A DNA stretch of 63,195 nucleotides from Thermoplasmata archaeon (GTDB lineage Archaea > Thermoplasmatota > Thermoplasmata > Thermoplasmatales > Thermoplasmataceae), in NCBI GenBank assembly GCA_021806295.1, contig JAJZXS010000025.1, forward strand, positions 1 through 63,195. The letters are read 5' to 3'. The position numbers and the translations under genes were made by a program. Shown here piece after piece: positions 1 to 63,195 of this stretch. Numbering within the stretch: the stretch's first letter is position 1; every line of letters starts with the position of its first letter. The notes below the pieces were generated by a model. That model saw only the letters and a list, made by a program, of their open reading frames with translations. It was not told where the DNA came from and made no database searches.

Positions 1-983
1 GCTGCCATAACTGCACTTGTTAGATATAACGGCACCCTACCTACACGGTCTGACAGGTAATAGAAAATAACCAGTCCAGGTACTATGGCACTTCCAAAAT
101 ACACTGCCTCAAAGGCATATGTATCCTTGAGGGTTACTAGGTGAAGTGAACTGAATATGTAAGGGAAAAACTCACCGTATGTCGATGCAGGGATTCCCCA
201 CATGAGGTAAAGAAACCAGGCAAGTAGCATAAACCACCCATAATTTCTGAAAAGCTCCTTATATTTCTTTATAGTGAATTTTTTATTTTCCTCTCCACTG
301 ATATTTATGTGCAGTTCCTTGGCCGATTTTTCAAGGTCAGTTTTATTTCCGCGCATCATATCGAACCTTGGAGATTCTGTAAGGTCTCTTCTTAATATCC
401 AACTGACAAATGCCAGCAAACCTAAAAATATCCATATGGTTCTGAACAGGATCATTCCTGTATTATACAGGGCAATTGCTATTCCAAGCTCTACCAAAAC
501 CCCCACATACCACATTATTGTAGTTATACTCATCAATCTCCCACGATAATTTTTTGGCGAGAATTCAGTAATAAGGCTCCACGAGGTTGGGACATCTGCT
601 CCGACAGCTATTCCTACCATAGCATAGAAAACCATTGCCCAAACAATATTAAATATCCTCGATGGGAAGACGCCAGTAATTGCCAAAAGTATTGATGAGG
701 CCCCATATATTAACATATCCATTTGGTAAATGAATTTTCTCCCAAACTTGTCACCAAGTCTTCCGAAAGTTAAGGCTCCAAAGGCAGCCCCAAGAAGCGT
801 TATCAGTGCCGGAAGTCCATCTTCCAGTGTCGTAAAATTCAGAAGGGTGCCTATTGCCAGGAGCGTAATTCCAGTTCCTGCAAGCATCCCGGCGTCAAGA
901 AAATCTCCAAGGGAGGCTATCAGCGTCCACTTAAAATGTGTACCTGAAAGAGCCGCATCATCATAAGTCTTACTTTCAACCAT
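1..983 (-). CDS. MFS sugar-type transporter, 3' part cut by window edge
   Basis: A major facilitator superfamily transporter expected in the cytoplasmic membrane; the substrate cannot be told from the sequence. The reading frame is open from the ATG at 983 to the window edge, so about 327 residues are visible and the C-terminus is missing. The first cytoplasmic loop carries the MFS motif GRLGDKFGRK, and a second copy, SDRVGRVP, appears in the second half, as expected from the internal duplication of this fold. Most of the rest is hydrophobic. The start is supported by AAGGTGA five bases upstream. The closest relative in the window is the complete MFS gene at 17871-19298. Proximity to sugar-acid genes suggests a sugar or organic acid substrate, but this is only inference. 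Confidence 0.88.
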   Translation of the reverse strand, partial: MVESKTYDDAALSGTHFKWTLIASLGDFLDAGMLAGTGITLLAIGTLLNFTTLEDGLPALITLLGAAFGALTFGRLGDKFGRKFIYQMDMLIYGASSILLAITGVFPSRIFNIVWAMVFYAMVGIAVGADVPTSWSLITEFSPKNYRGRLMSITTIMWYVGVLVELGIAIALYNTGMILFRTIWIFLGLLAFVSWILRRDLTESPRFDMMRGNKTDLEKSAKELHINISGEENKKFTIKKYKELFRNYGWFMLLAWFLYLMWGIPASTYGEFFPYIFSSLHLVTLKDTYAFEAVYFGSAIVPGLVIFYYLSDRVGRVPLYLTSAVMA

Positions 984-1174
984 AAATTCACCTTAAAATA
1001 TATCTTTACTATTGTATATATAGTAAATTCCAAACTATTCCATAGATCACTTCTAAATATACAAAAAAATATTAATAATATTGGTTGTATGATGATTTAT
1101 TTAACTGCACAAGTTAGATATGGCATATTTAAATAATTCTCACCAATATTATATATGCCCGGTATCATAGGTAT

Positions 1175-1888
1175 TTAAAGCCGGGTATTTGTAATCACAA
1201 CCAGCAATGCCAGCAGTATGGAAAAAATTACAACGGATTTCAATATTTTCTCATAGTATTTTGCTAATTTAATGCTATCAATAGTCTCACCGCGGATCAG
1301 TGACCTGTAAGGTCTTGATGCCTGAATCTGTATTTGGAGGAGAGAATAACCGGTAGCAATCATCATCAGTATTATTAAGAAATTATTTCCTCCCTGCACA
1401 ATATACCCGGATGCAATTGGCATTGAACCTGTGGAGAAAGCAAGAAATATATTATTATGGAAAAATCCCCCGAAGAGTTCGAGGTTGTAAGCGAATACAA
1501 AGAAAATCTCCACCAGCCCGGCAAGTATTAGAAAATGGACCACAAAAAATGCGAAATAAAAGGAAAAAGAAAGACCTGCAATGAGAGATACAAATCCCAC
1601 AATTATCATTATATTACGGGGTATATAATTAGCCCATGGGCCAGGGGATTTCTTAAGGGAGGAATCAAAGCAATGGGCAGAAATACCCAGGCAGATCACA
1701 AATGTTATGAACAGATACACAGTCCTCATGATATGGATGCTATGAGAAAAGAAGCTGCCGAAAAATACCAGAGAGCTTACCATGAGTGTGTAGGGATAGA
1801 AGGTGAGGCCAATTATTGCTCTTATATGAAGAGGGCCCGATCTGGGTACGTACCATTCTTTTAATCTATCCGGCATGAGTCTTACCAT
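1175..1888 (-). CDS. UbiA-like polytopic membrane protein lacking the usual Asp-rich motifs
   Basis: A 237-residue protein, almost all membrane-spanning, with about seven hydrophobic stretches. The middle (roughly residues 130-165, reading AYNLELFGG, then HNNIFLAF) resembles members of the UbiA prenyltransferase superfamily as I remember them. However, the metal-binding NDxxDxxxD and DxxxD motifs of active prenyltransferases are not visible; only a short HCFDSS stretch stands where the first motif would be. It may therefore be an inactive or divergent relative rather than a lipid prenyltransferase. A second in-frame ATG lies four codons downstream and either could be the start. It stands alone on its strand between the MFS gene and the MBL-fold gene. 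Identity of the family is tentative. Confidence 0.5.
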   Translation of the reverse strand: MVRLMPDRLKEWYVPRSGPLHIRAIIGLTFYPYTLMVSSLVFFGSFFSHSIHIMRTVYLFITFVICLGISAHCFDSSLKKSPGPWANYIPRNIMIIVGFVSLIAGLSFSFYFAFFVVHFLILAGLVEIFFVFAYNLELFGGFFHNNIFLAFSTGSMPIASGYIVQGGNNFLIILMMIATGYSLLQIQIQASRPYRSLIRGETIDSIKLAKYYEKILKSVVIFSILLALLVVITNTRL

Positions 1889-1983
1889 ATAATTAATCGG
1901 TACATGCTCAATAATTTTTTGTGAATCTATTATATAATTATTAATATAAATAATCTAAATTCCATGAATTTAAAGAGGTGGAA

Positions 1984-2742
1984 TCAGAATTCCATTCCTG
2001 TTATATCGGGATCATAGGCGGGAAGTATCCTTCCATAACGTTCCATGGCCCTGTAAGCACTGTAGCATTCGAATATGTTTTCCGCAATGCCCATTGGAAT
2101 TTTATTTCTTATATTATTTTTCTTGAAGGCTGCGTCCGTGAACACCACCTTTCCGCCAGATGTATTTATTATGAATGCAAGAGACGCCCTGTGGTGGCAT
2201 CCTACCCATAATGCATCTATTCCGGGTACCAGTTCGGTTATAGATTCTGCATCAAAATACCTTATCCTCCTGTGGGCCACAAAATCGAGATACTGAAGAA
2301 TCCTTTCAGGCACAAAGAGATTCCTCTCCGCATTGTGTTCCCCCGGTACAACGATATCATCTATCCAGCCTTTTTTCAGTATATGGTATGTGCCTCTGTT
2401 AAACATATCCGCCCTTCCGGTTGTATAGTCCTGAATTGGCGTAAATGATATATTTTCTATGCTGTCTGGAGGGAACCCCATCTTTTTTAGAATATCAACG
2501 GAATCCAATGAAATGAATTTTGCACGTTCTCCGGCAAATCGCACCATTGCATTGTTTCTCTCTGTTAGATCCTCCGGAAGTCCTGTATTTATCAAAAAAT
2601 TGGTATCCCTGTTGTATGCCAGGACCATATGGAAATGCAGAAGTTCCCAGGAATCCCAGCCTGACATTCTATACACCTCTGGACCAGGAACCCAGGATTC
2701 TCCGGTTTTAACTATTTTTACCCTGAAAATATTTTCTGTCAT
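1984..2742 (-). CDS. Metallo-beta-lactamase-fold protein with a degenerate metal site
   Basis: A 252-residue protein with the layout of AiiA-like MBL-fold hydrolases: an N-terminal strand region ending in FLINTGLPEDL, a central region where HxHxDH should lie, a later WVGCHHRASL segment corresponding to the PGHTPGS region, VVFTDAA, and a C-terminal YDPDI tail. At the expected metal motif the sequence reads TPIQDY, so three histidines are lost and only the aspartate remains. It may be a lactonase relative with changed or no metal binding. The ATG at 2742 is preferred over the one at 2754 because GGTGAGG precedes it closely. It lies just downstream of, and on the same strand as, a sugar-acid dehydratase, so a linked role in sugar-lactone or sugar-acid metabolism is plausible but inferred. 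Confidence 0.6.
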   Translation of the reverse strand: MTENIFRVKIVKTGESWVPGPEVYRMSGWDSWELLHFHMVLAYNRDTNFLINTGLPEDLTERNNAMVRFAGERAKFISLDSVDILKKMGFPPDSIENISFTPIQDYTTGRADMFNRGTYHILKKGWIDDIVVPGEHNAERNLFVPERILQYLDFVAHRRIRYFDAESITELVPGIDALWVGCHHRASLAFIINTSGGKVVFTDAAFKKNNIRNKIPMGIAENIFECYSAYRAMERYGRILPAYDPDITGMEF

Positions 2743-2796
2743 TTGCCTCACCATAGTTTTAATTACTAATTTGGTATAAAATATGAAATATTTTAA

Positions 2797-3909
2797 TTAG
2801 TTTGGCTTTTTATACTCTATTCCAAACCCGGGCCTGTCACCAAGTTCAATGTAACCCTTTACAGGGAATGGTATTCCTTCCATATCCTGCTCCATCCACT
2901 CCCTGTATTTGGTCAGGAACTCTGCAACAGGTGTCACGCTTTCCGGCTCTGATATTATGCAGTGGAGGTTATAAACATTGCCTGTGTGGGGTACAATAAT
3001 AGCTCCATAGGTTTCGGCAAGCGCGGCTATCTTTTTCATAGGTGTTATGCCGCCTGTCCAGACAGCATCCGGCTGCAGTATTCTTATGCCCGCATCCAGT
3101 AATCTTTTAAAATCGTATACATGATAATGGTGTTCCCCCTCTGATATGGGTATATCTGTTTTCAGTGTTAGCATTTTCATGGCCTCGAAATCATCAGGCA
3201 TAAAGGGCTCCTCCACCCATGCCATATCATATTTTTCAAGCTTCTTTACCATTTTAAGTGCAAAGTTGTAATTCCATGACATCCACGCGTCACCTGCCAG
3301 TTCCACATCGTATCCCACCGCGTCCCTTATGGCCCTTACGAGTTCTATGTTTTTACTGACACCGTCAACATCTGATGGGCCTGAAATAAATCTCATCTTC
3401 ATGGTCTTGTAACCCTCTGACACATATTTCCGTGCCTCTTCCTGCAGTTCTGGTATGGCTGTTGGATGCAGATGCGATGCATATGCCCTTATTTTTTTTC
3501 GTGTAGGGCCGCCCATTATACGGTATGCTGGAACACCGAGATACCTTGAATAAAGGTCGTACATAAGGATGTTGATTGCACTGAGAGCGTGCATCATAAC
3601 GCCGGCTCTCCCCAGGGGAAGGGACAGCCTGTAAAGCATGTCCCAGGCCATGTTTATTTCAGAAACGTCCAGTCCGTTCAATTTTTTTGACAGATCAACG
3701 GCAAAATCCGCAACGTCTGAAGTTGTGTTGTAGTACGCTGCATAATCACCTGCCCTCATCTCAAGGGTGCAAACTTCATTGATCATGGCGGCCTCAGTAG
3801 GCGATACCTCGCCAAGGATGTTTTTATAATAATCTGTTGGCTTGACATATCTGTAAACAGGCTGTTCCACCTTTTCCCTACCAATTATTCTTACGCCTTC
3901 GATCTTCAT
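2797..3909 (-). CDS. Enolase-superfamily sugar-acid dehydratase, L-rhamnonate dehydratase-like
   Basis: A 370-residue member of the mandelate racemase group of the enolase superfamily. These enzymes remove water from sugar acids, giving 2-keto-3-deoxy acids. The three acidic magnesium ligands can be placed in LAGDAW, WVEEPF and SEGEHH, followed by QPDAVW and the catalytic histidine region PHTGNVY. The stretch EGEHH, then QPDxxWxGGxT, then VPHxxxVYxxH and the C-terminal DRPGFGIE strongly recall bacterial RhmD, so L-rhamnonate is the best substrate guess. Related archaeal enzymes act on gluconate or arabinonate and cannot be excluded. The MBL-fold gene follows 42 bases downstream. A rhamnose mutarotase and a DapA-type aldolase at 39665-40881 could serve the same non-phosphorylating pathway. 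Confidence 0.8.
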   Translation of the reverse strand: MKIEGVRIIGREKVEQPVYRYVKPTDYYKNILGEVSPTEAAMINEVCTLEMRAGDYAAYYNTTSDVADFAVDLSKKLNGLDVSEINMAWDMLYRLSLPLGRAGVMMHALSAINILMYDLYSRYLGVPAYRIMGGPTRKKIRAYASHLHPTAIPELQEEARKYVSEGYKTMKMRFISGPSDVDGVSKNIELVRAIRDAVGYDVELAGDAWMSWNYNFALKMVKKLEKYDMAWVEEPFMPDDFEAMKMLTLKTDIPISEGEHHYHVYDFKRLLDAGIRILQPDAVWTGGITPMKKIAALAETYGAIIVPHTGNVYNLHCIISEPESVTPVAEFLTKYREWMEQDMEGIPFPVKGYIELGDRPGFGIEYKKPN

Positions 3910-4020
3910 AATATCATATTTTTAATGTTTGATTATTATTAAATCTATATCCGGAAATGTTCGTATATGGAAAGAGGGAATATTGCACATTATTTTTATA
4001 TTATTTCATTATATTAAATT

Positions 4021-4776
4021 ATGAAAGCTGTTATAATTACAGTTGGAAACGAAATACTGAAGGGCAGGACCGTAAACACAAATTTTTCCTATATAGGAGA
4101 ATTGCTCACGTATTCAGGATATGATGTTGTAAAGGGAATAATTGTCAGGGATAATCTTGACGAGATATCTAATGCATTCAGGGAATCTTTTTCAGCAGGT
4201 GATATTATTATATCTTCCGGCGGGCTGGGTCCCACCTATGACGACATGACGCTGAAGGGGTTCTCTGCATGCTTCGGATTGAAGCTTGTAAAAAATCAGG
4301 AGGCCGAGAATATGATACTCGGGAAGGCAGGGTATATGACTCCTGCCAGGGAAAAAATGTCAATCCTCCCCGAAGGATCAGAACCACTGGAAAACAGGGC
4401 CGGAACAGCCCCTGGCATTTATATTGAAATTTCCGGTAAGACCTTTATAATAGTCCCTGGGGTTCCGGGAGAGGTGAAATCTATCATGGAAGGAATAAAG
4501 GACAGGATAAAAGTACCCGGATTTCAATATACTGATAGATCTGAAAATCTGTATAATGTTAAGGAAAGCCTCATAGCGCCTTTAATAGCTGACCTTATGA
4601 AAAAATATGGTGGCAATGCATACATAAAAACACACCCGAAAGTAGATGAGAATGGAGAGCCGTGGGTTGAGGTGGAGGTATCCGCATGGGGAAACGACAG
4701 GGGTGCCATAGAAAAACTGGCTGATTCCATACTGGAGCAGATAAAGGAAGATGCAATGCAGAATAATTATAAGTAA
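4021..4776 (+). CDS. CinA N-terminal/MoaB-like molybdopterin-binding-fold protein
   Basis: A 251-residue protein of the CinA amino-terminal family. The fold is that of molybdopterin-binding proteins, but most archaeal members are of unproven function; relatives have been linked to nucleotide pyrophosphatase or NMN-related activities. Visible signatures are ITVGNEILKGRTVNTN at the N-terminus, SSGGLGPTYDDMT near residue 65, and VPGVPGEVKSIM near residue 145. The C-terminal amidase domain of bacterial CinA is absent, which is normal in archaea. A TATA-like TTTTTATATT lies about 23 bases before the ATG with no Shine-Dalgarno sequence, so the transcript is probably leaderless. The DUF2240 gene follows 17 bases downstream on the same strand and may be co-transcribed. 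Confidence 0.85.
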   Translation: MKAVIITVGNEILKGRTVNTNFSYIGELLTYSGYDVVKGIIVRDNLDEISNAFRESFSAGDIIISSGGLGPTYDDMTLKGFSACFGLKLVKNQEAENMILGKAGYMTPAREKMSILPEGSEPLENRAGTAPGIYIEISGKTFIIVPGVPGEVKSIMEGIKDRIKVPGFQYTDRSENLYNVKESLIAPLIADLMKKYGGNAYIKTHPKVDENGEPWVEVEVSAWGNDRGAIEKLADSILEQIKEDAMQNNYK

Positions 4777-4793
4777 ATAAATGATTTACCCGC

Positions 4794-5270
4794 ATGAATA
4801 AGGATATGGCAAGAAAACTCATAGCCCTGGTGGCCATGAAAAAGGCCAGCGGTTATACCAGCTCAGATTTTATCAATACACTATCATTCAAACGTGCCCT
4901 GATTCCCCCGGATACTGTGGAACGTTTTATTGAGTCTTCCCTTAATGAGAAGCTCATAGTTGAAAAGGAAGGAAAATATGTTCCAAATTTCAGCACTGAG
5001 GGAGTTATAGTACCACTGGATTTTTCAGTTGATGTTGATGAACTTTTCTCGGAGGCGGCTGAAAAGCCACTGGTAGACAGAATGCTGGAAGCGGCTTCGG
5101 CCTCAGGAAAAATGACAAAAAAGGAGGCAATAATCAAGGCCAGGGATCTGCTATCCGGCATGCAGTTTATAGATTTTGAAACGGCAATGGTCACTGTTCT
5201 TTCGGATGCTGGAATAGATATATCCTCATTTGTAGCTGAAAAGGAGAATAACTCCGGATACTCTCAATAA
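4794..5270 (+). CDS. DUF2240 family archaeal protein
   Basis: A 158-residue archaeal protein. The N-terminal half shows the DUF2240 layout: a helical start, then FINTLSFKR, then VERFIESSLNEKLIV, then YVPNF and a VIVPLDFSVDVDELF segment. The family is conserved across euryarchaea; its function is unknown. The arrangement of helices suggests a winged-helix-like N-terminal domain followed by a helical C-terminal domain (LVDRMLEAASASGKMTKKEAI and onward) that recalls the other end of the family. It follows the CinA-like gene closely. Its last codons overlap by seven bases the end of the convergent Trm1 gene, so the two transcripts share their 3' ends. Confidence 0.78.
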   Translation: MNKDMARKLIALVAMKKASGYTSSDFINTLSFKRALIPPDTVERFIESSLNEKLIVEKEGKYVPNFSTEGVIVPLDFSVDVDELFSEAAEKPLVDRMLEAASASGKMTKKEAIIKARDLLSGMQFIDFETAMVTVLSDAGIDISSFVAEKENNSGYSQ

Positions 5271-6319
5271 ATCAGGTGCAGGGCATCCTTTACCGGGACT
5301 GAAACTTTTATGCCTGTATCTGAAAACTGGGATCTTCCGCACTGTATGCCATCCCCGGCCAGTTTTTCCATGCTTGATTCCATTCCCATGGAATCGTGGT
5401 GTATAATCCTGGCAAAATCTGCAATATCTGCAAAATACAGGGAGATGTCATTGTTTTTCACTGCATCCAGGGATTTTAAAAACAATTTATCGGGGTTTTC
5501 AATTATATTCAGGCCTTTAACCACATCCGAATTGAGATTGCCCAGCCACATGGGACCTTCGCTGGATTCAGGGTATTCCGGTGCCAATCCTGTGTGCCGG
5601 TTGAATGTGCCTATTTTCTCCAGCTGCCTGTCTGCCATGGAAGATGATGAAATTATCTGGAATATTACACGGTAATAATGGGAGTGCCATAGGGATATCA
5701 TGGGTATTGCGGCCCTATCCATTGCAGCTGCCCGTTTAACAATTTCGCCGATTAACAGGCGTATGCCTGATTCGTGCCTGTAGGTATCATTGATTATTGA
5801 CGCCCCGTAGCGCCTGAACGTTTTCCTCCCCATGGAGCCGGTAAGGGCGGTAAGGTCTGTGGGGGTAATTCCGATGTAGCCCTTATTCCTGATATTCAGC
5901 ATGGCGTCATCAATATATGGCAGCACTGATCCGTAGGGATCGATATCTATATAATCAAACAGAAAATCGTTCAGTACTGCCTGAAATGTTCTATTGTATA
6001 CCTCAACATCAGACCCATTCAGGTCCCTGTTGATTTTTATATACTCAAATGATTTTTTATTTATTTCAGAAATAACTGTTTTTACTCCGGCCTCCCGGTT
6101 AATCCTCAGCCCCCTTATGCCGGTGCCGCCGAAGGCATCCAGCGCTATCCTGGGTTTTACTGTCCTGAGGAAAGATACTGTAATATCCCGGTTAAGTTTC
6201 TGATCCAGATTATAAAAACCTGGAGTTTTTGTACCCGGGCCCTTTATAAAAAAATTATCAGGAGCCATTATCCTTACGGAGCCCTCTGATAATGTCTTAA
6301 ATTGATTCTTCCTCTCCAT
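5264..6319 (-). CDS. trm1: tRNA (guanine26-N2)-dimethyltransferase Trm1
   Basis: Methylates guanine 26 of tRNA to dimethylguanosine using S-adenosylmethionine. The 351-residue product begins with the family's EGSVRIMAPDNFF segment, has the SAM-binding loop LDAFGGTGIRGLR near residue 75, an acidic SEINKKS, and the catalytic YIDIDPYGSVLPYID, where other members read DIDPFGSP. GITPTDLTALTGS follows. The length is slightly under the usual 370-380 residues, and the zinc-binding cysteine cluster found in many archaeal Trm1 proteins is not apparent in the C-terminal half; only one cysteine is seen there. The start at 6319 has AAAGGT six bases upstream. The gene overlaps the end of the THEP1-like gene by 23 bases, indicating translational coupling. 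Confidence 0.93.
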   Translation of the reverse strand: MERKNQFKTLSEGSVRIMAPDNFFIKGPGTKTPGFYNLDQKLNRDITVSFLRTVKPRIALDAFGGTGIRGLRINREAGVKTVISEINKKSFEYIKINRDLNGSDVEVYNRTFQAVLNDFLFDYIDIDPYGSVLPYIDDAMLNIRNKGYIGITPTDLTALTGSMGRKTFRRYGASIINDTYRHESGIRLLIGEIVKRAAAMDRAAIPMISLWHSHYYRVIFQIISSSSMADRQLEKIGTFNRHTGLAPEYPESSEGPMWLGNLNSDVVKGLNIIENPDKLFLKSLDAVKNNDISLYFADIADFARIIHHDSMGMESSMEKLAGDGIQCGRSQFSDTGIKVSVPVKDALHLIY

Positions 6320-6842
6320 TCAATACCTTTAAAATTTTAAATGGCAGTATGTTCTTGTTGATGGGGGTAATATCAAAAACCCTCACACTTTCATAGCCGC
6401 GGAATTCCTGGAGCACTGGGTTTCTGGATTTCTTATGCAGTGTTACGATTATCGATTTATCAGATTTCATTGTTTCCTCTATCTCGGCCTTTATCTGCTT
6501 GGTTGTATTTTCAATTTTCCCGAGCTCGTCTATTATTATAACATCTGCCTCCTCTCTGGATTTCTGGAGGCTGGGAACCAGAAGCTCTTCCAGCGCCTTT
6601 GTATCCACCCCGAGTTTGTCCACCTTTACCCTTGAAACAAGATCACTTCTGGCAAATTCAACCTTTCTCTTTGTAAGAATATCCGTAATATAATAGGCAA
6701 GCACCCTTCCGTGTTCAATCTTTTCTGATACAAGTGTACCCTCTATTAATTTTCCATTGTTTTTTAGCATCTCCATAATCTTATTCAGTGCCTCGGTCTT
6801 TATAGAACCGATTGGTCCGGTTATCCCTACTTTTATTGCCAT
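6297..6842 (-). CDS. THEP1-like nucleoside-triphosphatase with altered Walker A
   Basis: A 181-residue P-loop NTPase of the THEP1 type, a family that hydrolyses nucleoside triphosphates in vitro and whose role in the cell is unclear. The Walker A region, residues 9-16, reads GPIGSIKT: the glycine that normally precedes the lysine is isoleucine. I confirmed this from the codons (GGT TCT ATA AAG ACC). The Walker B region DVIIIDELGKIE is intact, and VTLHKKSRNPVLQEF matches the later part of the family. The start ATG has GGAGGA seven bases upstream and lies directly after the mptD stop. The downstream trm1 start is inside this gene, so mptD, this gene and trm1 form a coupled operon. The tRNA neighbour hints at, but does not prove, an RNA-related role. 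Confidence 0.82.
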   Translation of the reverse strand: MAIKVGITGPIGSIKTEALNKIMEMLKNNGKLIEGTLVSEKIEHGRVLAYYITDILTKRKVEFARSDLVSRVKVDKLGVDTKALEELLVPSLQKSREEADVIIIDELGKIENTTKQIKAEIEETMKSDKSIIVTLHKKSRNPVLQEFRGYESVRVFDITPINKNILPFKILKVLNGEEESI

Positions 6843-6844
6843 TA

Positions 6845-7198
6845 TTATTCCTCCAAATACATCAGCGGGTAATTCAGGTCCTGCACATAATGCATCCTTG
6901 CCCTTACCGCCTGACCATTATATTCAACGGTTAACCTTACATCCATCATTTCTCCTGAGAGGGATGTATACTGGAACGATGTGCTCTGGCTTCCCATATT
7001 AATTTCTACGGATACGTGCTTAACAAAGGGCTGTACTGATACACTTTTTTCTATTGCCCGTGAAATTTCGTCTATATTGCTCTCATTTACAGGCACACCG
7101 GTATACTGATGAAATATGCCACCCAGTTTTATGCCCGCCTCGAATATTGCCCTTTCCCTATCTGTGCAGTGAAAATATTTGCGGGCCGGGTCTAACAT
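6845..7198 (-). CDS. mptD: Archaeal dihydroneopterin aldolase MptD (DUF372)
   Basis: Cleaves 7,8-dihydroneopterin to 6-hydroxymethyl-dihydropterin and glycolaldehyde in archaeal pterin synthesis. The family hallmark is seen near the N-terminus: YFHCTDRERAIFEAGIKLG followed by FHQYTGVPV. The rest, VSVEINMG and VRLTVEYNG, forms the expected small alpha/beta domain. An ATG at 7243 would add 15 residues, but the ATG at 7198 fits the family length (about 117 residues) and has an AATTATATG TATA-like element some 25 bases upstream, consistent with a leaderless message starting there. It heads a likely operon with the THEP1-like NTPase and trm1. The upstream region is shared divergently with the GGGP synthase gene. 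Confidence 0.82.
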   Translation of the reverse strand: MLDPARKYFHCTDRERAIFEAGIKLGGIFHQYTGVPVNESNIDEISRAIEKSVSVQPFVKHVSVEINMGSQSTSFQYTSLSGEMMDVRLTVEYNGQAVRARMHYVQDLNYPLMYLEE

Positions 7199-7354
7199 TA
7201 TATAGTGTATTACATATAATTTATTAAATATTGTTCTTTTCAAAATTACGAATTTTTAAACCTTTTGTTTGGAACATTGAAAAAAGATTTAGATGAGTTT
7301 ATATGTAAGTTTACTATAGCATTACCTGTAGCTGATAAATTAAGGTGAATAATA

Positions 7355-8086
7355 GTGAATGTTTACAGGAATATTATGTCAATCCTGAAATACAAAAAAG
7401 TGCATATGACGCTGATAGACCCGGCAGCACAACCCCCTGAAAAATCAGGGGATCTGGCGGAGAAGGCAGACAGGGCTGGCACAGATTTCTTTCTAATAGG
7501 TGGGTCAACAGACATAAATTCACATTTAATGGATATAACCATTGAAAAAATAAGGGCAAAAACAGAGAAACAGATTATTATTTTTCCAGGTTCAAGGACA
7601 ATGATCAGCAGGTATGCCGATGCAATATATTACATGATGCTGATGAATTCAACCAATATTGACTACATAGTAGGCCATCAGATAGGATCAGCATCTGTCC
7701 TGAAAAAACTTGGAATAGAGACGATCCCCATGGGGTATCTGGTATTTGAGCCGGGCATGACTGTTGGCAGGGTTGGGAATGCGAGGCTTATAGGCAGGGA
7801 AGATGAGAACACTGCACTTTCCTATGCTGTTGCTGCTGAATTTTTCGGTTTTAAATTGCTGTACCTGGAAGCAGGATCCGGGGCTCCAGAACCGGTGGGG
7901 TGCAATGTCATAACCAGAATAAAGGAAGCTGTGAACATTCCGGTTATAGTAGGCGGGGGCATAAGAGATTATGAAAAGGCAAGATCTGTGCTCGATGCAG
8001 GTGCAGACATAATTGTTACCGGTACAGTTGTTGAAAAACACGAAAACCCGTATATAGCTCTTAAGGATATTATCAATGCAATATAG
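7355..8086 (+). CDS. Geranylgeranylglyceryl phosphate synthase
   Basis: Catalyses the first committed step of archaeal lipid synthesis, joining geranylgeranyl diphosphate to sn-glycerol-1-phosphate. The product is a 243-residue TIM barrel. Visible signatures are HMTLIDPAA (metal and phosphate contact), FLIGGSTDI, IIFPGSRTMIS, then MGYLVFEPG, YLEAGSGAPEPV and the phosphate-binding VGGGIRDYEKA, followed by ADIIVTGT. All are conserved in group II GGGPS enzymes. The start is a GTG at 7355, chosen because AAGGTGA lies six bases upstream and no in-frame ATG occurs before residue 8. It is divergent from mptD and followed by the first YrhK-like gene. Together with the tetraether synthase at 52470-54296 it supplies the core lipid pathway. 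Confidence 0.95.
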   Translation: MNVYRNIMSILKYKKVHMTLIDPAAQPPEKSGDLAEKADRAGTDFFLIGGSTDINSHLMDITIEKIRAKTEKQIIIFPGSRTMISRYADAIYYMMLMNSTNIDYIVGHQIGSASVLKKLGIETIPMGYLVFEPGMTVGRVGNARLIGREDENTALSYAVAAEFFGFKLLYLEAGSGAPEPVGCNVITRIKEAVNIPVIVGGGIRDYEKARSVLDAGADIIVTGTVVEKHENPYIALKDIINAI

Positions 8087-8159
8087 ATTTTTTATTTCGC
8101 AGGTTTATTGATGCACCATTTCTACCTAAATTATATTAGGGTGCAGAAAATGTTGAATA

Positions 8160-9107
8160 ATGGATAATGAACTTGCCAGTCCGCTGTATTTCCTTTATGC
8201 TATTCAGAGGAGCCCCTATGGATTCAATTTAAAGTGGAAAAACATAAAGCCCCTGGTATCCTACATGTTCGGGGATGATATCTACAAAAAGCTCCAGGAT
8301 AACAGGATAATCAGCACGTATTCTGATGAAAATATTCTGGAGATCATAAATGTGCCTGATGTGAGGTACAATATAAGTGATTCAGATAAGGAAACCCTTT
8401 TCAATAAATTTATAGGATATGCCACCAGGAATCCATTAATTGAAGGCATACTTAAGATTATGTACCTGGACAGAAAGATTGCACAGTTCATAATGGACAT
8501 ATTGAGTCAGGATGCAGGAAAAACACAGGATGATTTTACCATCTACGCCGATTTTCCTGTTATAAACTCCCCCGACTTTTATTATTCAAACGCTTTTGCT
8601 GACTACTGCAAGCCATACATAGAGAACTTCAAATTGGATATGGAAAAGATCAGGCCGTACATCGGACAGGAATGGTTTACCCGCCTGATAATCATACTGC
8701 GGGATGGATCATTCAACAGCAGTTTCTCCAAGGCTGTAGAAAATAATGAAGGGCCCTTCATATCAGGACTGAAAGAAATAGTGGAAAATGATTACCTATC
8801 CCAGATCATAGTAAACCTGGATTCTTTTTTGAACAACCAGGATGTTAACAGATCTCTTCTTAATTTCGCTTCAAGATCGGTGAGGGAGAAAAAGGTCAGG
8901 CGGTTCTATGACTGGCTTTCAATTGCAAATGATATAATGGTTGGTCTGGAATTCGTTATAGGAAGTATATTCTTCCTTCCCAGCGAGGCAAAGTACTCTA
9001 CTCTTGGTGTGTATCTCTTTATCGTAGGCAGTACCCAGCTGCTCATAAGGCCAATGATAAACATAGCGAGAAGGGTACATATACTGGTACTCCACAGGGA
9101 GAAGTAG
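8160..9107 (+). CDS. Unknown protein with C-terminal YrhK-like membrane domain, copy 1
   Basis: A 315-residue protein with a mostly helical soluble N-terminal region of about 240 residues and a C-terminal hairpin of two membrane segments. The C-terminal part (DWLSIANDIMVGLEFVIGS, then YSTLGVYLFIVGSTQLLIRP) resembles the YrhK domain, a small membrane domain of unknown function. It is a full-length paralogue of the protein at 19466-20425: both begin with a YFL motif, share FGxxIxxKL, an acidic SDxxxLEI stretch, and the RRFYDW/KKLYDW and GVYLFIV blocks. The N-terminal region I do not recognise. The orientation cannot be told. It follows GGGP synthase, but the spacing (73 bases) and a separate upstream region leave co-transcription open. 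Confidence 0.72.
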   Translation: MDNELASPLYFLYAIQRSPYGFNLKWKNIKPLVSYMFGDDIYKKLQDNRIISTYSDENILEIINVPDVRYNISDSDKETLFNKFIGYATRNPLIEGILKIMYLDRKIAQFIMDILSQDAGKTQDDFTIYADFPVINSPDFYYSNAFADYCKPYIENFKLDMEKIRPYIGQEWFTRLIIILRDGSFNSSFSKAVENNEGPFISGLKEIVENDYLSQIIVNLDSFLNNQDVNRSLLNFASRSVREKKVRRFYDWLSIANDIMVGLEFVIGSIFFLPSEAKYSTLGVYLFIVGSTQLLIRPMINIARRVHILVLHREK

Positions 9108-9110
9108 GGC

Positions 9111-9428
9111 CTATTTCTTTATAAGTACCCTGAGCCGGGCTATGGCCTGAGATGCTTCATCCGGCTTGAGTTCATTTATGTTTTTTCCAGTAAAGAGTGA
9201 TATTGCTGTTCTGGTAAGTATAACAGTTTCTACCCCGGTTCCAAGTGCTGCAACTATAAGCACGGTAAATCCCGTAATGAAAATATGGAGATGCCTGTCT
9301 GCATACCCTGTGTTAAGTGTAAAATATGTAAAAATAAAGAATCCCACTATAAATACCAGTGAAAGTGAAAACGAAACAAGCCTTATGCGGAAAAGTCTAA
9401 CTGCCTCCCTTCGATCCAGTCTGGCCAT
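9111..9428 (-). CDS. Small two-span membrane protein, function unknown
   Basis: A 105-residue protein with an arginine-rich N-terminus (LDRREAVRLFRIRL), two hydrophobic segments at about residues 17-37 and 48-70, and a short hydrophilic tail ending in ARLRVLIKK. The positive charges before the first span suggest an inside N-terminus. I do not recognise a family. It converges on the first YrhK-like gene, with only three bases between the stop codons, and is divergent from purS. No Shine-Dalgarno sequence is evident before the ATG, as for many leaderless genes here. The even hydropathy pattern and clean stop make it likely to be a real gene, but a confident function is not possible. Confidence 0.6.
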   Translation of the reverse strand: MARLDRREAVRLFRIRLVSFSLSLVFIVGFFIFTYFTLNTGYADRHLHIFITGFTVLIVAALGTGVETVILTRTAISLFTGKNINELKPDEASQAIARLRVLIKK

Positions 9429-9533
9429 AAAGGTTAAAGATGATATAAAATATTAAATTTTGTGCAGGATTTACAGGCATATATTATGCAGGGATAAACA
9501 ATAAATTTAATTTCATAATTAAAATACAGTTTT

Positions 9534-9776
9534 ATGAGGATCAAGGTTCAGATCAAATACCTTCCAAATGTAGAAGACCCGGAAGCTTTGAGCATAAGGA
9601 GAAATCTGGAGCTCACAGGCTACAGAGGCATAAAGAATGTTTATTCATATAAAACCTATGAATTTGAAACCACGCTGGATGAAAAGGATAGCATGGATGA
9701 AATTAAAGAAATTGCAGAGAAACTGCTTACAAATCCAGTTATACAGGAATATAAGATAGAGGAAATAAGTGAATAA
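9534..9776 (+). CDS. purS: Phosphoribosylformylglycinamidine synthase subunit PurS
   Basis: The small structural subunit of FGAM synthase in purine synthesis, which bridges PurL to the glutaminase PurQ. The 80-residue protein shows the family pattern: a first strand (IKVQIKYLPNVEDPEA), a helix-turn with GYRGIKNVYSYKTYEFE, and an acidic tail ending NPVIQEYKIE. Length is normal for PurS (about 80-85 residues). The stop codon overlaps the GTG that probably starts purL by eight bases, so the two are translationally coupled. The third subunit gene, purQ, is not in this window and must lie elsewhere if the pathway is complete. An AATTTAATTT stretch about 25-30 bases upstream of the ATG is a plausible TATA region. 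Confidence 0.93.
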   Translation: MRIKVQIKYLPNVEDPEALSIRRNLELTGYRGIKNVYSYKTYEFETTLDEKDSMDEIKEIAEKLLTNPVIQEYKIEEISE

Positions 9777-12027
9777 AATGTACAGTATTATTGACAGTAC
9801 ACCGGAAAAACTCAAGGATATGGCCTCAGGCCTGGGATTAACCTATGATGAAATGGTTATGCTGAGAAATTATTTTACAGGCCTTGGCAGAAATCCTACA
9901 GACATAGAGATTCAGGCAATAGCCCAGGGATGGAGTGAGCATTCATGCTATAAATCATCTAAACTTTACCTGAAAAAATATCTTTCCGGGCTGAAAAGCG
10001 ATTATACTATACTGACCATGGAGGATGATGCGGGCGTCATATCCTTTGATGATGAAAATGCATATGTGGTTAAGATGGAAAGCCATAACCATCCAAGCGC
10101 CATTGAGCCATATGGTGGTGCCGCAACAGGAGTCGGGGGCATAATAAGAGATGTGCTGTGCATGGGTGCACAGCCTGTGGCACTTGTAGATTCTCTCTAT
10201 TTCGGCGATCCAGATAACAGGAAAGGGCAGCTTACTGAACGTTTTATAATAAACCGTGTTGTAGCCGGCATCAGGGATTATGGAAACAGGGTCGGGATAC
10301 CGACAGTAGCAGGTTCTGTCAACTTCAACAGCATATATAATGGAATTCCGCTGGTAAATGCCGGATGCATAGGCATTGTAAGGAAAGACCATGTTGTCAG
10401 AAGCAGAATAGGCATTGAGGGGGACCTCCTGATTGTTTGCGGCGGCAGAACCGGCCGGGACGGAATACATGGTGTCAACTTTGCATCTAAAATACTAAAC
10501 GCAGGTGACGAATCAAACAGAAATGCAGTGCAGCTGGGAAATCCCATCATAAAGGAACCGCTTATACACGCCATACTGGAGGCTAACGATGCAGGTATTA
10601 TAGATGGAATGAAGGACCTTGGTGGCGGGGGGCTGTCCAGTGCTGTGAGTGAGATGCTCTTTGCAGGAGGAATGTCCGGAATCATAGAGCTGGATAAGGT
10701 ACTTCTCAAGGATACCAACATGGACCCATGGGAGATATGGGTAAGTGAATCACAGGAGAGGATGTTCCTTGCAATAAATCCCTCAAGTCTAATGGAAATT
10801 GACAGCATATTCAATAAATGGGGCATAGAATACTCTATTATAGGAAAAACTGTGAAAAGCCCCAACCTTGTAATAAAATACAGGAATGAGAAGATACTTG
10901 ACATGGAGCTTTCTTTCCTCACTGGCGGTCCTGTTTATGCCAGAAATTTCAAAAAGCCTGAAGTAGAGAAAAAAAACGTAATGGACAAAGAGCCTGAAAA
11001 TTACAGGAAATTTATCCTGGACTTCCTTTCAAAGCCGAATATCTGTGCCAGATTCAACATAGTCAGGCAGTATGACTTTACTGTCAGGGGATCGACTATT
11101 GTTAAACCCTTTACAGGCATGCCCAACAGGGAGACGCATTCCGATGCCACAATAATCAAACCGCTGGAAAATTCCTACCAGGGACTGTGTATAACATCCG
11201 GCTCCAGGCCTGAAATGGTGGGTATAGATGCATATAACGGAACAATGCACACCCTTTTCGAGGGCTATAAAAATATACTGAGCAGCGGCGGGGTTCCACA
11301 TTCTATTGTTGATGCACTGAATTTCGGGAATCCCGAAAACCCTGAAACAATGTACAGATTTATCGAGACCCTTAGGGCAATATCAGACTTCTGCAGAACA
11401 ACAGGACTTCCCCTGGTTTCAGGCAATGTCAGTTTTTACAATGAGGCGGAAAAGGAAATACTTCCCACGCCGAATATGCTGCTACTGGGTAAAATAAATG
11501 ATATAAGAAATGCTAAAACTGCTGAAATCAAGAGCCCTGGAAATGCACTGTACCTGGCAGGTACCATAATACCGGACCTTGCCGGAAGCCAGTATTCATC
11601 AGAGATGGGCACAGCACACACTGTGCTTCCTGAGGCTGATCTCAATGAACTTCTGGCACTGCGTGATGGCATAAGGAAATCAATGAAATATATTGAATCA
11701 ATGCATGATGTTTCCGGTGGCGGGCTGTTAGTTGCCCTGCTGGAAATGGCATTCGGGAGCAGATCCGGTTTTGACGTGGATGTAACTGAAATACCTGGAA
11801 GGACCAATGAAAAACTGTTTTCTGAACTGGGAACAGGAATGATCATGGAGGTTGCCCCTGAAAATGAGGGAAGATTACTGGAGTTTTTCTCCGGGATAAA
11901 GTTGAGGAAGATAGGCAGCACATCAAAGGAAGGCATAAGAATAAAAGAAAAGGGCAGGTATATACTAAGCGAGGATACTGAAACGCTCAGGAATCTATGG
12001 GAAACGGGCCTTGACAAATACATATAA
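9769..12027 (+). CDS. purL: Phosphoribosylformylglycinamidine synthase subunit PurL
   Basis: The catalytic subunit of FGAM synthase, which converts FGAR, ATP and ammonia to FGAM in purine synthesis. At 752 residues it is the small, free-standing PurL form. Seen in order: QGWSEHSCYKSSK near residue 50 (ATP site), VVKMESHNHPSAIEPYGGAATGVGG near 90-120, DLGGGGLSSA near 285, and the internally duplicated second half with HDVSGGGLLVALLEMAF near 645. The start is taken as GTG at 9769 because GGA of GAGGAAAT lies five bases upstream; the ATG at 9778 is an alternative three codons later with poorer spacing. It overlaps purS and probably shares its transcript. Confidence 0.95.
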   Translation: MNKMYSIIDSTPEKLKDMASGLGLTYDEMVMLRNYFTGLGRNPTDIEIQAIAQGWSEHSCYKSSKLYLKKYLSGLKSDYTILTMEDDAGVISFDDENAYVVKMESHNHPSAIEPYGGAATGVGGIIRDVLCMGAQPVALVDSLYFGDPDNRKGQLTERFIINRVVAGIRDYGNRVGIPTVAGSVNFNSIYNGIPLVNAGCIGIVRKDHVVRSRIGIEGDLLIVCGGRTGRDGIHGVNFASKILNAGDESNRNAVQLGNPIIKEPLIHAILEANDAGIIDGMKDLGGGGLSSAVSEMLFAGGMSGIIELDKVLLKDTNMDPWEIWVSESQERMFLAINPSSLMEIDSIFNKWGIEYSIIGKTVKSPNLVIKYRNEKILDMELSFLTGGPVYARNFKKPEVEKKNVMDKEPENYRKFILDFLSKPNICARFNIVRQYDFTVRGSTIVKPFTGMPNRETHSDATIIKPLENSYQGLCITSGSRPEMVGIDAYNGTMHTLFEGYKNILSSGGVPHSIVDALNFGNPENPETMYRFIETLRAISDFCRTTGLPLVSGNVSFYNEAEKEILPTPNMLLLGKINDIRNAKTAEIKSPGNALYLAGTIIPDLAGSQYSSEMGTAHTVLPEADLNELLALRDGIRKSMKYIESMHDVSGGGLLVALLEMAFGSRSGFDVDVTEIPGRTNEKLFSELGTGMIMEVAPENEGRLLEFFSGIKLRKIGSTSKEGIRIKEKGRYILSEDTETLRNLWETGLDKYI

Positions 12028-12100
12028 TATAGATATTAAATAGGTATCTGTAGCCATGATATCCATAGAAATTTATAATACTATTAGTTAATACTGTAAC

Positions 12101-12355
12101 ATGTCTGATTATATACATAAATTAAAATTCATGGAAGAAAAAAACCTGACGCTGGAAATAAGCTACAGGCTCAACTATGAGGATAAGGCATGCGGTTCAA
12201 TAAGGATATTCGCCGGCGAGATTGACCCGGAAAAGGATAATTATGAACTTTACATGGAGCTCCTTGAATGCGGTCTCACAGAGGAGGAAGTGGATAAAAG
12301 GGTCGAAAAGATGGAAGAGGAAATCAACCAGAATAAAATAGACCTGTCACTCTAA
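12101..12355 (+). CDS. Small acidic protein, function unknown
   Basis: An 84-residue protein with no recognised family. It is strongly acidic at its C-terminal end (ELYMELLECGLTEEEVDKRVEKMEEEI), which is predicted to form a long helix, while the first half (LEISYRLNYEDKACGSIRIFAG) looks like beta strands. Two cysteines are present but not in a zinc motif. It has clean codon use like its neighbours and sits between purL and a small membrane protein on the same strand, with 73 and 35 bases of spacing. A TATA-like TTTATAATA lies about 25-30 bases before the ATG, consistent with its own leaderless promoter. No function is proposed. Confidence 0.62.
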   Translation: MSDYIHKLKFMEEKNLTLEISYRLNYEDKACGSIRIFAGEIDPEKDNYELYMELLECGLTEEEVDKRVEKMEEEINQNKIDLSL

Positions 12356-12390
12356 CAAAAGACTAAATAAGAATCTTAAATGTGAAATAA

Positions 12391-12909
12391 ATGGTAAGCA
12401 GGAAAGTCCTAGTGGGCATTGTCCTAATAATAGCCGGAATAGCACTGGTAATACCGGGAGTCGTTGTTATTACATCCGAGCCGTCGGGAAGTACTGTAAT
12501 ACATTACTCAGCGGATATTTATACATCGCCTGAATTCAATTTTACCGAAAACAAAATTCTTATAATGGTTTCCTCTGATACCTCTTCTGCAGGGCTTGTA
12601 AACTGTACAGATTTCAGGGCAGATGCTGGTAAATTTAACTCTTCCAGCATCGGTAATTACACTGTAGCGCCGGCAAAGCAGATTGATGGAGAACCCATGT
12701 ATGAAAATCTTAACGGATCCTACAGGTATGTAGTCATTTCCAGCAGCAGACCCACACTTGACTACAATTTTATTTCACATTCTGAAATCAGAAATGTTAC
12801 AGATGCCAGCTATATAGCTGCTGCCGGGGCGCTTCTTACGGGAGCAGGCATTATAATTACCATGATCACGATGCTTTTCAGGAAAATAAATTCCCGTAAG
12901 CCCAGATAA
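12391..12909 (+). CDS. Membrane protein with two terminal spans and an outer loop
   Basis: A 172-residue protein with a membrane segment at about residues 6-28 (VLVGIVLIIAGIALVIPGVV) and another near 138-160 (AAAGALLTGAGIIITMITML). The region between is rich in serine, threonine and asparagine with several N-x-S/T sequons, which is typical of an exposed extracellular domain in this group of wall-less archaea. The C-terminus is basic (FRKINSRKPR), supporting both termini inside the cell. I do not recognise the family. It lies 35 bases after the small acidic gene and 93 bases before purB, on the same strand. Confidence 0.62.
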   Translation: MVSRKVLVGIVLIIAGIALVIPGVVVITSEPSGSTVIHYSADIYTSPEFNFTENKILIMVSSDTSSAGLVNCTDFRADAGKFNSSSIGNYTVAPAKQIDGEPMYENLNGSYRYVVISSSRPTLDYNFISHSEIRNVTDASYIAAAGALLTGAGIIITMITMLFRKINSRKPR

Positions 12910-13002
12910 AAAAAGAATTTTCAGTGGATCTACCTGAGTGCCATATTAACACATATAACCATGGCAACAAAAAAAACTTTAAACTAAATGTAATAGGCTT
13001 AT

Positions 13003-14370
13003 ATGATAGTTTCACCACTGGACTACAGATATGGCAGGGAAGAAGTAAAAACAATATTTTCTGAGAAAACAAGATTGGATATAATGCTCAATGTAGAAAG
13101 TGCTATTGCACAGGCAGAATCATATTACGGGCTTATACCTGAGAAGGCGTATCTTGACATCAAGAAAGTGGTGGACTCAAATGAAGTGCAGCTTCCCCGG
13201 GTAAAGGAAATTGAAAGTGCCATAAATCATGATGTAATGGCTATAGTGGAAGCACTAACAGAAAAATGCACGGATGGCAAAAATTATGTCCATTTCGGGG
13301 TTACGTCAAACGATATAAATGATTCTGCATCGGCGGTTCAGATAAAGCGGGCAATAAACATAATTGTATCAGACCTGGTGGGGCTCAACAGGGCCCTGAT
13401 AAGTATTATAAGGGACAACATGGAAACAATAATGGTTGGAAGAACCCACGGGCAGCATGCTTCTCCTATAACACTGGGACTGAAATTTTCTGTTTATCTA
13501 ACAGAAATAAACAGGCATCTGGAACGTTTAATGGAGGCCAGAAAGCGTATGATCGCCGGAAAGATTCTTGGCCCGGTAGGAACCGGGGCAGCACTTGGCC
13601 CCATGGCGCTTAAAATACAGGAAAAGGCATGCGACATACTGGGGATTACCCATGAAACTGCATCAACCCAGATTGTGGGCAGGGATAGATATATAGAATA
13701 TTTATCAATAATCAACAATATATCGGTGTCAATGGAGAAATTTGCAACCGAGGTCAGGAACCTGCAGAGACCGGAGATATATGAACTTTCAGAGTATTTT
13801 GATAGTGAAAAGCAGGTAGGTTCAAGTTCCATGCCATCAAAGCGCAATCCCGTTGTGTCAGAGAATGTTGTAAGCCTTGCAAGGCTGCTCAGGTCTTTTA
13901 TAATACCTGAATATGAAGCCGGTGTGCAGTGGCACGAAAGGGACCTTACAAACAGTGCCCTGGAAAGGTTTACCATTCCATATGCTTCCATACTTGTAGA
14001 CGACATAATAACCAAAATGACCGGAGTATTTTCACACCTGTTTATTAATAAGGAAGAGATGAAGAAAAAAGCATATGAAGACCAGTTCATAATGTCAGAA
14101 AGCATAACCACGGCACTGACCAGAAAAGGCGTGCCAAGGCAGGAATCGCACGAATTTGTAAGAAGGTCATCCATGCTTGCCTACGAAAATAAATTAACAT
14201 TCAAGGAGGCATTGCTGAAAAACGGCATACTCCGGTTTCTTTCAGAAAAGGATCTGGAGGATGCCATGGACCCCAGAGGGTTTACCGGCAGTTCCCGGGA
14301 AATCTGTGAAGATGCAATAAAAAATTCAGAAAATTTTGAAAAATTTCTATTGGGTGAAATATATGATTGA
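13003..14370 (+). CDS. purB: Adenylosuccinate lyase PurB
   Basis: Acts twice in purine synthesis, cleaving SAICAR to AICAR plus fumarate and adenylosuccinate to AMP plus fumarate. The 455-residue sequence opens with the typical SPLDYRYGREEVKTIFSE, carries HYGVTSND-type VHFGVTSNDIND near residue 95, GRTHGQHASPITLG near 147 with the catalytic histidine, and the fumarase-superfamily signature GSSSMPSKRNPVVSE near 280. VQWHERDLTNSALER follows, also expected. Length and order are normal. A TATA-like AACTTTAAA lies about 25 bases before the ATG without a Shine-Dalgarno sequence, so the message may be leaderless. Its last eight bases overlap the next gene. Confidence 0.95.
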   Translation: MIVSPLDYRYGREEVKTIFSEKTRLDIMLNVESAIAQAESYYGLIPEKAYLDIKKVVDSNEVQLPRVKEIESAINHDVMAIVEALTEKCTDGKNYVHFGVTSNDINDSASAVQIKRAINIIVSDLVGLNRALISIIRDNMETIMVGRTHGQHASPITLGLKFSVYLTEINRHLERLMEARKRMIAGKILGPVGTGAALGPMALKIQEKACDILGITHETASTQIVGRDRYIEYLSIINNISVSMEKFATEVRNLQRPEIYELSEYFDSEKQVGSSSMPSKRNPVVSENVVSLARLLRSFIIPEYEAGVQWHERDLTNSALERFTIPYASILVDDIITKMTGVFSHLFINKEEMKKKAYEDQFIMSESITTALTRKGVPRQESHEFVRRSSMLAYENKLTFKEALLKNGILRFLSEKDLEDAMDPRGFTGSSREICEDAIKNSENFEKFLLGEIYD

Positions 14371-14947
14371 AAATTTTGAAGAAACACAGAAATACAAACT
14401 TATACTGAACGAAATCAACGGAGAGGAAAAATCAATAACAGGCATACAGAAGTCGCTGGAGGAGAAAGGAATAAATATGCACAGGCTGGTGCTCACCGGA
14501 TATCTCAATGCCATGGTAGAACTTGGCATTTTGAAGGAGAAGGAGATTAAGCCGGCAAGAATATTTTCTGCAGCAGGGCAGAACAGGCACGATATATACA
14601 GCATCGTTGGATCCAGCATGAGGAAATTTGATGAGGAAAATGCAGGATATAACTCACTTCAGGTACTTTACTATCTATTTGAAAGGCCTATTTTTACCAG
14701 AGAACTTGAAAGATGCAGCGTTAACATCCCCACTAAAAATACCAGGACAATAAATTCGCAGTACAGGAATGACTATGTGAAAAAACTGGGGGAAGCCGAT
14801 ATTAAAATACCTGTAAGCAGTGTTCTCCTGGAGCCAGTAGACTTCGACAAAGCAGGTATCACCAAACTCCTCAATTATATACTGGCCAGTGAGTATGACC
14901 TGAGAAAATATATGGTTGTAAATACTAACCAGAAAACACTTGATTAA
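14363..14947 (+). CDS. Predicted winged-helix DNA-binding protein
   Basis: A 194-residue protein whose first 70 residues fit a winged helix: LILNEINGEEKSITGIQKS, then MHRLVLTGYLNAMVELGIL, then a basic KEKEIKPARIF wing. The middle contains a second helical segment (SLQVLYYLFERPIFTRELER) that may be a second winged helix or a dimerisation region. No ligand or enzyme motif is apparent, so the role as regulator is inferred. The ATG at 14363 is chosen over an upstream TTG because GGGTGA precedes it and because it produces a classical eight-base overlap with the purB stop, implying coupling. The chlorite-dismutase-like gene follows 41 bases later. Confidence 0.62.
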   Translation: MIENFEETQKYKLILNEINGEEKSITGIQKSLEEKGINMHRLVLTGYLNAMVELGILKEKEIKPARIFSAAGQNRHDIYSIVGSSMRKFDEENAGYNSLQVLYYLFERPIFTRELERCSVNIPTKNTRTINSQYRNDYVKKLGEADIKIPVSSVLLEPVDFDKAGITKLLNYILASEYDLRKYMVVNTNQKTLD

Positions 14948-14988
14948 TAAAAGTTATATCCAGTGAACTGATTATTAACCCGGTACCA

Positions 14989-15645
14989 ATGACAATATAC
15001 ACATATGTTCTGGCGTATAAGCTGAACGGCAGATTCTGGTCACTTCCCATGGAGGAAAGGAAGAATATCAACGGCAATGTTATAAATTTTATAAAGGGAT
15101 ATAAAAAAAACCTAATCAGCATAAAGTACTACAAATCCATAAGGCATGACAATGATGTGCTATTCTGGGCTGCATCAGAGGAGCCAATTAACCTGCAAAG
15201 ATTGAAGGAGGGCCTGAACTCGGCTTTCGGCATTTATGGGAAAACAGAATATAGCATGTTCTCCCTTTACGAGCACTCACCCTATACAAATGCAAGCAAA
15301 AGCCTGGAAGATACACTTAAAACTGAACCTAAAAAATATTTCGTTGCATATCCCATGAGCAAGGATCGTGAATGGTATCTCATAAATTATGAGGAAAGAA
15401 AAAAGATACTTGCAGGGCATATAGGCACAGCAAGAAGTGACAAGGAAAGCCCCGGAATAATATCCTACACAACATATTCTTTCGGCCTGGGAGACCAGGA
15501 ATTTGTAGTGCTCTACGAGCTCGATGACCTGAGCGCTTGGTCCCATGTTACTGAAAAGTTGAGGGAAGTTATGGCAAGAAAATGGATAATTAATGAAGCG
15601 CCCATATTTGTGGGCATATATAACGGAGATGAACTGGTGATTTAA
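14989..15645 (+). CDS. Chlorite dismutase-family heme-binding protein (HemQ/Cld-like)
   Basis: A 218-residue member of the Cld/HemQ family of heme proteins. Family members either decompose chlorite, act as weak peroxidases, or decarboxylate coproheme. The conserved C-terminal half is clear: EERKKILAGHIGTAR, with His144 as the proximal heme ligand, then SYGLGD-type FGLGDQEFVVLYELDD, then LREVMARKWIINEAPIFVGI. The family duplicates a ferredoxin-like fold, and the N-terminal half here, which holds YVLAYKLNG and YYKSIRHDNDVLFW, matches that. Proteins of this family in Thermoplasma have been studied structurally, but their cellular role is unresolved. The rhodanese gene starts two bases after its stop. 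Confidence 0.88.
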   Translation: MTIYTYVLAYKLNGRFWSLPMEERKNINGNVINFIKGYKKNLISIKYYKSIRHDNDVLFWAASEEPINLQRLKEGLNSAFGIYGKTEYSMFSLYEHSPYTNASKSLEDTLKTEPKKYFVAYPMSKDREWYLINYEERKKILAGHIGTARSDKESPGIISYTTYSFGLGDQEFVVLYELDDLSAWSHVTEKLREVMARKWIINEAPIFVGIYNGDELVI

Positions 15646-15646
15646 G

Positions 15647-16003
15647 ATGGGGATAAAAGATTATTTCAGGGGTTCTGATTATTTCAACCAGCCCGACGAA
15701 TTAAAAAATCTTTCACCCGATCAGTTGCTGGAATTGAAAGAAAAATATGCAGTGGTGGATGTTCGTACCGGGTTTGAATACAGGCATGGACATATTAAGG
15801 GAGCGGTGCATTACAAACTTGGAAGGGAGGATGAAATAGAGAAGAAATTCCCCCGGGAGGATCCGATCATACTTGTATGCAAGACAGGTCATAGAAGCCG
15901 CGCTGCAGCCAACAGGCTTGTTAGGAAAGGATATACAAAGCTGTACCATCTTGAAGGTGGCATGAATAAATGGAGAACAGAAAAGCTTCCAGAAGAAAAA
16001 TAA
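15647..16003 (+). CDS. Single-domain rhodanese-like sulfurtransferase
   Basis: A 118-residue rhodanese domain preceded by a short N-terminal extension. Visible are AVVDVRTGFEYRHGHIKGAVH (CH2A-like region, residues 35-55), the active-site loop CKTGHRSR with the catalytic cysteine at residue 78, and the closing LEGGMNKW. Such proteins carry sulfur as a persulfide on this cysteine, often for thiosulfate metabolism, tRNA thiolation or cofactor supply. The ATG starts two bases after the chlorite-dismutase-like stop, so the two genes are almost surely co-transcribed and the rhodanese may act on the same heme or redox process; this is inference. Intergenic AT-rich DNA follows, before the convergent S17e gene. 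Confidence 0.92.
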   Translation: MGIKDYFRGSDYFNQPDELKNLSPDQLLELKEKYAVVDVRTGFEYRHGHIKGAVHYKLGREDEIEKKFPREDPIILVCKTGHRSRAAANRLVRKGYTKLYHLEGGMNKWRTEKLPEEK

Positions 16004-16045
16004 TTTCCAATTCTACTATGGTTTATTGCATGGAAAAATATTTAT

Positions 16046-16276
16046 TTATGCAAGCCCGAGCTGTTCAAGTTCGTTCTTTTCCTTAGACTTTTTCTTCAGT
16101 ATATATCTCGTTATATAACCTGCTATGGCATTTGCGGTTTTCTTGGTCACAGTCTTCTCTATGAAACTGTGCAGGATTTCCTTATTATGGTTGAAGTCCT
16201 CATTAAACAGATCTTTATTATTATCAACTAATTCTTCTGATATTCTTTTTATATTTGACGGTCTTATGCTTCCCAT
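16046..16276 (-). CDS. rps17e: 30S ribosomal protein S17e
   Basis: A 76-residue archaeal/eukaryotic-type small-subunit ribosomal protein. The N-terminus MGSIRPSNIKRISEELV and the stretch FNEDFNHNKEIL, then NAIAGYITRYI, match S17e proteins of other archaea, which typically begin MGxIR. A GTG at 16282 would extend the protein by two residues, but the ATG at 16276 gives the family-standard start. The C-terminus is slightly extended and rich in lysine and glutamate. The gene stands alone on the reverse strand, convergent with the rhodanese gene and downstream of the universal stress protein gene. Confidence 0.9.
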   Translation of the reverse strand: MGSIRPSNIKRISEELVDNNKDLFNEDFNHNKEILHSFIEKTVTKKTANAIAGYITRYILKKKSKEKNELEQLGLA

Positions 16277-16346
16277 TGGCACATTATTTTATAAGGATAT
16301 ATAAAGAATTTCATTTTTTGTGATTTATAAAAATTTAATGTACCCT

Positions 16347-16781
16347 TTATTTAGGTGGTACAACCGTTACAGGTATTTGAGCATGTGCTATAATTCCAGA
16401 GCTCACCGAGCCGAGCAGGAGTTTGCTGAATCCATGCAGCTTTCTTGTTCCTGTGACAATCAAATCCGCTCCCTTCTCTGTGGCTGTTTCAAGTATTATT
16501 TTCGGGATTTCCTCTCCGTTGGAACTGGCCTTGATTAATTCATACTTTACATCATCCTTTTCCAGAACTTTCTTGGCCTTTTCAAGAATTTCATTGGCTG
16601 TTTTGTCCTGGCCTTCATACACGGATTGCGGTATATAGGAATCAAAGCTGGCACTTATACCCACTATGGTTGGAATAACGTATAATACATAATACTCATC
16701 ACAATTGCATTTCAGTTCAAGAGCGTACTTAAGGGCCTCTTTTGCTCCTTCTGATCCATCGTATGAAACCAAAATTTTCAT
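16347..16781 (-). CDS. Universal stress protein, UspA family
   Basis: A 144-residue single UspA domain. The N-terminal strand MKILVSYDGSEGAKEAL and the C-terminal ATP-binding loop GTRKLHGFSKLLLGSVS fit the ATP-binding type (G-2x-G-9x-G-S/T), so nucleotide binding is likely. LIVTGT precedes the loop as expected, and the last strand IPVTVVPPK completes the fold. Universal stress proteins respond to starvation, oxidative or acid stress, but the specific trigger here is unknown. The start ATG at 16781 lies next to an AT-rich upstream region (ATTTATATAAAT on the same strand about 20-25 bases upstream), which fits a leaderless promoter. Confidence 0.93.
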   Translation of the reverse strand: MKILVSYDGSEGAKEALKYALELKCNCDEYYVLYVIPTIVGISASFDSYIPQSVYEGQDKTANEILEKAKKVLEKDDVKYELIKASSNGEEIPKIILETATEKGADLIVTGTRKLHGFSKLLLGSVSSGIIAHAQIPVTVVPPK

Positions 16782-16800
16782 AATAATTGATACAAAAGAA

Positions 16801-16960
16801 TTATATAAATTTATTTAAATCCAGTATTATCACATGTAGTTTCTACAATACAGGTATCCAATTACCTGAGAGCGTACCGGAACAGTATTTAAAAGAGAGG
16901 CCTCCGTGGCATTCGATTTCCCAAATATCCATGCATTTCAATTAATATGCCTGGATTTCT
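16801..16960. other. Intergenic region with two hairpins, possible small RNA
   Basis: Between the divergent universal stress protein gene and L41e lie about 260 bases without an open frame of note. Two inverted repeats are visible: CAGGTA at 16851-16856 pairing with TACCTG at 16863-16868, and ATCCATGCAT at 16927-16936 pairing nine of ten with ATGCCTGGAT at 16947-16956, followed by TTTCTTT. The second could act as a terminator. AT-rich TATA-like DNA precedes the first hairpin, so an RNA of roughly 100-120 bases could be made. I see no C/D or H/ACA box motif and no resemblance to tRNA, SRP RNA or RNase P RNA. Confidence 0.25.
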
Positions 16961-17041
16961 TTATAATAACAACCATGTTATAAAATAGGTATTTATATTA
17001 AAAAATAATACCAAACATACATTTACACTTGAGGTGACATA

Positions 17042-17149
17042 GTGAAACGAAGTTCAAGAGACTGGAAGAAAAGAGGAAACATGCGCTGGAAATGGAGAAA
17101 GAAAAAGATAAGAAGATTAAAGAGAGCTAGAAGGGCAAGCAAGCAGTAA
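17042..17149 (+). CDS. rpl41e: 50S ribosomal protein L41e, extended form with GTG start
   Basis: A 35-residue, extremely basic peptide. The C-terminal part from the internal methionine (MRWKWRKKKIRRLKRARR) matches L41e, normally about 25 residues. The reading frame begins at GTG 17042, preceded by the strong Shine-Dalgarno GAGGTGA at 17031-17037, which adds 13 residues (KRSSRDWKKRGN) to the standard core. The internal ATG at 17081 has no Shine-Dalgarno sequence, so the longer form is more likely to be translated. Its size puts it below normal gene-calling limits. A perfect hairpin follows the stop codon directly. L41e sits at the subunit interface of the ribosome. Confidence 0.88.
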   Translation: MKRSSRDWKKRGNMRWKWRKKKIRRLKRARRASKQ

Positions 17150-17150
17150 G

Positions 17151-17170
17151 GCCATAGATAAATCTATGGC
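17151..17170 (+). terminator. Perfect hairpin after L41e
   Basis: GCCATAGA at 17151-17158 pairs perfectly with TCTATGGC at 17163-17170 around a TAAA loop, one base after the L41e stop. No long T-run follows directly, though TTTTTACTGTTTTT lies about 20 bases on. It could be an RNA 3'-end structure or terminator for the very abundant L41e message. Confidence 0.55.
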
Positions 17171-17270
17171 TGACTTTCACAGCCTGGTTTTTACTGTTTT
17201 TACCATGTAATGGTTTTAAGTTTTATTACTGGAAAACTTTAATAAAATCTATTGATACACATATCTTAAA

Positions 17271-17870
17271 ATGACGAAAAAGCACTCAACCGGAAATGTA
17301 TCTGCCCTTCTGAAATCAAATATCGCCCAGGCAATAAAAACACTCTATATAACCAGGAAGGTAATATATTACAGGGCAAACCGGGATTATCCAAAACTCA
17401 ACTCGGCATATTCAATTTTCGTTGAAAATATCAATAATTTAGTGGACACTGGGGCCCTAATAGCTGTAAAATTCAACAGTGGATTTATTTACAAAAAACT
17501 TGATAAAAAACTGGCAGATTCAATTATCGAATTTCTGGATTTTTTATTGATTATACCACCCGACCGCTATTCCATTATGAAAAGCCGGGATACGGCTATA
17601 ATCAATGAGATTACTGTGCCAAAACTGTCCAGAATTTTAAGGACCATCCTGCAATTCAAATTTCCAGAATACTGGATTGACAAACAGCCAGAATACGAAT
17701 GCATTGCAATGGCCATAATGGATATTGTCAGGGAAACAACGGACAATATTGAACTTTCCAATTCCATAGATGATATAAAAAATAGATCCTCAGATATGGA
17801 AAAAATAAACTGCATAAACAATTATAAAAATAAAATTAAGGAATGGATATCAATGGGATTTATTATATAG
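17271..17870 (+). CDS. Unknown 199-residue protein
   Basis: No family recognised. The protein is mostly predicted helix, rich in lysine, isoleucine and asparagine, with a basic N-terminus and no membrane segment. Several helical segments (IAQAIKTLYITRKVIYYRAN, then YSIFVENINNLVDTGALIAV) recall a helical bundle or winged-helix N-terminus followed by a helical C-terminal domain, but this is only an impression. The ATG is preceded by TTTAATAAAA about 30 bases upstream and no Shine-Dalgarno sequence. It is convergent with the MFS gene, stop codon against stop codon with no gap. Its more AT-rich codon use than the neighbours could indicate a later arrival. Confidence 0.55.
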   Translation: MTKKHSTGNVSALLKSNIAQAIKTLYITRKVIYYRANRDYPKLNSAYSIFVENINNLVDTGALIAVKFNSGFIYKKLDKKLADSIIEFLDFLLIIPPDRYSIMKSRDTAIINEITVPKLSRILRTILQFKFPEYWIDKQPEYECIAMAIMDIVRETTDNIELSNSIDDIKNRSSDMEKINCINNYKNKIKEWISMGFII

Positions 17871-19298
17871 TTATTCCTTCTTCACTTCTGGCATGACGAG
17901 CCTGGGCATTCCATGAACGTGCTTGTAGGAGGCGACCGCAATTTCTTCAAGAGTCAGTCCCTTGGTTTCGGGTGTGAAGAATATTGTAAACACGAATGCC
18001 AGTATCATTAAAGCCAGGAGTATGAAGAAGAACGAGGGCTTGCCTATTGTATCACTTATGAAAGGAAACAGGAATGCAGAAAGGAAAGATGCAATTCTTG
18101 TTATTCCTGTGGCCCCTCCCATGGACGAAGACCTCAATTTTGTTGGAAGAAGCTCAATAGCGTAAAGTCCCATTGTATCCCCGGGCCCCAGATTTCCTAT
18201 TCCATAATCTATCACAAATGCAGCTATGCCCACGACAATGGCTATGCTGGCAACGGCACCGGATGCCAGGAAGAACATTGCCATGGCAATTCCCATACCG
18301 CCGAAACCTATGATCTGAAGTGGCCTCCTTCCCATACGGTCGTTCAGCATAACTGCCCCGAATGCACCCAGAAATCCTACCGGCATATAAAATATCAGCG
18401 AGAACAATAGAGATGTGCTCCCCTTAACTCCAAGGCTTGTAAGTATTAAGGGCGAATAAAGGCCGATTCCATATCCTGCAAGATCGTAGAGTATCCACTG
18501 GAACCATATGATTGCTGTACGCTTTCCATATTCTCCCTTGAATAGGGCAGTAAAGGACCCGGCGGCTATAGTCTCCTCTTTTTCCCTTTCAGCAATTATC
18601 GCTTTTATATCCTCCTTTGTTATGCCTATCTTCTCTGCCACTGTGTTGAGGTTTTTCTCTGATATTTTAGATTTTCCGGGTTCTATGATATCCCACCTTA
18701 CAGATTCAGGCATCCTTGTCCTGAGAATAACTGTGACAATGGCGGGTATAGCACCTATTGCCAGTGTCCATCTCCAGCCGGTCAGCGGATTTACCAGATA
18801 GAACAGGTATCCGATTCCAAATGCAACTCCTGCCCCTATGCTCCAGAATGTCCATACCCAGCCATATCCAGCACCTCTCTTTTTATCGGGATACATTTCG
18901 GTTGTGTATACAGGGCTCAGGGCATAGTCAGCGCCCACTCCCCAACCGACGAAGAACCTGAATATTATCATTTCATAAATATTGGTAGACACTGCAGAGA
19001 GTATGGCAAATACCGCGAAGAAGATAAGGTCGAATATATACAGGTATCTTCTCCCGATATTATCAGCAAAATGCCCGAATAGAACCGCACCCACAAATGC
19101 ACCCAGAAGGGCAGATCCAGTCACAAAAGATTCGGTAAATGCATCATACTGAAATATTTTGTAGGTCACCAGAACAAGAGTAAATACCGATATCACACTC
19201 AGGTCATAGCCATCCAGAAAATATCCCATGGCAGAAAGTGTTGTAATTACGGACCTGCCGGGAATCTTCATCTGATTCTCAGAATTATTAGTATTCAT
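17871..19298 (-). CDS. MFS transporter, sugar/organic-acid type
   Basis: A complete 475-residue MFS transporter with twelve predicted membrane spans. The cytoplasmic motif GHFADNIGRRYLYIFD appears in the first half and NDRMGRRPLQIIG in the second, with the sugar-porter-like PESVRW in the central loop and PETKGLTLEEIA after the last span. The family motif set points to the sugar/phosphate/organic-acid porter branch, but the substrate is uncertain. The central loop is long and charged (about residues 205-245). It is a relative of the truncated transporter at the start of the window. It abuts the unknown gene at 17271-17870 in a convergent arrangement and is divergent from the second YrhK-like gene. 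Confidence 0.9.
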   Translation of the reverse strand: MNTNNSENQMKIPGRSVITTLSAMGYFLDGYDLSVISVFTLVLVTYKIFQYDAFTESFVTGSALLGAFVGAVLFGHFADNIGRRYLYIFDLIFFAVFAILSAVSTNIYEMIIFRFFVGWGVGADYALSPVYTTEMYPDKKRGAGYGWVWTFWSIGAGVAFGIGYLFYLVNPLTGWRWTLAIGAIPAIVTVILRTRMPESVRWDIIEPGKSKISEKNLNTVAEKIGITKEDIKAIIAEREKEETIAAGSFTALFKGEYGKRTAIIWFQWILYDLAGYGIGLYSPLILTSLGVKGSTSLLFSLIFYMPVGFLGAFGAVMLNDRMGRRPLQIIGFGGMGIAMAMFFLASGAVASIAIVVGIAAFVIDYGIGNLGPGDTMGLYAIELLPTKLRSSSMGGATGITRIASFLSAFLFPFISDTIGKPSFFFILLALMILAFVFTIFFTPETKGLTLEEIAVASYKHVHGMPRLVMPEVKKE

Positions 19299-19465
19299 TT
19301 AAGTTTTATAAAACTGTACTATTTAAAAATTATGTACATGCCATATGTGGGAACTGCTGTCAGTGATCTTTGCCTGAATTATGAAAAAATATAAGCATTG
19401 CGCATATATTTTATACGGGAAATATTTGCATAAAAAGTATTTTAAACCGGTATTGATAATCTATA

Positions 19466-20425
19466 ATGCCAGATTTTGACAATTTGAGTTTTCCTGTTTA
19501 TTTTCTACATATGCTGCAGGATAACCGGATAGGCATTCAGTTCAGATGGAGGGAAATAAAAGGTCTGCTGACCGGGGTATTCGGGGTTGAGATTTGCCAG
19601 AAATTGATTGAAAATGAAATCGTTGAAACCTGTTCTGATGATGAGTTACTGGAGATCACCAATCTGAATGGCATAAATTTTAACCTGCCAAGATCCGATA
19701 GAGAAATACTATATCAAAATGTTGTAAATATTCTGAAACAGGACCCATTTTCCATGGGAATAATGGAAACAGTTTATGCGTCACGTAAAACCGGAAGATT
19801 GATTATGGAATCAATAAATTTTAATATAACCGTAAACAAATTTGAGGAGAAATACATAAATCTGAGAATCACCATGGCAATGCTTCTCTCAGGTGAATTT
19901 TATTATTCAGAAACACTGAAAAATATTTGCAAATCCACACTGGATGCTTATTCCATTTCTATGGACAGTTACCGTGGAGACCTCCAGAAGGATTGGTTTA
20001 TCAGGTTAATAATGCTGGCAAGGCTCAATGAAAACAATGATATTATTTATCAGAGAACGCTGGAAATAGGCGATCCTGATTATCTGAATTTAATGGAGGA
20101 GTCGATAAAATCCGGTAAGGTCCAGTATATGCTGCTCCATATGAATGATTTTCTGCATGACAAAATGGTAAACGATGCCATAGCCGGTTATGAATACAGA
20201 AAAGTACACAGGCAGAGAATAAAAAAACTTTATGATTGGGCTGCCATAGCCAATGATGTGGCCATAGGATCTGAATTCCTGTCCGGAAGCATACTGTTCA
20301 TAAGCCATAAAACCTACATGCTGGGAGTTTATCTGTTCATAGTGGCAAGCATACAGCTTCTAATAAAGCCCGGAATACAGATATCCAGAAAACTGCAGTT
20401 ATTCAAATTAAACCATACAAAATAA
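19466..20425 (+). CDS. Unknown protein with C-terminal YrhK-like membrane domain, copy 2
   Basis: A 319-residue paralogue of the protein at 8160-9107, alike over its whole length, including the N-terminal PVYFLHMLQ, the FGVEICQKL and SDDELLEI segments and the C-terminal KKLYDWAAIANDVAIGSEF, then LGVYLFIVASIQLLIKP, which forms the two membrane spans of a YrhK-like domain. The soluble N-terminal part of about 245 residues is unrecognised. Divergence between copies is high, so duplication is old. Here it lies between an MFS transporter on the other strand and glutamate decarboxylase downstream (53 bases), so it may share a transcript with the latter. No enzyme motif is visible. Confidence 0.72.
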   Translation: MPDFDNLSFPVYFLHMLQDNRIGIQFRWREIKGLLTGVFGVEICQKLIENEIVETCSDDELLEITNLNGINFNLPRSDREILYQNVVNILKQDPFSMGIMETVYASRKTGRLIMESINFNITVNKFEEKYINLRITMAMLLSGEFYYSETLKNICKSTLDAYSISMDSYRGDLQKDWFIRLIMLARLNENNDIIYQRTLEIGDPDYLNLMEESIKSGKVQYMLLHMNDFLHDKMVNDAIAGYEYRKVHRQRIKKLYDWAAIANDVAIGSEFLSGSILFISHKTYMLGVYLFIVASIQLLIKPGIQISRKLQLFKLNHTK

Positions 20426-20478
20426 TGCTGACAGGGGAAATTGAATAGACTTTTTATAGTATCCCCCAATCAATTTAT

Positions 20479-21858
20479 ATGGTAACCGAGAAAATGAATC
20501 CTGATAGGAAGGTGTACGGAACATACAGCAACAGGGACTTTAACAGGCCAATACCTGAATTTGAATTCCCTGAAGATGGCATGGCTGCCCGGGCGGCATA
20601 TGAAATGATCCATGAAGAGTTAAATCTTGATGGAATTCCCGAACTTAATCTTGCGACTTTTGTTACCACTTACATGGAGCCGGAGGCAAAGGCACTATTC
20701 ATGGAAAATGCACACAAAAATTTTATTGACAGCTTTGAATATCCGCAGATCAAAAAGGAGGAAATCAGGATTGTAAATATACTGTCACGGCTATATAACG
20801 CACCTGAAAACAAAGAATTTACCGGAGCTTCTACAATAGGATCCTCTGAATCAATCATGCTTGCCCTCCTGGCCCATAAATGGAACTGGAAGGAAAAAAT
20901 GAAAAAACAGAAAAAGGACATATCGCGGCCTAACATAGTATTCGGTGCTGACACGCATGTGGTCTGGGACAAATTTGCAAAGTACTTTGATGTGGAGCCC
21001 CGTGTTGTTCCACTTGACTCAAAGACACTGGTAGCAGACCCGGAAAGTCTGGTTTCCATGGTTGATGAAAACACTATTGCGGTAGGCGCCGTAATGGGGA
21101 CAACATTTACTGGCGCCTTTGATGATGTCAGGAAAATCAATGCATTGCTTGAAAAACTGAAACAGGAGAAGGGCATCGATGTTCCGGTGCATGTGGATGC
21201 CGCCTCGGCGGGATTTATCACTCCTTTTATTGAGCCGGGCCTCGAATGGGATTTCAGGCTGAGCCATGTAAAATCTATAAATGTATCCGGACACAAATTC
21301 GGCCTGGTCTACCCTGGAATAGGATGGCTTCTGTTCAAGGACAAATCTGATCTGCCTGATGACCTTGTTTTTTATGTGAATTATCTGGGCAATGATATGC
21401 CGACGTACACACTGAATTTCTCGAAAAGTTCATCGAATATCGCACCACAGTACTATAATATCATAAGGCTGGGGAAATCAGGGTACAGGCGCATAGCTGA
21501 AAATATGATGACAAATGCAAGATACCTTGGTGAGAAACTGGGAAAAATTAGAAATTTAGAGGTTATAAGCAATGCAGAGCATATACCGGTAGTTACATTC
21601 AAACAGAAAAGCAGGGACGTATACGACCTATTTGAACTGTCATCTGCAATAAGAAGTTATGGATGGATAGTTCCTGCCTATGCCCTTCCTGCAGATGCAT
21701 CTGAAACAGTTCTCATGAGGATAGTTGTCAGGGAAAGCTTCAGCAGGGACATGGCTGACCTGTTCCTTGACAGCCTGAAGAAGGCCATGGATTCATTATC
21801 CGGAGAACGTGTCAAAAAATCAGGAGTATCCCCGAGAAGGGGGCACCCTGTATCATAA
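20479..21858 (+). CDS. gad: Glutamate decarboxylase (PLP-dependent)
   Basis: Converts glutamate to gamma-aminobutyrate with uptake of a proton, using pyridoxal phosphate. The 459-residue protein follows the bacterial GadA/GadB pattern: an N-terminal FVTTYMEPEA region, FTGASTIGSSESIMLALLAHKW, THVVWDKFAKYF, HVDAASAGFI with the PLP-contacting aspartate, and INVSGHKFGLVYPG with the Schiff-base lysine at residue 273. C-terminal residues end in HPVS rather than the bacterial HxT. In an acidophile it could help proton consumption; however, no glutamate/GABA antiporter is adjacent. A second ATG five codons in is an alternative start. It converges on the histidine operon, one base between stops. Confidence 0.93.
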   Translation: MVTEKMNPDRKVYGTYSNRDFNRPIPEFEFPEDGMAARAAYEMIHEELNLDGIPELNLATFVTTYMEPEAKALFMENAHKNFIDSFEYPQIKKEEIRIVNILSRLYNAPENKEFTGASTIGSSESIMLALLAHKWNWKEKMKKQKKDISRPNIVFGADTHVVWDKFAKYFDVEPRVVPLDSKTLVADPESLVSMVDENTIAVGAVMGTTFTGAFDDVRKINALLEKLKQEKGIDVPVHVDAASAGFITPFIEPGLEWDFRLSHVKSINVSGHKFGLVYPGIGWLLFKDKSDLPDDLVFYVNYLGNDMPTYTLNFSKSSSNIAPQYYNIIRLGKSGYRRIAENMMTNARYLGEKLGKIRNLEVISNAEHIPVVTFKQKSRDVYDLFELSSAIRSYGWIVPAYALPADASETVLMRIVVRESFSRDMADLFLDSLKKAMDSLSGERVKKSGVSPRRGHPVS

Positions 21859-21859
21859 A

Positions 21860-22471
21860 CTATTTTTTATTTCTCCTTGAAAGTTCGTTCATGATATCAG
21901 AAAATTTTATTCCTTCATATGCAAGATATACAGTAAGATGGTACATCAGGTCGGCAGTTTCATAAATTATCCTCTCCTTCCCCTGGGCCAGCACAGTTTC
22001 CACTGCTTCCTCACCAACCTTTTTCCTTATGTTCTCCTCGCCTGAGTTAAAAAGTTCGGTTGTGTATGAATTGGGTCTTGGATTATGCCTTGTCCGGTTT
22101 ACAAGTTCTTCCAGGTTGAGAAGGACCTCCATGGAGTAGTCAATGTTTTCTCCCTGTTCAACGGTGCCAATTTTCCTGAAACAGCTTCTGGTTCCGAGAT
22201 GGCATGCACTTCCCTTCTGATCCACCATGAAAAGAAGTGAATCACCATCACAGTCAACCATCACATCATGGATTTTCTGGATATTTCCGCTCACCTCTCC
22301 CTTCATTCTTATCCTATCCTTGCTCCTGGAGTAGTAATGCATTAATCCTGTTTCAATGCTTTTTCGATATGCTCCCATATTCATGTATCCCAGTGTCAGT
22401 ACTTCTCCTGTGCTGTAATCCTGTACAACCACAGGAATTACTCCATCAAAATCGAAATTATAATCTAACAT
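21860..22471 (-). CDS. hisI: Bifunctional phosphoribosyl-AMP cyclohydrolase/phosphoribosyl-ATP pyrophosphatase HisIE
   Basis: Fused enzyme for steps two and three of histidine synthesis. The N-terminal HisI domain (about residues 1-105) has VVVQDYSTGEVLTLGYMN, YYSRSKDRIRMKGE, the aspartate-rich DCDGDSLLF metal site and the zinc-binding CHLGTRSCF. The C-terminal HisE domain (about 112-203) has RPNSYTTELFN, IRKKVGEEAVETVLA and LMYHLTVYLA. The fused arrangement is common in bacteria. It is the last gene of the operon and overlaps the hisF stop by 14 bases. Its stop lies one base from the convergent glutamate decarboxylase stop. Confidence 0.95.
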   Translation of the reverse strand: MLDYNFDFDGVIPVVVQDYSTGEVLTLGYMNMGAYRKSIETGLMHYYSRSKDRIRMKGEVSGNIQKIHDVMVDCDGDSLLFMVDQKGSACHLGTRSCFRKIGTVEQGENIDYSMEVLLNLEELVNRTRHNPRPNSYTTELFNSGEENIRKKVGEEAVETVLAQGKERIIYETADLMYHLTVYLAYEGIKFSDIMNELSRRNKK

Positions 22472-23210
22472 TTATACCATGCTCCCGTAAATATTTCTTT
22501 ATATCCACTGCACTGTATATTCCCCTGTGGAATATTGAAGCCGCCAGTGCGCCATCAGCTCCAGCATTGAATGCTCCAAGGAAATCCCCTGGACCGCCGG
22601 CACCTCCCGATGCTATTACAGGTATGTCCACATTTTCCACCATATCCCTTATGAGGTTAATATCGAAACCGCTCATTGTCCCATCAGTGTTAATAGACGT
22701 GACAAGAAGCTCGCCTGCACCCAGGGAAGCTACTGTTTTTCCCCATTCAATGGCATCCATGCCTGTGTCTATAGAACCGCCATTTATACATACACGGTAC
22801 TTTCCATTGCTGTACATGGCATCTATTGCTATTACAGTATTGGCTGATCCTATGCGATCCGAAATCTTCCCGATGACCTCAGGATGCTTCACAGCATAAG
22901 TATTTATAAAAATCTTATCTGCGCCGTTTCTAATTATAGATACCATGTCATCCAGATCCGATAAACCACCCCCAACAGTGAACGGTATACTTATCTCAGA
23001 AGCCACCCTTTTTACAAGGTCAGATAGAATTTTCCTTCTGTCGGCAGTTGCCATGATATCCAGAAACACAATTTCATCCATGCCTTCAGATACATAGCGT
23101 TTTGCCAGATCAACAGGATCTCCAGAATCCTGAATGTTCTGAAAATTTACGCCCTTTACAACCCTTCCACCGGCTATGTCAAGTGCTGCAATTATTCTTT
23201 TTGCAAGCAT
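22458..23210 (-). CDS. hisF: Imidazole glycerol phosphate synthase cyclase subunit HisF
   Basis: A 250-residue TIM barrel that, with HisH, forms imidazole glycerol phosphate and AICAR from PRFAR and ammonia. The N-terminus MLAKRIIAALDI has the general-acid aspartate at residue 11, followed by VVKGVNFQN and GDPVDLAKRY. TVGGGLSDLDD, ADKIFINTYAV, ELLVTSINTDGTMSG with the second catalytic aspartate and VIASGGAGGPGDFL complete the two phosphate-binding half barrels. The usual PCLD at the start reads AALD. It overlaps hisA by 19 bases upstream and hisIE by 14 downstream. Confidence 0.96.
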   Translation of the reverse strand: MLAKRIIAALDIAGGRVVKGVNFQNIQDSGDPVDLAKRYVSEGMDEIVFLDIMATADRRKILSDLVKRVASEISIPFTVGGGLSDLDDMVSIIRNGADKIFINTYAVKHPEVIGKISDRIGSANTVIAIDAMYSNGKYRVCINGGSIDTGMDAIEWGKTVASLGAGELLVTSINTDGTMSGFDINLIRDMVENVDIPVIASGGAGGPGDFLGAFNAGADGALAASIFHRGIYSAVDIKKYLREHGINVRL

Positions 23211-23881
23211 ATTAAGTCCTCCATGCTTATCCCACCTTTATAGAGGGCCTTGCCTATAATTACGCCATCGAATCCTGCCTTCTCGATCCGGTATATATCA
23301 TGGATAGAGCCCACGCCTCCTGCATATATAAAATAGCCGGAATCCCAGAATCTCTCTATATTGCTGATGCTCCCTGTTCCGTCCCTGTCTATTGATGTAA
23401 ATATGAAGCGATCCACCAACCCACTAACCTCTGAGTAGAAATCCCTGTAATCTATGGTAGTTACCCTGTTCCATCCACCATATTTTATCAGACCGTTATA
23501 AGCATCGATGCTCACTGTGATATTTTTGAATTTTGATGCTGTGTCCTCCAGAAATTTTCTGTCGAGTGCTGCGCTTCCTATAATTACACTATCAATGCCG
23601 GCAGAATATCCGGTTTTTATTGATTCTGGAGTTCTGAACCCCCCGCCTGCCTGTATGAAAGATGGGACAGATGCCCTTATTTCACCTATCACATTCATAT
23701 TTACAGGCATCCCGGTGAATGCACCTTCAAGGTCCACTATATGGAGTTTGCTGGAAATTTTTGAGAACTTTTCTGCAAATAGAATAGGATTTCCATACTC
23801 TTCTCTTGTGGATATGTCCCCTCTGGTAAGAGACACTGCCTGCCCCCTGTAAATATCTATGGCAGGGTATATATCTATCAT
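23192..23881 (-). CDS. hisA: ProFAR isomerase HisA
   Basis: Isomerises ProFAR to PRFAR in histidine synthesis. The 229-residue TIM barrel begins IDIYPAIDIYRGQAVSLTRGD with the catalytic aspartate at residue 8, has IQAGGGFRTPESI, DSVIIGSAAL, TSIDRDGTGSISN with the second aspartate, and YAGGVGSIHDIY for the second phosphate site. Somewhat shorter than the usual 240 residues. ATG overlaps the hisH stop by four bases (ATGA), and the gene overlaps hisF by 19 bases. The related fold of HisF lies directly downstream. Confidence 0.95.
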   Translation of the reverse strand: MIDIYPAIDIYRGQAVSLTRGDISTREEYGNPILFAEKFSKISSKLHIVDLEGAFTGMPVNMNVIGEIRASVPSFIQAGGGFRTPESIKTGYSAGIDSVIIGSAALDRKFLEDTASKFKNITVSIDAYNGLIKYGGWNRVTTIDYRDFYSEVSGLVDRFIFTSIDRDGTGSISNIERFWDSGYFIYAGGVGSIHDIYRIEKAGFDGVIIGKALYKGGISMEDLICLQKE

Positions 23882-24447
23882 GAAAGCACCCCGAAGTTTT
23901 TTAGAAGCCTTATACCTGTATCTCCTGACTTTTCCGGGTGGAACTGGATTCCGTATATATTTTCATACGCTATTCCTGAAGTGAAATACCCCATATAATC
24001 AGTTTCCATTGCCCGGTATCCAGTATCAGGCACGTAATAGGAATGCATAAAATAAAAGAATGAATTGTCCGGTATTCCCTGCATTATTGGAAGATCGATT
24101 ATATTCCTAACCTGATTCCATCCCATGTGTGTGGTTTTAACCCCTGAAAATTTCCTAACCCTGCCGGGAATAATTCCAAAACCTTTTCCAGGGCCTTCCT
24201 CACTGGAATCGAATAAGATTTCCAGCCCGAGGCATATGCCGAGATATGGTATTCCTGATCTAATCCTGTCAATGAGCGTATCCCTGACCGGATTGATAGT
24301 TTCCAGTACGTAGGTGAACGATCCCACGCCGGGAAATATTATTTTTTCTGCACGTTCAATATCATATTGATTTGATGTAATTTTTCCTCCAGTAACCCTT
24401 TCTATGGTGGAAAGGTTTGCTGTTCCGGTATCTATAATGGCAATCAT
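23878..24447 (-). CDS. hisH: Imidazole glycerol phosphate synthase glutaminase subunit HisH
   Basis: Class I glutaminase giving ammonia to HisF. The 189-residue protein has IIDTGTANLSTI at the N-terminus, FPGVGSF, the nucleophile loop YLGICLGLEILF and the catalytic histidine-glutamate pair in YGIQFHPEKSGD. All three triad residues are present. It overlaps both hisB and hisA by four bases (ATGA), so translation of the three is coupled. Length is slightly below the common 200 residues. Confidence 0.95.
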   Translation of the reverse strand: MIAIIDTGTANLSTIERVTGGKITSNQYDIERAEKIIFPGVGSFTYVLETINPVRDTLIDRIRSGIPYLGICLGLEILFDSSEEGPGKGFGIIPGRVRKFSGVKTTHMGWNQVRNIIDLPIMQGIPDNSFFYFMHSYYVPDTGYRAMETDYMGYFTSGIAYENIYGIQFHPEKSGDTGIRLLKNFGVLS

Positions 24448-24974
24448 ATTGTCCCCTTTGTGCTTTTCAAATACTGATTTTCCTGAATGGCGGTTCCCAT
24501 TGCTGTTCCCAGTGATTTGAATATGTTTTCAGTAATATGGTGGGCATTTTTTCCGTACATCATGACAACGTGAAGGGTCAGTGGCACTGTTCTTGCAAGC
24601 GCCCATAGGAATTCATATACAAGGCCGATTTCAAAACCCTCTGAATCCGTAAAATTTACATCGAAGTTTATGTACGCCCTTGAAATATCCAGTGAAACCA
24701 TTACAAGAGATTCGTCCATGGGCATTGTTGCGTTTCCAAATCTCCTGATGTGCTTTTTGCCTGTATATGAGGATATTTCCTGTGCCACTGTTATTCCTAG
24801 ATCCTCCCATAAATGGTGCCTGAGATCGTATTTGCATCTGATGGTTACGGTTTTCTCCATGTAAAAGAATAATGTTTTCATCATATGGTCAAGAATAGGG
24901 TCTCCGGTTTCTATAGTTGTTTCTGCTGATCCCAGAGAAACTTCTATTTCTGTTTCATTGGTTATTCTGATCAT
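24444..24974 (-). CDS. hisB: Imidazoleglycerol-phosphate dehydratase HisB
   Basis: Dehydrates imidazole glycerol phosphate to imidazole acetol phosphate. The 176-residue single-domain enzyme lacks the phosphatase domain found fused in enterobacteria. Histidine-rich metal motifs are seen in [15 protein letters not shown] near residue 55 and [16 protein letters not shown] near 150. [11 protein letters not shown] near the N-terminus also fits the family. Length is a little under the common 190 residues. It overlaps hisD and hisH by four bases on either side. Confidence 0.95.
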
Positions 24975-26107
24975 GATCTCACCTCCATGGATTTTCTGTG
25001 CAGGGGCATATTTTCTATATTTGCCAGTGCAATGCCCAGTTCCCTATCAGCCATGAAGTCGTATCTGGAAACATCTGCAAAGGAGGTTTTTTTCATGAAA
25101 TCGTCCACTGTAAGCACTGATGAAAAGCGTGCCGTTCCCCCGGTGGGAAGAAGATGGTTGACTCCAAGGAAGTAGTCACCGGCAGGTACCGGTGCGTATT
25201 CTCCTGTATACACTGCCCCTGCATTTTTTATCCTGCTGAATATCTCCATGGGGCTTGAAGCCAGTATTTCCAGATGCTCAGGAGCTATCTCATTTGCCTT
25301 TGATATGGCCTCTTCCATATTTCTGCAAACAATGATATCCACCCTGCTATTGCCCATATTATCAGGTACCTTTCCTGTGGTCAGAAGCCATGCCTTTGAA
25401 CTCAGCCCGTGTTCCAGCTGGGAGTCCAGATCTGCCCTTATATATTCATTGTTTGAATTTTCATCGGATATAACCATTATTTCAGATGGACCGTAGAGCC
25501 CGTCTATTCCGGTTATGCCGAAAACCTGCCTCTTAGCCTCATTCACGTATGAATTTCCGGGTCCGAATATCTTGTCCACCCTGTTCATCCCTGTACCGAA
25601 GGCCATGGCACCTATCGCCTGAATTCCACCGATTTTGTACACCTCTTTTATTCCCAGCATCCCTGCAATATAGAGGGTGTATGGATTGACCTTGCCGTTA
25701 TCCATTGGTGCGGTTGTTATTATTATATCCCTTACACCTGCTATCTTTGCGGGTGCACCGATCATCATTACTGTTGATGGAAGCGGTTTTTTTCCCGGTA
25801 TATACATGCCTATGCGTTCCAGTGGGGTATACCTTATGCCATATATAGATCCATTAAAGATGCGCATGCGGTCCCTGTTAAGCTGCATTTCATGATTATC
25901 GGTTATACGGTTATACGCCCTTTTTATTACCTCTTTTTCGTAATCCGGTATTGTATTAGCCGCTTCCCTGAATTCTTCCCGCGATACCCTTATATCGCCA
26001 GCATACCCGTCAAATTTCGCAGAATATTCCATAACTGCATCCAATCCACGTTTTTTAATATCTTCCAGTATATTTCTCACATAGTTTTCTATTTCCATCA
26101 GCCTCAC
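24971..26107 (-). CDS. hisD: Histidinol dehydrogenase HisD
   Basis: Oxidises L-histidinol to histidine in two NAD-dependent steps. The 378-residue protein is shorter than the bacterial form of about 430, mainly at the N-terminus, but has [36 protein letters not shown], the zinc ligands in [20 protein letters not shown] with the catalytic glutamate-histidine pair, and a final HRKSMEVR histidine ligand. The start may be the ATG at 26107 or 26098. Either way the gene overlaps the 3' end of hisG by 44-53 bases, much more than the other junctions of the operon, which suggests a shifted hisG stop. Confidence 0.95.
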
Positions 26108-26693
26108 CTACCATTTCGATAAATTTGTTTATTTCGTCATACTTAGTTTTCTGGGAAACCCTGTTTACAACAAGAGTTGCCTGTATATCCATTATTTTTT
26201 TTATTTCAACAAGATGATTTTTCCTCATTGTCTCACCTGTCTGGACAATATCTACTATTGCATCTGCTATCCCGGTTTCAGGTGCCAGCTCCAGGGATCC
26301 GTTCAGCCCAATTACATTTGCGTGTATTTCCCTTGAATTAAGGTATTTTTCAGTGATTACTGGATGTTTTGTTGCGATGTCCATGCCCTCTAAATCTTCT
26401 ATTGTATATCCAGCAGGGGCAATTATGCTCAATCTGCATATGCCGAAATTTAATGGCAGAGGAGCAAATAAATCGGCCCCACTCTCTGCCAGAGAATCTG
26501 TTCCGCAAATTCCGATATCACCGGCATACTCTGTGTAAACTGGCACATCTCTGGCTCTCGGGAGTATTATTTCATTGCCATTTTTCCTGAATACAAGCTT
26601 TCTTTCATCGTCTATGTCAATGTCTATCCCTGCTGACTTTAAAAGGTTCATTGAGTTGACCATCAAACGCCCTCTCGGTATTACAAATTTCAT
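26055..26693 (-). CDS. hisG: ATP phosphoribosyltransferase catalytic subunit, short form HisG
   Basis: First step of histidine synthesis, condensing ATP and PRPP. At 212 residues it is the short HisG that needs HisZ for activity and feedback control. Visible are the N-terminal [41 protein letters not shown] and the PRPP loop [21 protein letters not shown]. The C-terminal regulatory domain of the long form is absent. The last 15 residues ([20 protein letters not shown] and around) do not look like the usual end and lie within the hisD start, so the tail may have been extended by loss of an earlier stop. It overlaps hisZ by four bases. Confidence 0.93.
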
Positions 26694-27538
26694 TTTCCTG
26701 CCTCCATATTTTCAGTATACATTCTGTATACTGCCATGAGATCCATGGTAAATCCACAGGCATTTATGCCGCGAATGCTGTAACTGCCACCGCCGCCGAT
26801 GAATCCAATGCTATTGTATATCTCAAATACAGGACCATTGTAGTAATCAGGCTGCCTCACTGTCCCGAGATCTATAATGACCCGTGGGTCGTTGACGGAT
26901 TCTAAAATTTGGTCCAGTATTTCTATCCCGCTATTTCTTGTTCTTGTACCCATAATTTTAATAATTTCGGATCTGTCCTCACTGTCAATTTTATTTAATG
27001 CCTGAAAATCTCTGCTCTTTAGTGCCTTTTTTATATCTGTCCAGTGGCTGCTGGATTTATATTTATCAAAAATACTGGAAACCCCCATATCAATGCTATA
27101 GTTACCCAGCCCGAGCCCGTCCAGAATTTTAATGATAGTTTTTAAAATTTTAACAGTACTGCCCAGGGAATCGCCACCTATTATCTCACCACCGGTTTTC
27201 AGTGATTCCGCAAGATTCCTATCGCTCTGCTGGGAAACATAAAATATGCTTGAATCTGGTGGGAATTGTTTCTCCATAAGTCTGAGGGTTATGTCTGGCT
27301 CCAGTACAAAGACCTCATTGCGGTGAATAAATCTAAATCCCTCAGTATCATTGGACTTTATAAATGAAGCTGGAAAAACTTCATAGAACCCAGAGCTATA
27401 GAATGATTCCCGAACTCTGCGGGCTATTTCACCTAGCTTTCTGTCCAGGATCTTCAAGGTTACCACGGGTGAATAGGAAACTCGATAGCATATCGTTTTT
27501 AATGCCTGTCCTCCCGTGATGATGTATATGCCTAACAT
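26690..27538 (-). CDS. hisZ: ATP phosphoribosyltransferase regulatory subunit HisZ
   Basis: A catalytically inactive histidyl-tRNA-synthetase-like protein that activates short HisG and carries histidine feedback inhibition. The 282-residue product shows class II synthetase-like segments: FYSSGFYEVFPASFIKSND (motif 1-like), FVLEPDITLRLMEKQ and IFYVSQQSDRN (motif 2-like), and a shortened C-terminus ending YSIRGINACGFTMDLMAVYRM. The anticodon-binding domain is missing, as expected for HisZ. Many HisZ proteins start nearer the LDRKLGEIARRV segment, so a start at GTG 27466 is possible, but the ATG at 27538 has a TATA-like box upstream. It heads the operon. Confidence 0.85.
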   Translation of the reverse strand: MLGIYIITGGQALKTICYRVSYSPVVTLKILDRKLGEIARRVRESFYSSGFYEVFPASFIKSNDTEGFRFIHRNEVFVLEPDITLRLMEKQFPPDSSIFYVSQQSDRNLAESLKTGGEIIGGDSLGSTVKILKTIIKILDGLGLGNYSIDMGVSSIFDKYKSSSHWTDIKKALKSRDFQALNKIDSEDRSEIIKIMGTRTRNSGIEILDQILESVNDPRVIIDLGTVRQPDYYNGPVFEIYNSIGFIGGGGSYSIRGINACGFTMDLMAVYRMYTENMEAGK

Positions 27539-27568
27539 TAACAGTAAAAACTGAAAAGCTGGCGTTAG

Positions 27569-27582
27569 ATTTTATATACATC
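27569..27582 (-). promoter_or_regulatory. Likely TATA region of the histidine operon
   Basis: On the reverse strand TGTATATAAAAT lies about 30-40 bases before the ATG of hisZ, which gives a short leader. A small CAGTAAAAACTG dyad at 27541-27552 sits between it and the start and could take part in control; this part is inference. Confidence 0.4.
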
Positions 27583-27817
27583 TCTGTTTCCATAAAGATG
27601 AAATTATAATACAATATATAACTATTGCCGGTAAAATTTATTGTAATAATATTAATTTTGATATTATGATTTTCAATGCCGACGGAAATTTTGTGGTTTA
27701 ATTTATATTATTTATGTAAATTGAATTATGCAAATAACTAGAAAATTTTATTAATAAAATATATACAGATAATGCAGGTAGTGACGGTCAAAAAAATATG
27801 AATCAGAACAATTCTAA

Positions 27818-27979
27818 ATGAATGTTAAATCCCCTTATAAAAAAATAATAATTTTGACTATAATTGTGGCAATATTAGTATCATCCATGGCTATATATTT
27901 CTATCCACATAATAAGCGGTATTATGATAGTGAAAAAAATTTTAGAAGAAAAAGCCGATGCCTGGATATAAAGGATTAA
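27818..27979 (+). CDS. 53-residue single-span membrane protein
   Basis: A short frame of 53 residues beginning MNVKSPYKK, followed by one strongly hydrophobic segment at residues 10-29 (IIILTIIVAILVSSMAIYFY) and a basic, hydrophilic tail with one cysteine. The lysines before the span favour an inside N-terminus. Clean start and stop, but codon evidence is weak because the whole region is very AT-rich; no Shine-Dalgarno sequence is seen. Its stop codon abuts the stop of the convergent SIS-domain gene. No family recognised. It could be a small membrane regulator or a chance frame. Confidence 0.4.
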   Translation: MNVKSPYKKIIILTIIVAILVSSMAIYFYPHNKRYYDSEKNFRRKSRCLDIKD

Positions 27980-29020
27980 TTAATGGGCACCGGGAGGAAA
28001 AACTATGTCGTCAAACTTTCTGTAATTTTCCTCATCAAATCTCAATAAATCAGGATTGGTATCATTTTCAACGGCAATATAATATGCCAGATAATACAGT
28101 GGAACTACATTCAGCAGGGCATTGAGATATTCGTCTCCCAAATCTGTAACGTCCACGCTGTAATCACCCTCTCCGTTAACTGTAAATGTTTTCGTGCCCA
28201 CAACCTTGCATGCCCTTACTATATCCATTGAACGGCTTTCCACAGTTCTAGAGTTAATTATTACAACCAGTGAATTTTCATCTATAAGTGATGTGCAGCC
28301 ATGTATAAACTCTTCAAGCTCTATCCCCTCTGCATGTATATGCGTTGCCTCTTTTATCTTCTGTGCTGCTTCCCTTGCAACTGGCTCCTCGGGTCCTGCA
28401 CCAAGTACAAATATTCTATTTATATGTGCAAGATCATGTGCAATTTTCTTTACCTTTGAATCCATTGATACAATAAGATCCTTTAATGAATGAATTACCC
28501 CATTTACATCGACTGGAAGATGTGAATAACGGACTCCTATATACATGGCCGCCAGGGCATTGTCAAAAAATGATTTGGTATTGCAGAGTGATTTATCATC
28601 TGAATCAATAACAATGCTTTTATCTGAGATATATTCCATTGGTGTTTCATGATAATGTGTTATGCCGACTATATATGCATATTTTTTCTGGTACACAAGT
28701 GAATCAATGGTCGATTTTGTTTTTCCGCTGTTCGAGATGCCCACAACTGTACCATGCACCGGCATATAATAATTTAACAGTTCAAATGACTGCACAAATG
28801 AGTATTTCAAACTGGTTTTATAGAGAAATCCTGACCCTATCTGTGCTGCATGGTATGCAGTACCATTACCTGTGAACAGCAATGGTTTATTCAAAAGAAA
28901 TGAATAATCAAGATTTTCCATGGTTCTTTTTGTTGTGTCCAGGGAACCCGGTGTTTCCCTCATCATATCGTACATAAAATAGGGATGTTTTGTTCTCTTT
29001 TGTGGGACTGTATCTGTCAT
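27980..29020 (-). CDS. SIS-domain protein, GlmS isomerase/sugar isomerase-like
   Basis: A 346-residue protein with two sugar isomerase (SIS) domains like the C-terminal half of glucosamine-6-phosphate synthase or the AgaS deaminases, without a glutaminase domain. It begins HPYFMYDMMRETPGSL, typical of archaeal relatives. FTGNGTAYHAA and GISNSGKTKST (phosphate loops, first domain) are followed by FVLGAGPEEPVAREAAQKIKE and HAEGIELEEFIHGC in the second, including the glutamate-histidine region of this group. It may deaminate or isomerise an amino-sugar phosphate; the exact substrate is not deducible. It stands alone, divergent from the esterase and convergent with the 53-residue frame. Confidence 0.85.
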   Translation of the reverse strand: MTDTVPQKRTKHPYFMYDMMRETPGSLDTTKRTMENLDYSFLLNKPLLFTGNGTAYHAAQIGSGFLYKTSLKYSFVQSFELLNYYMPVHGTVVGISNSGKTKSTIDSLVYQKKYAYIVGITHYHETPMEYISDKSIVIDSDDKSLCNTKSFFDNALAAMYIGVRYSHLPVDVNGVIHSLKDLIVSMDSKVKKIAHDLAHINRIFVLGAGPEEPVAREAAQKIKEATHIHAEGIELEEFIHGCTSLIDENSLVVIINSRTVESRSMDIVRACKVVGTKTFTVNGEGDYSVDVTDLGDEYLNALLNVVPLYYLAYYIAVENDTNPDLLRFDEENYRKFDDIVFPPGAH

Positions 29021-29131
29021 AGATAATTAATGCTTACAGGCATATAGTTATTTTTGTATAATCATGCAATAAATTGATGTTTAAATTTGGCCGGCTCACA
29101 AGTTTAAAATATTATTGTATACTGGATATAC

Positions 29132-30043
29132 ATGGTAGACCCAGATTTTAAAACGTTGATAGAACTATCCAGAAATGCAGGAGATATGACAGAAATGGAC
29201 CCTGTAATGCTCAGGAAGTTTTTAAACGAAACGTCCATAAACTCACAGGGCAAAAAAATAGAGGTTAAAGAGATCAAGGATTACAGGATAGAACTCAAGG
29301 GGAGGGCATTGAAGGCCAGGATGTACAGCAATGGTAAATCAAAATCAGCTCTTGTGTATTACCATGGTGGTGGCTTTCTGTTCGGAGATATAGAAACATA
29401 TGACAACTTCTGCAGATTCCTGGCGGAAGAGTCCGGAGTGAAAATTATATCTGTAGAGTACAGACTTGCACCTGAAAATAAATTTCCGGATGCCATCAAC
29501 GATGCATATGACTCCTTCCATTACATATCAGAAAACAGGGGCAAATTCGGCATTGAAGGAAAACTGGGTGTAGGAGGTGACAGTGCAGGGGCCAATCTCT
29601 CTGCAGCACTATGCCTTAAATCCCGGGATATGAAAGCAGAGATGCCAGCTGCCCAGATACTGTTTTATCCGAGCCTTGCACCGGATAATTTTTCCAGATC
29701 TTTTATGGAATACGGCAACGATTATGTCCTCACTGAAAAAATGATAAGATACTTCGGATCACTTTATTCAAGAACCATGGAAGACCTGATTGATCCCTAT
29801 TTTTCACCTCTGGTAGCAGACGACCTTTCGGGGCTTCCTCCGGCCATAGTAATATCAAATGAGTATGATCCATTAAGGGACCCAGAGGAGAGCTATGTGA
29901 AAAAATTAAGGCAGGCTGGCATAAGCGCCCTTGGAATCAGGGGCATCGGAATGATACATGGATCTGCCACAGATTTCGAGGTTTCTGAGGGAGCGAGAAC
30001 ACTGGTAAAAATGGTGGCCAGGGTTATACCTGACTATCTATGA
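29132..30043 (+). CDS. Alpha/beta hydrolase, hormone-sensitive-lipase-type esterase
   Basis: A 303-residue carboxylesterase of the HSL (bacterial family IV) group. The oxyanion motif YYHGGGFLFGD near residue 85, the nucleophile elbow GGDSAGANLSAA near 155, the acid in ISNEYDPLRDPEE and the histidine in MIHGSATDF complete the catalytic triad. Such esterases cleave short-chain acyl esters and are common in thermoacidophiles. The message may be leaderless, as ATATTATTGTATA lies about 25 bases upstream and no Shine-Dalgarno sequence is seen. Its last six bases overlap the end of the convergent AAA-associated-domain gene. Confidence 0.93.
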   Translation: MVDPDFKTLIELSRNAGDMTEMDPVMLRKFLNETSINSQGKKIEVKEIKDYRIELKGRALKARMYSNGKSKSALVYYHGGGFLFGDIETYDNFCRFLAEESGVKIISVEYRLAPENKFPDAINDAYDSFHYISENRGKFGIEGKLGVGGDSAGANLSAALCLKSRDMKAEMPAAQILFYPSLAPDNFSRSFMEYGNDYVLTEKMIRYFGSLYSRTMEDLIDPYFSPLVADDLSGLPPAIVISNEYDPLRDPEESYVKKLRQAGISALGIRGIGMIHGSATDFEVSEGARTLVKMVARVIPDYL

Positions 30044-30505
30044 GACAACCTCAAAACCATCGTCGGTTTTCTTCAAAAACCTTGAGTATATTCCCCATTC
30101 AATCAATATAACCTCCAGATCATGGGGGCCATCGGGGTTATTGAATGTGGGCACATCGTTTTCTTTCAATTTATCTATTATATCTTCAAGGGTGAAAGAC
30201 CCTAATGAAAGTGCTGTTTTAAATGGCTCAATATTTTTTAATGAATCACGTATAATCTGTTTTCTCTGGTTCATGCCTGATTTTATGTATTCTATCCCTT
30301 TCTGGGCCATGCTTATATCACCGGACTCTGTATTTACAAGCCCCAGATTTGTGGCAGTATAAACTATGGGCATCAAATCGTCAAGGTCCACTTCCATTTC
30401 CTTTTCCAGCTGATAAAGGTCAGTCTTTCCATCGAATATATTGTTAAGTACATAGAGAAGCCCCAGAAGATCAGCTATTCTGGCGTCAGGGTCTATTACA
30501 TCCAT
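30038..30505 (-). CDS. Free-standing AAA-associated C-terminal domain of a NitT/TauT-type transporter
   Basis: A 155-residue protein that matches the domain usually fused to the C-terminus of nitrate/sulfonate-type ABC ATPases. Characteristic are an N-terminal helical pair (ARIADLLGLLYVLNNIFDGK and LYQLEKEMEVDLDDLMPIV), a GLV-containing wing and a C-terminal half ending in ILIEWGIYSRFLKK. It begins 82 bases after the permease gene and on the same strand, so it most likely belongs to the same transporter and acts as its regulatory domain. Winged-helix-like folding is likely. The separation from the ATPase is the unusual point. Confidence 0.78.
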   Translation of the reverse strand: MDVIDPDARIADLLGLLYVLNNIFDGKTDLYQLEKEMEVDLDDLMPIVYTATNLGLVNTESGDISMAQKGIEYIKSGMNQRKQIIRDSLKNIEPFKTALSLGSFTLEDIIDKLKENDVPTFNNPDGPHDLEVILIEWGIYSRFLKKTDDGFEVVS

Positions 30506-30586
30506 AATAAAGTATATACATACTGTATTAATAATATTAATGTTATTTTATGTATATTAAAAAGGCCTGTTTCTTAGTATGAACCT

Positions 30587-32215
30587 CTATGCAGAATATA
30601 CGCCCTCCTCTGCCACATATTTCTTCTGTGCCAGATCCATCATTCTTCTGGTAAACAGAACAGAGTATACTGCAACTATTATACCAAATATCAGCGACCC
30701 CCATGCTGCAAGGGCTATATCACCTGTGGCAGTTGCTACATCTATGGTTTTCATCAGCCCTGAATGCACAGTTAATGAATGCGTGCCGTATATATCAGGC
30801 CAGTATTCACCTATCATGAGGCCACCCCAGGCACTGTTTATTGTAGAGGATATCCCACTTATCAGATACGGGAATGTTGACGGTATTACGACCTTCCTCA
30901 TCTTCCTGAAGTACCCCAGTTTCAGGTTCCTGGTGATTTCCCAGTATTCCGCTGGCATTGCCTTTACCCCCATCCAGAACGAATAAAATACATAATAAAA
31001 TGTACTTATGAATCCCAGAGACAGTACATAAAGCTCATTGGTAAATACCCCGAATATGCCGAAAATGAAAGGCTCTGTAAGTATAAACAGAAATGGAAAA
31101 TATATAGGGGCGGGATATGCGCTCAAAGACTGGATAATTGGAATCCAGTACTTTTCTGCCCTCCTGTTAACTGCAAGATAGTACCCCAGGAAAATTGCAA
31201 TAGCCATAGATATAACAAGTATTGTGGCAACGCGCAAATAATCATAGCCTAGTCCGGTAAGAAGTGATGGAGTTTTTCCTATCAGTATCCCCCATTCACT
31301 CAATTTTACGGATGTGATGAGCGATACTGCACCGTAAAGAATTGCGACAAGAATAATTATGCCAGCTGCGGCATATACATACCTGTACCGCTTCTGCTTC
31401 CTTTCCTTCTTTTCATACGTTTCCTCATGATTGTCACCTTCTCTGTATTTATAATACCTTGCAAGCCTTGTAAGGGGGTTTTTTGAAAGAACCGCAAATA
31501 CCCTTGCAGTTTCTCTTAAGTTCAGCCTGCCACGTTTCATTACAGGTGCATCTGTATCTAATGTATATCTTCCAACAGCATATTTGCTGAACTCCCTGAG
31601 GATAACTATGATTGCAACTATTGCAATGCCCATTATTAGCAGCGCCATTTCTATGTTGAATAGCTGGCCGTCTGCCACAAATGTATCCAGGACTGACCCT
31701 ATTCCGAACGTCTGGTACGTGTGGACCCCAACCTCGAAAACTTCGCTTACAGTAATATAGAAAAATCCATCAGAGATGCTTGGAAATAGATTTGCGGTAA
31801 TCCTGGGTACTGAGAACGGGATATAAAGATACCTCAATTTGGAAAATAATCCAAACCGCGAATTTTCAACGACCTCAACCATCTCCCTGGGTACCGTTTT
31901 GAATGCCTGGTATTCCCCCATCCATATATTCCAGACCACTGCTGTTAATACTAAGAAGTCAGCTGCAAGCTCAACCCCCAGCGGACCGCCTATTCTGGTT
32001 ATGAAAATTACCAGAACGATGGGGAAGAAGGTAATAACAGGTACCGATTCAAATATTTCAATGAGAATAATATAAATATTTTCGAAGAATTTTGATTTTA
32101 TTGAGGCATATGCCAGGAACCACCCTGCTATTATGGACAGTATTATCAGCCCGATTACACGGGCCACCGTAGCCAGTACGGCCAGTGTTATAAGTGTTAT
32201 AGCCGCCATAACCAT
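30587..32215 (-). CDS. NitT/TauT-type ABC permease with two fused permease domains
   Basis: A 542-residue integral membrane protein made of two binding-protein-dependent permease halves. Each half ends in an EAA-type cytoplasmic loop: NSRFGLFSKLRYLYIPFSVPRI in the first (about residues 115-135) and NLKLGYFRKMRKVVIPSTFPYLISGI in the second (about 430-455). A charged linker of about 90 residues, with KKERKQKRYR, joins them. It starts right after the ATPase stop, where TGAGGT acts as Shine-Dalgarno. The halves resemble permeases of nitrate, sulfonate or taurine importers. No periplasmic-type binding protein is next to it, so the substrate is open. Confidence 0.85.
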   Translation of the reverse strand: MVMAAITLITLAVLATVARVIGLIILSIIAGWFLAYASIKSKFFENIYIILIEIFESVPVITFFPIVLVIFITRIGGPLGVELAADFLVLTAVVWNIWMGEYQAFKTVPREMVEVVENSRFGLFSKLRYLYIPFSVPRITANLFPSISDGFFYITVSEVFEVGVHTYQTFGIGSVLDTFVADGQLFNIEMALLIMGIAIVAIIVILREFSKYAVGRYTLDTDAPVMKRGRLNLRETARVFAVLSKNPLTRLARYYKYREGDNHEETYEKKERKQKRYRYVYAAAGIIILVAILYGAVSLITSVKLSEWGILIGKTPSLLTGLGYDYLRVATILVISMAIAIFLGYYLAVNRRAEKYWIPIIQSLSAYPAPIYFPFLFILTEPFIFGIFGVFTNELYVLSLGFISTFYYVFYSFWMGVKAMPAEYWEITRNLKLGYFRKMRKVVIPSTFPYLISGISSTINSAWGGLMIGEYWPDIYGTHSLTVHSGLMKTIDVATATGDIALAAWGSLIFGIIVAVYSVLFTRRMMDLAQKKYVAEEGVYSA

Positions 32216-32218
32216 ACC

Positions 32219-33010
32219 TCATTTCTTCTTCCTCGGAGGGGTCAGATAACTGTAAAGCGCATCCAGATTTGCATTAAAATTGTCGCTTCTTGGGTTTCTT
32301 GGTCTTGGCATTGTAACCTCTACCCTGCCAACAACAGTTGCTGGAATATTATTCAGGATATATATCTCATCAGCCAGTTCCAGTACCTCAGTAAGGTTGT
32401 GTGAGACCATGATAACAGATTTCAAAGGAGTTTCTCCGCTAAAGAGAATATTATATATATCCTGCCTGAGCCCCTCTGCAGTAAGTTCATCAAGATGTGC
32501 GAATGGTTCATCCATTAAGAAAACATAGGGATCTGCAGCAAAAGCCCTTGCAATTGCCACTCTTTGCCTCATACCACCGCTCATTTCCTTGGGGTACAGA
32601 TCCTCGAATCCATCCAGTCCAACCCTGGAAAGCGCTTCCTTTGCCTTGGATTCCATTTCATCTCTGGACATATCTTTTGCCTTCATTGAAAGCATGACGT
32701 TCTCCTGGGCATCCATCCAGGGAAATGTTACTATGGACTGATGTATAAGTGCAACCTCCGGAGTCGGCTCGTATAGAGTTTTGCCAAGAAGTTTAACAAT
32801 ACCCTTGTCCGGTTTCAGGAATCCACCAAGTATTCTCAGAAGTGTTGATTTTCCTATTCCTGAAGGCCCGATTATTGCAACAAATTTTCCAGAATCGGCC
32901 CTGATGTTTATATTCTCAAATACATCGTAGCCATTGTCATATGAAAAATAAATTCCATCAGCCTCAAGGACGGAATTTGATACATTTTCATTTTTAATTT
33001 CTGCCTCCAT
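32219..33010 (-). CDS. NitT/TauT-type ABC transporter ATP-binding protein
   Basis: A 263-residue ABC ATPase that drives the fused permease downstream. Walker A GPSGIGKST near residue 53, the Q-loop in ALIHQSIVTFPW, the signature MSGGMRQRVAIARAFA near 144, Walker B VFLMDEPFAHLDE and the switch histidine in MVSHNLTE are all intact. The family branch is that of nitrate, sulfonate and taurine importers. The start has GAGGTGA seven bases upstream. Unlike many archaeal relatives it ends soon after the core and lacks the fused AAA-associated domain, which is encoded separately at 30038-30505. Confidence 0.93.
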   Translation of the reverse strand: MEAEIKNENVSNSVLEADGIYFSYDNGYDVFENINIRADSGKFVAIIGPSGIGKSTLLRILGGFLKPDKGIVKLLGKTLYEPTPEVALIHQSIVTFPWMDAQENVMLSMKAKDMSRDEMESKAKEALSRVGLDGFEDLYPKEMSGGMRQRVAIARAFAADPYVFLMDEPFAHLDELTAEGLRQDIYNILFSGETPLKSVIMVSHNLTEVLELADEIYILNNIPATVVGRVEVTMPRPRNPRSDNFNANLDALYSYLTPPRKKK

Positions 33011-33163
33011 TATGATTCACCTCATGGTGAAAATACCCCCGATCATAATGGTTATTCTTATTATATTGTTTATAGTGTATTCACGAGGTTATCTCCAGAA
33101 CAGTATTAAAATAATCTATATATAATTATGCTGGAATGCCTAATATTGATTTTTTATTATATT

Positions 33164-33664
33164 TTACTGTTTTTTCTTGAATAAATGCCACCACTTTTTG
33201 GTATTATCCATAGGTTTCCTATCACTTTCCGTGCTTTTCTGATTAACAGGTTCCAGCAGTACATCCTTTCCGACGAAGATAAAGCCTATTGTTATGCTGT
33301 CAATATTGTCATGAATCCATTTATCACTTCTATAATCCCTGAATTTATCGTTGGAAACTATCAGGCATTTCTTTTCCCTGGCATAATCCAGTATAAACAT
33401 ATCTGCCCTTATGCCTGATGGTGCAAGAATTATGGATTTATTCTCAATCATCCTGTTAAGTTTTTCCTTCTCATCAATTGTATAACGTATATTTGCATCA
33501 CATATTGTAATTATTTCAGATGCTTTATATTCTTTAAGTTTATTTATTACTGACAGGATATTTTCCAGTACGGCCTTTTTCTTCCCTGATTTGCTCATAC
33601 CGTACATTGCAACGTTGCTTCCATCTACAATAACGATTGATCCAGAAATTTTGTTTTGATACAT
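33164..33664 (-). CDS. NYN/Zc3h12a-like PIN-fold ribonuclease
   Basis: A 166-residue protein with the PIN-like fold of the Zc3h12a (Regnase-type) ribonucleases. Acidic metal-binding residues are seen in IVIVDGSNVAM (Asp14), TICDANIRYTI (Asp56), SGIRADMFILDYA (Asp88) and IVSNDKFRDY (Asp106, Asp110). These match the usual order of catalytic aspartates. A basic C-terminal tail (KKWWHLFKKKQ) could bind RNA. Members are single-strand RNases, but the target is unknown. No antitoxin-like small gene precedes it, so a toxin-antitoxin pair is not supported. It lies between the ABC operon and the ferritin-like gene, all on the reverse strand. Confidence 0.82.
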   Translation of the reverse strand: MYQNKISGSIVIVDGSNVAMYGMSKSGKKKAVLENILSVINKLKEYKASEIITICDANIRYTIDEKEKLNRMIENKSIILAPSGIRADMFILDYAREKKCLIVSNDKFRDYRSDKWIHDNIDSITIGFIFVGKDVLLEPVNQKSTESDRKPMDNTKKWWHLFKKKQ

Positions 33665-33711
33665 AACCAGACTTCAATGCAAATAAAAAATAAATAGATT
33701 CCCTAAAATAT

Positions 33712-33996
33712 TTAATCTCCCAATTCTTTTAATTCCTTTTTGGAGAACAGTATTTCCTTAAGTTCCCTGTCAAGCTCAGGGTCATTTCTTCTCAGATATT
33801 CAAGCAGAAGCGAGAAATGCTCCTTCTCATCATCCCTGTTATGCTTTATTACATCCTTCAATACAGAATCCTTTGTAGCATCCAGCCTCTCGTCATAGAA
33901 CATTATTGCCTGCATTTCCTCTATTAAGGACTGCCTGGCCCTTGACATATCCTTTGTTTTTTCATCTAAACTGTTTTCTGTTTCATACATTGGCAT
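33712..33996 (-). CDS. Encapsulated-ferritin-like (EncFtn) protein
   Basis: A 94-residue protein whose whole length matches encapsulated ferritins such as the Rhodospirillum protein: EEMQAIMFYDERLDA, then HNRDDEKEHFSLLLEYLRRNDPE. The residues that form the ferroxidase site at the dimer interface are present: Glu27, Glu57 and His60. The family needs an encapsulin shell to store iron, and bacterial members carry a C-terminal targeting peptide. Here the C-terminus (FSKKELKELGD) shows no such peptide and no encapsulin gene lies in the window. It probably oxidises ferrous iron, fitting an iron-rich acidic habitat. The message seems leaderless, with TATA about 25 bases upstream and an operator-like repeat further up. 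Confidence 0.88.
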   Translation of the reverse strand: MPMYETENSLDEKTKDMSRARQSLIEEMQAIMFYDERLDATKDSVLKDVIKHNRDDEKEHFSLLLEYLRRNDPELDRELKEILFSKKELKELGD

Positions 33997-34011
33997 GAAG
34001 AAAGAAGTGTG

Positions 34012-34024
34012 AATTTATTTATAA
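34012..34024 (-). promoter_or_regulatory. Probable TATA box of the EncFtn-like gene
   Basis: On the reverse strand TTTATAAATAAAT is centred about 24 bases before the ATG at 33996, with no Shine-Dalgarno sequence between. This is the usual spacing for a leaderless archaeal message. Confidence 0.5.
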
Positions 34025-34057
34025 ACATTCTTATTAACTTCTAAAATAAATACTTGT

Positions 34058-34092
34058 CTAGTCTTATTTAGACTAATTTGGCTTAGACTAAT
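34058..34092. promoter_or_regulatory. Triple TTAG-N-CTAA-like operator between EncFtn and thioesterase genes
   Basis: Two exact copies of TTAGACTAAT stand at 34068-34077 and 34083-34092, 15 bases apart. Each contains TTAG-A-CTAA, a dyad. A third, imperfect copy on the other strand (CTAGTCTTA) lies at 34058-34066. The set is about 35-70 bases upstream of the EncFtn TATA box and on the side toward the thioesterase gene. The pattern recalls binding sites of DtxR/IdeR-type iron regulators, which also favour TTAG and CTAA halves, but the spacing of the halves here is not the standard one. Regulation by iron is inference. Confidence 0.45.
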
Positions 34093-34202
34093 ATTATTTA
34101 TTTAAAGCTGGATAAACCATTAACTATTCCGGCAGGCATAAGGGATTGATTTTAAATAAATACTTACCTGATAATTTATTAACACAAAATGGATACAGGC
34201 GT

Positions 34203-34658
34203 ATGGCAACCCGCATTGAACAGATTATGGGCCTTTCAAAGGATCTTGATAAACTTAACAGGGCATTTGAAGAAAAAGAAAACTTATTTAGTTATATGGG
34301 ATTAAAAATTACCAGAATAGAAAGGGGATTTTGTCAGATGGAATTACCGTATAGTGAGAAAATCACCCGGGCCGGTAAGGTTCTGCATGGAGGGATGATA
34401 ATGAGCGCTATTGATTATGCAGGAGGTATCACCACCATGACGGTTAATGATGGCATTGATCAGGTCACACAGGAAGTTAAGATCAATTTCCTTGCACCCA
34501 TGGCGAATGGCCCCTTCAGGGTAGAGGGAAAAACTGTCAAGGCAGGTAGAACTGCAGTTATAATTGAAATAAAATTTTTTGATACTGAGGGGAAACTTGG
34601 AGTTATGGCACTGGGTACATGGTATATAATAAGGGACAGGGTAATCAAGAAATCATAA
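34203..34658 (+). CDS. PaaI-type hotdog-fold acyl-CoA thioesterase
   Basis: A 152-residue hotdog-fold thioesterase of the PaaI/YdiI type. The core reads MGLKITRIERGFCQMELPY, VLHGGMIMSAIDYAGG with the HGG helix start, and VTQEVKINFLAPM followed by VKAGRTAVIIEI. The acidic residue in AIDYAGG occupies the usual catalytic place. Substrate is not deducible; phenylacetyl-type or medium-chain acyl-CoA are usual. Upstream TTG at 34146 would extend the frame, but the ATG at 34203 is preferred: TTTAAATAAATA lies about 45 bases upstream, and the region before it does not align with the family. It shares its upstream DNA with the divergent EncFtn gene. Confidence 0.82.
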   Translation: MATRIEQIMGLSKDLDKLNRAFEEKENLFSYMGLKITRIERGFCQMELPYSEKITRAGKVLHGGMIMSAIDYAGGITTMTVNDGIDQVTQEVKINFLAPMANGPFRVEGKTVKAGRTAVIIEIKFFDTEGKLGVMALGTWYIIRDRVIKKS

Positions 34659-34724
34659 GTTATTTTAGTGTATGTAATGAAATATATACGATAGTTCATG
34701 ATTAAGAATAAAGGTGCTATCTGA

Positions 34725-36077
34725 ATGAGCTTGAAATTAATTATGCCGGACCGGGAATTTTACGATATTAATAAAATAGAGAGGGCTGTTCAGATAGGGA
34801 GAATTTATTTCAATATTTTGCTTCCAGATCCAGAAACAGGATTAACAAGATATGAAAAAAATCATGATGACATACCCGCTGACCTGCAAAAATTTATAGA
34901 TGCAAACAAGGAGAAGAATGTATCAAGAAGAATTTATGATATGGATACTGAACTTTATAATGCTCATAAATTCCAGAAAATACTTAATGGCCTTATCCTT
35001 AAAAGCAATACAAGGGAAGGGAGAAAGGCAAGATTGCTGGAAAATAAGATTAATAGCTTGCCCGCAGATATACAAAAAAGTGGTGATTTTTCAGAGGATG
35101 ATGGGGGTCGTCCTATAATATCTGAAACACTGGATGCTTTTAGCGCCATGAAACTGGTGACCATGCTTGAGACGCTGAAGGATCACGAAATTACCAAAAA
35201 AGTAAATGGTATAAAGCTGGTTCTAATTCCGGGAGATGTAGACCTGAAAAATAATACGTTACCATTGGAGGTATTCTGTTATACTGAGGATCCAATTAAG
35301 GTCGCTATGCAACTTTGCGTGATAAAATTCAGGGAAAGATATATTGAGGTGGAGTATGGAAATGAATTCAGGGGAGATCTATTCTTTTCATTTATAAATA
35401 TTTCACCACCTGGCGATATACTTACAAAATTTCTCACGGAAAGTTTTTCTACCATGGAAGGCAATAAAAAACCTCAACGTATAATTAAGAAAAGCAATAA
35501 AAATAAGGTACATACTGTAATGCAGTTGAGAGTACGCATAAAAGGCATAAGCCCGCCCATATGGAGAAAGCTTTTGGTCAGGTCCGATACTAAACTTCAT
35601 GATTTGCATCTTATGATTCAGGCTGCTTTTGGCTGGGACAACTATCATCTTTATGAGTTTTATGATGGACTGGTGTATTATACAAAACCCAGTGATGAGT
35701 GGGAATCAGATCCAGATGAAATTGACTCAACCATGGTCACTATAGAAGATCTCGATCTGCATGAGAAGAGTAAATTTGAATATACATATGATTTTGGAGA
35801 CGGATGGGAACACACGATTTCTGTAGAGAAAATACTTCCGCTTGATTCAAGTTTAAAACTTCCTGCCTGTATAGGTGGTAAAAGAAACTGCCCGCCAGAA
35901 GATTGCGGGGGAGTTTACGGTTATTATGATGTTCTTAGAAAAGCCGGTAATCCAGATGACCCTGATCATGAGGAAACTGTTGAATGGCTAGGGGAGTACA
36001 ACCCTGAGGAATTTGATTTGAAGTTTGCTGATTCAAATATTAAGGATTATAAAGGCATGGAAAATGGAATCATTTAA
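34725..36077 (+). CDS. Plasmid pRiA4b ORF-3-like protein with long N-terminal domain
   Basis: A 450-residue protein. The C-terminal 180 residues are the pRiA4b ORF-3-like (IS1096 TnpR-passenger type) domain: VMQLRVRIKGISPPIWRKLLV near residue 267, LHDLHLMIQAAFGWDNYHLYEF, FEYTYDFGDGWEHTISVE, and the cysteine-containing CIGGKRNCPPEDCGGVYGY, then FDLKF at the end. The role of this domain is unknown; it is often found with mobile DNA, but also alone. The N-terminal 250 residues are not recognised and do not show catalytic motifs. The neighbouring 124-residue gene follows on the same strand, 121 bases later. It may be of horizontal origin, but base composition does not stand out. Confidence 0.82.
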   Translation: MSLKLIMPDREFYDINKIERAVQIGRIYFNILLPDPETGLTRYEKNHDDIPADLQKFIDANKEKNVSRRIYDMDTELYNAHKFQKILNGLILKSNTREGRKARLLENKINSLPADIQKSGDFSEDDGGRPIISETLDAFSAMKLVTMLETLKDHEITKKVNGIKLVLIPGDVDLKNNTLPLEVFCYTEDPIKVAMQLCVIKFRERYIEVEYGNEFRGDLFFSFINISPPGDILTKFLTESFSTMEGNKKPQRIIKKSNKNKVHTVMQLRVRIKGISPPIWRKLLVRSDTKLHDLHLMIQAAFGWDNYHLYEFYDGLVYYTKPSDEWESDPDEIDSTMVTIEDLDLHEKSKFEYTYDFGDGWEHTISVEKILPLDSSLKLPACIGGKRNCPPEDCGGVYGYYDVLRKAGNPDDPDHEETVEWLGEYNPEEFDLKFADSNIKDYKGMENGII

Positions 36078-36198
36078 CATTCTTACGCAGGAAGCATCAT
36101 ATACTTGTATCAGAATGATTTGTTCCGGCTACCATATATGATGGAGAGAAAATTATATTTTTCCATAAATTAATTATACTAACAGCCAATATTTGAAT

Positions 36199-36573
36199 AT
36201 GAATGGAGTGGAAATAGCATTTCAGCTTAATAATGATAAAGAGGAAAATGTTGTTCTGGCCCTTGCAAACTTAACTGGAAATTATTTCAGGCAGGAAGAA
36301 AGCATGGATATTACATGGAGGATTTTTCATGTAACGCTTGATAAGGAGAAGTATTACAGGGTGTTATACCGGGGAGAAAAACTCAGTGATTTTCATCCAG
36401 AAAATAAAAAGAAGGTCAAAAAGAAATTCGACGAGCTGGGCAAAACAGATTATGAAACACTTATGGCAAAATATGAGTCAGAATCCAGGAATGAAAATTT
36501 CCAGAAAGTCGGAATAAAAGAGCTTACTGAGGAATATGATCTATGGCAGGACAAACTGTGGAACTATATTTAA
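36199..36573 (+). CDS. Unknown 124-residue protein
   Basis: No family recognised. The protein is charged and mixed alpha/beta, with an N-terminal stretch IAFQLNNDKEENVVLALANL and a lysine/glutamate-rich centre (FHPENKKKVKKKFDELGK). It has a tryptophan-rich C-terminus ending in DLWQDKLWNYI. No membrane segment or nucleotide motif appears. The ATG at 36199 is preferred over a TTG two codons earlier. It follows the pRiA4b-like gene and converges with the Bax1 gene. Function cannot be guessed. Confidence 0.5.
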   Translation: MNGVEIAFQLNNDKEENVVLALANLTGNYFRQEESMDITWRIFHVTLDKEKYYRVLYRGEKLSDFHPENKKKVKKKFDELGKTDYETLMAKYESESRNENFQKVGIKELTEEYDLWQDKLWNYI

Positions 36574-36614
36574 TTCTTAAGCAGGAAGCCTATTGCGTTG
36601 GCCAGTAGAGGAAG

Positions 36615-37922
36615 TCAATCTTTCTTTAACACTATAATATCAAGACCACGCCATTTTAATTTATATCCCATGGCGGGAAGTACCCTTTCCGGCACCAGGC
36701 CCTGGCTTTCAATGTATGCAAACATCTTGTCTGTATCGGGATAGAGTTTTTCCAGCTCCTTCTTGATTGAGCCTATGGAGCTGTCATCAAGTTCTGAATT
36801 CAGCTGTTTTTTGCCGGAATATTTTTCCTCTAATATAGATTTCAGGGACTGAAAATTTATGTCCCCATAAAATATAATGCCATCCTTAATAGCCTTATCT
36901 TTCTGGTCAAGGACGTATATATTTTCCCAGTCTGCCTTTCCCTTCAATTTTCTTTTTATCTCCTCATCTCTTTTTGAGAGGTATTTCGATGTAATGTTTA
37001 TATAAATATCCCTGTCAAATATCCTGATAACGTAATCTGGAAAATAAACGTCGCCATCAACTATAAGCGGGTCTGCCCTGCGCACAAAATCGTATGTGAT
37101 TTCCTCTTTCTGAAGATTTTGTGGCAGATAATATGATACTGCATCACTTAAATTCAGTTTATACATCTTTACTGTTTTCTCAAATTTGTCCTTTACCTTT
37201 ATATCGCCCTCGATACTCCATTTCTCCAGCCTGCTTATTCTGTACATGAGCTGTGCAAAACGGCTTGCATAGCGATCTGGATTTTCGAATATGCTCAATG
37301 GGCCGGTAACAGTTACAGCTTGAAGTTCAGTTCCAGAAATATTAGTATTATAGAGGAGGCCGAGGCGTTTTATGGATGTGATAAGATAACTCCAGTTTGA
37401 GGCCGATGTAATGGTAAGTGAACTACATTTTCCCATTATTGTTTCCAGCTGCTCCATATTGTATTTTCTGGATATTTCCATGGGATCGCCATCATAAACT
37501 CTTGTAAGTACCATCTCACTCTCCTTGTCAGCGTACAGGCCGTTGATAATGCCATCATAATCAAGCCCATATTTTTCCTCAACGGGAGCGAGAATTAATT
37601 GCTTTTCCCCGGCAGATACTGGCGGTATTCTCGCTGCCCTGAACACATCCTCACGGAGGGCCATTGAATCCACATTAACCGGCGGTTCAAAAACAGAATT
37701 ACGGAAGAAAAGAAGGGAAAGAGCCCTAACTGTCTTTGTGCTGGATGAATTAACTTCCAGATCTTTGAGGTCTTTTACAATTGTTTCTCTCTTGTTCCCT
37801 TTATTCCTTATAAATACGGCCCTGACTTTTTCAATGTAATCACTGTTCTCATCGGAAAGAAAAACCGGGAATATAAGCCCATTTTTCGTTTTACGTGCTA
37901 TCATTAAGTCCGACGGGAACAC
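36615..37922 (-). CDS. bax1: Bax1-type XPB-associated nuclease (DUF790)
   Basis: Partner of the archaeal XPB helicase; Bax1 proteins bind XPB and cut DNA near unwound bubbles. The 435-residue protein opens with VFPSDLMIARKTKNG as in DUF790 and has the restriction-endonuclease-like segment VYFPDYVIRIFDRDIYINITSKYL near residue 300, where the aspartate of the PD motif is present. In other members I recall a glutamate in the next strand (ExIVGFW); here it reads INIT, so the acidic residue may be lost. The GTG at 37922 is chosen as start, with AAGGAGGAGGAG upstream, though the frame is open to an ATG at 37979. It overlaps the xpb gene by 32 bases. Confidence 0.82.
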   Translation of the reverse strand: MFPSDLMIARKTKNGLIFPVFLSDENSDYIEKVRAVFIRNKGNKRETIVKDLKDLEVNSSSTKTVRALSLLFFRNSVFEPPVNVDSMALREDVFRAARIPPVSAGEKQLILAPVEEKYGLDYDGIINGLYADKESEMVLTRVYDGDPMEISRKYNMEQLETIMGKCSSLTITSASNWSYLITSIKRLGLLYNTNISGTELQAVTVTGPLSIFENPDRYASRFAQLMYRISRLEKWSIEGDIKVKDKFEKTVKMYKLNLSDAVSYYLPQNLQKEEITYDFVRRADPLIVDGDVYFPDYVIRIFDRDIYINITSKYLSKRDEEIKRKLKGKADWENIYVLDQKDKAIKDGIIFYGDINFQSLKSILEEKYSGKKQLNSELDDSSIGSIKKELEKLYPDTDKMFAYIESQGLVPERVLPAMGYKLKWRGLDIIVLKKD

Positions 37923-39222
37923 CCTTTCTCCTCCTCCTTGAAGTTCCATACTCTGCTGTACCTGCTGAAACCAGTTCATAAAGATAGCTGGACTTCCCCT
38001 CCGAGGGCCTTAGAATTCTTCCAAGCCTCTGCCTGAACTGCCTAGTGCTGCCAGATCCGCTCATTATTATGGCAATGGATGCGTCAGGGACGTCCACTCC
38101 CTCGTCCAGTATCCTGGATGTGGCAAGCACAGTGATCTCGCCTGTTTTAAACATGTCGAGGTATTTTTTTCTCTCCTTTCCCGGTGTCATGTATGTAAGT
38201 GCCGGGACAAGGAATTCCTTTGAAATCATATATGCTGTGGATGTATCTTCAGAAAATATGATTATTTTTTCTCCGGGATGCTTGCTCAGAAGGTACCTTA
38301 AATAATCAACCTTTTTTTCAGCATTGAATGCTATTTCACGGGCTTTTCTCCATGCCATCAATGCCTCCTTTCCCTCAGGATTCCAGGATGACATTATTAA
38401 ATTTTCAAAGTTCATGTTTCCATTTAATTTTATGTTCCTCTTTCTTAAATATGAAAGGAATATTTCATGGTTCTTTTCGTATTCTATTTCATCTTCATCG
38501 CTGAGGTCTATTGGTATTCTTACTATTTTATAATTAGATATGAAATCATTCAATTCCTCATAACCCAGCTCGAAAACCTTCCCGCCCATATATTTTTCAA
38601 GCACTTCATGGAGTTTATCATCCCTTTCATAGGTGGCGGTAAGGCCAAGCCTGTAGGGTGATGCATAGAATTTGGCTATCTGCAAATAGCTTTCAGATGC
38701 CATATGGTGCACCTCATCTGCAATAATTAATTTGAAGCGGTTGCCCAGCCCCTCAGCCATTAAATACGCAGAGTCATATGTAGAAACAGAGATATCCTTT
38801 ATATCCCTCTCGCCACCTCCTATCTGCCCCACATCTATATTCAATAAATCCTTAAGCTTCTGCCTCCACTGTATGATAAGCTCTATTGTTGGCGCAAGTA
38901 TTATTGTTGGGACTTTTAGCATGGTTATGGCGTATATTCCAAGTATAGTTTTACCTGCAGCAGTGGGCAAAACAACAGTTCCTGAATAGTTATTCCTTGC
39001 CCACATCTCAAGAGATTTTTTCTGGTATGGCCTGAGATTTATGCTGGAATCTATTTCCAGTTTTTTATCCTGGAAAACTTTATCTATGATTCCTGGTTTT
39101 TTAATTATTTCAGAGTACATGTAAGCCGGAGCCCGGTATTTTTTTATCCTGTCATCATATGAAAATATGCCGGCATAATTTTCATCTGATATTATGCTTC
39201 CGGCTTTATATGATATTTCCAT
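37891..39222 (-). CDS. xpb: Archaeal XPB-like SF2 DNA helicase
   Basis: A 443-residue superfamily 2 helicase related to eukaryotic XPB/Rad25. Seen in order: NLRPYQKKSLEMW (Q-motif region), Walker A LPTAAGKTILG near residue 85, ADEVHH (motif II) near 168, LTATYERDD (motif III and RED-like region), and VDVPDASIAIIMSGSGSTRQFRQRLGRILRP (motifs V-VI) near 390. The N-terminal damage-recognition region is short. In archaea XPB forms a complex with Bax1, whose gene overlaps its end, and the pair probably works in repair or transcription-linked unwinding. It starts with an ATG at 39222. Confidence 0.92.
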   Translation of the reverse strand: MEISYKAGSIISDENYAGIFSYDDRIKKYRAPAYMYSEIIKKPGIIDKVFQDKKLEIDSSINLRPYQKKSLEMWARNNYSGTVVLPTAAGKTILGIYAITMLKVPTIILAPTIELIIQWRQKLKDLLNIDVGQIGGGERDIKDISVSTYDSAYLMAEGLGNRFKLIIADEVHHMASESYLQIAKFYASPYRLGLTATYERDDKLHEVLEKYMGGKVFELGYEELNDFISNYKIVRIPIDLSDEDEIEYEKNHEIFLSYLRKRNIKLNGNMNFENLIMSSWNPEGKEALMAWRKAREIAFNAEKKVDYLRYLLSKHPGEKIIIFSEDTSTAYMISKEFLVPALTYMTPGKERKKYLDMFKTGEITVLATSRILDEGVDVPDASIAIIMSGSGSTRQFRQRLGRILRPSEGKSSYLYELVSAGTAEYGTSRRRRKGVPVGLNDST

Positions 39223-39243
39223 GGACTGTATATATGAAATGAT

Positions 39244-39549
39244 TTAATAAGTTTGCCCATTGGTTTCTCCGAAGACTTTGTTTCTCGGTGTTCCCTCAAG
39301 TATCGTATTCCCATAATCGGTGGTTTCCTTGAATTCCCTCATTTCTATAAAGTTTTTGAATGCTGTCCTATCCTTCCATTCTGTGTAAATCATATATTCC
39401 CTCGGGCAGTCCACTTCCTGATAGAGTTTTCCATCGATAAAGCCCGTTTCTGGTTTGCTTTTCAATAGCTGTAGCACACTGTTGAATGTTTTCACAAAAT
39501 CCTCATTATGGCCTTCCTTAACCTTATAGTACAAACCTACATGTATCAT
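39244..39549 (-). CDS. ABM-domain (antibiotic biosynthesis monooxygenase-like) protein
   Basis: A 101-residue single-domain protein of the dimeric ferredoxin-like ABM group. The pattern MIHVGLYYKVKEGHNEDFVKTF, then GFIDGKLYQEVDCPREYMIYTEWKDR, then FKNFIEMREFKE fits. Members are cofactorless monooxygenases, heme-degrading enzymes or stress-related proteins, and the function of single copies like this is usually unknown. Conserved tryptophan in EWKDR is typical. It lies 21 bases upstream of the XPB gene on the same strand and may share its transcript. Confidence 0.83.
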   Translation of the reverse strand: MIHVGLYYKVKEGHNEDFVKTFNSVLQLLKSKPETGFIDGKLYQEVDCPREYMIYTEWKDRTAFKNFIEMREFKETTDYGNTILEGTPRNKVFGETNGQTY

Positions 39550-39664
39550 GATTTTTAATATTGTAGCTATTCTAATAAATATTTGCCTTAAATTTGAAAA
39601 TACCGGAAAACAGGCAATATGGATGCAGTAGTTAAATATTTAAATTTCTGATTTATTTATATGC

Positions 39665-40549
39665 ATGACTCATGAAACTGAATTCAATATTAACTCTGCA
39701 ATTCCCACAATTTTTTATCGAAATCAGGAAATAAACTGGGAAGAAACCTCAAGAATAGTAGAACATCTGCATAGAATTAATATAAAAAACATTTCAATAC
39801 TCCTTTTCGCAGGCGAATATTACAGGCTTTCAGTGGATGAGAAGAAAAAGCAGATTAAACTTATTACTGATGCTGCAGGCAGCAAACAGAGGATTTTTGT
39901 CGGCCTGAATGATGTTTCTTTAAATTCTACAATGAAACTGGAAATGGAGGCCGAAAAATATGGTGCTGCTGCCGGGATAATTTCCATACCATCTTATATG
40001 CCATTTTACAGTATCAGGAAAAACACTGTCAAACGCTTTCTGTCCAGGGTGTTAGAAAGCTCTGGAATGCCATTGATATTCCAGGATACTGGCATACCTG
40101 GGAGTATTTTACCGGATCCTGAATTCTGGAAAAAGTATATAGATAACGGAAAACTGGCAGGATTCAAATTAGAGGGCAGTGGTTCCTTGAAAAAAATGAG
40201 GATACTGCGCGCTATGTATAAGGATACTGAAATTTACGGGGGATATCTCGGGGTGAATATGGAAAATGAAATAAAGGCTGGTGCAACAGGCAGCATAATT
40301 GGATCATCAATCCCGGATAAAATCAGAGAAACCATTCTCAATAACAGAACCAGTGATACAAAAAATGATGTGATCAAACTCCTGAAATATGAGGTGAATC
40401 ATTTGCATGCCTTTACATCCATGGAAAAATACCTTCTTATGAAGAGAGAGGTAATTTCAGGGTATACATGCAGGTGCCCCTGTCCCCCAGTTAGCCAGGC
40501 AATTCTAAAGAGAATTGATGGATTTTACAATAGTATATTTGAAAATTAA
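39665..40549 (+). CDS. DapA/NAL-family class I aldolase, possible 2-keto-3-deoxy-sugar-acid aldolase
   Basis: A 294-residue TIM barrel of the dihydrodipicolinate synthase/N-acetylneuraminate lyase superfamily. The N-terminal SAIPTIFYRNQEINWEE, the GEYYRLSVDEK loop and the Schiff-base lysine in LAGFKLEGSG (residue 168) are present. At the strand that usually gives YNxP with the catalytic tyrosine the sequence reads IFQDTGIPG, as in some sugar-acid aldolases. Therefore lysine synthesis is unlikely. Close to it on the other strand is rhamnose mutarotase, so 2-keto-3-deoxy-L-rhamnonate is a plausible substrate; this is inference. The C-terminus contains a run CRCPCPP not usual in the family. Confidence 0.8.
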   Translation: MTHETEFNINSAIPTIFYRNQEINWEETSRIVEHLHRINIKNISILLFAGEYYRLSVDEKKKQIKLITDAAGSKQRIFVGLNDVSLNSTMKLEMEAEKYGAAAGIISIPSYMPFYSIRKNTVKRFLSRVLESSGMPLIFQDTGIPGSILPDPEFWKKYIDNGKLAGFKLEGSGSLKKMRILRAMYKDTEIYGGYLGVNMENEIKAGATGSIIGSSIPDKIRETILNNRTSDTKNDVIKLLKYEVNHLHAFTSMEKYLLMKREVISGYTCRCPCPPVSQAILKRIDGFYNSIFEN

Positions 40550-40575
40550 GTTGAGATCTATCCGATTCACATGGA

Positions 40576-40881
40576 TTAATCTAGGTGGAAAACCTCCATA
40601 ACTGTATCCCCTGTTCTGTTTTCTGGAGCGGTTATTACCACATCGCTCATAAACTGCTGCCATTTCCTGTTGATTTCACTGCTGTTTATAATGCCAAGTG
40701 CCCTGCTTAAATCCTCGCACTCCCAGTAGCCAAAAATGTCGGCGCCATCCATGAATATGGAATAATTCCTGACACCGGCTTCTTTCAGCAATTTTAATAA
40801 TTCCGGCCACACATTTTTATGCCTTTTTATATATTCATCCTTCATTTCATTCCTTATAATAAGATGGAAACTATATCTCAT
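40576..40881 (-). CDS. rhaM: L-rhamnose mutarotase RhaM
   Basis: Interconverts alpha and beta L-rhamnose. The 101-residue ferredoxin-like protein shows the family signature: EYIKRHKNVWPELLKLLKEAG, NYSIFMDGADIFGYWE, then RKWQQFMSDVV and the closing MEVFHLD. The active-site tyrosine and histidine in EYxxRH and tryptophan in RKWQQFM fit the E. coli enzyme. It converges with the aldolase gene, with 26 bases between stops. With the rhamnonate dehydratase-like enzyme at 2797-3909 it suggests oxidative, non-phosphorylating use of L-rhamnose, as described for Thermoplasma acidophilum. Confidence 0.9.
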   Translation of the reverse strand: MRYSFHLIIRNEMKDEYIKRHKNVWPELLKLLKEAGVRNYSIFMDGADIFGYWECEDLSRALGIINSSEINRKWQQFMSDVVITAPENRTGDTVMEVFHLD

Positions 40882-40983
40882 AAAATATTATTGCCATGAA
40901 ATATAAATATCTATATGATGATTTCAAAAAATCAGTGGAAAAATAAATATTCTGTAAATTAAATTTAAGGATAAAGATTATCC

Positions 40984-42603
40984 TTAGTAATCTCCACCCT
41001 GTGGCATTCCACCGGGTGAACCGCCCTTGGATGACTTTGTTGCTATAACGTCGTCGATCCTCAGTATCATTACTGCTGCCTCAGTGGCGGCCTCGACTGC
41101 CTGCTTGCCAACCCTTATAGGCTCTATGACGCCGGTTTTCTCCATGTCCTCCACGTTTCCTGAAAAGACGTTTATACCGTATGTTTTCTTTCCATTGGCG
41201 TGCTCACTCCTTATTTTTATAAGGATGTCAATTGGGTCGAGACCGGCATTCTCTGAAAGGGCTCTGGGAATTTCTTCCATGGCGTCTGCAAACTTTTCAA
41301 TGGCAAGCTGCTGCCTTCCACCTACCTTGGATGCATAGTTTCTCAGGTTGAATGCGATTTCCTCTGCAGCTGATCCGCCACCTGTTACATAAGCACCATC
41401 CTCGACTGCGGCTGCAACAACATGGAGTGAATCTGTTAATGACCTCTCTATTTCATCTGCAACATGGTCGGTTCCTGCCCTGATTAACAGGCTGATTGCC
41501 TTCGGATTCTTGCTGCCGGTGACAAAGGTCATGTAATCGTCGCTTACCTTTCTTTCCTCCACTGTTGCGGCTATTCCAAGGTCTGATGCGGTAATTTCTT
41601 CCAGTGAAGATACTATGGCTGCTCCCGTAGCCTTTGCAAGCTTGTCAACATCGCTTTTCTTAACCCTTCTTACTGCGTACATTCCTGCCTTTGCAAGGTA
41701 GTGCTGTGCCATGTCGTCTATTCCTTTCTGGGTTATAACAACATTTGCACCTGTTGCCTTTATTTTATCAACCATTTCCCTTAGAACATCCTCTTCCTGC
41801 CCCAGGAATTTCTGTATCATTGAGGGATCGCTGATCTGAAGGTTTGTATCAAATTCCGGCTTCTTTATCTCCAGGGCCACATCCAGCAATGCTATTTTTG
41901 CATTTTTTACAACTTTTGGCATGTTGGGATGCACCTTTTCCTTATCCAGTATTATTCCGTCAATTAACTCTGTCTGATCAATTTCTCCGCTGTTTTTCTT
42001 AATGATCTGGAGGTTGTCAAAGTCCACCAGGTATTTGCCATCCCTTTCCTCTGCAATATTCTTTATTGCATTGTATGAGATTTCTCCAAGCAGGTCCTTC
42101 TCAACAGATGCACTCTTGCTGTTAAGCGAGGTTTTTGCCATTTTAATTAATACTTCCTTATCTTTTATGGATACTGGCTTTGAAATTTCATCCAGAACCC
42201 TGCTTGCCTGTGCAGCTGCTGTTTTATACCCTTCTGTGATTACTGTAGGGTGTACATTCTGTTTTACCAGTCCCTGGGCCTGGTCAAGCAATGCTCCTGC
42301 TATTACCACTGCTGTTGTGGTTCCATCGCCGACATAGCTGTCCTGCGTCTTTGAAACCTCAACCATCATTTTTGCAGCTGGATGCTCAACATCCATTTCC
42401 TTCAGTATTGTGACCCCGTCATTTGTTATAACTATATCGCCAAGGGAGTCGACAAGCATCTTGTCCATTCCCCTCGGGCCAAGTGTAGACCTAATAGATG
42501 TTGCTATGGCTTTTGCTGCATCTATATTCTCGAACATTGCGTCCTTTCCGCTCTCTCTCTTAGTTCCTTCTTTCAGGATAAATATGGGTTGACCACCAAT
42601 CAT
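40984..42603 (-). CDS. ths: Thermosome subunit (group II chaperonin)
   Basis: A 539-residue chaperonin subunit that folds proteins in an ATP-driven double ring. Typical segments are [61 protein letters not shown] with the ATP-site residues and a C-terminal GGMPQGGDY tail rich in glycine and methionine. [10 protein letters not shown] near residue 400 also matches. The ATG at 42603 is chosen over a TTG three codons upstream because it matches the family start. Only one thermosome gene is in this window; Thermoplasmata usually have two. The gene has its own promoter, and heat induction is expected. Confidence 0.96.
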
Positions 42604-42630
42604 GATTATCAAGTAAGTAAAAATAAACTT

Positions 42631-42645
42631 CTATATATAGTTTAC
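42631..42645 (-). promoter_or_regulatory. Probable thermosome promoter
   Basis: On the reverse strand AGTAAACTATATATAG is centred about 32 bases before the ATG at 42603. AGTAAA fits a BRE-like element and CTATATATAG a TATA box, so the leader would be only a few bases long. A similar GTAAACT followed by an AT-rich box stands before the Hsp20 gene. Confidence 0.5.
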
Positions 42646-42705
42646 TATATTAACTGCAATTATATTATACAGTATAAATAAATATACGTTTATATATAAA
42701 AATAA

Positions 42706-45411
42706 TCACCAGTACTGCCTGTTTTTGGCGAAATCAGTTTCAGCATTTAGAAGCCGTTTTATGAGGTCTTCTTCATGAAGGTAAGATACCTCAAGTATCC
42801 TTGATGCAACCTCAGGGCCCACCCCCCTGGCAGCCATTACCATTATTGCCGTTATGCCGTGCTCCCTGACAAGATGCGCATTTTTGACCAGCCTGCGCCT
42901 GGTTTTTTCGTCAATTTTTTTAGATATTGACTCTTCATCAAATTTGGATACAGATGCCACAAGCCGTGAATGGCATACGGGACACTGTATATCTGTTATA
43001 TCCTTTATTTTTCTTGTTCTCTTATTACCGCATGATGTGCAGTAAAGAATAACCTCCTCATTCATCAATCTCTTTTTGATAGAATCCAGGATGGTCTTTG
43101 TTGGTTTCAATGGCATGATCCTTTCAGAGTAATGGGAAAGGAATATGTTAGAGGATTCTGATATTTTATCCTTTAGTATAAAATTTGAGTCTTTCAGCCT
43201 TTCCAGATATTTTCTGAGGACGTCTATATCCATATAATCGAATATTAACTTCCTGATTGAGTCCTCATAAACAACTGTGTTATAATAAGAATCAACTATC
43301 TTCTCAAAACGGATCCTGGTTATGTCAGCCTCATTTGTAATAATCCCAAATTTTCTTGCCTCGTAGAGAAACACATTGTTGAAAAAACGTGACCTTCTGG
43401 CAGATGATTTTACATAGCCATCCAGATTATCCCTGTCAATATTCATGATAAGGTTCTTTATGTCATCTGCCGAGATATTCCTGGAAACGCGCATGTAAAT
43501 ATGGTATGGTGAATAATCCATTTCCACGCTTTCCCCCGTAATAGATGTAAGCAACCCTGACAGAATCTGGGCAAGGGTAAAGTTACCGAGGCTCCCCAGC
43601 AGAACCTGTATAACGATTTCAGAATTATGTGCTTCAATTATGATTCTATCCAGTGTGGCCATATCATTTTTATACCATTCAGCAAGCGCTACCCTGCCGT
43701 TTTTATTTACAAAGTCCGGAATTATTTTATTCTTGCGATCCAGTGATACACGGGATGCAGCCTCGTACAGCACCGGAATTTCCTCGCCGGTCCAGTGAGG
43801 GGCTATGGCAGCTGTGGCAAACGGCTCAACGTATATTTTGTCATCGTCTATACGAATTGTCCTCCATGTGCTTCCCTTCATAACAAAATAGGAACCGGGT
43901 GAAACTTCGTTTATCACATACTTTTCATCCAGCGTTCCTATGAACTGCTTATTTATTACGTCAATTACACGGTAGTTTTTCTCCCCGGCTATCATGGATA
44001 TGTTCTCAATGAAGTACTTCAGAACCGGATATCTCCTTATGGCAAAATTTCCTTCTATAATTATCTTGCGTGTTTTTGAAAGCAATTCCAGAACAGAATA
44101 GTAATCCTCAAATGTTAAGTCCCTGAAAGGATACGCACCTGTAATAACCTTATAAAAGTAGTTATAATCCATTTTCCTGGAAAAATTCAGTTCAAGCATG
44201 ATCTGATTGGCAACAGTGGATAGAGAATTTTTTCTGATCATGACGTTTTCCAGCTCTCCAGATTTTATATTTCCTACTATTGCCTTTGCCTCCTCCAGTT
44301 CTATGACATCGTTGCAGATCACCATGCCACGTGAAATTTTTTCCAGTGAATGACCAGCACGCCCTATGCGCTGTATCATCTTGTTAATCTGCCTGGGGGA
44401 GTTGAACTGCACAACCATATCTGCTGATCCAACATCTATTCCAAGTTCCAGCGATGATGTGCAAATAAGGGCCTTTACACGATTCTCCTTAAAATCTGAT
44501 TCGGCCTTTTCCCTTGTTTCCTTTGAAAGAGAACCGTGGTGCACCTCTATATCAGGATTTTTCAGCCACAGTTTCATCCTGAATGATATGTCCTCTGCAA
44601 CGTATCTCCGGTTTACAAAAACTATTGTTCCTGTATTTTCTTCTACTATGGAATGAATTCTCTGTATTGAACCCGCATACTGTGGATCGCATGCCATTAT
44701 TTCGGCCGTTTCCTCATCACTTTTCTCAGGCATTATCACCTGTATATCCATTTTCTTGTCTATAACGGGCTTCAATATTTTGCATTCCTTTGACGGCGAT
44801 ATAAAAAGTGCCAGTTCATTTTCATTTCTTGCGGTTGCAGACAGGCCTATAACCTGGAAATTTCCTGCAAGGACCTTTAAGCGCTCCATGGCTATGGCAA
44901 ACTGTGATCCACGCTCGTTCTGCGCCATTTCGTGAACCTCATCAACTATTACATACCTTATATTCTTTATGTGCTCCCTGAGCCGTTTGCCCATCATGAG
45001 AAGCTGGAGAGATTCCGGTGTTGTGATAAGTATCTGTGCCGGATTTTTTGAGATTTCGTTTTTCTGTGACTGCGTTATATCGCTATGCCTTACCTGTACC
45101 CTCATGCCAAGTGTATTGCAGTAATCAATAAGCCGGGATAGCATATCCCTGTTAAGTGCCCTCAGGGGAGTTATGTAAAGAAGGGCTATAGCCTGGGGCC
45201 GTTCAGTGTAGATCCTGTTTAACACAGGCAGAACAGCAGCCTCTGTTTTTCCGGACCCTGTAGGGGATATCAAAAGCACATTGCTACCTGAGAGTATCTC
45301 CGGTATTGCAAGCTTTTGTGCCTCCGTTGGAATTAGTATTCCGTTTCTGGCCACACTATCTTTAAGTGCGGGGTCAAGCATATCGAAAACATTTCCTCTT
45401 TGTTCTGGCAT
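42706..45411 (-). CDS. lhr: Lhr-type large ATP-dependent DNA helicase
   Basis: A 901-residue SF2 helicase of the Lhr (large helicase-related) group, a 3'-5' DNA translocase linked to repair. Walker A LLISPTGSGKTEAA near residue 48, the DEVH box IVDEVHEMAQNERG near 155, GLSATARN, SSLELGIDVGSADMVVQ and QRIGRAGHSLEK build the helicase core. The middle and C-terminal regions carry a large Lhr extension, with a four-cysteine zinc motif (CTSCGNK and CPVCHSR) near residue 810 and a helix-hairpin-helix-like end (ARGVGPEVASRIL). The archaeal form is shorter than the bacterial Lhr. It is single on the reverse strand and divergent from the MutS-like pair. Confidence 0.93.
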   Translation of the reverse strand: MPEQRGNVFDMLDPALKDSVARNGILIPTEAQKLAIPEILSGSNVLLISPTGSGKTEAAVLPVLNRIYTERPQAIALLYITPLRALNRDMLSRLIDYCNTLGMRVQVRHSDITQSQKNEISKNPAQILITTPESLQLLMMGKRLREHIKNIRYVIVDEVHEMAQNERGSQFAIAMERLKVLAGNFQVIGLSATARNENELALFISPSKECKILKPVIDKKMDIQVIMPEKSDEETAEIMACDPQYAGSIQRIHSIVEENTGTIVFVNRRYVAEDISFRMKLWLKNPDIEVHHGSLSKETREKAESDFKENRVKALICTSSLELGIDVGSADMVVQFNSPRQINKMIQRIGRAGHSLEKISRGMVICNDVIELEEAKAIVGNIKSGELENVMIRKNSLSTVANQIMLELNFSRKMDYNYFYKVITGAYPFRDLTFEDYYSVLELLSKTRKIIIEGNFAIRRYPVLKYFIENISMIAGEKNYRVIDVINKQFIGTLDEKYVINEVSPGSYFVMKGSTWRTIRIDDDKIYVEPFATAAIAPHWTGEEIPVLYEAASRVSLDRKNKIIPDFVNKNGRVALAEWYKNDMATLDRIIIEAHNSEIVIQVLLGSLGNFTLAQILSGLLTSITGESVEMDYSPYHIYMRVSRNISADDIKNLIMNIDRDNLDGYVKSSARRSRFFNNVFLYEARKFGIITNEADITRIRFEKIVDSYYNTVVYEDSIRKLIFDYMDIDVLRKYLERLKDSNFILKDKISESSNIFLSHYSERIMPLKPTKTILDSIKKRLMNEEVILYCTSCGNKRTRKIKDITDIQCPVCHSRLVASVSKFDEESISKKIDEKTRRRLVKNAHLVREHGITAIMVMAARGVGPEVASRILEVSYLHEEDLIKRLLNAETDFAKNRQYW

Positions 45412-45484
45412 TGCTCTATTCCAATAACAGGATGTTATTTAAAGTGTTTCAGTTATGAGGGGCTTCAAATGGTTAACTGCTCTT

Positions 45485-45663
45485 ATGCTATAGCATTGGA
45501 TCCTGCAGACGAATAGGCCAACTGGCAATAAATGCTACCACCAGGAGAGGTGAAATGTTTATATTGAAAATAGCATTATAATCTATGTGGATGGAGTTCC
45601 ACTCAATGCCTCTGTGCTGATAACTCCTGATAAAAATGGAATGGAGTGGTACTGTGGAGTTTG
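45485..45663 (+). other. Possible degenerate small frames before the MutS-like pair
   Basis: Between lhr and the MutS-like genes lie about 240 bases. They contain a perfect dyad ATGCTATAGCAT (45485-45496), a strong Shine-Dalgarno AGGAGAGGTGA (45543-45553) followed at once by an eight-residue frame (ATG at 45555), and in another frame a coding-looking stretch ending IIIYVDGVPLNASVLITP and NGMEWYCGV with its stop at 45661-45663, overlapping the start of the next gene. It may be a leader peptide, a small overlapping gene without an accepted start codon, or remains of a broken gene. Confidence 0.25.
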
Positions 45664-47192
45664 AAAGCATAATTTACAGGGACAATGGCGTAAAAACCGT
45701 AATGGAAAGGGAAACAGATATTTTTAGGGATCTGGCCCTGGATGAAATTTTTGCTGCAATAAATGGACACATACATGATAATGAAACTGAATCTTTGCTG
45801 TATATGCCCATGAAATCTGAACAGGATATAAAATACAGGCAGGAGGTGTTTCAGGATCTGACTGATATAAACATAAGCAGGGGAATCGAGTCTTTCTCTA
45901 AGGATGCCGAAATCCTGCAATACAATATGAAAAAATTGAGGGAAGTAGATTCAGTGCAGAGAAATAGGCTATTCCTTGATTCCGCATATCTGTATTGTAA
46001 TTCTATTATTTCGCTCCTTAATTGCCTTGATAATAATGCCGTAAAATCCCATGGACTGAATAGCTTAAGAAATTACCTTAGATCATACAGCAAATCTGAA
46101 GAATTCAGAATACTGGCATCTGAATCAAAAGGAGTGGAAAGTGCAATGGAATCCTTAAGGTATATGATTACAGTTAAGGGTACAAGGATAACTGTCAGGA
46201 GAAGCATTGAATCAGAGGATTTTGGTGCCGAGATAGTAAAATACTTTGACCGTTTTCTTGATGGCGAACAGCCGGAATTCAAGGAAAATTATTCATACAG
46301 CACCGGCCATGTGGAGGCTTCATTGGTTGAAATGGCATCAAGGCTTTACCCGGATCAGTTCTTAAGGATGGAATCGTTCTATGAGAACCATCAGAATTTT
46401 ATCAGTCCTGTAATTGAAAGGCTTATGCGTGAAATAAAATTTTATACAAGATACATAACCTACATGAGGCGTTTCATAGACAGTGGATTGGACTTTTGCA
46501 TTCCAGAGATTGTATCCTCCGGTGATGTTTTTTATTCAAGAAATTCCTATGACCTGGCACTTGCAGGGAAACTCCTTGATAGGGGAATATTACCTGTTAC
46601 AAACGGCTTTTATCTCGAAGGTGGGGCAAAAATTATACTTGTGACCGGCCCAAACAATGGAGGGAAGACCACATTTGCCAGGGCCTTTGGCCAGATGCAC
46701 TATCTTGCTTCACTTGGTTTCCCGGTGCCTGGAAGCAGTGCAAGGCTCCAGGCCCCTGATAAGATATACACACATTTTGAAAAATCAGAGACAGTTGAAA
46801 ATCCAGTTGGCAGGCTGGAGGAAGAATTGATCAGGTTCCATGAAATAGTTAAAAATGCAACATGCAGAAGCATTGTAATTATAAATGAAATGCTGAGCTC
46901 CGCAACTTTACGTGATGGAATAGAGATAGGAAAGAAAATCATTGAAAATCTGAAAGAAATCGGGTGCATTACGGTTTACGTTACATTCATACACGAACTC
47001 TCCCTAATAGAAGGAACAGAAAGTTATGTTGCACAGGTCAACAACAAAGACCCCGAAAAAAGAACGTATAAAATAATTAAACAGCCATCAAATGGAATGA
47101 CCTATGCACATGCACTTGCGGAAAAATACGGGCTGAGCTATGAAGACTTGAGGAGGAGGATCAGTAATGAGAACGTACCTGAGCAGCATTAG
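45654..47192 (+). CDS. MutS-like ATPase, first of a tandem pair
   Basis: A 512-residue MutS-family protein with the core lever/clamp domains and the ABC-type ATPase, but without the N-terminal mismatch-recognition domain I (no FxE motif). The N-terminus VEFESIIYRDNG and the KYRQEVFQDL motif fit the family. Walker A GPNNGGKTTFAR lies near residue 332, and Walker B reads IVIINEMLSSATLRDG, with asparagine where MutS has aspartate. The histidine switch is in FIHELS. GTG 45654 is taken as start because GGAG lies seven bases upstream and FESII is the usual family start; the ATG at 45636 is an alternative. Its end overlaps the second gene by 26 bases. Confidence 0.85.
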   Translation: MEFESIIYRDNGVKTVMERETDIFRDLALDEIFAAINGHIHDNETESLLYMPMKSEQDIKYRQEVFQDLTDINISRGIESFSKDAEILQYNMKKLREVDSVQRNRLFLDSAYLYCNSIISLLNCLDNNAVKSHGLNSLRNYLRSYSKSEEFRILASESKGVESAMESLRYMITVKGTRITVRRSIESEDFGAEIVKYFDRFLDGEQPEFKENYSYSTGHVEASLVEMASRLYPDQFLRMESFYENHQNFISPVIERLMREIKFYTRYITYMRRFIDSGLDFCIPEIVSSGDVFYSRNSYDLALAGKLLDRGILPVTNGFYLEGGAKIILVTGPNNGGKTTFARAFGQMHYLASLGFPVPGSSARLQAPDKIYTHFEKSETVENPVGRLEEELIRFHEIVKNATCRSIVIINEMLSSATLRDGIEIGKKIIENLKEIGCITVYVTFIHELSLIEGTESYVAQVNNKDPEKRTYKIIKQPSNGMTYAHALAEKYGLSYEDLRRRISNENVPEQH

Positions 47193-48684
47193 CGGAAAAA
47201 GGAAGGTTAATGGTATGCCATGGAACTCAGATGCACTTATAAATGACCTTGGATTGAAACCTGTATTTAATGCAATGTCAGGTGGTGATGATTTTCTTCT
47301 GAAGACTTCTATGGAATTTTTGCTGGCTGGATGTTGTTCCATAGATGAAATACTGTACAGGCAGGAAATATTAAAGGATTTTATGGCTAACACCGGGGTT
47401 GCCCTGGAAATATACAGAAATGCTGTTGATTTTACAGAATATGCAAAAAAGCAGTTTTTCTGGTTCAGCAATAATGATGCCCTTTCAATAGAGGTATCGG
47501 TTGATATACTGCGTAAATTTATTATTTACTCCGGGAAGTTAAGGGCATTGCTCTATGAATCTAAGAAAAGTTTCAATTCATTGGGCCTGAAGAAATTCTA
47601 CAGTGTAATTTCTGAGGACTTCGGGCCTGATTATCTTGATAGGGCCATGGAATACCTGGACAAATTGAATTTCCGTGATGGTGTAACTCTCAGCATGGCA
47701 CTGGGACCGGGTAATTCCGGAAGGGATTATATTCTGCATGAACCTTATAATTCCGTATCAGTAAAGAAAACCATGAAGGGCATACTTGAAAGGCATTTCA
47801 CATACACATTGCACGAAAGGGACATTGGAGGGGCAGAGGAGATTTCTGACATAAAAAGCCGTGGGCTGGGAAAGGTTGCCACAGTACTTAGAATCGCCGC
47901 CAGAAATGTAATGGAATTTTATAATGATATAAAAAGGGAGGTGGGATTTTATCTTGCCGCAATCAACCTGATGGAAAATATAGAGGCAAAGAATGGCAAA
48001 ATATGCTTTCCAACACCATGCCATAAAAGGAATATGTCCTTTACCGGGCTATATGACCTGGGTTTGCTTTTCAGTACCGATATGGCAATTGTACCAAACA
48101 GTATGGAATCCCATGATACAGGATTATTTATAATCACCGGAACTAACCGTGGCGGGAAATCGACATTCCTGAGAAGCATCGGGCAGGCACAGATCCTTAT
48201 GCAGGCCGGCATTTTTGTTCCTTCAGAACATTTCAGGGCAAATATGGTTTCAGGAATTTATACCCATTTCAAAAGCGAGGAGGACAGAAACCTCAACATT
48301 GGAAAATTTGAGGATGAGCTTTCAAGGATGGATGAAATAGTTAAACATTTAACAAAGGGCGGCATGGTACTTTTTAACGAATCTTTCTCTTCCACAAATA
48401 CCAGGGAGGGATCAGATATAGCCCTGGAAATAACAAGGGCCCTTCTTGAAAATGAGGTAGCTGTATTCTTTGTTTCACATCTGTATGAATTTGCATCTGC
48501 AGTTGCCGGGAGTGTGGAGAAAAAATCCATGTTTCTTGTTGCAGAGAGAACAGAAGCGGGAAAGCATACATACCGGATAGTGGGTGGCAAACCACAAATA
48601 ACAGGGTACGGAATGGATCTCTACAATAAAATTTTTGTAGCACAGGATTCAAACACAGGCAATTTGCCGGGTTTGGATGGGTGA
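47167..48684 (+). CDS. MutS-like ATPase, second of a tandem pair
   Basis: A 505-residue relative of the preceding gene with the same domain order. It has EILYRQEILKDF near residue 60, Walker A ITGTNRGGKSTFLRSIGQ near 325, and Walker B MVLFNESFSSTNTREG, again with asparagine for aspartate, then VSHLYEFASAV as switch region. No mismatch-binding domain precedes the core. The ATG is within the first gene's 3' end and has GAGGAGGAGGATC just upstream, so the two are coupled and probably form a heterodimer. Such pairs exist in other prokaryotes, but their function is poorly known. Canonical MutL is not present nearby. Confidence 0.85.
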   Translation: MRTYLSSISGKRKVNGMPWNSDALINDLGLKPVFNAMSGGDDFLLKTSMEFLLAGCCSIDEILYRQEILKDFMANTGVALEIYRNAVDFTEYAKKQFFWFSNNDALSIEVSVDILRKFIIYSGKLRALLYESKKSFNSLGLKKFYSVISEDFGPDYLDRAMEYLDKLNFRDGVTLSMALGPGNSGRDYILHEPYNSVSVKKTMKGILERHFTYTLHERDIGGAEEISDIKSRGLGKVATVLRIAARNVMEFYNDIKREVGFYLAAINLMENIEAKNGKICFPTPCHKRNMSFTGLYDLGLLFSTDMAIVPNSMESHDTGLFIITGTNRGGKSTFLRSIGQAQILMQAGIFVPSEHFRANMVSGIYTHFKSEEDRNLNIGKFEDELSRMDEIVKHLTKGGMVLFNESFSSTNTREGSDIALEITRALLENEVAVFFVSHLYEFASAVAGSVEKKSMFLVAERTEAGKHTYRIVGGKPQITGYGMDLYNKIFVAQDSNTGNLPGLDG

Positions 48685-48759
48685 TGTTCAAAGGCAATCT
48701 ATGCTTTGGCGCACAAACCCGTTAAGATAAATATTTTAAATAATTAATAATACACCCCT

Positions 48760-49299
48760 ATGTTACTTCCAAAGAAGATATTTTTCACCAGGGGGATAGG
48801 GCGCGGAGAAACACAGCTGCAATCTTTCGAAAATGCACTGAGAGATGCTGATATCGCTGCATATAACCTGGTTAGTGTCAGTTCAATCCTGCCGCCATAT
48901 GCTGAAATAGTTGATAAATCAGAGGGCATAAAGCTACTTTCCTACGGCCAGATTTTATTTACAGTACTGGCCAGAAATTCATCCAATGAGCTTAACAGGA
49001 TGATATCGTCTGCTATCGGTGTGGCAGTACCATCTGACAGAAGCAAATGGGGGTACTTAAGTGAGCATCATACATTCGGGCAGACTGAAAATGACTCCGG
49101 GCATTTCGCTGAAAAACTTGCTGCAGAAATGCTGGCAAGCACAATGGGACTTGATGACCATCTGAGATGGGAAGAGAAGAAAAATGAGTATGTCCTGGAT
49201 GATAAGATACTTACAACAAAAAATATCGCTGCAACGACGGTTGTGCTAAAGCCCGATGAGTGGGCAACAGTCATAGCCGCAGCAGTTCTAGTGGTTTAA
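48760..49299 (+). CDS. pdaD: Pyruvoyl-dependent arginine decarboxylase
   Basis: Forms agmatine from arginine, the first step in archaeal polyamine synthesis; the reaction also consumes a proton. The 179-residue proenzyme cleaves itself to make a pyruvoyl cofactor. The cleavage motif [13 protein letters not shown] is present with the serine pair at residues 41-42. [25 protein letters not shown] at the N-terminus and [13 protein letters not shown] later also match. Length is slightly more than the 165 of the methanogen enzyme. It is followed directly by leuS, with no spacing, so both are one transcript. Confidence 0.93.
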
Positions 49300-52008
49300 A
49301 TGGAAAGAAGCATAGAGGAAAAATGGCGTGACCGCTGGGCAGAGAGCCATATCTTCGAACCGGCTGCAGACACCACAAGGGAGAAATTTTTTGTAACTGT
49401 ACCATGGCCGTATACAAATGGCTCGCTGCATGTTGGCCATGGGAGAACATATACGCTTGGAGACATAGTTGCACGCTACAAAAGGCTAACAGGGTACAAT
49501 GTCCTCTTTCCCATGGGATTCCATGAAAGTGGCACGCCGATACTGGCATTCTCTGAGAGGTTGAGAAATGGTGATAAGGATACCATAAGGCTTTACATGA
49601 GTTATCTATCCGAATATGAAAAACCCGAGGACATAGATAGAATACTGGAATCTTTCAGGGAGCCGCAGAATATAGCAGATTACTTTTCCAGGGTAATAAT
49701 AAAGGATTTCATGGACCTTGGGTATTCCATCGACTGGAGCAGGAAGTTTACATCTGCTGATCCATTTTACCAGGAAGTCGTAAAGTGGCAGTTCAACCAG
49801 CTAAATGAAAAGGGGCTTATTAAAAGAGGGAGCTACCCCATACTTTACAGCATCAGGGATGAAAATGCAGTTGGGGAGGATGATATCAAGGATGGTGATA
49901 CTGACAAGGTAAGTATCGAAGAATTCACCGGTGTACTGTTCAGGGGTGAAAAATATTCCCTTATGGCGGCATCGCTGAGGCCTGAAACAATATTCGGTGT
50001 AACAAATCTATGGATAAACCCGTCTGCAGGGTATGAAATGGTCAGGTACCGTGGAATGGATATAGTGATGTCCAGTAGCGGGTGTAAAAAATTTTCAATG
50101 CAGCATGAAGGCGTTCAGTATGTTAGGGATGTCCCCTCTGATGAGATAGTAGCATCTGAATTCCAGGTTCCATTCAGCAGTGAAAAGGTCGGGGTTTTAA
50201 ATGCTGAATTTGTTGATCCGGATAACGGAACCGGCATTGTGTATTCTGTGCCAGGGCACTCCATTTTTGATTATATTTACTATAATAAGAATGGAATAAA
50301 AAATAATTTAAAGAAAGTGGTGAAAGTTGATAGGAACGTATCAGTAGAATCACTGGTTGAAAAATATGATCTTGAGAAAAACAGTGAAAGGCTCAAGGAT
50401 GCAACACAGGAACTTTATAAGGAGGAGTTTTACAACGGCACATTAATTAATTCTGGCAGATACAGCGGAATGTCTGTTGAAGCCGGAAGGGAGGCAATTA
50501 AAAGGGAAATGCAGGAAAAAAACCTTGCATACATATTTTATGAAACAACCAGAAAAGCAGTAACAAGGTCAGGATCGGAAGTTATAGTTGCAGTGCTCAA
50601 TGACCAGTGGTTTATTGATTATTCCCCGGAATGGCTAAAAGAAAAAGCACATGAACTGGTAAATTCAATGAAATTCTATCCTGAACTGTACAGAAAGCTA
50701 ATGAACGATGCTGTTGACTGGCTAAAGGAAAGGCCATGCGCCAGAAGAAGAGGCATCGGCACCAAACTGCCCTTTGATGAAAGATGGGTTATAGAATCCC
50801 TTTCTGATTCGACAATTTACATGCTCGCCTATACAAATAAGAATGAACTTGAAAGTATATACGCACATCTTAAAAAAATTCCCTACGGGATACTTGATTA
50901 TATACTGCTGGGTAAGGAAGTTAGGGAAAAATACGATGAATATACAATGGAGAATGCCAGAAAAGCCAGGGATGAATTCAGATACTGGTACGGGAACGAT
51001 TTGAGGATAACAGCACCGCCACACATATCCAACCACCTCGCCTTCTATATAATGAATCATGCAGCCATTTTCAGTGGTAAGGAGCTACCTGGTGGGCTGA
51101 TGATATCGGGCCTCGTCATATCAAATGGTGCGAAGATATCAAAAAGTAAGGGAAATGTAATATCCCTCCTGGAGATAATTAAGCATTATTCAGCAGATAT
51201 ATACAGGCTTTTCATGGCTGCAGGAGCCGATATTTCATCACTTCTTGACTGGAATGAGAAAGATCTTTCTTCGGTAATAAAAAGGTATTCATATTTCACT
51301 GATATCCTTGATGCCTATTCTCCAGGAGATGATGATAGTAATTATATTTATTCATGGTTCAAATCCGCTTTTTACAGGAATTTAAAAACGTATATTGCTG
51401 ACATGGAGTCAATGAACATAAGGGATTCGTATATAGCAATATTTTACAATGTCATGAACGATCTCAGGAATGTTGAAAGCCACGGAGGCAATATCAATAT
51501 AGCCCTGAAGCCTGTTCTTGCGGACTGGTTAAAAGCCCTTTCTCCAATAATACCCTTTGCCGCAGAGGAGTACTGGCACAGGCATATAGACAATAATAGT
51601 TTTGTCAGTGCACAGACAATTGATATGAACATAGATAACAGGATAGATTACAATATTTTAAAATCTGAAAACTATCTTAACAGGGTAATATCAGACATAA
51701 GGGAAATCCTCAAAATTATCCATATTGATGCCAAAAAGGCTACAATTACAGTTTACGGGCAGAAACAGAAAACATTCCTTGAGGAATATCCTGGCGGGAA
51801 CCTGGACAGGGAGTACCGCACCATGATAGGAGATTACATGAAAAACAAAAACAGAATTGATACGGAGATGATTGACGAATACAGTATAATAGAGGCAAAT
51901 AGAAAATATCTCGAGTCTTCTCTCAAGCTGGATATTACTGTGGTAAAATCTGACAGCATACAGAAGAAAAACCCATGGCCGGGCAGGCCCCTCATAGAGA
52001 TCAGCTGA
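49300..52008 (+). CDS. leuS: Leucyl-tRNA synthetase, archaeal type
   Basis: Attaches leucine to tRNA(Leu). The 902-residue class I synthetase has VPWPYTNGSLHVGHGRTYTLGD with the HIGH-like HVGH at 44-47, the inserted editing domain (about 180-420) with ASLRPETIFGVTNLW, RPCARRRGIGTKLPFDERWVIES and the KMSKS-like ISKSKGN near residue 610. The C-terminal anticodon-binding region follows normally. Archaeal rather than bacterial arrangement of the editing insert is seen. Its ATG follows the pdaD stop directly without a gap. The convergent archease gene abuts its stop. Confidence 0.96.
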   Translation: MERSIEEKWRDRWAESHIFEPAADTTREKFFVTVPWPYTNGSLHVGHGRTYTLGDIVARYKRLTGYNVLFPMGFHESGTPILAFSERLRNGDKDTIRLYMSYLSEYEKPEDIDRILESFREPQNIADYFSRVIIKDFMDLGYSIDWSRKFTSADPFYQEVVKWQFNQLNEKGLIKRGSYPILYSIRDENAVGEDDIKDGDTDKVSIEEFTGVLFRGEKYSLMAASLRPETIFGVTNLWINPSAGYEMVRYRGMDIVMSSSGCKKFSMQHEGVQYVRDVPSDEIVASEFQVPFSSEKVGVLNAEFVDPDNGTGIVYSVPGHSIFDYIYYNKNGIKNNLKKVVKVDRNVSVESLVEKYDLEKNSERLKDATQELYKEEFYNGTLINSGRYSGMSVEAGREAIKREMQEKNLAYIFYETTRKAVTRSGSEVIVAVLNDQWFIDYSPEWLKEKAHELVNSMKFYPELYRKLMNDAVDWLKERPCARRRGIGTKLPFDERWVIESLSDSTIYMLAYTNKNELESIYAHLKKIPYGILDYILLGKEVREKYDEYTMENARKARDEFRYWYGNDLRITAPPHISNHLAFYIMNHAAIFSGKELPGGLMISGLVISNGAKISKSKGNVISLLEIIKHYSADIYRLFMAAGADISSLLDWNEKDLSSVIKRYSYFTDILDAYSPGDDDSNYIYSWFKSAFYRNLKTYIADMESMNIRDSYIAIFYNVMNDLRNVESHGGNINIALKPVLADWLKALSPIIPFAAEEYWHRHIDNNSFVSAQTIDMNIDNRIDYNILKSENYLNRVISDIREILKIIHIDAKKATITVYGQKQKTFLEEYPGGNLDREYRTMIGDYMKNKNRIDTEMIDEYSIIEANRKYLESSLKLDITVVKSDSIQKKNPWPGRPLIEIS

Positions 52009-52410
52009 TCAGATATCGAATACAACCATGGCAAACCCGTGTTCGGGATCCACCTTGAGATCATAATAGGTGGCCGCCTTTATGACATTTCTGTACTCCA
52101 CATTATCAGGAATGCTGGATCCAAATATCCTGCCGTGAAGGCGGTTTTCTGTAAAATCTAATTTTGAGCCGAAATATATAACATTCTCATATTCCATATA
52201 AAATAGGATGTCATTGAGTAGATTTACCAGTATGTTATCCGGGCTATTTTTTTCAATTTCAATAGTTTTATTAAAACCAGGCTTCAGAAGATTTCTGTCC
52301 ATTATTAAATCGGAGATGGTAATTACAGAGTTCTGAAAAATTGAAGTATAAGAATTTCCGTATATTCTGACTTTAAGGTCCGCTGTATGGTCTAATACAT
52401 CATAAATCAT
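52009..52410 (-). CDS. Archease
   Basis: An activator of the RNA ligase RtcB in tRNA splicing. The 133-residue protein begins with YDVLDHTADLKVRIYG, the typical metal-binding opening, and has NILVNLLNDILFYMEYEN and a closing IKAATYYDLKVDP, all family features. The aspartates required for calcium binding can be placed in DHTAD and at the C-terminal FDI. It stands alone on the reverse strand, abutting leuS and 59 bases downstream of the tetraether synthase; no rtcB gene lies in the window. Confidence 0.9.
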   Translation of the reverse strand: MIYDVLDHTADLKVRIYGNSYTSIFQNSVITISDLIMDRNLLKPGFNKTIEIEKNSPDNILVNLLNDILFYMEYENVIYFGSKLDFTENRLHGRIFGSSIPDNVEYRNVIKAATYYDLKVDPEHGFAMVVFDI

Positions 52411-52469
52411 GGCATAGAATAATACTAATAAATATAAAATATAATACTAAAATACTGAAAATTATAGGT

Positions 52470-54296
52470 TTACTGATCCGGGTTTATGGATGATATCATT
52501 GGGATTTCATCCTTGTCCAGGTCAAGTCCTATTTCCTTGGAGGTAAGGTTTCTTCCAAGGCTTCTTTCATAGAAGCTTATGATCCTCTTCTTTTCCTCCA
52601 CGGTGTATTTTCTGAAGTATTTGTCCTTTTTCAGGTCAAACCCGGTCTTCTCCTCATACACATTTGCAGGTATTGAATACTTTCTCTGTGTTGAATCCCT
52701 GTAAAGTTCCGGTATCACATTGAATGCACAGAAAGGTATTACCCTTCCATCTGGCATTGCATAGTGTATATCACATCTCTCTACACGATCCACATCGTAT
52801 GTGTATGGGTCCTGGAAATGCATGAATCCTATGAACAGAGACTTGTAATGGAAGGCCTTCAGTCCATGGTAATCTCCCTCTGTGAAAGCATTGTATACCA
52901 TATCCTTCAGCTTGAATCCCTCAGGAGCCTTGCTGTAATCCACGAATTTCTTCAGGTGTAACAGCAGTTTGGTAACGGATTCTACCTTCTTTGGTGCCTG
53001 CCATTTTGCGTATTTTATATCGTCTCCAAGTTCGGAAAGGTATTCAAACATTCCCTTGACATCAACAAACCTTGTTACAGGTATGATTTTATCATTGTCA
53101 ACGAATATGTATGTTCCCATTCCGCATGCAAAGTGTATGGATAATTTGTATGTTGGATGGCCCTTGAGCGCTGCCACGAAGTTTGAAACATCTGTTGTTG
53201 CTGGCACGGTAAAGAAGTCTTCCCTTCCTATTGCGCCATCAAGCTGCTGCTCGATCTTCTTTATTGCTCCCGGGATTGTTATCCTCTGCCTTGCCCTTGC
53301 ACGGTCGGACATCCTTCCTACAAGACTTACTGGCTGGAAATTGACTCCCCTTACAACATCCATGTTGGATTTTGCAAACTTTATCATATCTCCAAGGTAC
53401 ATATCGTTTATTCCGCCTATAACAGTGGGCACAAGTACGACCCCCATTGGTGCCTGCTTGTAATGCTCCAGCGCCATGGGTATTTCCCAGAAGTTCTTTG
53501 GATTTGATCTCGGAGTTGGACCATCGAAACTCGTGTAAACAACGTTAGATCCTGCGTCCCTTGCCCTTTTGACAAAGTCAGGGTCGTATGCTGCCCTTAC
53601 ACTGTTTGTGTTCATCTGGACGTGCTCATAGCCTTCTTCCCTGGCGATTCTTATTACATCTATAATATCATCCCTGAGAGTCGGCTCTCCCCCAGTTATC
53701 TGCACTGCGTTAGCACCAACTGGTTTCTCGTTTCTCATTCTTCTGAGCATTAACCTAATCTGGTCCAGAGATGGCTCATATATGGGCTCGTTCTCCTTTG
53801 CATAGAAGAAACAGTACCAGCATGATAGGTCACACCTGTTCGTTATAACAACGTTTCCCAGTCCTGTATGGGATTTGTGCTTTACACACAGACCACAGTG
53901 TGTGGGGCATACAATTTTATCGGCATATACTGCAACGTTAGGATTCAATATTTTTGTGCCTTCCTTGTCCTGGAATTTTTTTGCCTCCTCGTACATATCA
54001 TAGTCTTCCCAGTACTTTTCTTTTGTTATACCATGTTCAGCGCATTCTTTGATAAGGTCAACTTCTCCCCCTTCCTCGTACACGATTGCGGGAATTCTCA
54101 TCTGATCGAATTTCTCTTCATCTGCGCATAGAGGGCATAAGCTTTCTGTTACTCTTAAAACAAGCATATCGTCTGTAATTAAATGGCCCATACTTTTCAA
54201 GAATTCATCTACAGTCTTGAACGGCGCGTTTCTACTTATCTCAAAGTCATTCGCCAGTCTGACCTCGGATTTATTTCTTTCTTCTGTCAATACCAT
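52470..54296 (-). CDS. tes: Tetraether lipid synthase-like radical SAM protein (Tes)
   Basis: A 608-residue radical SAM enzyme that matches the archaeal tetraether synthase, which joins two archaeol molecules tail to tail to form membrane-spanning lipid. The core motif VTNRCDLSCWYC-type CX3CX2C is at Cys155, Cys159 and Cys162. Before it are CPLC at 54-57, Cys85 and CPTHCGLCVKHKSHT with Cys130, 134 and 137, which bind additional iron-sulfur clusters in this group. VQITGGEPTLR follows. The start at 54296 has AGGTGA seven bases upstream. Thermoplasmata have tetraether lipids, so the assignment suits the organism. Archease lies downstream. Confidence 0.88.
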   Translation of the reverse strand: MVLTEERNKSEVRLANDFEISRNAPFKTVDEFLKSMGHLITDDMLVLRVTESLCPLCADEEKFDQMRIPAIVYEEGGEVDLIKECAEHGITKEKYWEDYDMYEEAKKFQDKEGTKILNPNVAVYADKIVCPTHCGLCVKHKSHTGLGNVVITNRCDLSCWYCFFYAKENEPIYEPSLDQIRLMLRRMRNEKPVGANAVQITGGEPTLRDDIIDVIRIAREEGYEHVQMNTNSVRAAYDPDFVKRARDAGSNVVYTSFDGPTPRSNPKNFWEIPMALEHYKQAPMGVVLVPTVIGGINDMYLGDMIKFAKSNMDVVRGVNFQPVSLVGRMSDRARARQRITIPGAIKKIEQQLDGAIGREDFFTVPATTDVSNFVAALKGHPTYKLSIHFACGMGTYIFVDNDKIIPVTRFVDVKGMFEYLSELGDDIKYAKWQAPKKVESVTKLLLHLKKFVDYSKAPEGFKLKDMVYNAFTEGDYHGLKAFHYKSLFIGFMHFQDPYTYDVDRVERCDIHYAMPDGRVIPFCAFNVIPELYRDSTQRKYSIPANVYEEKTGFDLKKDKYFRKYTVEEKKRIISFYERSLGRNLTSKEIGLDLDKDEIPMISSINPDQ

Positions 54297-54491
54297 CTTA
54301 ATTCACCTAATTAACTAATCATGTTAAGCATATAGAATAATATATAAGTTTTGTCTTTTTTCTTGCTAATAATGCAAAACACTAATTAGTGGCAATAATT
54401 ACAAAATATGCCTTTATATATAAGAAAAACAGATATTCATGGTTATTTTATCTTATATGACTAATTTATACATGAAAATCATAATATAAAA

Positions 54492-55310
54492 TTAATATTT
54501 TTTATTCTGTATTTTGATTTCCTTCAGCAGCTGGTTATACATATAATCTATATTGGAGGCTGTGTGCACAGTTATGCCCTTATCAGACAGATAATTTTTA
54601 AGCTGTTCCCTTGAGATCATATCAGTGGTATCCCCTATTTTTTCCTTGATAACAGTGGGAATTAATTTTACCAGATTCTGCCTTTCAACAGACTTCATAT
54701 TTTTTTCTATTTTTTTACGGGCTTCCCTGTTAACACGGTCAATTTTCAGCTTTAATTCCTGATCTACCGGAAAATCAAAATTTATTCCCTTATCCATCCA
54801 GAAATTATTCATATTACTGTCTATTTCATCAGATTCTAAATCCACAACCTCACTGTCAAAATACTGTAACATATCCTGTATAAGTGAATCTATGGATTTT
54901 TCATTGACCTCTCTGGTAAGTGGCAGTACCTTCTTTTCATCATTTTCTTCCAGGAGGTCATCGATATTGAATGTGTTTAACTCTGCGAACCAGTCCGCTT
55001 CCTCATGGTATTTGTAACCCACATCATTTGATATATACATAATATCAATTTCTGCAATCTTGCCTCTGTACTTCTTGCAATCTATGGAAGAGCAGTCCAT
55101 ATCCTCATCTTCGAATCTTTTTATAGAAATCACAATGGATTTAATTCCGCTTTCTCCTGCATTCTTCAGGAATTTTGCAGCTCCCCCCATGCGTTTATCC
55201 CACTCGAAGCTAATCACTATATCCACATCTGTGGAATAATATATAGAAATTTCATTCCTTTTGGAATATTTTACAATGCTGTCCCACAGTAATTCCATTT
55301 TATCTTTCAT
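54492..55310 (-). CDS. Unknown 272-residue acidic protein
   Basis: No family recognised. The N-terminal 120 residues (ISIYYSTDVDIVISFEWDKR and KSIVISIKRFEDEDMDCSS, then CKKYRGKIAEIDIMYI) look like an alpha/beta domain, perhaps with nuclease-type strands, though no catalytic set can be named. A short acidic linker (LLEENDEKKVLPL) follows, and the C-terminal third is strongly helical and charged, with a likely coiled coil near residues 200-225. A final GITVHTAS region may be another small domain. The ATG at 55310 is preferred over the TTG at 55322. The next gene upstream on the same strand (55398-56117) may be in the same operon. Confidence 0.55.
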   Translation of the reverse strand: MKDKMELLWDSIVKYSKRNEISIYYSTDVDIVISFEWDKRMGGAAKFLKNAGESGIKSIVISIKRFEDEDMDCSSIDCKKYRGKIAEIDIMYISNDVGYKYHEEADWFAELNTFNIDDLLEENDEKKVLPLTREVNEKSIDSLIQDMLQYFDSEVVDLESDEIDSNMNNFWMDKGINFDFPVDQELKLKIDRVNREARKKIEKNMKSVERQNLVKLIPTVIKEKIGDTTDMISREQLKNYLSDKGITVHTASNIDYMYNQLLKEIKIQNKKY

Positions 55311-55397
55311 ATTAGACCACAATACAGATAATTAAGATAAAACTCATATAAAAGGATTTTTAATATTATTTTGTATGCACTTAAATATTATAATATT

Positions 55398-56117
55398 TCA
55401 GGATGTGTTTCCTAAACCGTATTTCCTGTAGAAATCCTGTAAGGCACCTGATTTTATGGCATCAAAAACCTTTTTTGATTCAATATCTGGATTTTCTGTT
55501 AAAATCCAGGAAAATTTCTTTCCAGTTTTATCAAGAATGTAATGGTTAAATTTCCAGTATTTCGCCTCACTCTCCCACAGAATTCCGTAATTAGCCTGCC
55601 CGGATAAAATTCTCTGGGGTATTTCCCTATGGTGTAGGTCGCATATTATAGCCTCGCCCTTCAGGTCTCCATAATAACCACATTGCTTTTCATAATATTT
55701 TTTAAATGCCATTCCTATGGATGATAACTGGGGGTTTGGTATTGCAAGACCTTTTCTATCGATTTCACACAGGTCTGGCTTATTACCCTTACCGGACCAT
55801 GCAATGCACATATGATCCTCAAAAGCAGGAAACCTGTCACTTAAATTCATTCTGCGGATCAACTCGTTATCAATGCAGATTATATGGGGAACACCTTCTA
55901 TTTGGAGGTTCCCCAGAGAAATTGGAACGCCATTTGCCCTTTTCCTCACAAGAACCGAGGGCAATGTTTCAACATAAACCCTGATTCCGGATGAGGCGAA
56001 ATATGAGATAATTTGAGGTACTATAAACCACTGGCTCCCTGATACAGAGATTTTAACTCCATCGGTATACCCAAAAAAATCTGAAACAATATCAAATCCG
56101 GGGGATGCAAATTTCAT
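55398..56117 (-). CDS. Cytosolic substrate-binding-protein-like domain
   Basis: A 239-residue protein whose pattern recalls the molybdate/sulfate-type binding proteins: an N-terminal VKISVSGSQWFIVPQIISYF segment, LRRMNL-like DNELIRRMNLSD, GLAIPNPQLSSIGMAFKKYYEK, and ILSGQANYGILWESEA. No signal peptide or lipobox precedes it, so it should be inside the cell and may sense a ligand rather than deliver it. It has several cysteines (about six), unusual for a secreted binding protein. The relationship with the following unknown gene is not clear. It is 80 bases upstream of it on the same strand. Family assignment is tentative. Confidence 0.5.
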   Translation of the reverse strand: MKFASPGFDIVSDFFGYTDGVKISVSGSQWFIVPQIISYFASSGIRVYVETLPSVLVRKRANGVPISLGNLQIEGVPHIICIDNELIRRMNLSDRFPAFEDHMCIAWSGKGNKPDLCEIDRKGLAIPNPQLSSIGMAFKKYYEKQCGYYGDLKGEAIICDLHHREIPQRILSGQANYGILWESEAKYWKFNHYILDKTGKKFSWILTENPDIESKKVFDAIKSGALQDFYRKYGLGNTS

Positions 56118-56497
56118 AAGTAATGATATTATAGATATATAAATAGGTTAGTCGTGGCATGTAGTTATGGGATATAAGAAGGATGAAAAATACACCCTTC
56201 AATTTATTGCATTTTGATTTTCACATTGGATTTTTGATATTGAGTAATATCATAATAAATAATAAAAAATTTGAATTAATACGAAGTTACGATTATATAT
56301 TCATTCTTTGTAGCGGATTTGTTGGTTTTCGACTTAAATATACAAAAGCCGTTAATATAATAGATAACTTTTGAAATCTTTTGAGTGAATTATGAAATCT
56401 TACAAAATATACATAATTTCGTTTTTTTTTGATTTATTCTACAAAAATAATAACGTATTTATAAGTTAAATGTATATACGAATTGTAGGGTGAAAGT
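56118..56497. other. AT-rich intergenic region
   Basis: About 380 bases with very high AT content and no convincing gene. A 63-codon frame at 56183-56374 exists but is dominated by isoleucine, asparagine and phenylalanine and has no signal supporting it. The last 60 bases, with TATACGAATTG and GGGTGAAAG before 56498, provide the start region of the next gene. Nothing else is seen. Confidence 0.5.
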
Positions 56498-56818
56498 ATG
56501 GTACAGAATAAATTACAGACTGTTAATTCAGTTGAAAGGGATGAAGAAAAGAATGTAGTGGTTAGAACATACATGGGCAGGCCTTCTAAATTGCACGAGA
56601 ATCAGATGTGCATACTGAAAAACTGCATAGAAGATAAAAAAGTTTGCACCGTACGTGAAATCCAGAAATATATAGAAGAAGAATTTGACGTTACATATTC
56701 ATCAAAGGAAGTCAGGGAAATACTTAGAAAGTTCAACCTTAACTATTATCCATTATTGAGAAAATATACATATGCCAGTTACTATAATGAAAAGATTATT
56801 AAAAAATTTGATTTTTAA
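56498..56818 (+). CDS. Solo IS630-type winged-helix protein
   Basis: A 106-residue protein with only a DNA-binding domain. GRPSKLHENQMCILKNCI, then VCTVREIQKYIEEEFDVTYSSKEV, then REILRKFNLNYYPLLRK matches the N-terminal winged helix of IS630-type transposases. There is no DDE domain downstream, and the frame ends cleanly with its own Shine-Dalgarno (GGGTGAAAG) and terminator-like hairpin. It could be a transposase fragment or a domesticated regulator. Its N-terminal 25 residues are charged and not seen in transposases. Confidence 0.62.
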   Translation: MVQNKLQTVNSVERDEEKNVVVRTYMGRPSKLHENQMCILKNCIEDKKVCTVREIQKYIEEEFDVTYSSKEVREILRKFNLNYYPLLRKYTYASYYNEKIIKKFDF

Positions 56819-56841
56819 TTATATATGTATTTGATTTTTAT

Positions 56842-56870
56842 CTGTCATTATTGCGATAATGACAGTTTTT
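56842..56870 (+). terminator. Perfect 10-bp hairpin with T-tract
   Basis: CTGTCATTAT (56842-56851) pairs perfectly with ATAATGACAG (56856-56865) around TGCG, followed by TTTTT. It lies 23 bases after the solo helix-turn-helix gene and looks like a bacterial-type intrinsic terminator, which in archaea can also end transcripts. Confidence 0.6.
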
Positions 56871-57005
56871 ACTATTTCCTTGACCTTTTGGGCTTTTAAC
56901 ATTACTACACGTCATTTTAACTCACGAGCACGAAGTCCACGGGTTAAGTAGAAGACAGGGGCACAGCAGGCAATATTCTTATTAGATTGTGATAAATTAC
57001 CATGA

Positions 57006-57764
57006 ATGAATATACGCAGATATATAGATTCAAATTTCATTGTGGTAGGCCACAGAGGGTTGCCATCAAAATATATAGAGAATACTATGGAGTCCTTTGA
57101 AAATGCATTTAAATTCACAAACATTGTTGAACTGGACGTTCACCTTTCCAGTGATAATGAGGTATTCGTAATACATGACTTCAATCTGCAGCGCCTCGCG
57201 TCATTGAACCAGGAAGTAGAAAGCATGAGTTCCGGAGAAATCTATGAGGTTAATATTGGAAGTCAAAAAATTCCGAAATTAAAGGATCTTTTAATGGCAC
57301 ACAGGGACAAATACTTTCTTGTAGAATTAAAAACTGTGCATGACGATGGTTATATCATCAAAAATGATCTCCCAATGCACACCCTTAATGTAATAAGGGA
57401 AACAGGAATGGAGGACCATGTATGCATTATTTCTTTTGACCCCTATGCAATCAAACGAACGAGAGAATTGAATGGCACTATTATGCTGGGCCTTGATTAC
57501 GATAGCCATTCGGAAAAATATATAGGAAAAATCGATTGCAAGGACCTTGAGTCCATGGATATATCCCTTTATCTCCCAGAATTCAAGGAAGAATATATTG
57601 AAAAATTTATAAAAATCCACGGGGCAGGTTACTCTGTTTTGCCATGGACAGTAGATGACCCTGAAGATGCAGATAAGATATGCAACGCAGGATTAAACGG
57701 ATTTATCACAAATAAGGTGGATATTATGGCCGGTAAATGTGGTCCTGATGAACATAAGAAATGA
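57006..57764 (+). CDS. ugpQ: Glycerophosphodiester phosphodiesterase
   Basis: Hydrolyses glycerophosphodiesters to glycerol phosphate and an alcohol. The 252-residue TIM barrel has VVGHRGLPSKYIENTMESF at the N-terminus, ELDVHLSSDNEVFVIHDFNL with the metal ligands and catalytic histidine, LVELKTV, and the final YSVLPWTVDDPEDADK. GDPD enzymes in archaea may recycle head groups of ether lipids. The start is an ATG; another ATG four bases upstream is in a different frame. Its stop is 73 bases from the methylmalonyl-CoA mutase gene. Confidence 0.93.
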   Translation: MNIRRYIDSNFIVVGHRGLPSKYIENTMESFENAFKFTNIVELDVHLSSDNEVFVIHDFNLQRLASLNQEVESMSSGEIYEVNIGSQKIPKLKDLLMAHRDKYFLVELKTVHDDGYIIKNDLPMHTLNVIRETGMEDHVCIISFDPYAIKRTRELNGTIMLGLDYDSHSEKYIGKIDCKDLESMDISLYLPEFKEEYIEKFIKIHGAGYSVLPWTVDDPEDADKICNAGLNGFITNKVDIMAGKCGPDEHKK

Positions 57765-57837
57765 TCTGGGTCCTACCATACTGATTCTATATGTGTCCCA
57801 TAAGAAAAATATTAATGCTTTTAGCTATTAAGAGAAT

Positions 57838-59541
57838 ATGGATAATTTCTGGGATATAAAAGCAAAGGAAATAATGCAATCCTTCAGTGAAGATAAAAAT
57901 TATGAAAAATGGAAGGAAGCGGTTTTGAATCCGTGGAACAAAAAAACCGGTTATAAGGATAAAACCAGGGAAAATTCATCATCGATGCCAGTAAAGGAAC
58001 TTTATACAGCTGGAGACCTTCCCAGAGACGCTGCCGAAAGAATTGGCTATCCGGGTGAGTACCCGTTTACACGTGGTATATACCCGAACATGTACAGGGG
58101 AAGAAACTGGACCATGCGTATGTTCTCGGGTTTCGGGACACCGGACGATACAAATAAGAGGCTGAAATATTTAATAGAAAATGGGGAGACAGGGCTGAGT
58201 ATAGCATTTGATATGCCAACGCTTTATGGTTACGATTGTGACAGCAAAAGGGCAGAGGGCGAGGTAGGCAAATGCGGTGTTAATGTTTCATCACTTCATG
58301 ATATGGAGAGAATATTTGATGGCATTGACCTCTCAAAGGTAAGCACATCCATGACAATAAATGCTCCTGCGGCCATACTCACAGCAATGTATTTTGTACT
58401 GGCAGAAAAAAAGGGCATACCCTTAGAAAAAATTTCTGGAACAGTACAGGCAGATATACTGAAGGAGTATATAGCCCAGAAAGAATGGATGTACCCGCCT
58501 GAGGCCCATCTAAGGCTAATCAGGGACATGCTTGTATATTCAACAGAACACGTCCCAAAATGGAATTACATAAGTGTTTCAGGATATCACATAAGGGAGG
58601 CCGGATCCAGCGCGGTACAGGAGCTTGCATTTACTCTTGCTGATGGGTTTTATTACATTGAGATGGGCATAAATGCAGGATTGGACGTGGATGATTTTGC
58701 ACCGAGAACATCATTTTTCTTCAATTCATCCATTAACTTCTTTGAGGAGATTGCAAAATTCAGGGCGGCTAGGCGCATATGGGCAACGGTGCTTAAGGAA
58801 AAATACAATGCAAAAAACCCGAAAAGCATGGCGTTGAAATTCCATACACAAACATCCGGTTACACGCTTACATGGCAGCAGCCACTGAACAATATAGTCA
58901 GAACAACAATAGAAGCCATGGCAGCAGTTCTGGGGGGCACCCAGAGCCTGCACACCAATTCCTACGATGAAGCCTGGGCGCTTCCAACTGATGATGCAGT
59001 AAAGGTTGCACTGAGGACACAGCAAATACTGGCTGAGGAAACTGGAATAACCGATGTTATTGATCCACTGGGTGGCTCTTATTATCTGGAGCGGCTCACA
59101 TGTGAGATGGAGATCGAGGCATACAAATACTTCTCAGAAATTGAGAAGATGGGGGGAATCCTTAATGCCGTAAAATCCGGATATTTGCAAAAGGAAATAG
59201 CTGACACATCATATAAAAAGCAGCTAAAAATAGAAAGAGAGGAGGATATAATAGTAGGGGTAAACAAATATGTTGACAGGGATGAAAAACCGATCAACAC
59301 ATTGAAGATCACCGATGTGGCTGAGAAAGGTCAAATAAGTAGCCTTGAGAATGTCAAAAAGAACAGGGACGAATCTAAAGTTTCAAGGTCTCTTGAGGAA
59401 CTCCATAAAGCGATGGAAGATGATAGGGTTAATCTCATGCCCTATATAATGGAATGCGTTAGAAATTACTGCACGCTGGAAGAAATATCAAATGTTGGGA
59501 GGGAGATATTCGGTGAGTGGAAGGAGCCAAAAATATACTGA
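57838..59541 (+). CDS. mcmA1: Methylmalonyl-CoA mutase, large (substrate-binding) subunit
   Basis: Catalyses, with the B12-binding subunit, the conversion of methylmalonyl-CoA to succinyl-CoA. The 567-residue protein has YPFTRGIYPNMYRGRNWTMR and FSGFGTPDDTNKR (CoA contact region), GLSIAFDMPTLYGYD, SGTVQADILKEYIAQKEWMYP, and SVSGYHIREAG and HTNSYDEAWALPTDDA later. No B12 domain is fused, which is the usual archaeal arrangement. Its 3' end overlaps the small subunit gene by 29 bases. The operon continues with meaB. Methylmalonyl-CoA epimerase is not seen in the window. Confidence 0.96.
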   Translation: MDNFWDIKAKEIMQSFSEDKNYEKWKEAVLNPWNKKTGYKDKTRENSSSMPVKELYTAGDLPRDAAERIGYPGEYPFTRGIYPNMYRGRNWTMRMFSGFGTPDDTNKRLKYLIENGETGLSIAFDMPTLYGYDCDSKRAEGEVGKCGVNVSSLHDMERIFDGIDLSKVSTSMTINAPAAILTAMYFVLAEKKGIPLEKISGTVQADILKEYIAQKEWMYPPEAHLRLIRDMLVYSTEHVPKWNYISVSGYHIREAGSSAVQELAFTLADGFYYIEMGINAGLDVDDFAPRTSFFFNSSINFFEEIAKFRAARRIWATVLKEKYNAKNPKSMALKFHTQTSGYTLTWQQPLNNIVRTTIEAMAAVLGGTQSLHTNSYDEAWALPTDDAVKVALRTQQILAEETGITDVIDPLGGSYYLERLTCEMEIEAYKYFSEIEKMGGILNAVKSGYLQKEIADTSYKKQLKIEREEDIIVGVNKYVDRDEKPINTLKITDVAEKGQISSLENVKKNRDESKVSRSLEELHKAMEDDRVNLMPYIMECVRNYCTLEEISNVGREIFGEWKEPKIY

Positions 59542-59959
59542 AGCACCCATAAAGGTTCTGCTGGCAAAACCGGCTATAGATGGGCATGACCGCGGCATAT
59601 TTGTCCTTGCAAAGGCTTTCAGGGATGCAGGTATGGACGTTATTTATGCCGGGCTTTTGCCAACACCGGAGGAAGTTGTTGATACCGCGATAAATGAGGA
59701 TGTGGACGTAATTGCGCTCAGCCTCTTGAACGGTGCCCACATGACCGCGTTCAGGAATGTTATGGAAATACTCAAAAAAAGAGGGGTACAGGACATAGCC
59801 GTGGTTGGTGGCGGAATTATACCTGATGAGGATAAACCTGCCCTTGAGAAGATGGGAATAACAGGGAACTTTGGTCCTGGCACGCCTCTAAATGTTATAA
59901 TAGACCATATTAAAACAAGGGCCAGGGAAATAAGGAAAATGAGAGAAAATGAATACTGA
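59513..59959 (+). CDS. mcmA2: Methylmalonyl-CoA mutase, B12-binding subunit
   Basis: The small subunit that binds adenosylcobalamin. In about 148 residues it has IKVLLAKPAIDGHDRGIFVLAKAF with the DxHxxG histidine that replaces the lower axial ligand, then VIYAGLLPTPEEVV, ALSLLNGAHM and VVGGGIIPDED. GTG 59513 is preferred, with GGAGGGAG upstream, though the frame is open from an ATG at 59492. It overlaps the large subunit by 29 bases and meaB by 11 bases. Together they form one functional mutase. Confidence 0.94.
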   Translation: MSGRSQKYTEAPIKVLLAKPAIDGHDRGIFVLAKAFRDAGMDVIYAGLLPTPEEVVDTAINEDVDVIALSLLNGAHMTAFRNVMEILKKRGVQDIAVVGGGIIPDEDKPALEKMGITGNFGPGTPLNVIIDHIKTRAREIRKMRENEY

Positions 59960-60869
59960 TATCCTGGCTCAGGGCATACTGCATGGAGATTACAGGGCCA
60001 TTGCAAGATCAATATCCCTCATAGAAAACTCAGGCTACGAGGTAAGGAAGGCCATAATTAAAAGGATATACGGTCACGGCGATGCAAAGGTTGTTGGCAT
60101 CACAGGACCACCAGGCGTGGGAAAAAGCACAGCAATAGGGAATCTGGCACCTTTACTTGCTGCCCATGGAAAGGTTGCGGTTCTGGCAATTGACCCGGCA
60201 AGCCCCTTCTCTGGAGGTGCCATACTCGGAAACCGGATACGGATGCAGTCGGCATTGAGTAAGCAGGGAATATATATGAGGAGCACGTCAAATAGACTTT
60301 ACAACGGTGGGCTCTCAGAATATACCTGGGATATTGTAAAGGTTCTGGAGGCTGCCGGAAATGATTATATAATCCTTGAAACTGTTGGTTCCGGGCAGGC
60401 AGATATAGATGTTATGGACATTGCGGATGTGACGTGCGTATTCCTTGCCCCCGGTCTTGGAGATGAGATACAGGCGATAAAGTCGGGAATAATGGAAATA
60501 GGTGACATCTTTGTAGTTAACAAAATAGACAGGGAGGGTTCATATCTTGCAATCAAGGACATAAGAGAATCACTTAGCATGAGCAATAAACTGGAAACCC
60601 CGGTTATCGGGGTTAATTCACTTACTGGCGATCACTATGGGGAACTGGTACAGAGCATCCTGAAAATGAATGCCCGAAATCCACGTGAAAAATATTACAA
60701 AAAACTTAAGATGGTTGTCATGGAGGCCATTTATGATGAATATTCGAATTATGTTGACAGCATAGAATTTGGAGATAATCCTTTGAAAGAAGACCCTTAT
60801 ACCATGGCCGAGGAAATACTTGGAAAGCAGGTGGCAAGGCCAGAGAAACTTAAGGACAGGGAAAGATAA
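59949..60869 (+). CDS. meaB: Methylmalonyl-CoA mutase-associated GTPase MeaB
   Basis: A G3E-type GTPase chaperone that loads and protects cobalamin in methylmalonyl-CoA mutase. The 306-residue protein carries Walker A GPPGVGKSTAIG near residue 54, IDPASPFSGGAILGNRIRMQ, ETVGSGQADIDV (switch II), NKIDREGS (NKxD) and the C-terminal helix region. It overlaps the small subunit gene by 11 bases. This arrangement of mutase and MeaB is common. The C-terminus is a little short. Confidence 0.95.
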   Translation: MNTDILAQGILHGDYRAIARSISLIENSGYEVRKAIIKRIYGHGDAKVVGITGPPGVGKSTAIGNLAPLLAAHGKVAVLAIDPASPFSGGAILGNRIRMQSALSKQGIYMRSTSNRLYNGGLSEYTWDIVKVLEAAGNDYIILETVGSGQADIDVMDIADVTCVFLAPGLGDEIQAIKSGIMEIGDIFVVNKIDREGSYLAIKDIRESLSMSNKLETPVIGVNSLTGDHYGELVQSILKMNARNPREKYYKKLKMVVMEAIYDEYSNYVDSIEFGDNPLKEDPYTMAEEILGKQVARPEKLKDRER

Positions 60870-60986
60870 AAATAGCATAATGGAAAGAAATAGTGGCGGA
60901 TAAAGATTTTTTTATATTTAGTGCTGAAAAAACTGTATGGTGAATATTAACGTAAACTTTTAGTACTCATAATTTATATTTGAAAT

Positions 60987-61367
60987 ATGTACAGACCGTT
61001 AAAATATTACTCTGACGAGTTTATGAAAAATATTAACAACAGGGCAAGAGAAATAATGAGCTACATGTACCCGCCGGTTACAGTGTATGAGGACAATGGA
61101 TACATAGGGATAGATGCAGACCTTCCCGGGTTTGACAGGGATGATATAAAGGTTACAATTGAGAAGAATGCTATTGTAATAAGGGCTGAACGGGAGATCA
61201 AACCAGATGGCACGGTATTCGAAAACCAGAGACCTGACAAAGTTTTCAAAAGAATGCAACTCCCCCTTGAGGTTGATACTGAACAGGATTTCACAGCAAA
61301 ATACACCGATGGTGTACTATCATTAAGAATACCTGTAAAGAATGTAAAAACAGTAAAAATTGAATGA
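60987..61367 (+). CDS. hsp20: Small heat shock protein Hsp20
   Basis: A 126-residue alpha-crystallin-domain chaperone that holds unfolding proteins. Characteristic: VTVYEDNGYIGIDADLPGFDRDDIKVTIEK, IVIRAEREIK, then FKRMQLPLEVDTEQ and the C-terminal GVLSLRIPVKN. The I-x-V type tail (IPV) is present. Upstream, CGTAAACTTTTAG at 60950-60962 lies about 29 bases before the ATG and could be the BRE/TATA. It resembles the thermosome promoter in its GTAAACT. Only one copy in this window. Confidence 0.93.
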   Translation: MYRPLKYYSDEFMKNINNRAREIMSYMYPPVTVYEDNGYIGIDADLPGFDRDDIKVTIEKNAIVIRAEREIKPDGTVFENQRPDKVFKRMQLPLEVDTEQDFTAKYTDGVLSLRIPVKNVKTVKIE

Positions 61368-61409
61368 GATTTTAAATCTAAATAGAATTTATTTTTAGAG
61401 ATAACAGGT

Positions 61410-62936
61410 TTATCTCCTCAGGGTTAAAAGCAGAACTATAATGTCTGCTGCCATGATTATATATGAGACCACTGGATGTATTCTTGAAAATAAAGCCATG
61501 GCGATAAATACTGCAGATAAAAACACTGTTGCGGGGAGTTTTCTGTTTTCCTGGACAGGCATTTCCTGTTCTTCGAGCCTCCTCTTCAGAAGTGGAAGTA
61601 CATCAAGGCCCTTTTCTATTGATATTACGGCCTTCTGTGCAAATTCGTTCAGTTCTTTCGTATAAAGTTCCTGCAGCATGCCCTCATTGTAAAGTATATC
61701 CCTCAATACAATCACAAACTTGAAATTCGGGTCCAGTGTCTTGCATATGCCCTCAAGAAGTGATGACATCCTCATATACAGCACCAGTTCCCTGGGGAGA
61801 TGAAACGGGAACTCAAAGATTACATTATTTGCTATTGCAAGCAGTTCCCTGATATCCATTTCGTTTACATTTGTTCCGGAAAGGTTGGCTATGGATAGCT
61901 CTATTCCTTTTCTTACTATACCCCTGTTGGCAGCCGGTGAAAGTGCATTCAGCTGAATCAGTGAATCCATAATAGTATCTGGGTCTTTGTTAATCAGTCC
62001 ATCGTACAGCTTCAATAACTTAAATCTGGTATCATCGTCAAGCTTCCCCACCATGCCAAAATCATAAAGAATAATTCTGCCATCCCTGGAAATTGATATA
62101 TTCCCCGGGTGAGGATCTGCATGGAATATATCATTGCGCAGAAGCATACGGAGAAATGTTATATCAAGGTCATGTGCAAGCTTCGGAAGGTCTATGCCAT
62201 ATTCATTGAGTTTTTTAACATCGGTAACCTTTATTCCCTCAATATATGTAAGTATCAAAACCTGTTTTGAGGCAAACAGAACTTCAGGTATGATTATGTT
62301 GTATTTCTTTATATTTGTCCTGATTCTCCTTATGTTATCCGCCTCTATGAGATAGTTTGTTTCATCATAAATTCTGGCTGAAAAATCGGAAATGACATTC
62401 GAGATACTTATATAAAGAAAGTTATCTATGAATCTTTTGAACAGGTCCAGCAGTTTTTTGATAATAATCAAATCCCTCCTGAGCACCCTGTCTATATCAT
62501 GCCTGTTAACCTTTACAGCTGCATCGATGCCCCTGTATTTTGCCCGGTAAACCTGCCCCAGGGAAGCCCCAGATATTGCATTCTCGTTGAATTCATCAAA
62601 AACCTTGTCAAGGTTTCCAACATTTTCCTCTATTATTCTGCGTGCATAGGCAAAATTGTCCGGTGGTACCCTGTCCTGAAGATCAGAAAATGCTTTTAGG
62701 TATTCTTTGGGCAGCAGATCGGGACGGGCTGAAAGCACCTGCCCCAGTTTAATAAACGTTGGCCCGAGCTGTATAAATGTGTTTACAGCAATTCTGCCAT
62801 GCCGTTCGATTCTATAATCATATTCCTCCTGCCGTCTGGATTTTTTCCTATCAGAACTGAATTTAATGAATACAGGGAGAAGCTTGAATAAATACTGGAT
62901 TTCTGTACTTCTTATATTTTTAATGTCATTGTCCAC
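61410..62936 (-). CDS. ABC1/UbiB (AarF)-family atypical kinase
   Basis: A 508-residue protein kinase-like membrane protein. The family features are seen in order: TFIKLGQVLSARPDLLPKEY (KxGQ motif) near residue 55, the alanine-rich loop AISGASLGQVYRAKY, IDAAVKVNRHDID with the ATP-site lysine, DIFHADPHPGNISI (catalytic region) and ILYDFGMVG. Two hydrophobic segments near the C-terminus (residues 467-505) anchor it. UbiB relatives assist quinone synthesis; archaeal function is unknown. The start is a GTG at 62936, as no in-frame ATG precedes the conserved region. Convergent with hsp20. Confidence 0.92.
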   Translation of the reverse strand: MDNDIKNIRSTEIQYLFKLLPVFIKFSSDRKKSRRQEEYDYRIERHGRIAVNTFIQLGPTFIKLGQVLSARPDLLPKEYLKAFSDLQDRVPPDNFAYARRIIEENVGNLDKVFDEFNENAISGASLGQVYRAKYRGIDAAVKVNRHDIDRVLRRDLIIIKKLLDLFKRFIDNFLYISISNVISDFSARIYDETNYLIEADNIRRIRTNIKKYNIIIPEVLFASKQVLILTYIEGIKVTDVKKLNEYGIDLPKLAHDLDITFLRMLLRNDIFHADPHPGNISISRDGRIILYDFGMVGKLDDDTRFKLLKLYDGLINKDPDTIMDSLIQLNALSPAANRGIVRKGIELSIANLSGTNVNEMDIRELLAIANNVIFEFPFHLPRELVLYMRMSSLLEGICKTLDPNFKFVIVLRDILYNEGMLQELYTKELNEFAQKAVISIEKGLDVLPLLKRRLEEQEMPVQENRKLPATVFLSAVFIAMALFSRIHPVVSYIIMAADIIVLLLTLRR

Positions 62937-62983
62937 TGTTGCAAATTCATAACATCCTTTTATAACTTACTGAAAATAAGAGA

Positions 62984-63094
62984 CCTTCCTCCATCTACCT
63001 CAGGGGGCTTTCCGCTTAATGGTTAATATCTGCGTGGGGTTTAAACTGTTAATGTCAATATTTATATATAGTTATTTATTATTATGCAATATAT
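62984..63094. other. GC-rich patch before the IS607-type gene, possible element end
   Basis: Before the recombinase start an unusual GC-rich island appears in AT-rich DNA: CCTCC at 62988-62992 can pair with GGGGG at 63003-63007, followed by CTTTCCGC and GCGTGGGG. It could be the left end of the IS607-type element. The rest, 63050-63094, is AT-rich promoter-like DNA. Confidence 0.3.
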
Positions 63095-63195
63095 ATGGGC
63101 AGGATATACACAATCAGGGAGGCATGCGATATACTGCAGATAGATGCAACCACACTTAGAAGGTGGGACCGTGAGGGAAAAATACACTGCATAAG
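63095..63195 (+). CDS. IS607-type serine recombinase, N-terminal fragment cut by window edge
   Basis: Only 33 residues are seen: a MerR-like helix-turn-helix reading IYTIREACDILQIDATTLRRWDREGKI. This opening (with TLRRWDxEGKI) is typical of the serine recombinases (TnpA) of IS607 elements. The catalytic resolvase domain must follow beyond the edge. If intact, a TnpB gene usually follows. A MerR-type regulator is the alternative reading, but the TTLRRWD pattern favours the transposase. Confidence 0.7.
   Translation, partial: MGRIYTIREACDILQIDATTLRRWDREGKIHCI

What the first reader, a model, noticed from the sequence alone, without database searches (positions are those of the whole stretch)
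33712..34203. Encapsulated-ferritin-like gene without encapsulin
The 94-residue EncFtn-like protein keeps the ferroxidase residues (Glu27, Glu57, His60) but has no visible targeting peptide, and no encapsulin is encoded in the window. Known members need a shell for iron storage. An archaeal acidophile living with high ferrous iron may use it in a different way, perhaps with a shell encoded elsewhere or alone as a ferroxidase.
Basis: partly seen in the sequence, partly recalled or inferred. Interest (0 to 1): 0.6.

Follow-up and report, generated by a model that had tools for sequence, protein, structure and literature searches.

The report
Archaeal encapsulated-type ferritin without shell
An iron-oxidising protein normally locked inside a virus-like protein shell is present here, in an acid-loving iron-oxidising archaeon, with no shell gene found and with a near-identical second copy next to a peroxide-destroying enzyme, suggesting it defends the cell against iron and peroxide rather than storing iron.

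Summary
The gene is real: 33712-33996 (-), 94 aa, Pfam EncFtn-like (104.5 bits), with the ferroxidase residues Glu27, Glu57 and His60. It has no targeting peptide. A search of the whole 96%-complete Ferroplasma genome finds no Pfam family-1 encapsulin and no classical ferritin. This holds across the clade: among 101 relatives, 44 have EncFtn-like proteins, 8 have encapsulin, and none has both. One more distant genome with a canonical EncFtn-encapsulin pair shows that the search works.

It lies 1 nt downstream of a peroxiredoxin gene. That gene pair recurs in 10 species examined, and in two of them a catalase-peroxidase gene follows. A separate shell-less group also sits beside peroxiredoxin. 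The entry-site glutamate whose removal speeds Rru-EncFtn is glutamine here.

Best explanation: a free ferroxidase that removes Fe(II), and perhaps H2O2, in partnership with peroxiredoxin. Export of Fe(III) by a rubrerythrin-VIT1 fusion is inferred. The closest known kind is the 's-FLP' class (N. europaea NE0167, PDB 3k6c). Whether s-FLPs need a shell is an open question in print, and this clade makes it testable. New variant of a known kind.

The parts
33712..33996 (-). EncFtn-like gene, 94 aa, short form without targeting peptide (s-FLP type), one of two copies in the genome
34018..34025 (-). TATA-like box TTTATAAA, -29 to -22 from the ATG, consistent with a leaderless archaeal transcript; also present upstream of the copies in L080, L035 and L040
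   Evidence: read by eye from the sequence; function inferred
34068..34091 (-). Two TTAGTCTAA palindromes 15 bp apart, possible operator. They are two of only five TTAGNCTAA sites in the genome, but the exact form is not kept in the nearest species (L080)
   Evidence: role unknown

Best explanation
The protein is a shell-less EncFtn-type diiron ferroxidase, probably a ring-shaped decamer like NE0167 and Rru EncFtn, working free in the cytosol. It oxidises surplus Fe(II), with O2 and possibly H2O2, and so limits Fenton chemistry; peroxiredoxin removes H2O2 alongside it. It does not store a mineral core. The iron is either returned to the pool or, more speculatively, exported, with the rubrerythrin-VIT1 membrane fusion in the same genome as candidate exporter. 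Shown here: family, conserved metal ligands, predicted fold, absence of Pfam family-1 encapsulin and of PF00210 ferritin from the assembly, and the peroxiredoxin operon of the second copy. Inferred: ferroxidase activity, oligomer, oxidant, partnership and export.
For: Family and fold. All 49 distinct s-FLP-type sequences, fragments included, keep Glu62 and His65; Glu32 and Tyr39 are kept in the 48 that reach them. No encapsulin: 0 of 1 own genome; 0 of 44 EncFtn-positive relatives; 0 of 9 Micrarchaeota, other-archaeal and Acidiplasma genomes reached through loci. In the phylum sample 79 of 81 EncFtn-positive genomes lack it, and the canonical adjacent pair is found in G180. No PF00210 ferritin in 10 of 10 Ferroplasma genomes, while 14 of 14 controls ring. 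Peroxiredoxin ends 0-6 nt before the EncFtn start in 10 of 50 s-FLP-type copies examined: 7 Ferroplasma species, 2 of genus g19 and Acidiplasma (Pfam AhpC-TSA and 1-cysPrx_C). KatG follows in two of these. Hemerythrin is next upstream in 5 of 5 g6 copies. The separate f5 group has peroxiredoxin upstream within 100 nt in 7 of 14. Removing Rru Glu34 raises ferroxidase activity (PMC11202242 passage); the equivalent is Gln in 27 of 48 s-FLP-type sequences, including every Ferroplasma one. The rubrerythrin-VIT1 fusion: rubrerythrin hits of 330-331-aa frames in 9 of 10 Ferroplasma, with both domains confirmed in the own genome.
Against: No activity, oligomer or expression data. 35 of 50 s-FLP-type copies, the window copy among them, have neither peroxiredoxin nor hemerythrin as the next gene upstream (a few have too little flank to tell). 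Nine of 30 s-FLP genomes also have a PF00210 protein, seven of them weak hits. Rru EncFtn alone aggregated and gave precipitates on iron addition (PMC5012862 passages), which argues against a free ferroxidase under those conditions. The rubrerythrin-VIT1 gene is about 11.5 kb from the operon copy here but about 217 kb away in G009, so linkage is not conserved.
Confidence: 0.55

Rival explanations
1. Iron buffer or chaperone: the ring binds Fe(II)/Fe(III) reversibly and supplies iron to the iron-rich Ferroplasma proteome, rather than detoxifying it.
For: No PF00210 ferritin in 10 of 10 Ferroplasma genomes. EncFtn decamers bound up to 48 irons in solution (PMC5012862 passage). The title of Ferrer 2007 in the reference list of PMC8773360 calls the F. 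acidiphilum machinery iron-protein-dominated.
Against: The neighbours are peroxide enzymes, not iron-cofactor assembly genes. No acceptor identified.
Confidence: 0.17
2. Rubrerythrin-like peroxidase: the diiron site reduces H2O2 with electrons from the cell, Fe(II) not being the true substrate.
For: Weak Pfam rubrerythrin similarity (15.3 bits, below cut-off) and structural similarity to rubrerythrin-family chains (Z 8.4-8.8). Peroxiredoxin and KatG neighbours. The preferred oxidant of EncFtn is stated as unknown (PMC7762939 passage).
Against: No rubredoxin-type electron donor domain in the 94 aa. Characterised EncFtn act as ferroxidases (PMC5012862 abstract and passages). The VIA match to rubrerythrin is within the range of unrelated helical rows.
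Confidence: 0.13
3. Cargo of an unrecognised shell: an HK97-type or other compartment too diverged for PF04454, or lost in assembly gaps, docks the conserved C-terminal tail.
For: The tail LFSxKxxxxLGD is highly conserved (LGD end in 39 of 49), and a review marks the matching segment of bacterial s-FLPs as a putative, uncharacterised targeting peptide (PMC11202242 Table 2). G000 is 96% complete. The SrpI-like search rang in no control and so cannot exclude family 2.
Against: Single-contig relatives G004, G006 and G009 also lack PF04454. No shell gene was seen among the annotated neighbours. The consensus targeting motif is absent in 49 of 49 s-FLP-type and 16 of 16 f5-type sequences but present in the G180 control. 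At least five of the eight encapsulin-bearing Thermoplasmatales genomes have fused EncFtn-encapsulins instead.
Confidence: 0.1
4. Relic of a former encapsulin system, kept by chance or with no present role.
For: No shell.
Against: Purifying selection: the two own copies differ at 10 of 282 nt but only 1 of 94 residues. Invariant ligands across genera. Two copies in most Ferroplasma.
Confidence: 0.03

Closest known systems
s-FLP class, Nitrosomonas europaea NE0167 (PDB 3k6c)
   Same: About 95 aa, same ferroxidase ligands, no targeting peptide, best sequence and Foldseek match
   Different: Bacterial. Keeps Glu34; has Leu for Phe33 and a different C-terminal tail. Falls outside the archaeal clade in the tree
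FLP-TP encapsulated ferritins, R. rubrum Rru_A0973 (5da5) and H. ochraceum (5n5f)
   Same: Same fold and ferroxidase centre
   Different: Those have a long C-terminal tail with a targeting peptide and an encapsulin (PMC11202242, PMC5012862); here neither. Entry-site Glu34 is Gln, outer-site Glu61 is Asp
Fusion-FLP of Pyrococcus furiosus (5n5e / 2e0z)
   Same: Archaeal EncFtn fold
   Different: Fused to the shell protein. Eight of the 101 genomes have encapsulin hits, at least five of them fusions by EncFtn-profile hits in the same frame, and none of the eight has a match in the EncFtn searches
Dps / Dps-like mini-ferritins
   Same: Proposed role, iron and peroxide detoxification. PMC8773360 (passage) found no widespread Dps in acidophilic Euryarchaeota and suggested replacement by another protein
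   Different: Half-ferritin EncFtn fold with no closed cage

Membership tests
EncFtn-like (PF22277) | Profile score over the curated cut-off | tested here: met
   104.5 bits against 27
EncFtn-like (PF22277) | Two long antiparallel helices plus short C-terminal helix; Glu32, Glu62, His65 (and Tyr39) equivalents | tested here: met
   Predicted helices 12-40, 44-71, 73-84; residues
EncFtn-like (PF22277) | Decamer and Fe(II) oxidation | not testable with these tools
   Needs purified protein
Encapsulin-associated ferritin (TIGR04535) | Score over the curated cut-off | tested here: not met
   91.1 bits against 125
Encapsulated ferritin (FLP-TP) cargo | C-terminal targeting peptide | tested here: not met
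   Consensus absent in 49 of 49, present in G180 control
Encapsulated ferritin (FLP-TP) cargo | Encapsulin (family 1, PF04454) in the genome | tested here: not met
   0 of 1 own, 0 of 10 in the genus, single-contig genomes included
Family 2 encapsulin partner (SrpI-like, PF19307) | Shell gene present | tested here: inconclusive
   0 of 21, but no control rang
s-FLP class | About 95 aa, no long disordered tail, no targeting peptide, EncFtn ferroxidase centre | tested here: met
   definition from PMC11202242
Classical ferritin / Dps (PF00210) | Four-helix profile match | tested here: not met
   PF00210 is not among the families listed for this protein at E up to 1, and nothing in the genome matches it at E up to 0.001

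The most novel reading that the evidence does not exclude
Iron detoxification by oxidation and export instead of storage: an ungated (Glu34 to Gln) EncFtn ring, co-expressed with peroxiredoxin, oxidises cytosolic Fe(II) with H2O2 and hands Fe(III) to the rubrerythrin-VIT1 membrane fusion, replacing Dps and ferritin in iron-oxidising acidophilic archaea. The conserved LGD tail would be the partner-docking element, in place of an encapsulin targeting peptide.
Probability: 0.2. Interest if true: 0.75.

Novelty: new variant of a known kind. Interest (0 to 1): 0.5.

Why it matters
Published work holds that EncFtn must be housed in a shell to store iron (PMC5012862) and leaves open whether short EncFtns are encapsulated (PMC11202242) and which oxidant EncFtn prefers (PMC7762939). 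Here a conserved archaeal clade has the enzyme and no detectable family-1 shell, in a genus known for iron oxidation (recalled), with peroxiredoxin in the same operon. It is a natural case in which the shell-free function can be measured, and a candidate for the unnamed protein that replaces Dps in these archaea (PMC8773360).

Tried and rejected
Iron-box idea for the TTAGNCTAA pair: only five sites in the genome, two here, but the other three lie near genes with no evident iron link (lipoate ligase-like, aromatic biosynthesis, sugar isomerase/kinase, judged by eye) and the nearest species keeps only TTAG halves. Not claimed as an iron box.

Function from the window neighbours (NYN RNase, thioesterase, ABC transporter): conserved position, no iron logic found.

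Exclusion statistics: no overlap of 44 and 8 among 101 genomes has P 0.008 by hypergeometric test, or 0.05 for the 30 s-FLP genomes alone. The genomes are related, so this is descriptive only.

Tree of a short alignment of the roughly 85-residue domain: archaeal s-FLP clade of 41 with support 0.89; four incomplete sequences (three edge fragments and one cut copy) and five encapsulin fusions were dropped before it. Too short to date the loss of a shell.

Middling VIA-align hits to rubrerythrin and unrelated helical proteins were not used as evidence of kinship.

Full report
OBSERVATION. The window contains a 94-aa ORF at 33712-33996 on the minus strand. It matches Pfam EncFtn-like at 104.5 bits, NCBIfam TIGR04535 at 91.1 bits, below its cut-off of 125, and solved EncFtns, best NE0167 of N. 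europaea, 3k6c. Glu27, Glu57, His60 and Tyr34 align with Rru Glu32, Glu62, His65 and Tyr39. The model (mean pLDDT 85.5) has helices 12-40, 44-71 and 73-84. Foldseek ranks 3k6c first, and VIA-align gives Z 12.0-12.1 to 5n5f, 5da5 and 3k6c, against 9.3 or less for unrelated rows.

WHOLE GENOME. The window is contig C19 of a 1.47-Mb, 96%-complete genome. The genus contains F. acidarmanus Fer1: G009:C1 has the length of NC_021592.1 (1,935,211) and its matches lie at the same coordinates. PF04454 encapsulin is absent and PF00210 ferritin is absent, while all 14 controls ring for ferritin. There is a second copy at C8:2938-3219, 93 of 94 residues and 272 of 282 nt identical.

CLADE. Among 101 genomes, EncFtn-like proteins occur in 44 and encapsulin in 8, with no genome in both lists. 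PF00210 ferritin occurs in 48, but in 0 of 10 Ferroplasma; 9 of the 30 genomes with the short form (29, plus G001, which holds only a 20-residue fragment at a contig edge) do have a PF00210 match, seven of them at 33 bits or less. In a phylum sample of 389 genomes, 81 have EncFtn-like proteins and 4 have encapsulin; both occur in two. In one of these, G180, the genes are adjacent and the EncFtn has a tail carrying LRIRSL, which fits the targeting consensus; this is the positive control. In the other, G319, the hits are on separate contigs and the EncFtn hit is weak. Nine genomes reached through loci (Micrarchaeota, Marsarchaeota, unclassified archaea, Acidiplasma) have no encapsulin. Five of the eight encapsulin loci of the 101 hit the EncFtn profile in the same frame, that is, they are Pyrococcus-like fusions. 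The SrpI-like family gave nothing in 21 genomes, but no control rang.

CONTEXT. The second copy lies 1 nt after a peroxiredoxin gene (AhpC-TSA and 1-cysPrx_C), which is divergent from an Lrp/AsnC regulator. The peroxiredoxin-EncFtn pair is found in 10 of the 50 s-FLP-type copies examined: seven Ferroplasma species, two genomes of g19, and Acidiplasma aeolicum. KatG follows in G006 and G005. In genus g6 a hemerythrin gene precedes EncFtn in 5 of 5 copies. The other 35 copies, the window copy among them, have neither as next gene; several have too little flank to judge. Distances run from frame ends and are approximate. A second shell-less group (family f5, fusion-FLP-like residues, 28-35% identical) has peroxiredoxin within 100 nt upstream in 7 of 14 copies, and in L093 a rubrerythrin follows. 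By recall of its genome length f5 includes Aciduliprofundum; this was not verified. The window copy stands alone with a conserved TATA-like box, in a position shared with Ferroplasma relatives and partly with Acidiplasma.

RESIDUES. In 49 distinct s-FLP-type sequences, fragments included, the Glu34 equivalent is Gln in 27, Glu in 21 and missing in one; Glu61 is Asp in 45; the C-terminus is LGD in 39. Mutating Rru Glu31 or Glu34 to Ala raises ferroxidase activity, and Glu34 is described as highly conserved (PMC11202242 passages). The Ferroplasma protein thus carries a natural change at a site read as a gate. The same review lists the matching tail of bacterial s-FLPs as a putative, uncharacterised targeting peptide; strong conservation of the tail in genomes without a detected shell speaks for another role.

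MECHANISM. Best supported is a free ferroxidase that lowers Fe(II), and perhaps H2O2, beside peroxiredoxin. A store is unlikely, since the EncFtn ring has no closed cavity and Rru EncFtn needs its shell to store iron (PMC5012862 abstract and passages). A possible outlet is the rubrerythrin-VIT1 fusion: 9 of 10 Ferroplasma genomes have the rubrerythrin hit in a 330-331-aa frame, and both domains were confirmed in the own genome. MbfA, an iron exporter in B. japonicum that works in concert with bacterioferritin (PMC4902296 abstract and section headings), is the model; that MbfA has this same domain pair is recalled. The gene lies about 11.5 kb from the operon copy here but is not linked in G009. 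Activity, assembly, oxidant and export are all inferred.

LITERATURE. Searches were made in the open-licence PMC library. Of the two papers naming both encapsulin and Ferroplasma (listing only), titles and abstract openings do not concern this protein; their full texts were not read. I found no paper on this archaeal family in these searches, but subscription journals are mostly not held. PMC8346489 (passages), PMC6934571 (passages) and PMC12524180 (passage) were looked at and did not settle the question. PMC8773360 (passages) reports no widespread Dps in acidophilic Euryarchaeota and suggests replacement by another protein; it may have counted these proteins among small truncated rubrerythrin-domain proteins, which cannot be told from the passages read.

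VERDICT. Real, conserved, shell-less as far as Pfam family-1 encapsulins go, and tied by operon of its second copy to peroxide defence. A new variant of a known kind, with an open question it makes testable.

Noticed in passing
window 33712-33996 and L079:2938-3219: The two copies in one genome (272 of 282 nt) are more alike than either is to its counterpart in G006 (258 and 261 of 282), as gene conversion would give.
   Followed up: partly
L041, L044, L054, L055: Micrarchaeota MAG contigs (one of 771 kb) carry the same family at 69-86% identity, suggesting gene exchange between Thermoplasmatales and DPANN archaea; misbinning not excluded for the short contigs.
   Followed up: partly
window 34068-34091: Two TTAGTCTAA palindromes 15 bp apart upstream of the gene; only five TTAGNCTAA sites in the genome.
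   Followed up: partly
L138:2102-3091 (-): Rubrerythrin-VIT1 fusion (329 aa), candidate iron exporter, on the same contig as the second copy.
   Followed up: partly
L092, L093, L122-L132: A second kind of EncFtn-like protein, resembling the FLP half of the Pyrococcus fusion but standing alone, without PF04454 encapsulin, beside peroxiredoxin, OsmC or rubrerythrin genes in some loci.
   Followed up: partly
window 33164-33664 (-): Zc3h12a-like NYN ribonuclease domain protein (70 bits) directly downstream of the gene, with weaker similarity to protein-only RNase P.
   Followed up: no

Follow-up and report, generated by a model that had tools for sequence, protein, structure and literature searches.

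The window examined in this work, a 63,195-nt stretch of contig JAJZXS010000025.1 from a Thermoplasmata archaeon, carries a tandem pair of genes for MutS-like ATPases that we interpret as MutS4A/B under fluoride regulation, with a role in fluoride tolerance. We put the probability of this reading at about 0.85, a figure that excludes the identity of the client. A role in fluoride defence is preferred over mismatch repair because a fluoride riboswitch lies directly upstream of the pair and because its bacterial relatives are found in fluoride-resistance clusters. Fluoride riboswitches or fluoride genes accompany the pair in two domains of life.

Organization of the Gene Pair

The mutS4A-like gene (gene A, 45654-47192) and the mutS4B-like gene (gene B, 47167-48684) are both on the + strand, and in the list of open reading frames they overlap by 26 nt. 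The overlap was 4 nt in 19 of the 22 loci compared and 26 nt in the remaining three. Gene B codes for a protein of 505 aa. In the case of gene A, the mechanical start of the reading frame is the ATG at 45636, giving 518 aa. The GTG at 45654, which gives 512 aa, is most likely the better start, judging from the Shine-Dalgarno sequence GGAGTGG at 45643-45649 and the N-terminus typical of the family (M-x-F-x-S-I); the initial annotation had chosen the same codon.

Analysis with Pfam matched a single domain in each protein, MutS_V (E-value 1.5e-20 for A and 5.5e-22 for B), and none of the domains MutS_I to MutS_IV. In a profile alignment, residues 8-517 of A correspond to residues 245-800 of MutS1. 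The alignment begins at about residue 245 and, therefore, domains I and II are missing. These results agree with the initial description of the region 45654-48684 as two coupled MutS-family ATPases in tandem without the mismatch-binding domain. The clamp region of the pair is short and was not confidently aligned to MutS1. AlphaFold, given four sequences per protein, produced poor models (mean pLDDT 49.5 and 53.6); their fold matches were MutS and MutS2, which agrees with the sequence and carries no weight alone.

Active Sites

The Walker A motif of A is GPNNGGKT (46647-46670, + strand) and that of B is GTNRGGKS (48139-48162, + strand). Asn-Glu occupies the Walker B position at 46884-46889 in A and at 48376-48381 in B (both + strand), and it is invariant in 28/28 A proteins and 29/29 B proteins. 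The Asn was found in 22/22 archaeal A proteins, 22/22 archaeal B proteins and 13/13 plasmid copies, that is, in all 57 pair proteins, as opposed to Asp in all 34 MutS1 and MutS2 proteins compared. The replacement of DE by NE, read from the two proteins of the window alone in the initial annotation, is shared by all of these pair proteins and is not due to chance. Three more distant gut proteins likewise carry the Walker B Asn. NE also occurs in Walker B of a lone 576-aa MutS-like protein, encoded at 3491-5221 of a contig filed as viral (IMGVR_UViG_2799112420_000002).

The two active sites differ at the H-loop. Phe replaces the MutS His in A (46986-46988, + strand; Phe in 28/28 A proteins, His in 34/34 MutS1/MutS2), whereas B keeps the histidine (48478-48480, + strand; 29/29 B proteins). 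The His is present in a distant gut A-like protein, and its loss in A therefore probably postdates the acquisition of Asn. Both A and B have Lys or Arg at the position of the Thr/Ser of the MutS signature loop. The same Walker B Asp-to-Asn change is known from E. coli MutS D693N, which has been crystallized (PDB 3k0s). That protein is a laboratory mutant of a mismatch-repair enzyme, whereas in the pair Asn is the fixed natural state of both subunits. As the natural counterpart of D693N, the Asn should alter Mg2+ coordination, and the Phe in the H-loop of A should make the two ATP sites unlike each other.

Fluoride Riboswitch in Front of the Pair

Directly upstream of gene A lies an RNA element that had gone unnoticed in the initial annotation. 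With the use of cmscan, it was identified as the aptamer of a fluoride riboswitch (RF01734, crcB motif) at 45578-45636 of the + strand, with a score of 27.1 bits and an E-value of 1.4e-4 in 4.1 kb, or 7.7e-6 when 221 bases were searched. The score is below the Rfam gathering score of 34; the aptamers of relatives at the same place reach 34-42 bits (up to 42.1). The two stems and the long-range pseudoknot of RF01734 are present, and one P3 pair is non-standard in the window aptamer. About 22 nt before the first aptamer stem there is a TATA-like box, TTTATATT (45558-45565, + strand), a putative archaeal promoter that occurs at a similar distance in two other loci (L036 and L037).

Just upstream of the pair, an RF01734 match with an E-value of at most 1e-3 was found in 18 of 21 Thermoplasmatota loci, five of these reaching at least the gathering score. 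Two further loci show the aptamer core with weaker scores, so that the core is present in 20/21; no core was found before the pair in two of 22 loci (L053 and L058). Such RNAs number only one to three per genome. Covariation was tested on the known RF01734 fold, which was not derived from these sequences. Over 23 sequences, nine of 11 base pairs changed on both sides, pseudoknot included, and standard pairing was observed in 96.8% of paired cells. The pseudoknot was 100% paired, with four of its five pairs changed on both sides. The covariation score was 0.407 vs. 0.145 after shuffling, and none of 500 shuffles reached it.

The arrangement of the element suggests how it may control translation. 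The 5′ strand of the pseudoknot, GGAGU in the first loop (45593-45597, + strand), pairs with the 3′ strand ACUCC (45623-45627, + strand). The latter is complementary alike to this loop and to the GGAGU within the Shine-Dalgarno sequence GGAGUGG of gene A (45643-45649, + strand), and in the predicted pseudoknot-free MFE fold it is paired with 45643-45647. In 20 loci, the mean probability that the ACUCC strand pairs downstream was 0.78 vs. 0.54 with shuffled downstream sequence, and three of the 20 showed the opposite trend. The Shine-Dalgarno sequence is accordingly predicted to be sequestered without fluoride. As the usual effect of a fluoride riboswitch is to increase expression (PMC11139923), the arrangement is most naturally read as translation turned on by fluoride.

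Phylogeny and Subfamily Assignment

A tree was built from the pair proteins of archaea, plasmids and gut sequences. The initial annotation had envisaged a comparison with MutS1 to MutS7; the tree used MutS1 and MutS2 as outgroups. The pair proteins formed one separate group (support 100/99) made up of two clades, one of A proteins (98/87) and one of B proteins (99/90); the long gut branches were insecurely placed. The window proteins fell with the A and B proteins of plasmids, respectively. Each clade mixes archaeal and plasmid members and, therefore, the duplication predates the spread between archaea and bacteria. From the same sequences, A and B have probably moved between hosts together.

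The name MutS4 was introduced by Lin, Nei and Ma in 2007, as cited in PMC5742357, a report of a mycobacterial MutS4. The pair of Mycobacterium branderi (L094) was included in our tree. According to PMC5742357, MutS4A and MutS4B resemble the window pair in that the genes are adjacent, with the stop of A overlapping the start of B, A and B are sister paralogues, and their distribution is patchy and horizontally moved. The window pair differs in being archaeal and chromosomal, in lying behind a fluoride riboswitch of its own, within genomes that mostly lack crcB, and in its overlap of 26 nt instead of 4. We conclude that the window pair is very probably MutS4A/B placed under a fluoride riboswitch. 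The initial annotation regarded membership in a characterized MutS subfamily of known function as evidence against its reading; the pair fits a named subfamily, which goes half way towards such evidence, the one functional report on MutS4 being of raised recombination in M. smegmatis (PMC5742357).

Distribution and Genome Context

The pair was present in 21 of 61 related genomes, the source genome included, and it was always adjacent and never single. Co-occurrence across genomes, which the initial annotation had singled out as informative, is thus a matter of both genes or neither. In a wider draw, 16 of 390 Thermoplasmatota genomes had the pair, all in its own family or one neighbouring family. 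One further contig end (L143; G029:C85, 3446-3754) carries a fluoride riboswitch followed by the first 69 codons of gene A and, therefore, this genome probably has the pair too. In a MAG labelled as an Actinomycetes bacterium, a MutS4 pair (L058, JAJYGA010000009.1) had no riboswitch core before it; this MAG may either be mis-binned or represent a bacterium that carries the pair.

The source genome has no MutS other than the pair, and neither MutS1, MutL nor NucS was found in it. The statement that no MutL is nearby can therefore be extended to the entire genome, and MutL was likewise lacking in every pair-bearing relative. NucS was not found above the cut-off in any of the 37 genomes searched. 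Elsewhere in the order, other families have MutS1 and MutL, never together with the pair, and many relatives are without the pair, MutS1 or MutL.

No conserved neighbour genes were found around the archaeal pair among the relatives, and the neighbours are not fluoride genes. With no conserved partner, the archaeal gene neighbourhood was dropped as a clue to function. An Lhr-type helicase adjoins the pair in the window and recurs beside it only in the closest relative. A viral origin was also considered and rejected: scans of viral contigs gave one distant single gene, and phage records gave only partial matches. The same applies to anti-phage defence, for which PADLOC returned only weak matches.

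Bacterial Relatives and Fluoride Genes

When plasmids were searched at the protein level, the pair was recovered, with about 35% identity across 96% of B. The hosts were Klebsiella, Citrobacter, Salmonella, Burkholderia, Rhodococcus, Mycobacterium, Rubrobacter and Alicyclobacillus. The neighbouring genes code for CrcB, enolase (eno), inorganic pyrophosphatase, DUF190 and universal stress proteins (usp), a CLC channel, and a cation-proton antiporter. A search with Rfam gave 24 fluoride riboswitches across seven plasmid loci. One lies directly before gene A in Alicyclobacillus, Burkholderia and Mycobacterium, and on two Klebsiella plasmids a riboswitch heads an antiporter-usp-A-B unit; in the plasmids of Rhodococcus and Rubrobacter, none was found immediately in front of A. 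The gene set crcB, eno, gpmA, usp and ppaC behind a fluoride riboswitch in GI3 of E. cloacae FRM (PMC5533749) largely matches that beside the plasmid MutS4 in L090 and L096. The FRM operon is fluoride-induced and needed for resistance (PMC5533749). No mutS is mentioned among its six genes, and the archaeal pair, by contrast, stands alone.

Weinberg et al. described a mutS gene downstream of the crcB motif in 2010 (PMC2864571), with the same RNA motif in the same place before mutS as in the window. That report predates the identification of fluoride as the ligand, and its main text is silent on subfamily, pair structure and Walker B features. The literature naming fluoride, MutS and riboswitches does not appear to discuss the link, in a search outside which most subscription journals lay. 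A human-gut scaffold filed as phage (L145; MT837116.1, 238-4729) encodes HydG and, after it, a distantly related tandem MutS pair whose two proteins both carry NE. This pair adjoins HydG and not fluoride genes, hinting that pairs of its kind might have a part in metalloenzyme maturation as well.

In the source genome, only two gene sets were seen behind a fluoride riboswitch, the pair being one of them. The second riboswitch (contig C6, 36506-36561; L127 and L142; 24.4 bits) precedes a NuoH/HyfC-like gene that heads a formate-hydrogenlyase-like operon. In nine relatives sampled, a NuoH/HyfC-like gene also follows such an RNA, and the formate-hydrogenlyase-like class is known behind the crcB motif (PMC2864571). 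CrcB is nearly absent in these archaea, being detected above the cut-off in only one of the 61 relatives' genomes. Most relatives have one CLC gene; no riboswitch match was found beside the CLC copy of the source genome, which need not be of the fluoride type.

Alternative Explanations

The conventional view, mismatch repair by a shortened MutS, might be taken from the plasmid copies, which are annotated as 'DNA mismatch repair protein MutS', and from the lack of any other MutS in the source genome. It is already contradicted and hardly credible: domain I is missing, no pair-bearing genome has MutL, the NCBIfam scores for MutS1 are 72 and 65 bits vs. a cut-off of 642, and many relatives survive without the pair, MutS1 or MutL. 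A role other than mismatch repair, as initially proposed, is supported by the absence of domain I, MutL, MutS1 and NucS. The suggested alternative of recombination or a structure-specific function found little support, as both the regulation of the pair and its surroundings in bacteria speak for fluoride stress. It survives as a possible but rather doubtful variant, in which a DNA-acting heterodimer, a sliding or structure-specific clamp, would aid recombination or repair and be induced as fluoride stress damages DNA. The alignment to MutS domains III-V and the modelled folds are consistent with this, and a DNA-damaging stress was proposed for the crcB-motif regulon by Weinberg et al. (PMC2864571). 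In the sole published MutS4 experiment found, the M. yongonense MutS4 operon raised the insertion of an rpoB fragment in M. smegmatis (PMC5742357). Against it stand the absence of domains I and II and of MutL, a clamp region too short for confident alignment, and the lack of a recurrent DNA-repair gene beside the pair, the Lhr-type helicase recurring in the closest relative only.

Two further explanations liken the pair to MutS-like ATPases with other clients, and both are improbable. A MutS2-like ATPase rescuing fluoride-stalled ribosomes would agree with the sequence and fold matches to MutS2, including the disome-bound form of B. subtilis. However, the proteins end too close behind the ATPase domain to accommodate a C-terminal Smr region; they lie apart from MutS2 in the tree, and they score 46-61 bits vs. 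the MutS2 NCBIfam cut-off of 400. Slightly less probable still is a reactivase of an adenosylcobalamin enzyme like KamC, with the methylmalonyl-CoA mutase at 57838-59959 as its client. KamC (NF052383), the lysine 5,6-aminomutase reactivase ATPase, is a MutS-like ATPase of about 500 aa, as are the pair proteins, and is the best NCBIfam match of B (E-value 1.7e-21). MutS-like genes occur within adenosylcobalamin-enzyme operons (PMC9164220), and a mutS has been described in a lysine cluster (PMC3149608). However, the pair scores 49 and 77 bits vs. a KamC cut-off of 300, and the match of B covers the ATPase part only. The KamC profile scores Walker B Asp about 5 bits above Asn, which led us to reject NE as a KamC trait, and the RNA upstream of the pair is a fluoride sensor, a different regulation. 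Inspection of the surroundings of the pair, in the window and in relatives, revealed no lysine 5,6-aminomutase genes. The window encodes the large and small subunits of methylmalonyl-CoA mutase and then a MeaB-like GTPase (57838-60869). The mutase thus has its own MeaB-like gene, at 59949, and it is present in 57 of 61 relatives irrespective of the pair. A search covering B12-binding proteins and methylmalonyl-CoA mutase gave no correlation with the pair, and the B12-enzyme reactivase was abandoned.

Proposed Mechanism and Significance

The fluoride-induced MutS4A/B pair would work as follows. The operon, with the aptamer at its 5′ end, would be inducible by fluoride. In the absence of the ion, the ACUCC strand of the aptamer would hide the Shine-Dalgarno sequence of gene A; fluoride together with Mg2+ would stabilize the pseudoknot and free it. 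A and B would then be translated together, coupled via their overlapping genes. The products are likely to form a MutS-like heterodimer consisting of domains III and V and a reduced domain IV. The initial proposal of an obligate pair is strengthened by the fact that the genes are never split and always overlap, by the two ancient paralogue clades and by the asymmetric active sites. Such a heterodimer may open and close on ATP around a client other than a mismatch.

An ATP-driven clamp on complexes damaged or blocked by fluoride is the most likely mode of action, and the client is its weakest step. We tentatively favour a fluoride-inhibited enzyme or complex, with Mg-phosphate enzymes placed slightly ahead of DNA. 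One speculative version is that MutS4AB is an ATP-driven rescue system for fluoride-poisoned macromolecules that, for example, pries open enzymes inhibited by Mg-F-phosphate, and in which the Walker B Asn adapts the Mg2+ site of the system itself to a fluoride-loaded cell.

Fluoride defence consists mainly of export and extra copies of the inhibited enzymes, and an ATPase pair would be a defence of a different kind. The report of mutS behind the crcB RNA in 2010 preceded the recognition of fluoride as the ligand, and no subsequent account of this arrangement was found. MutS4, for its part, has been regarded as an oddity of DNA repair since 2007, and the fluoride link gives it a testable physiological context. 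Caution is warranted with the label 'DNA mismatch repair protein MutS' on such genes. If the proposal is true, rescue would represent a fluoride defence distinct from export in acidophilic archaea without CrcB.
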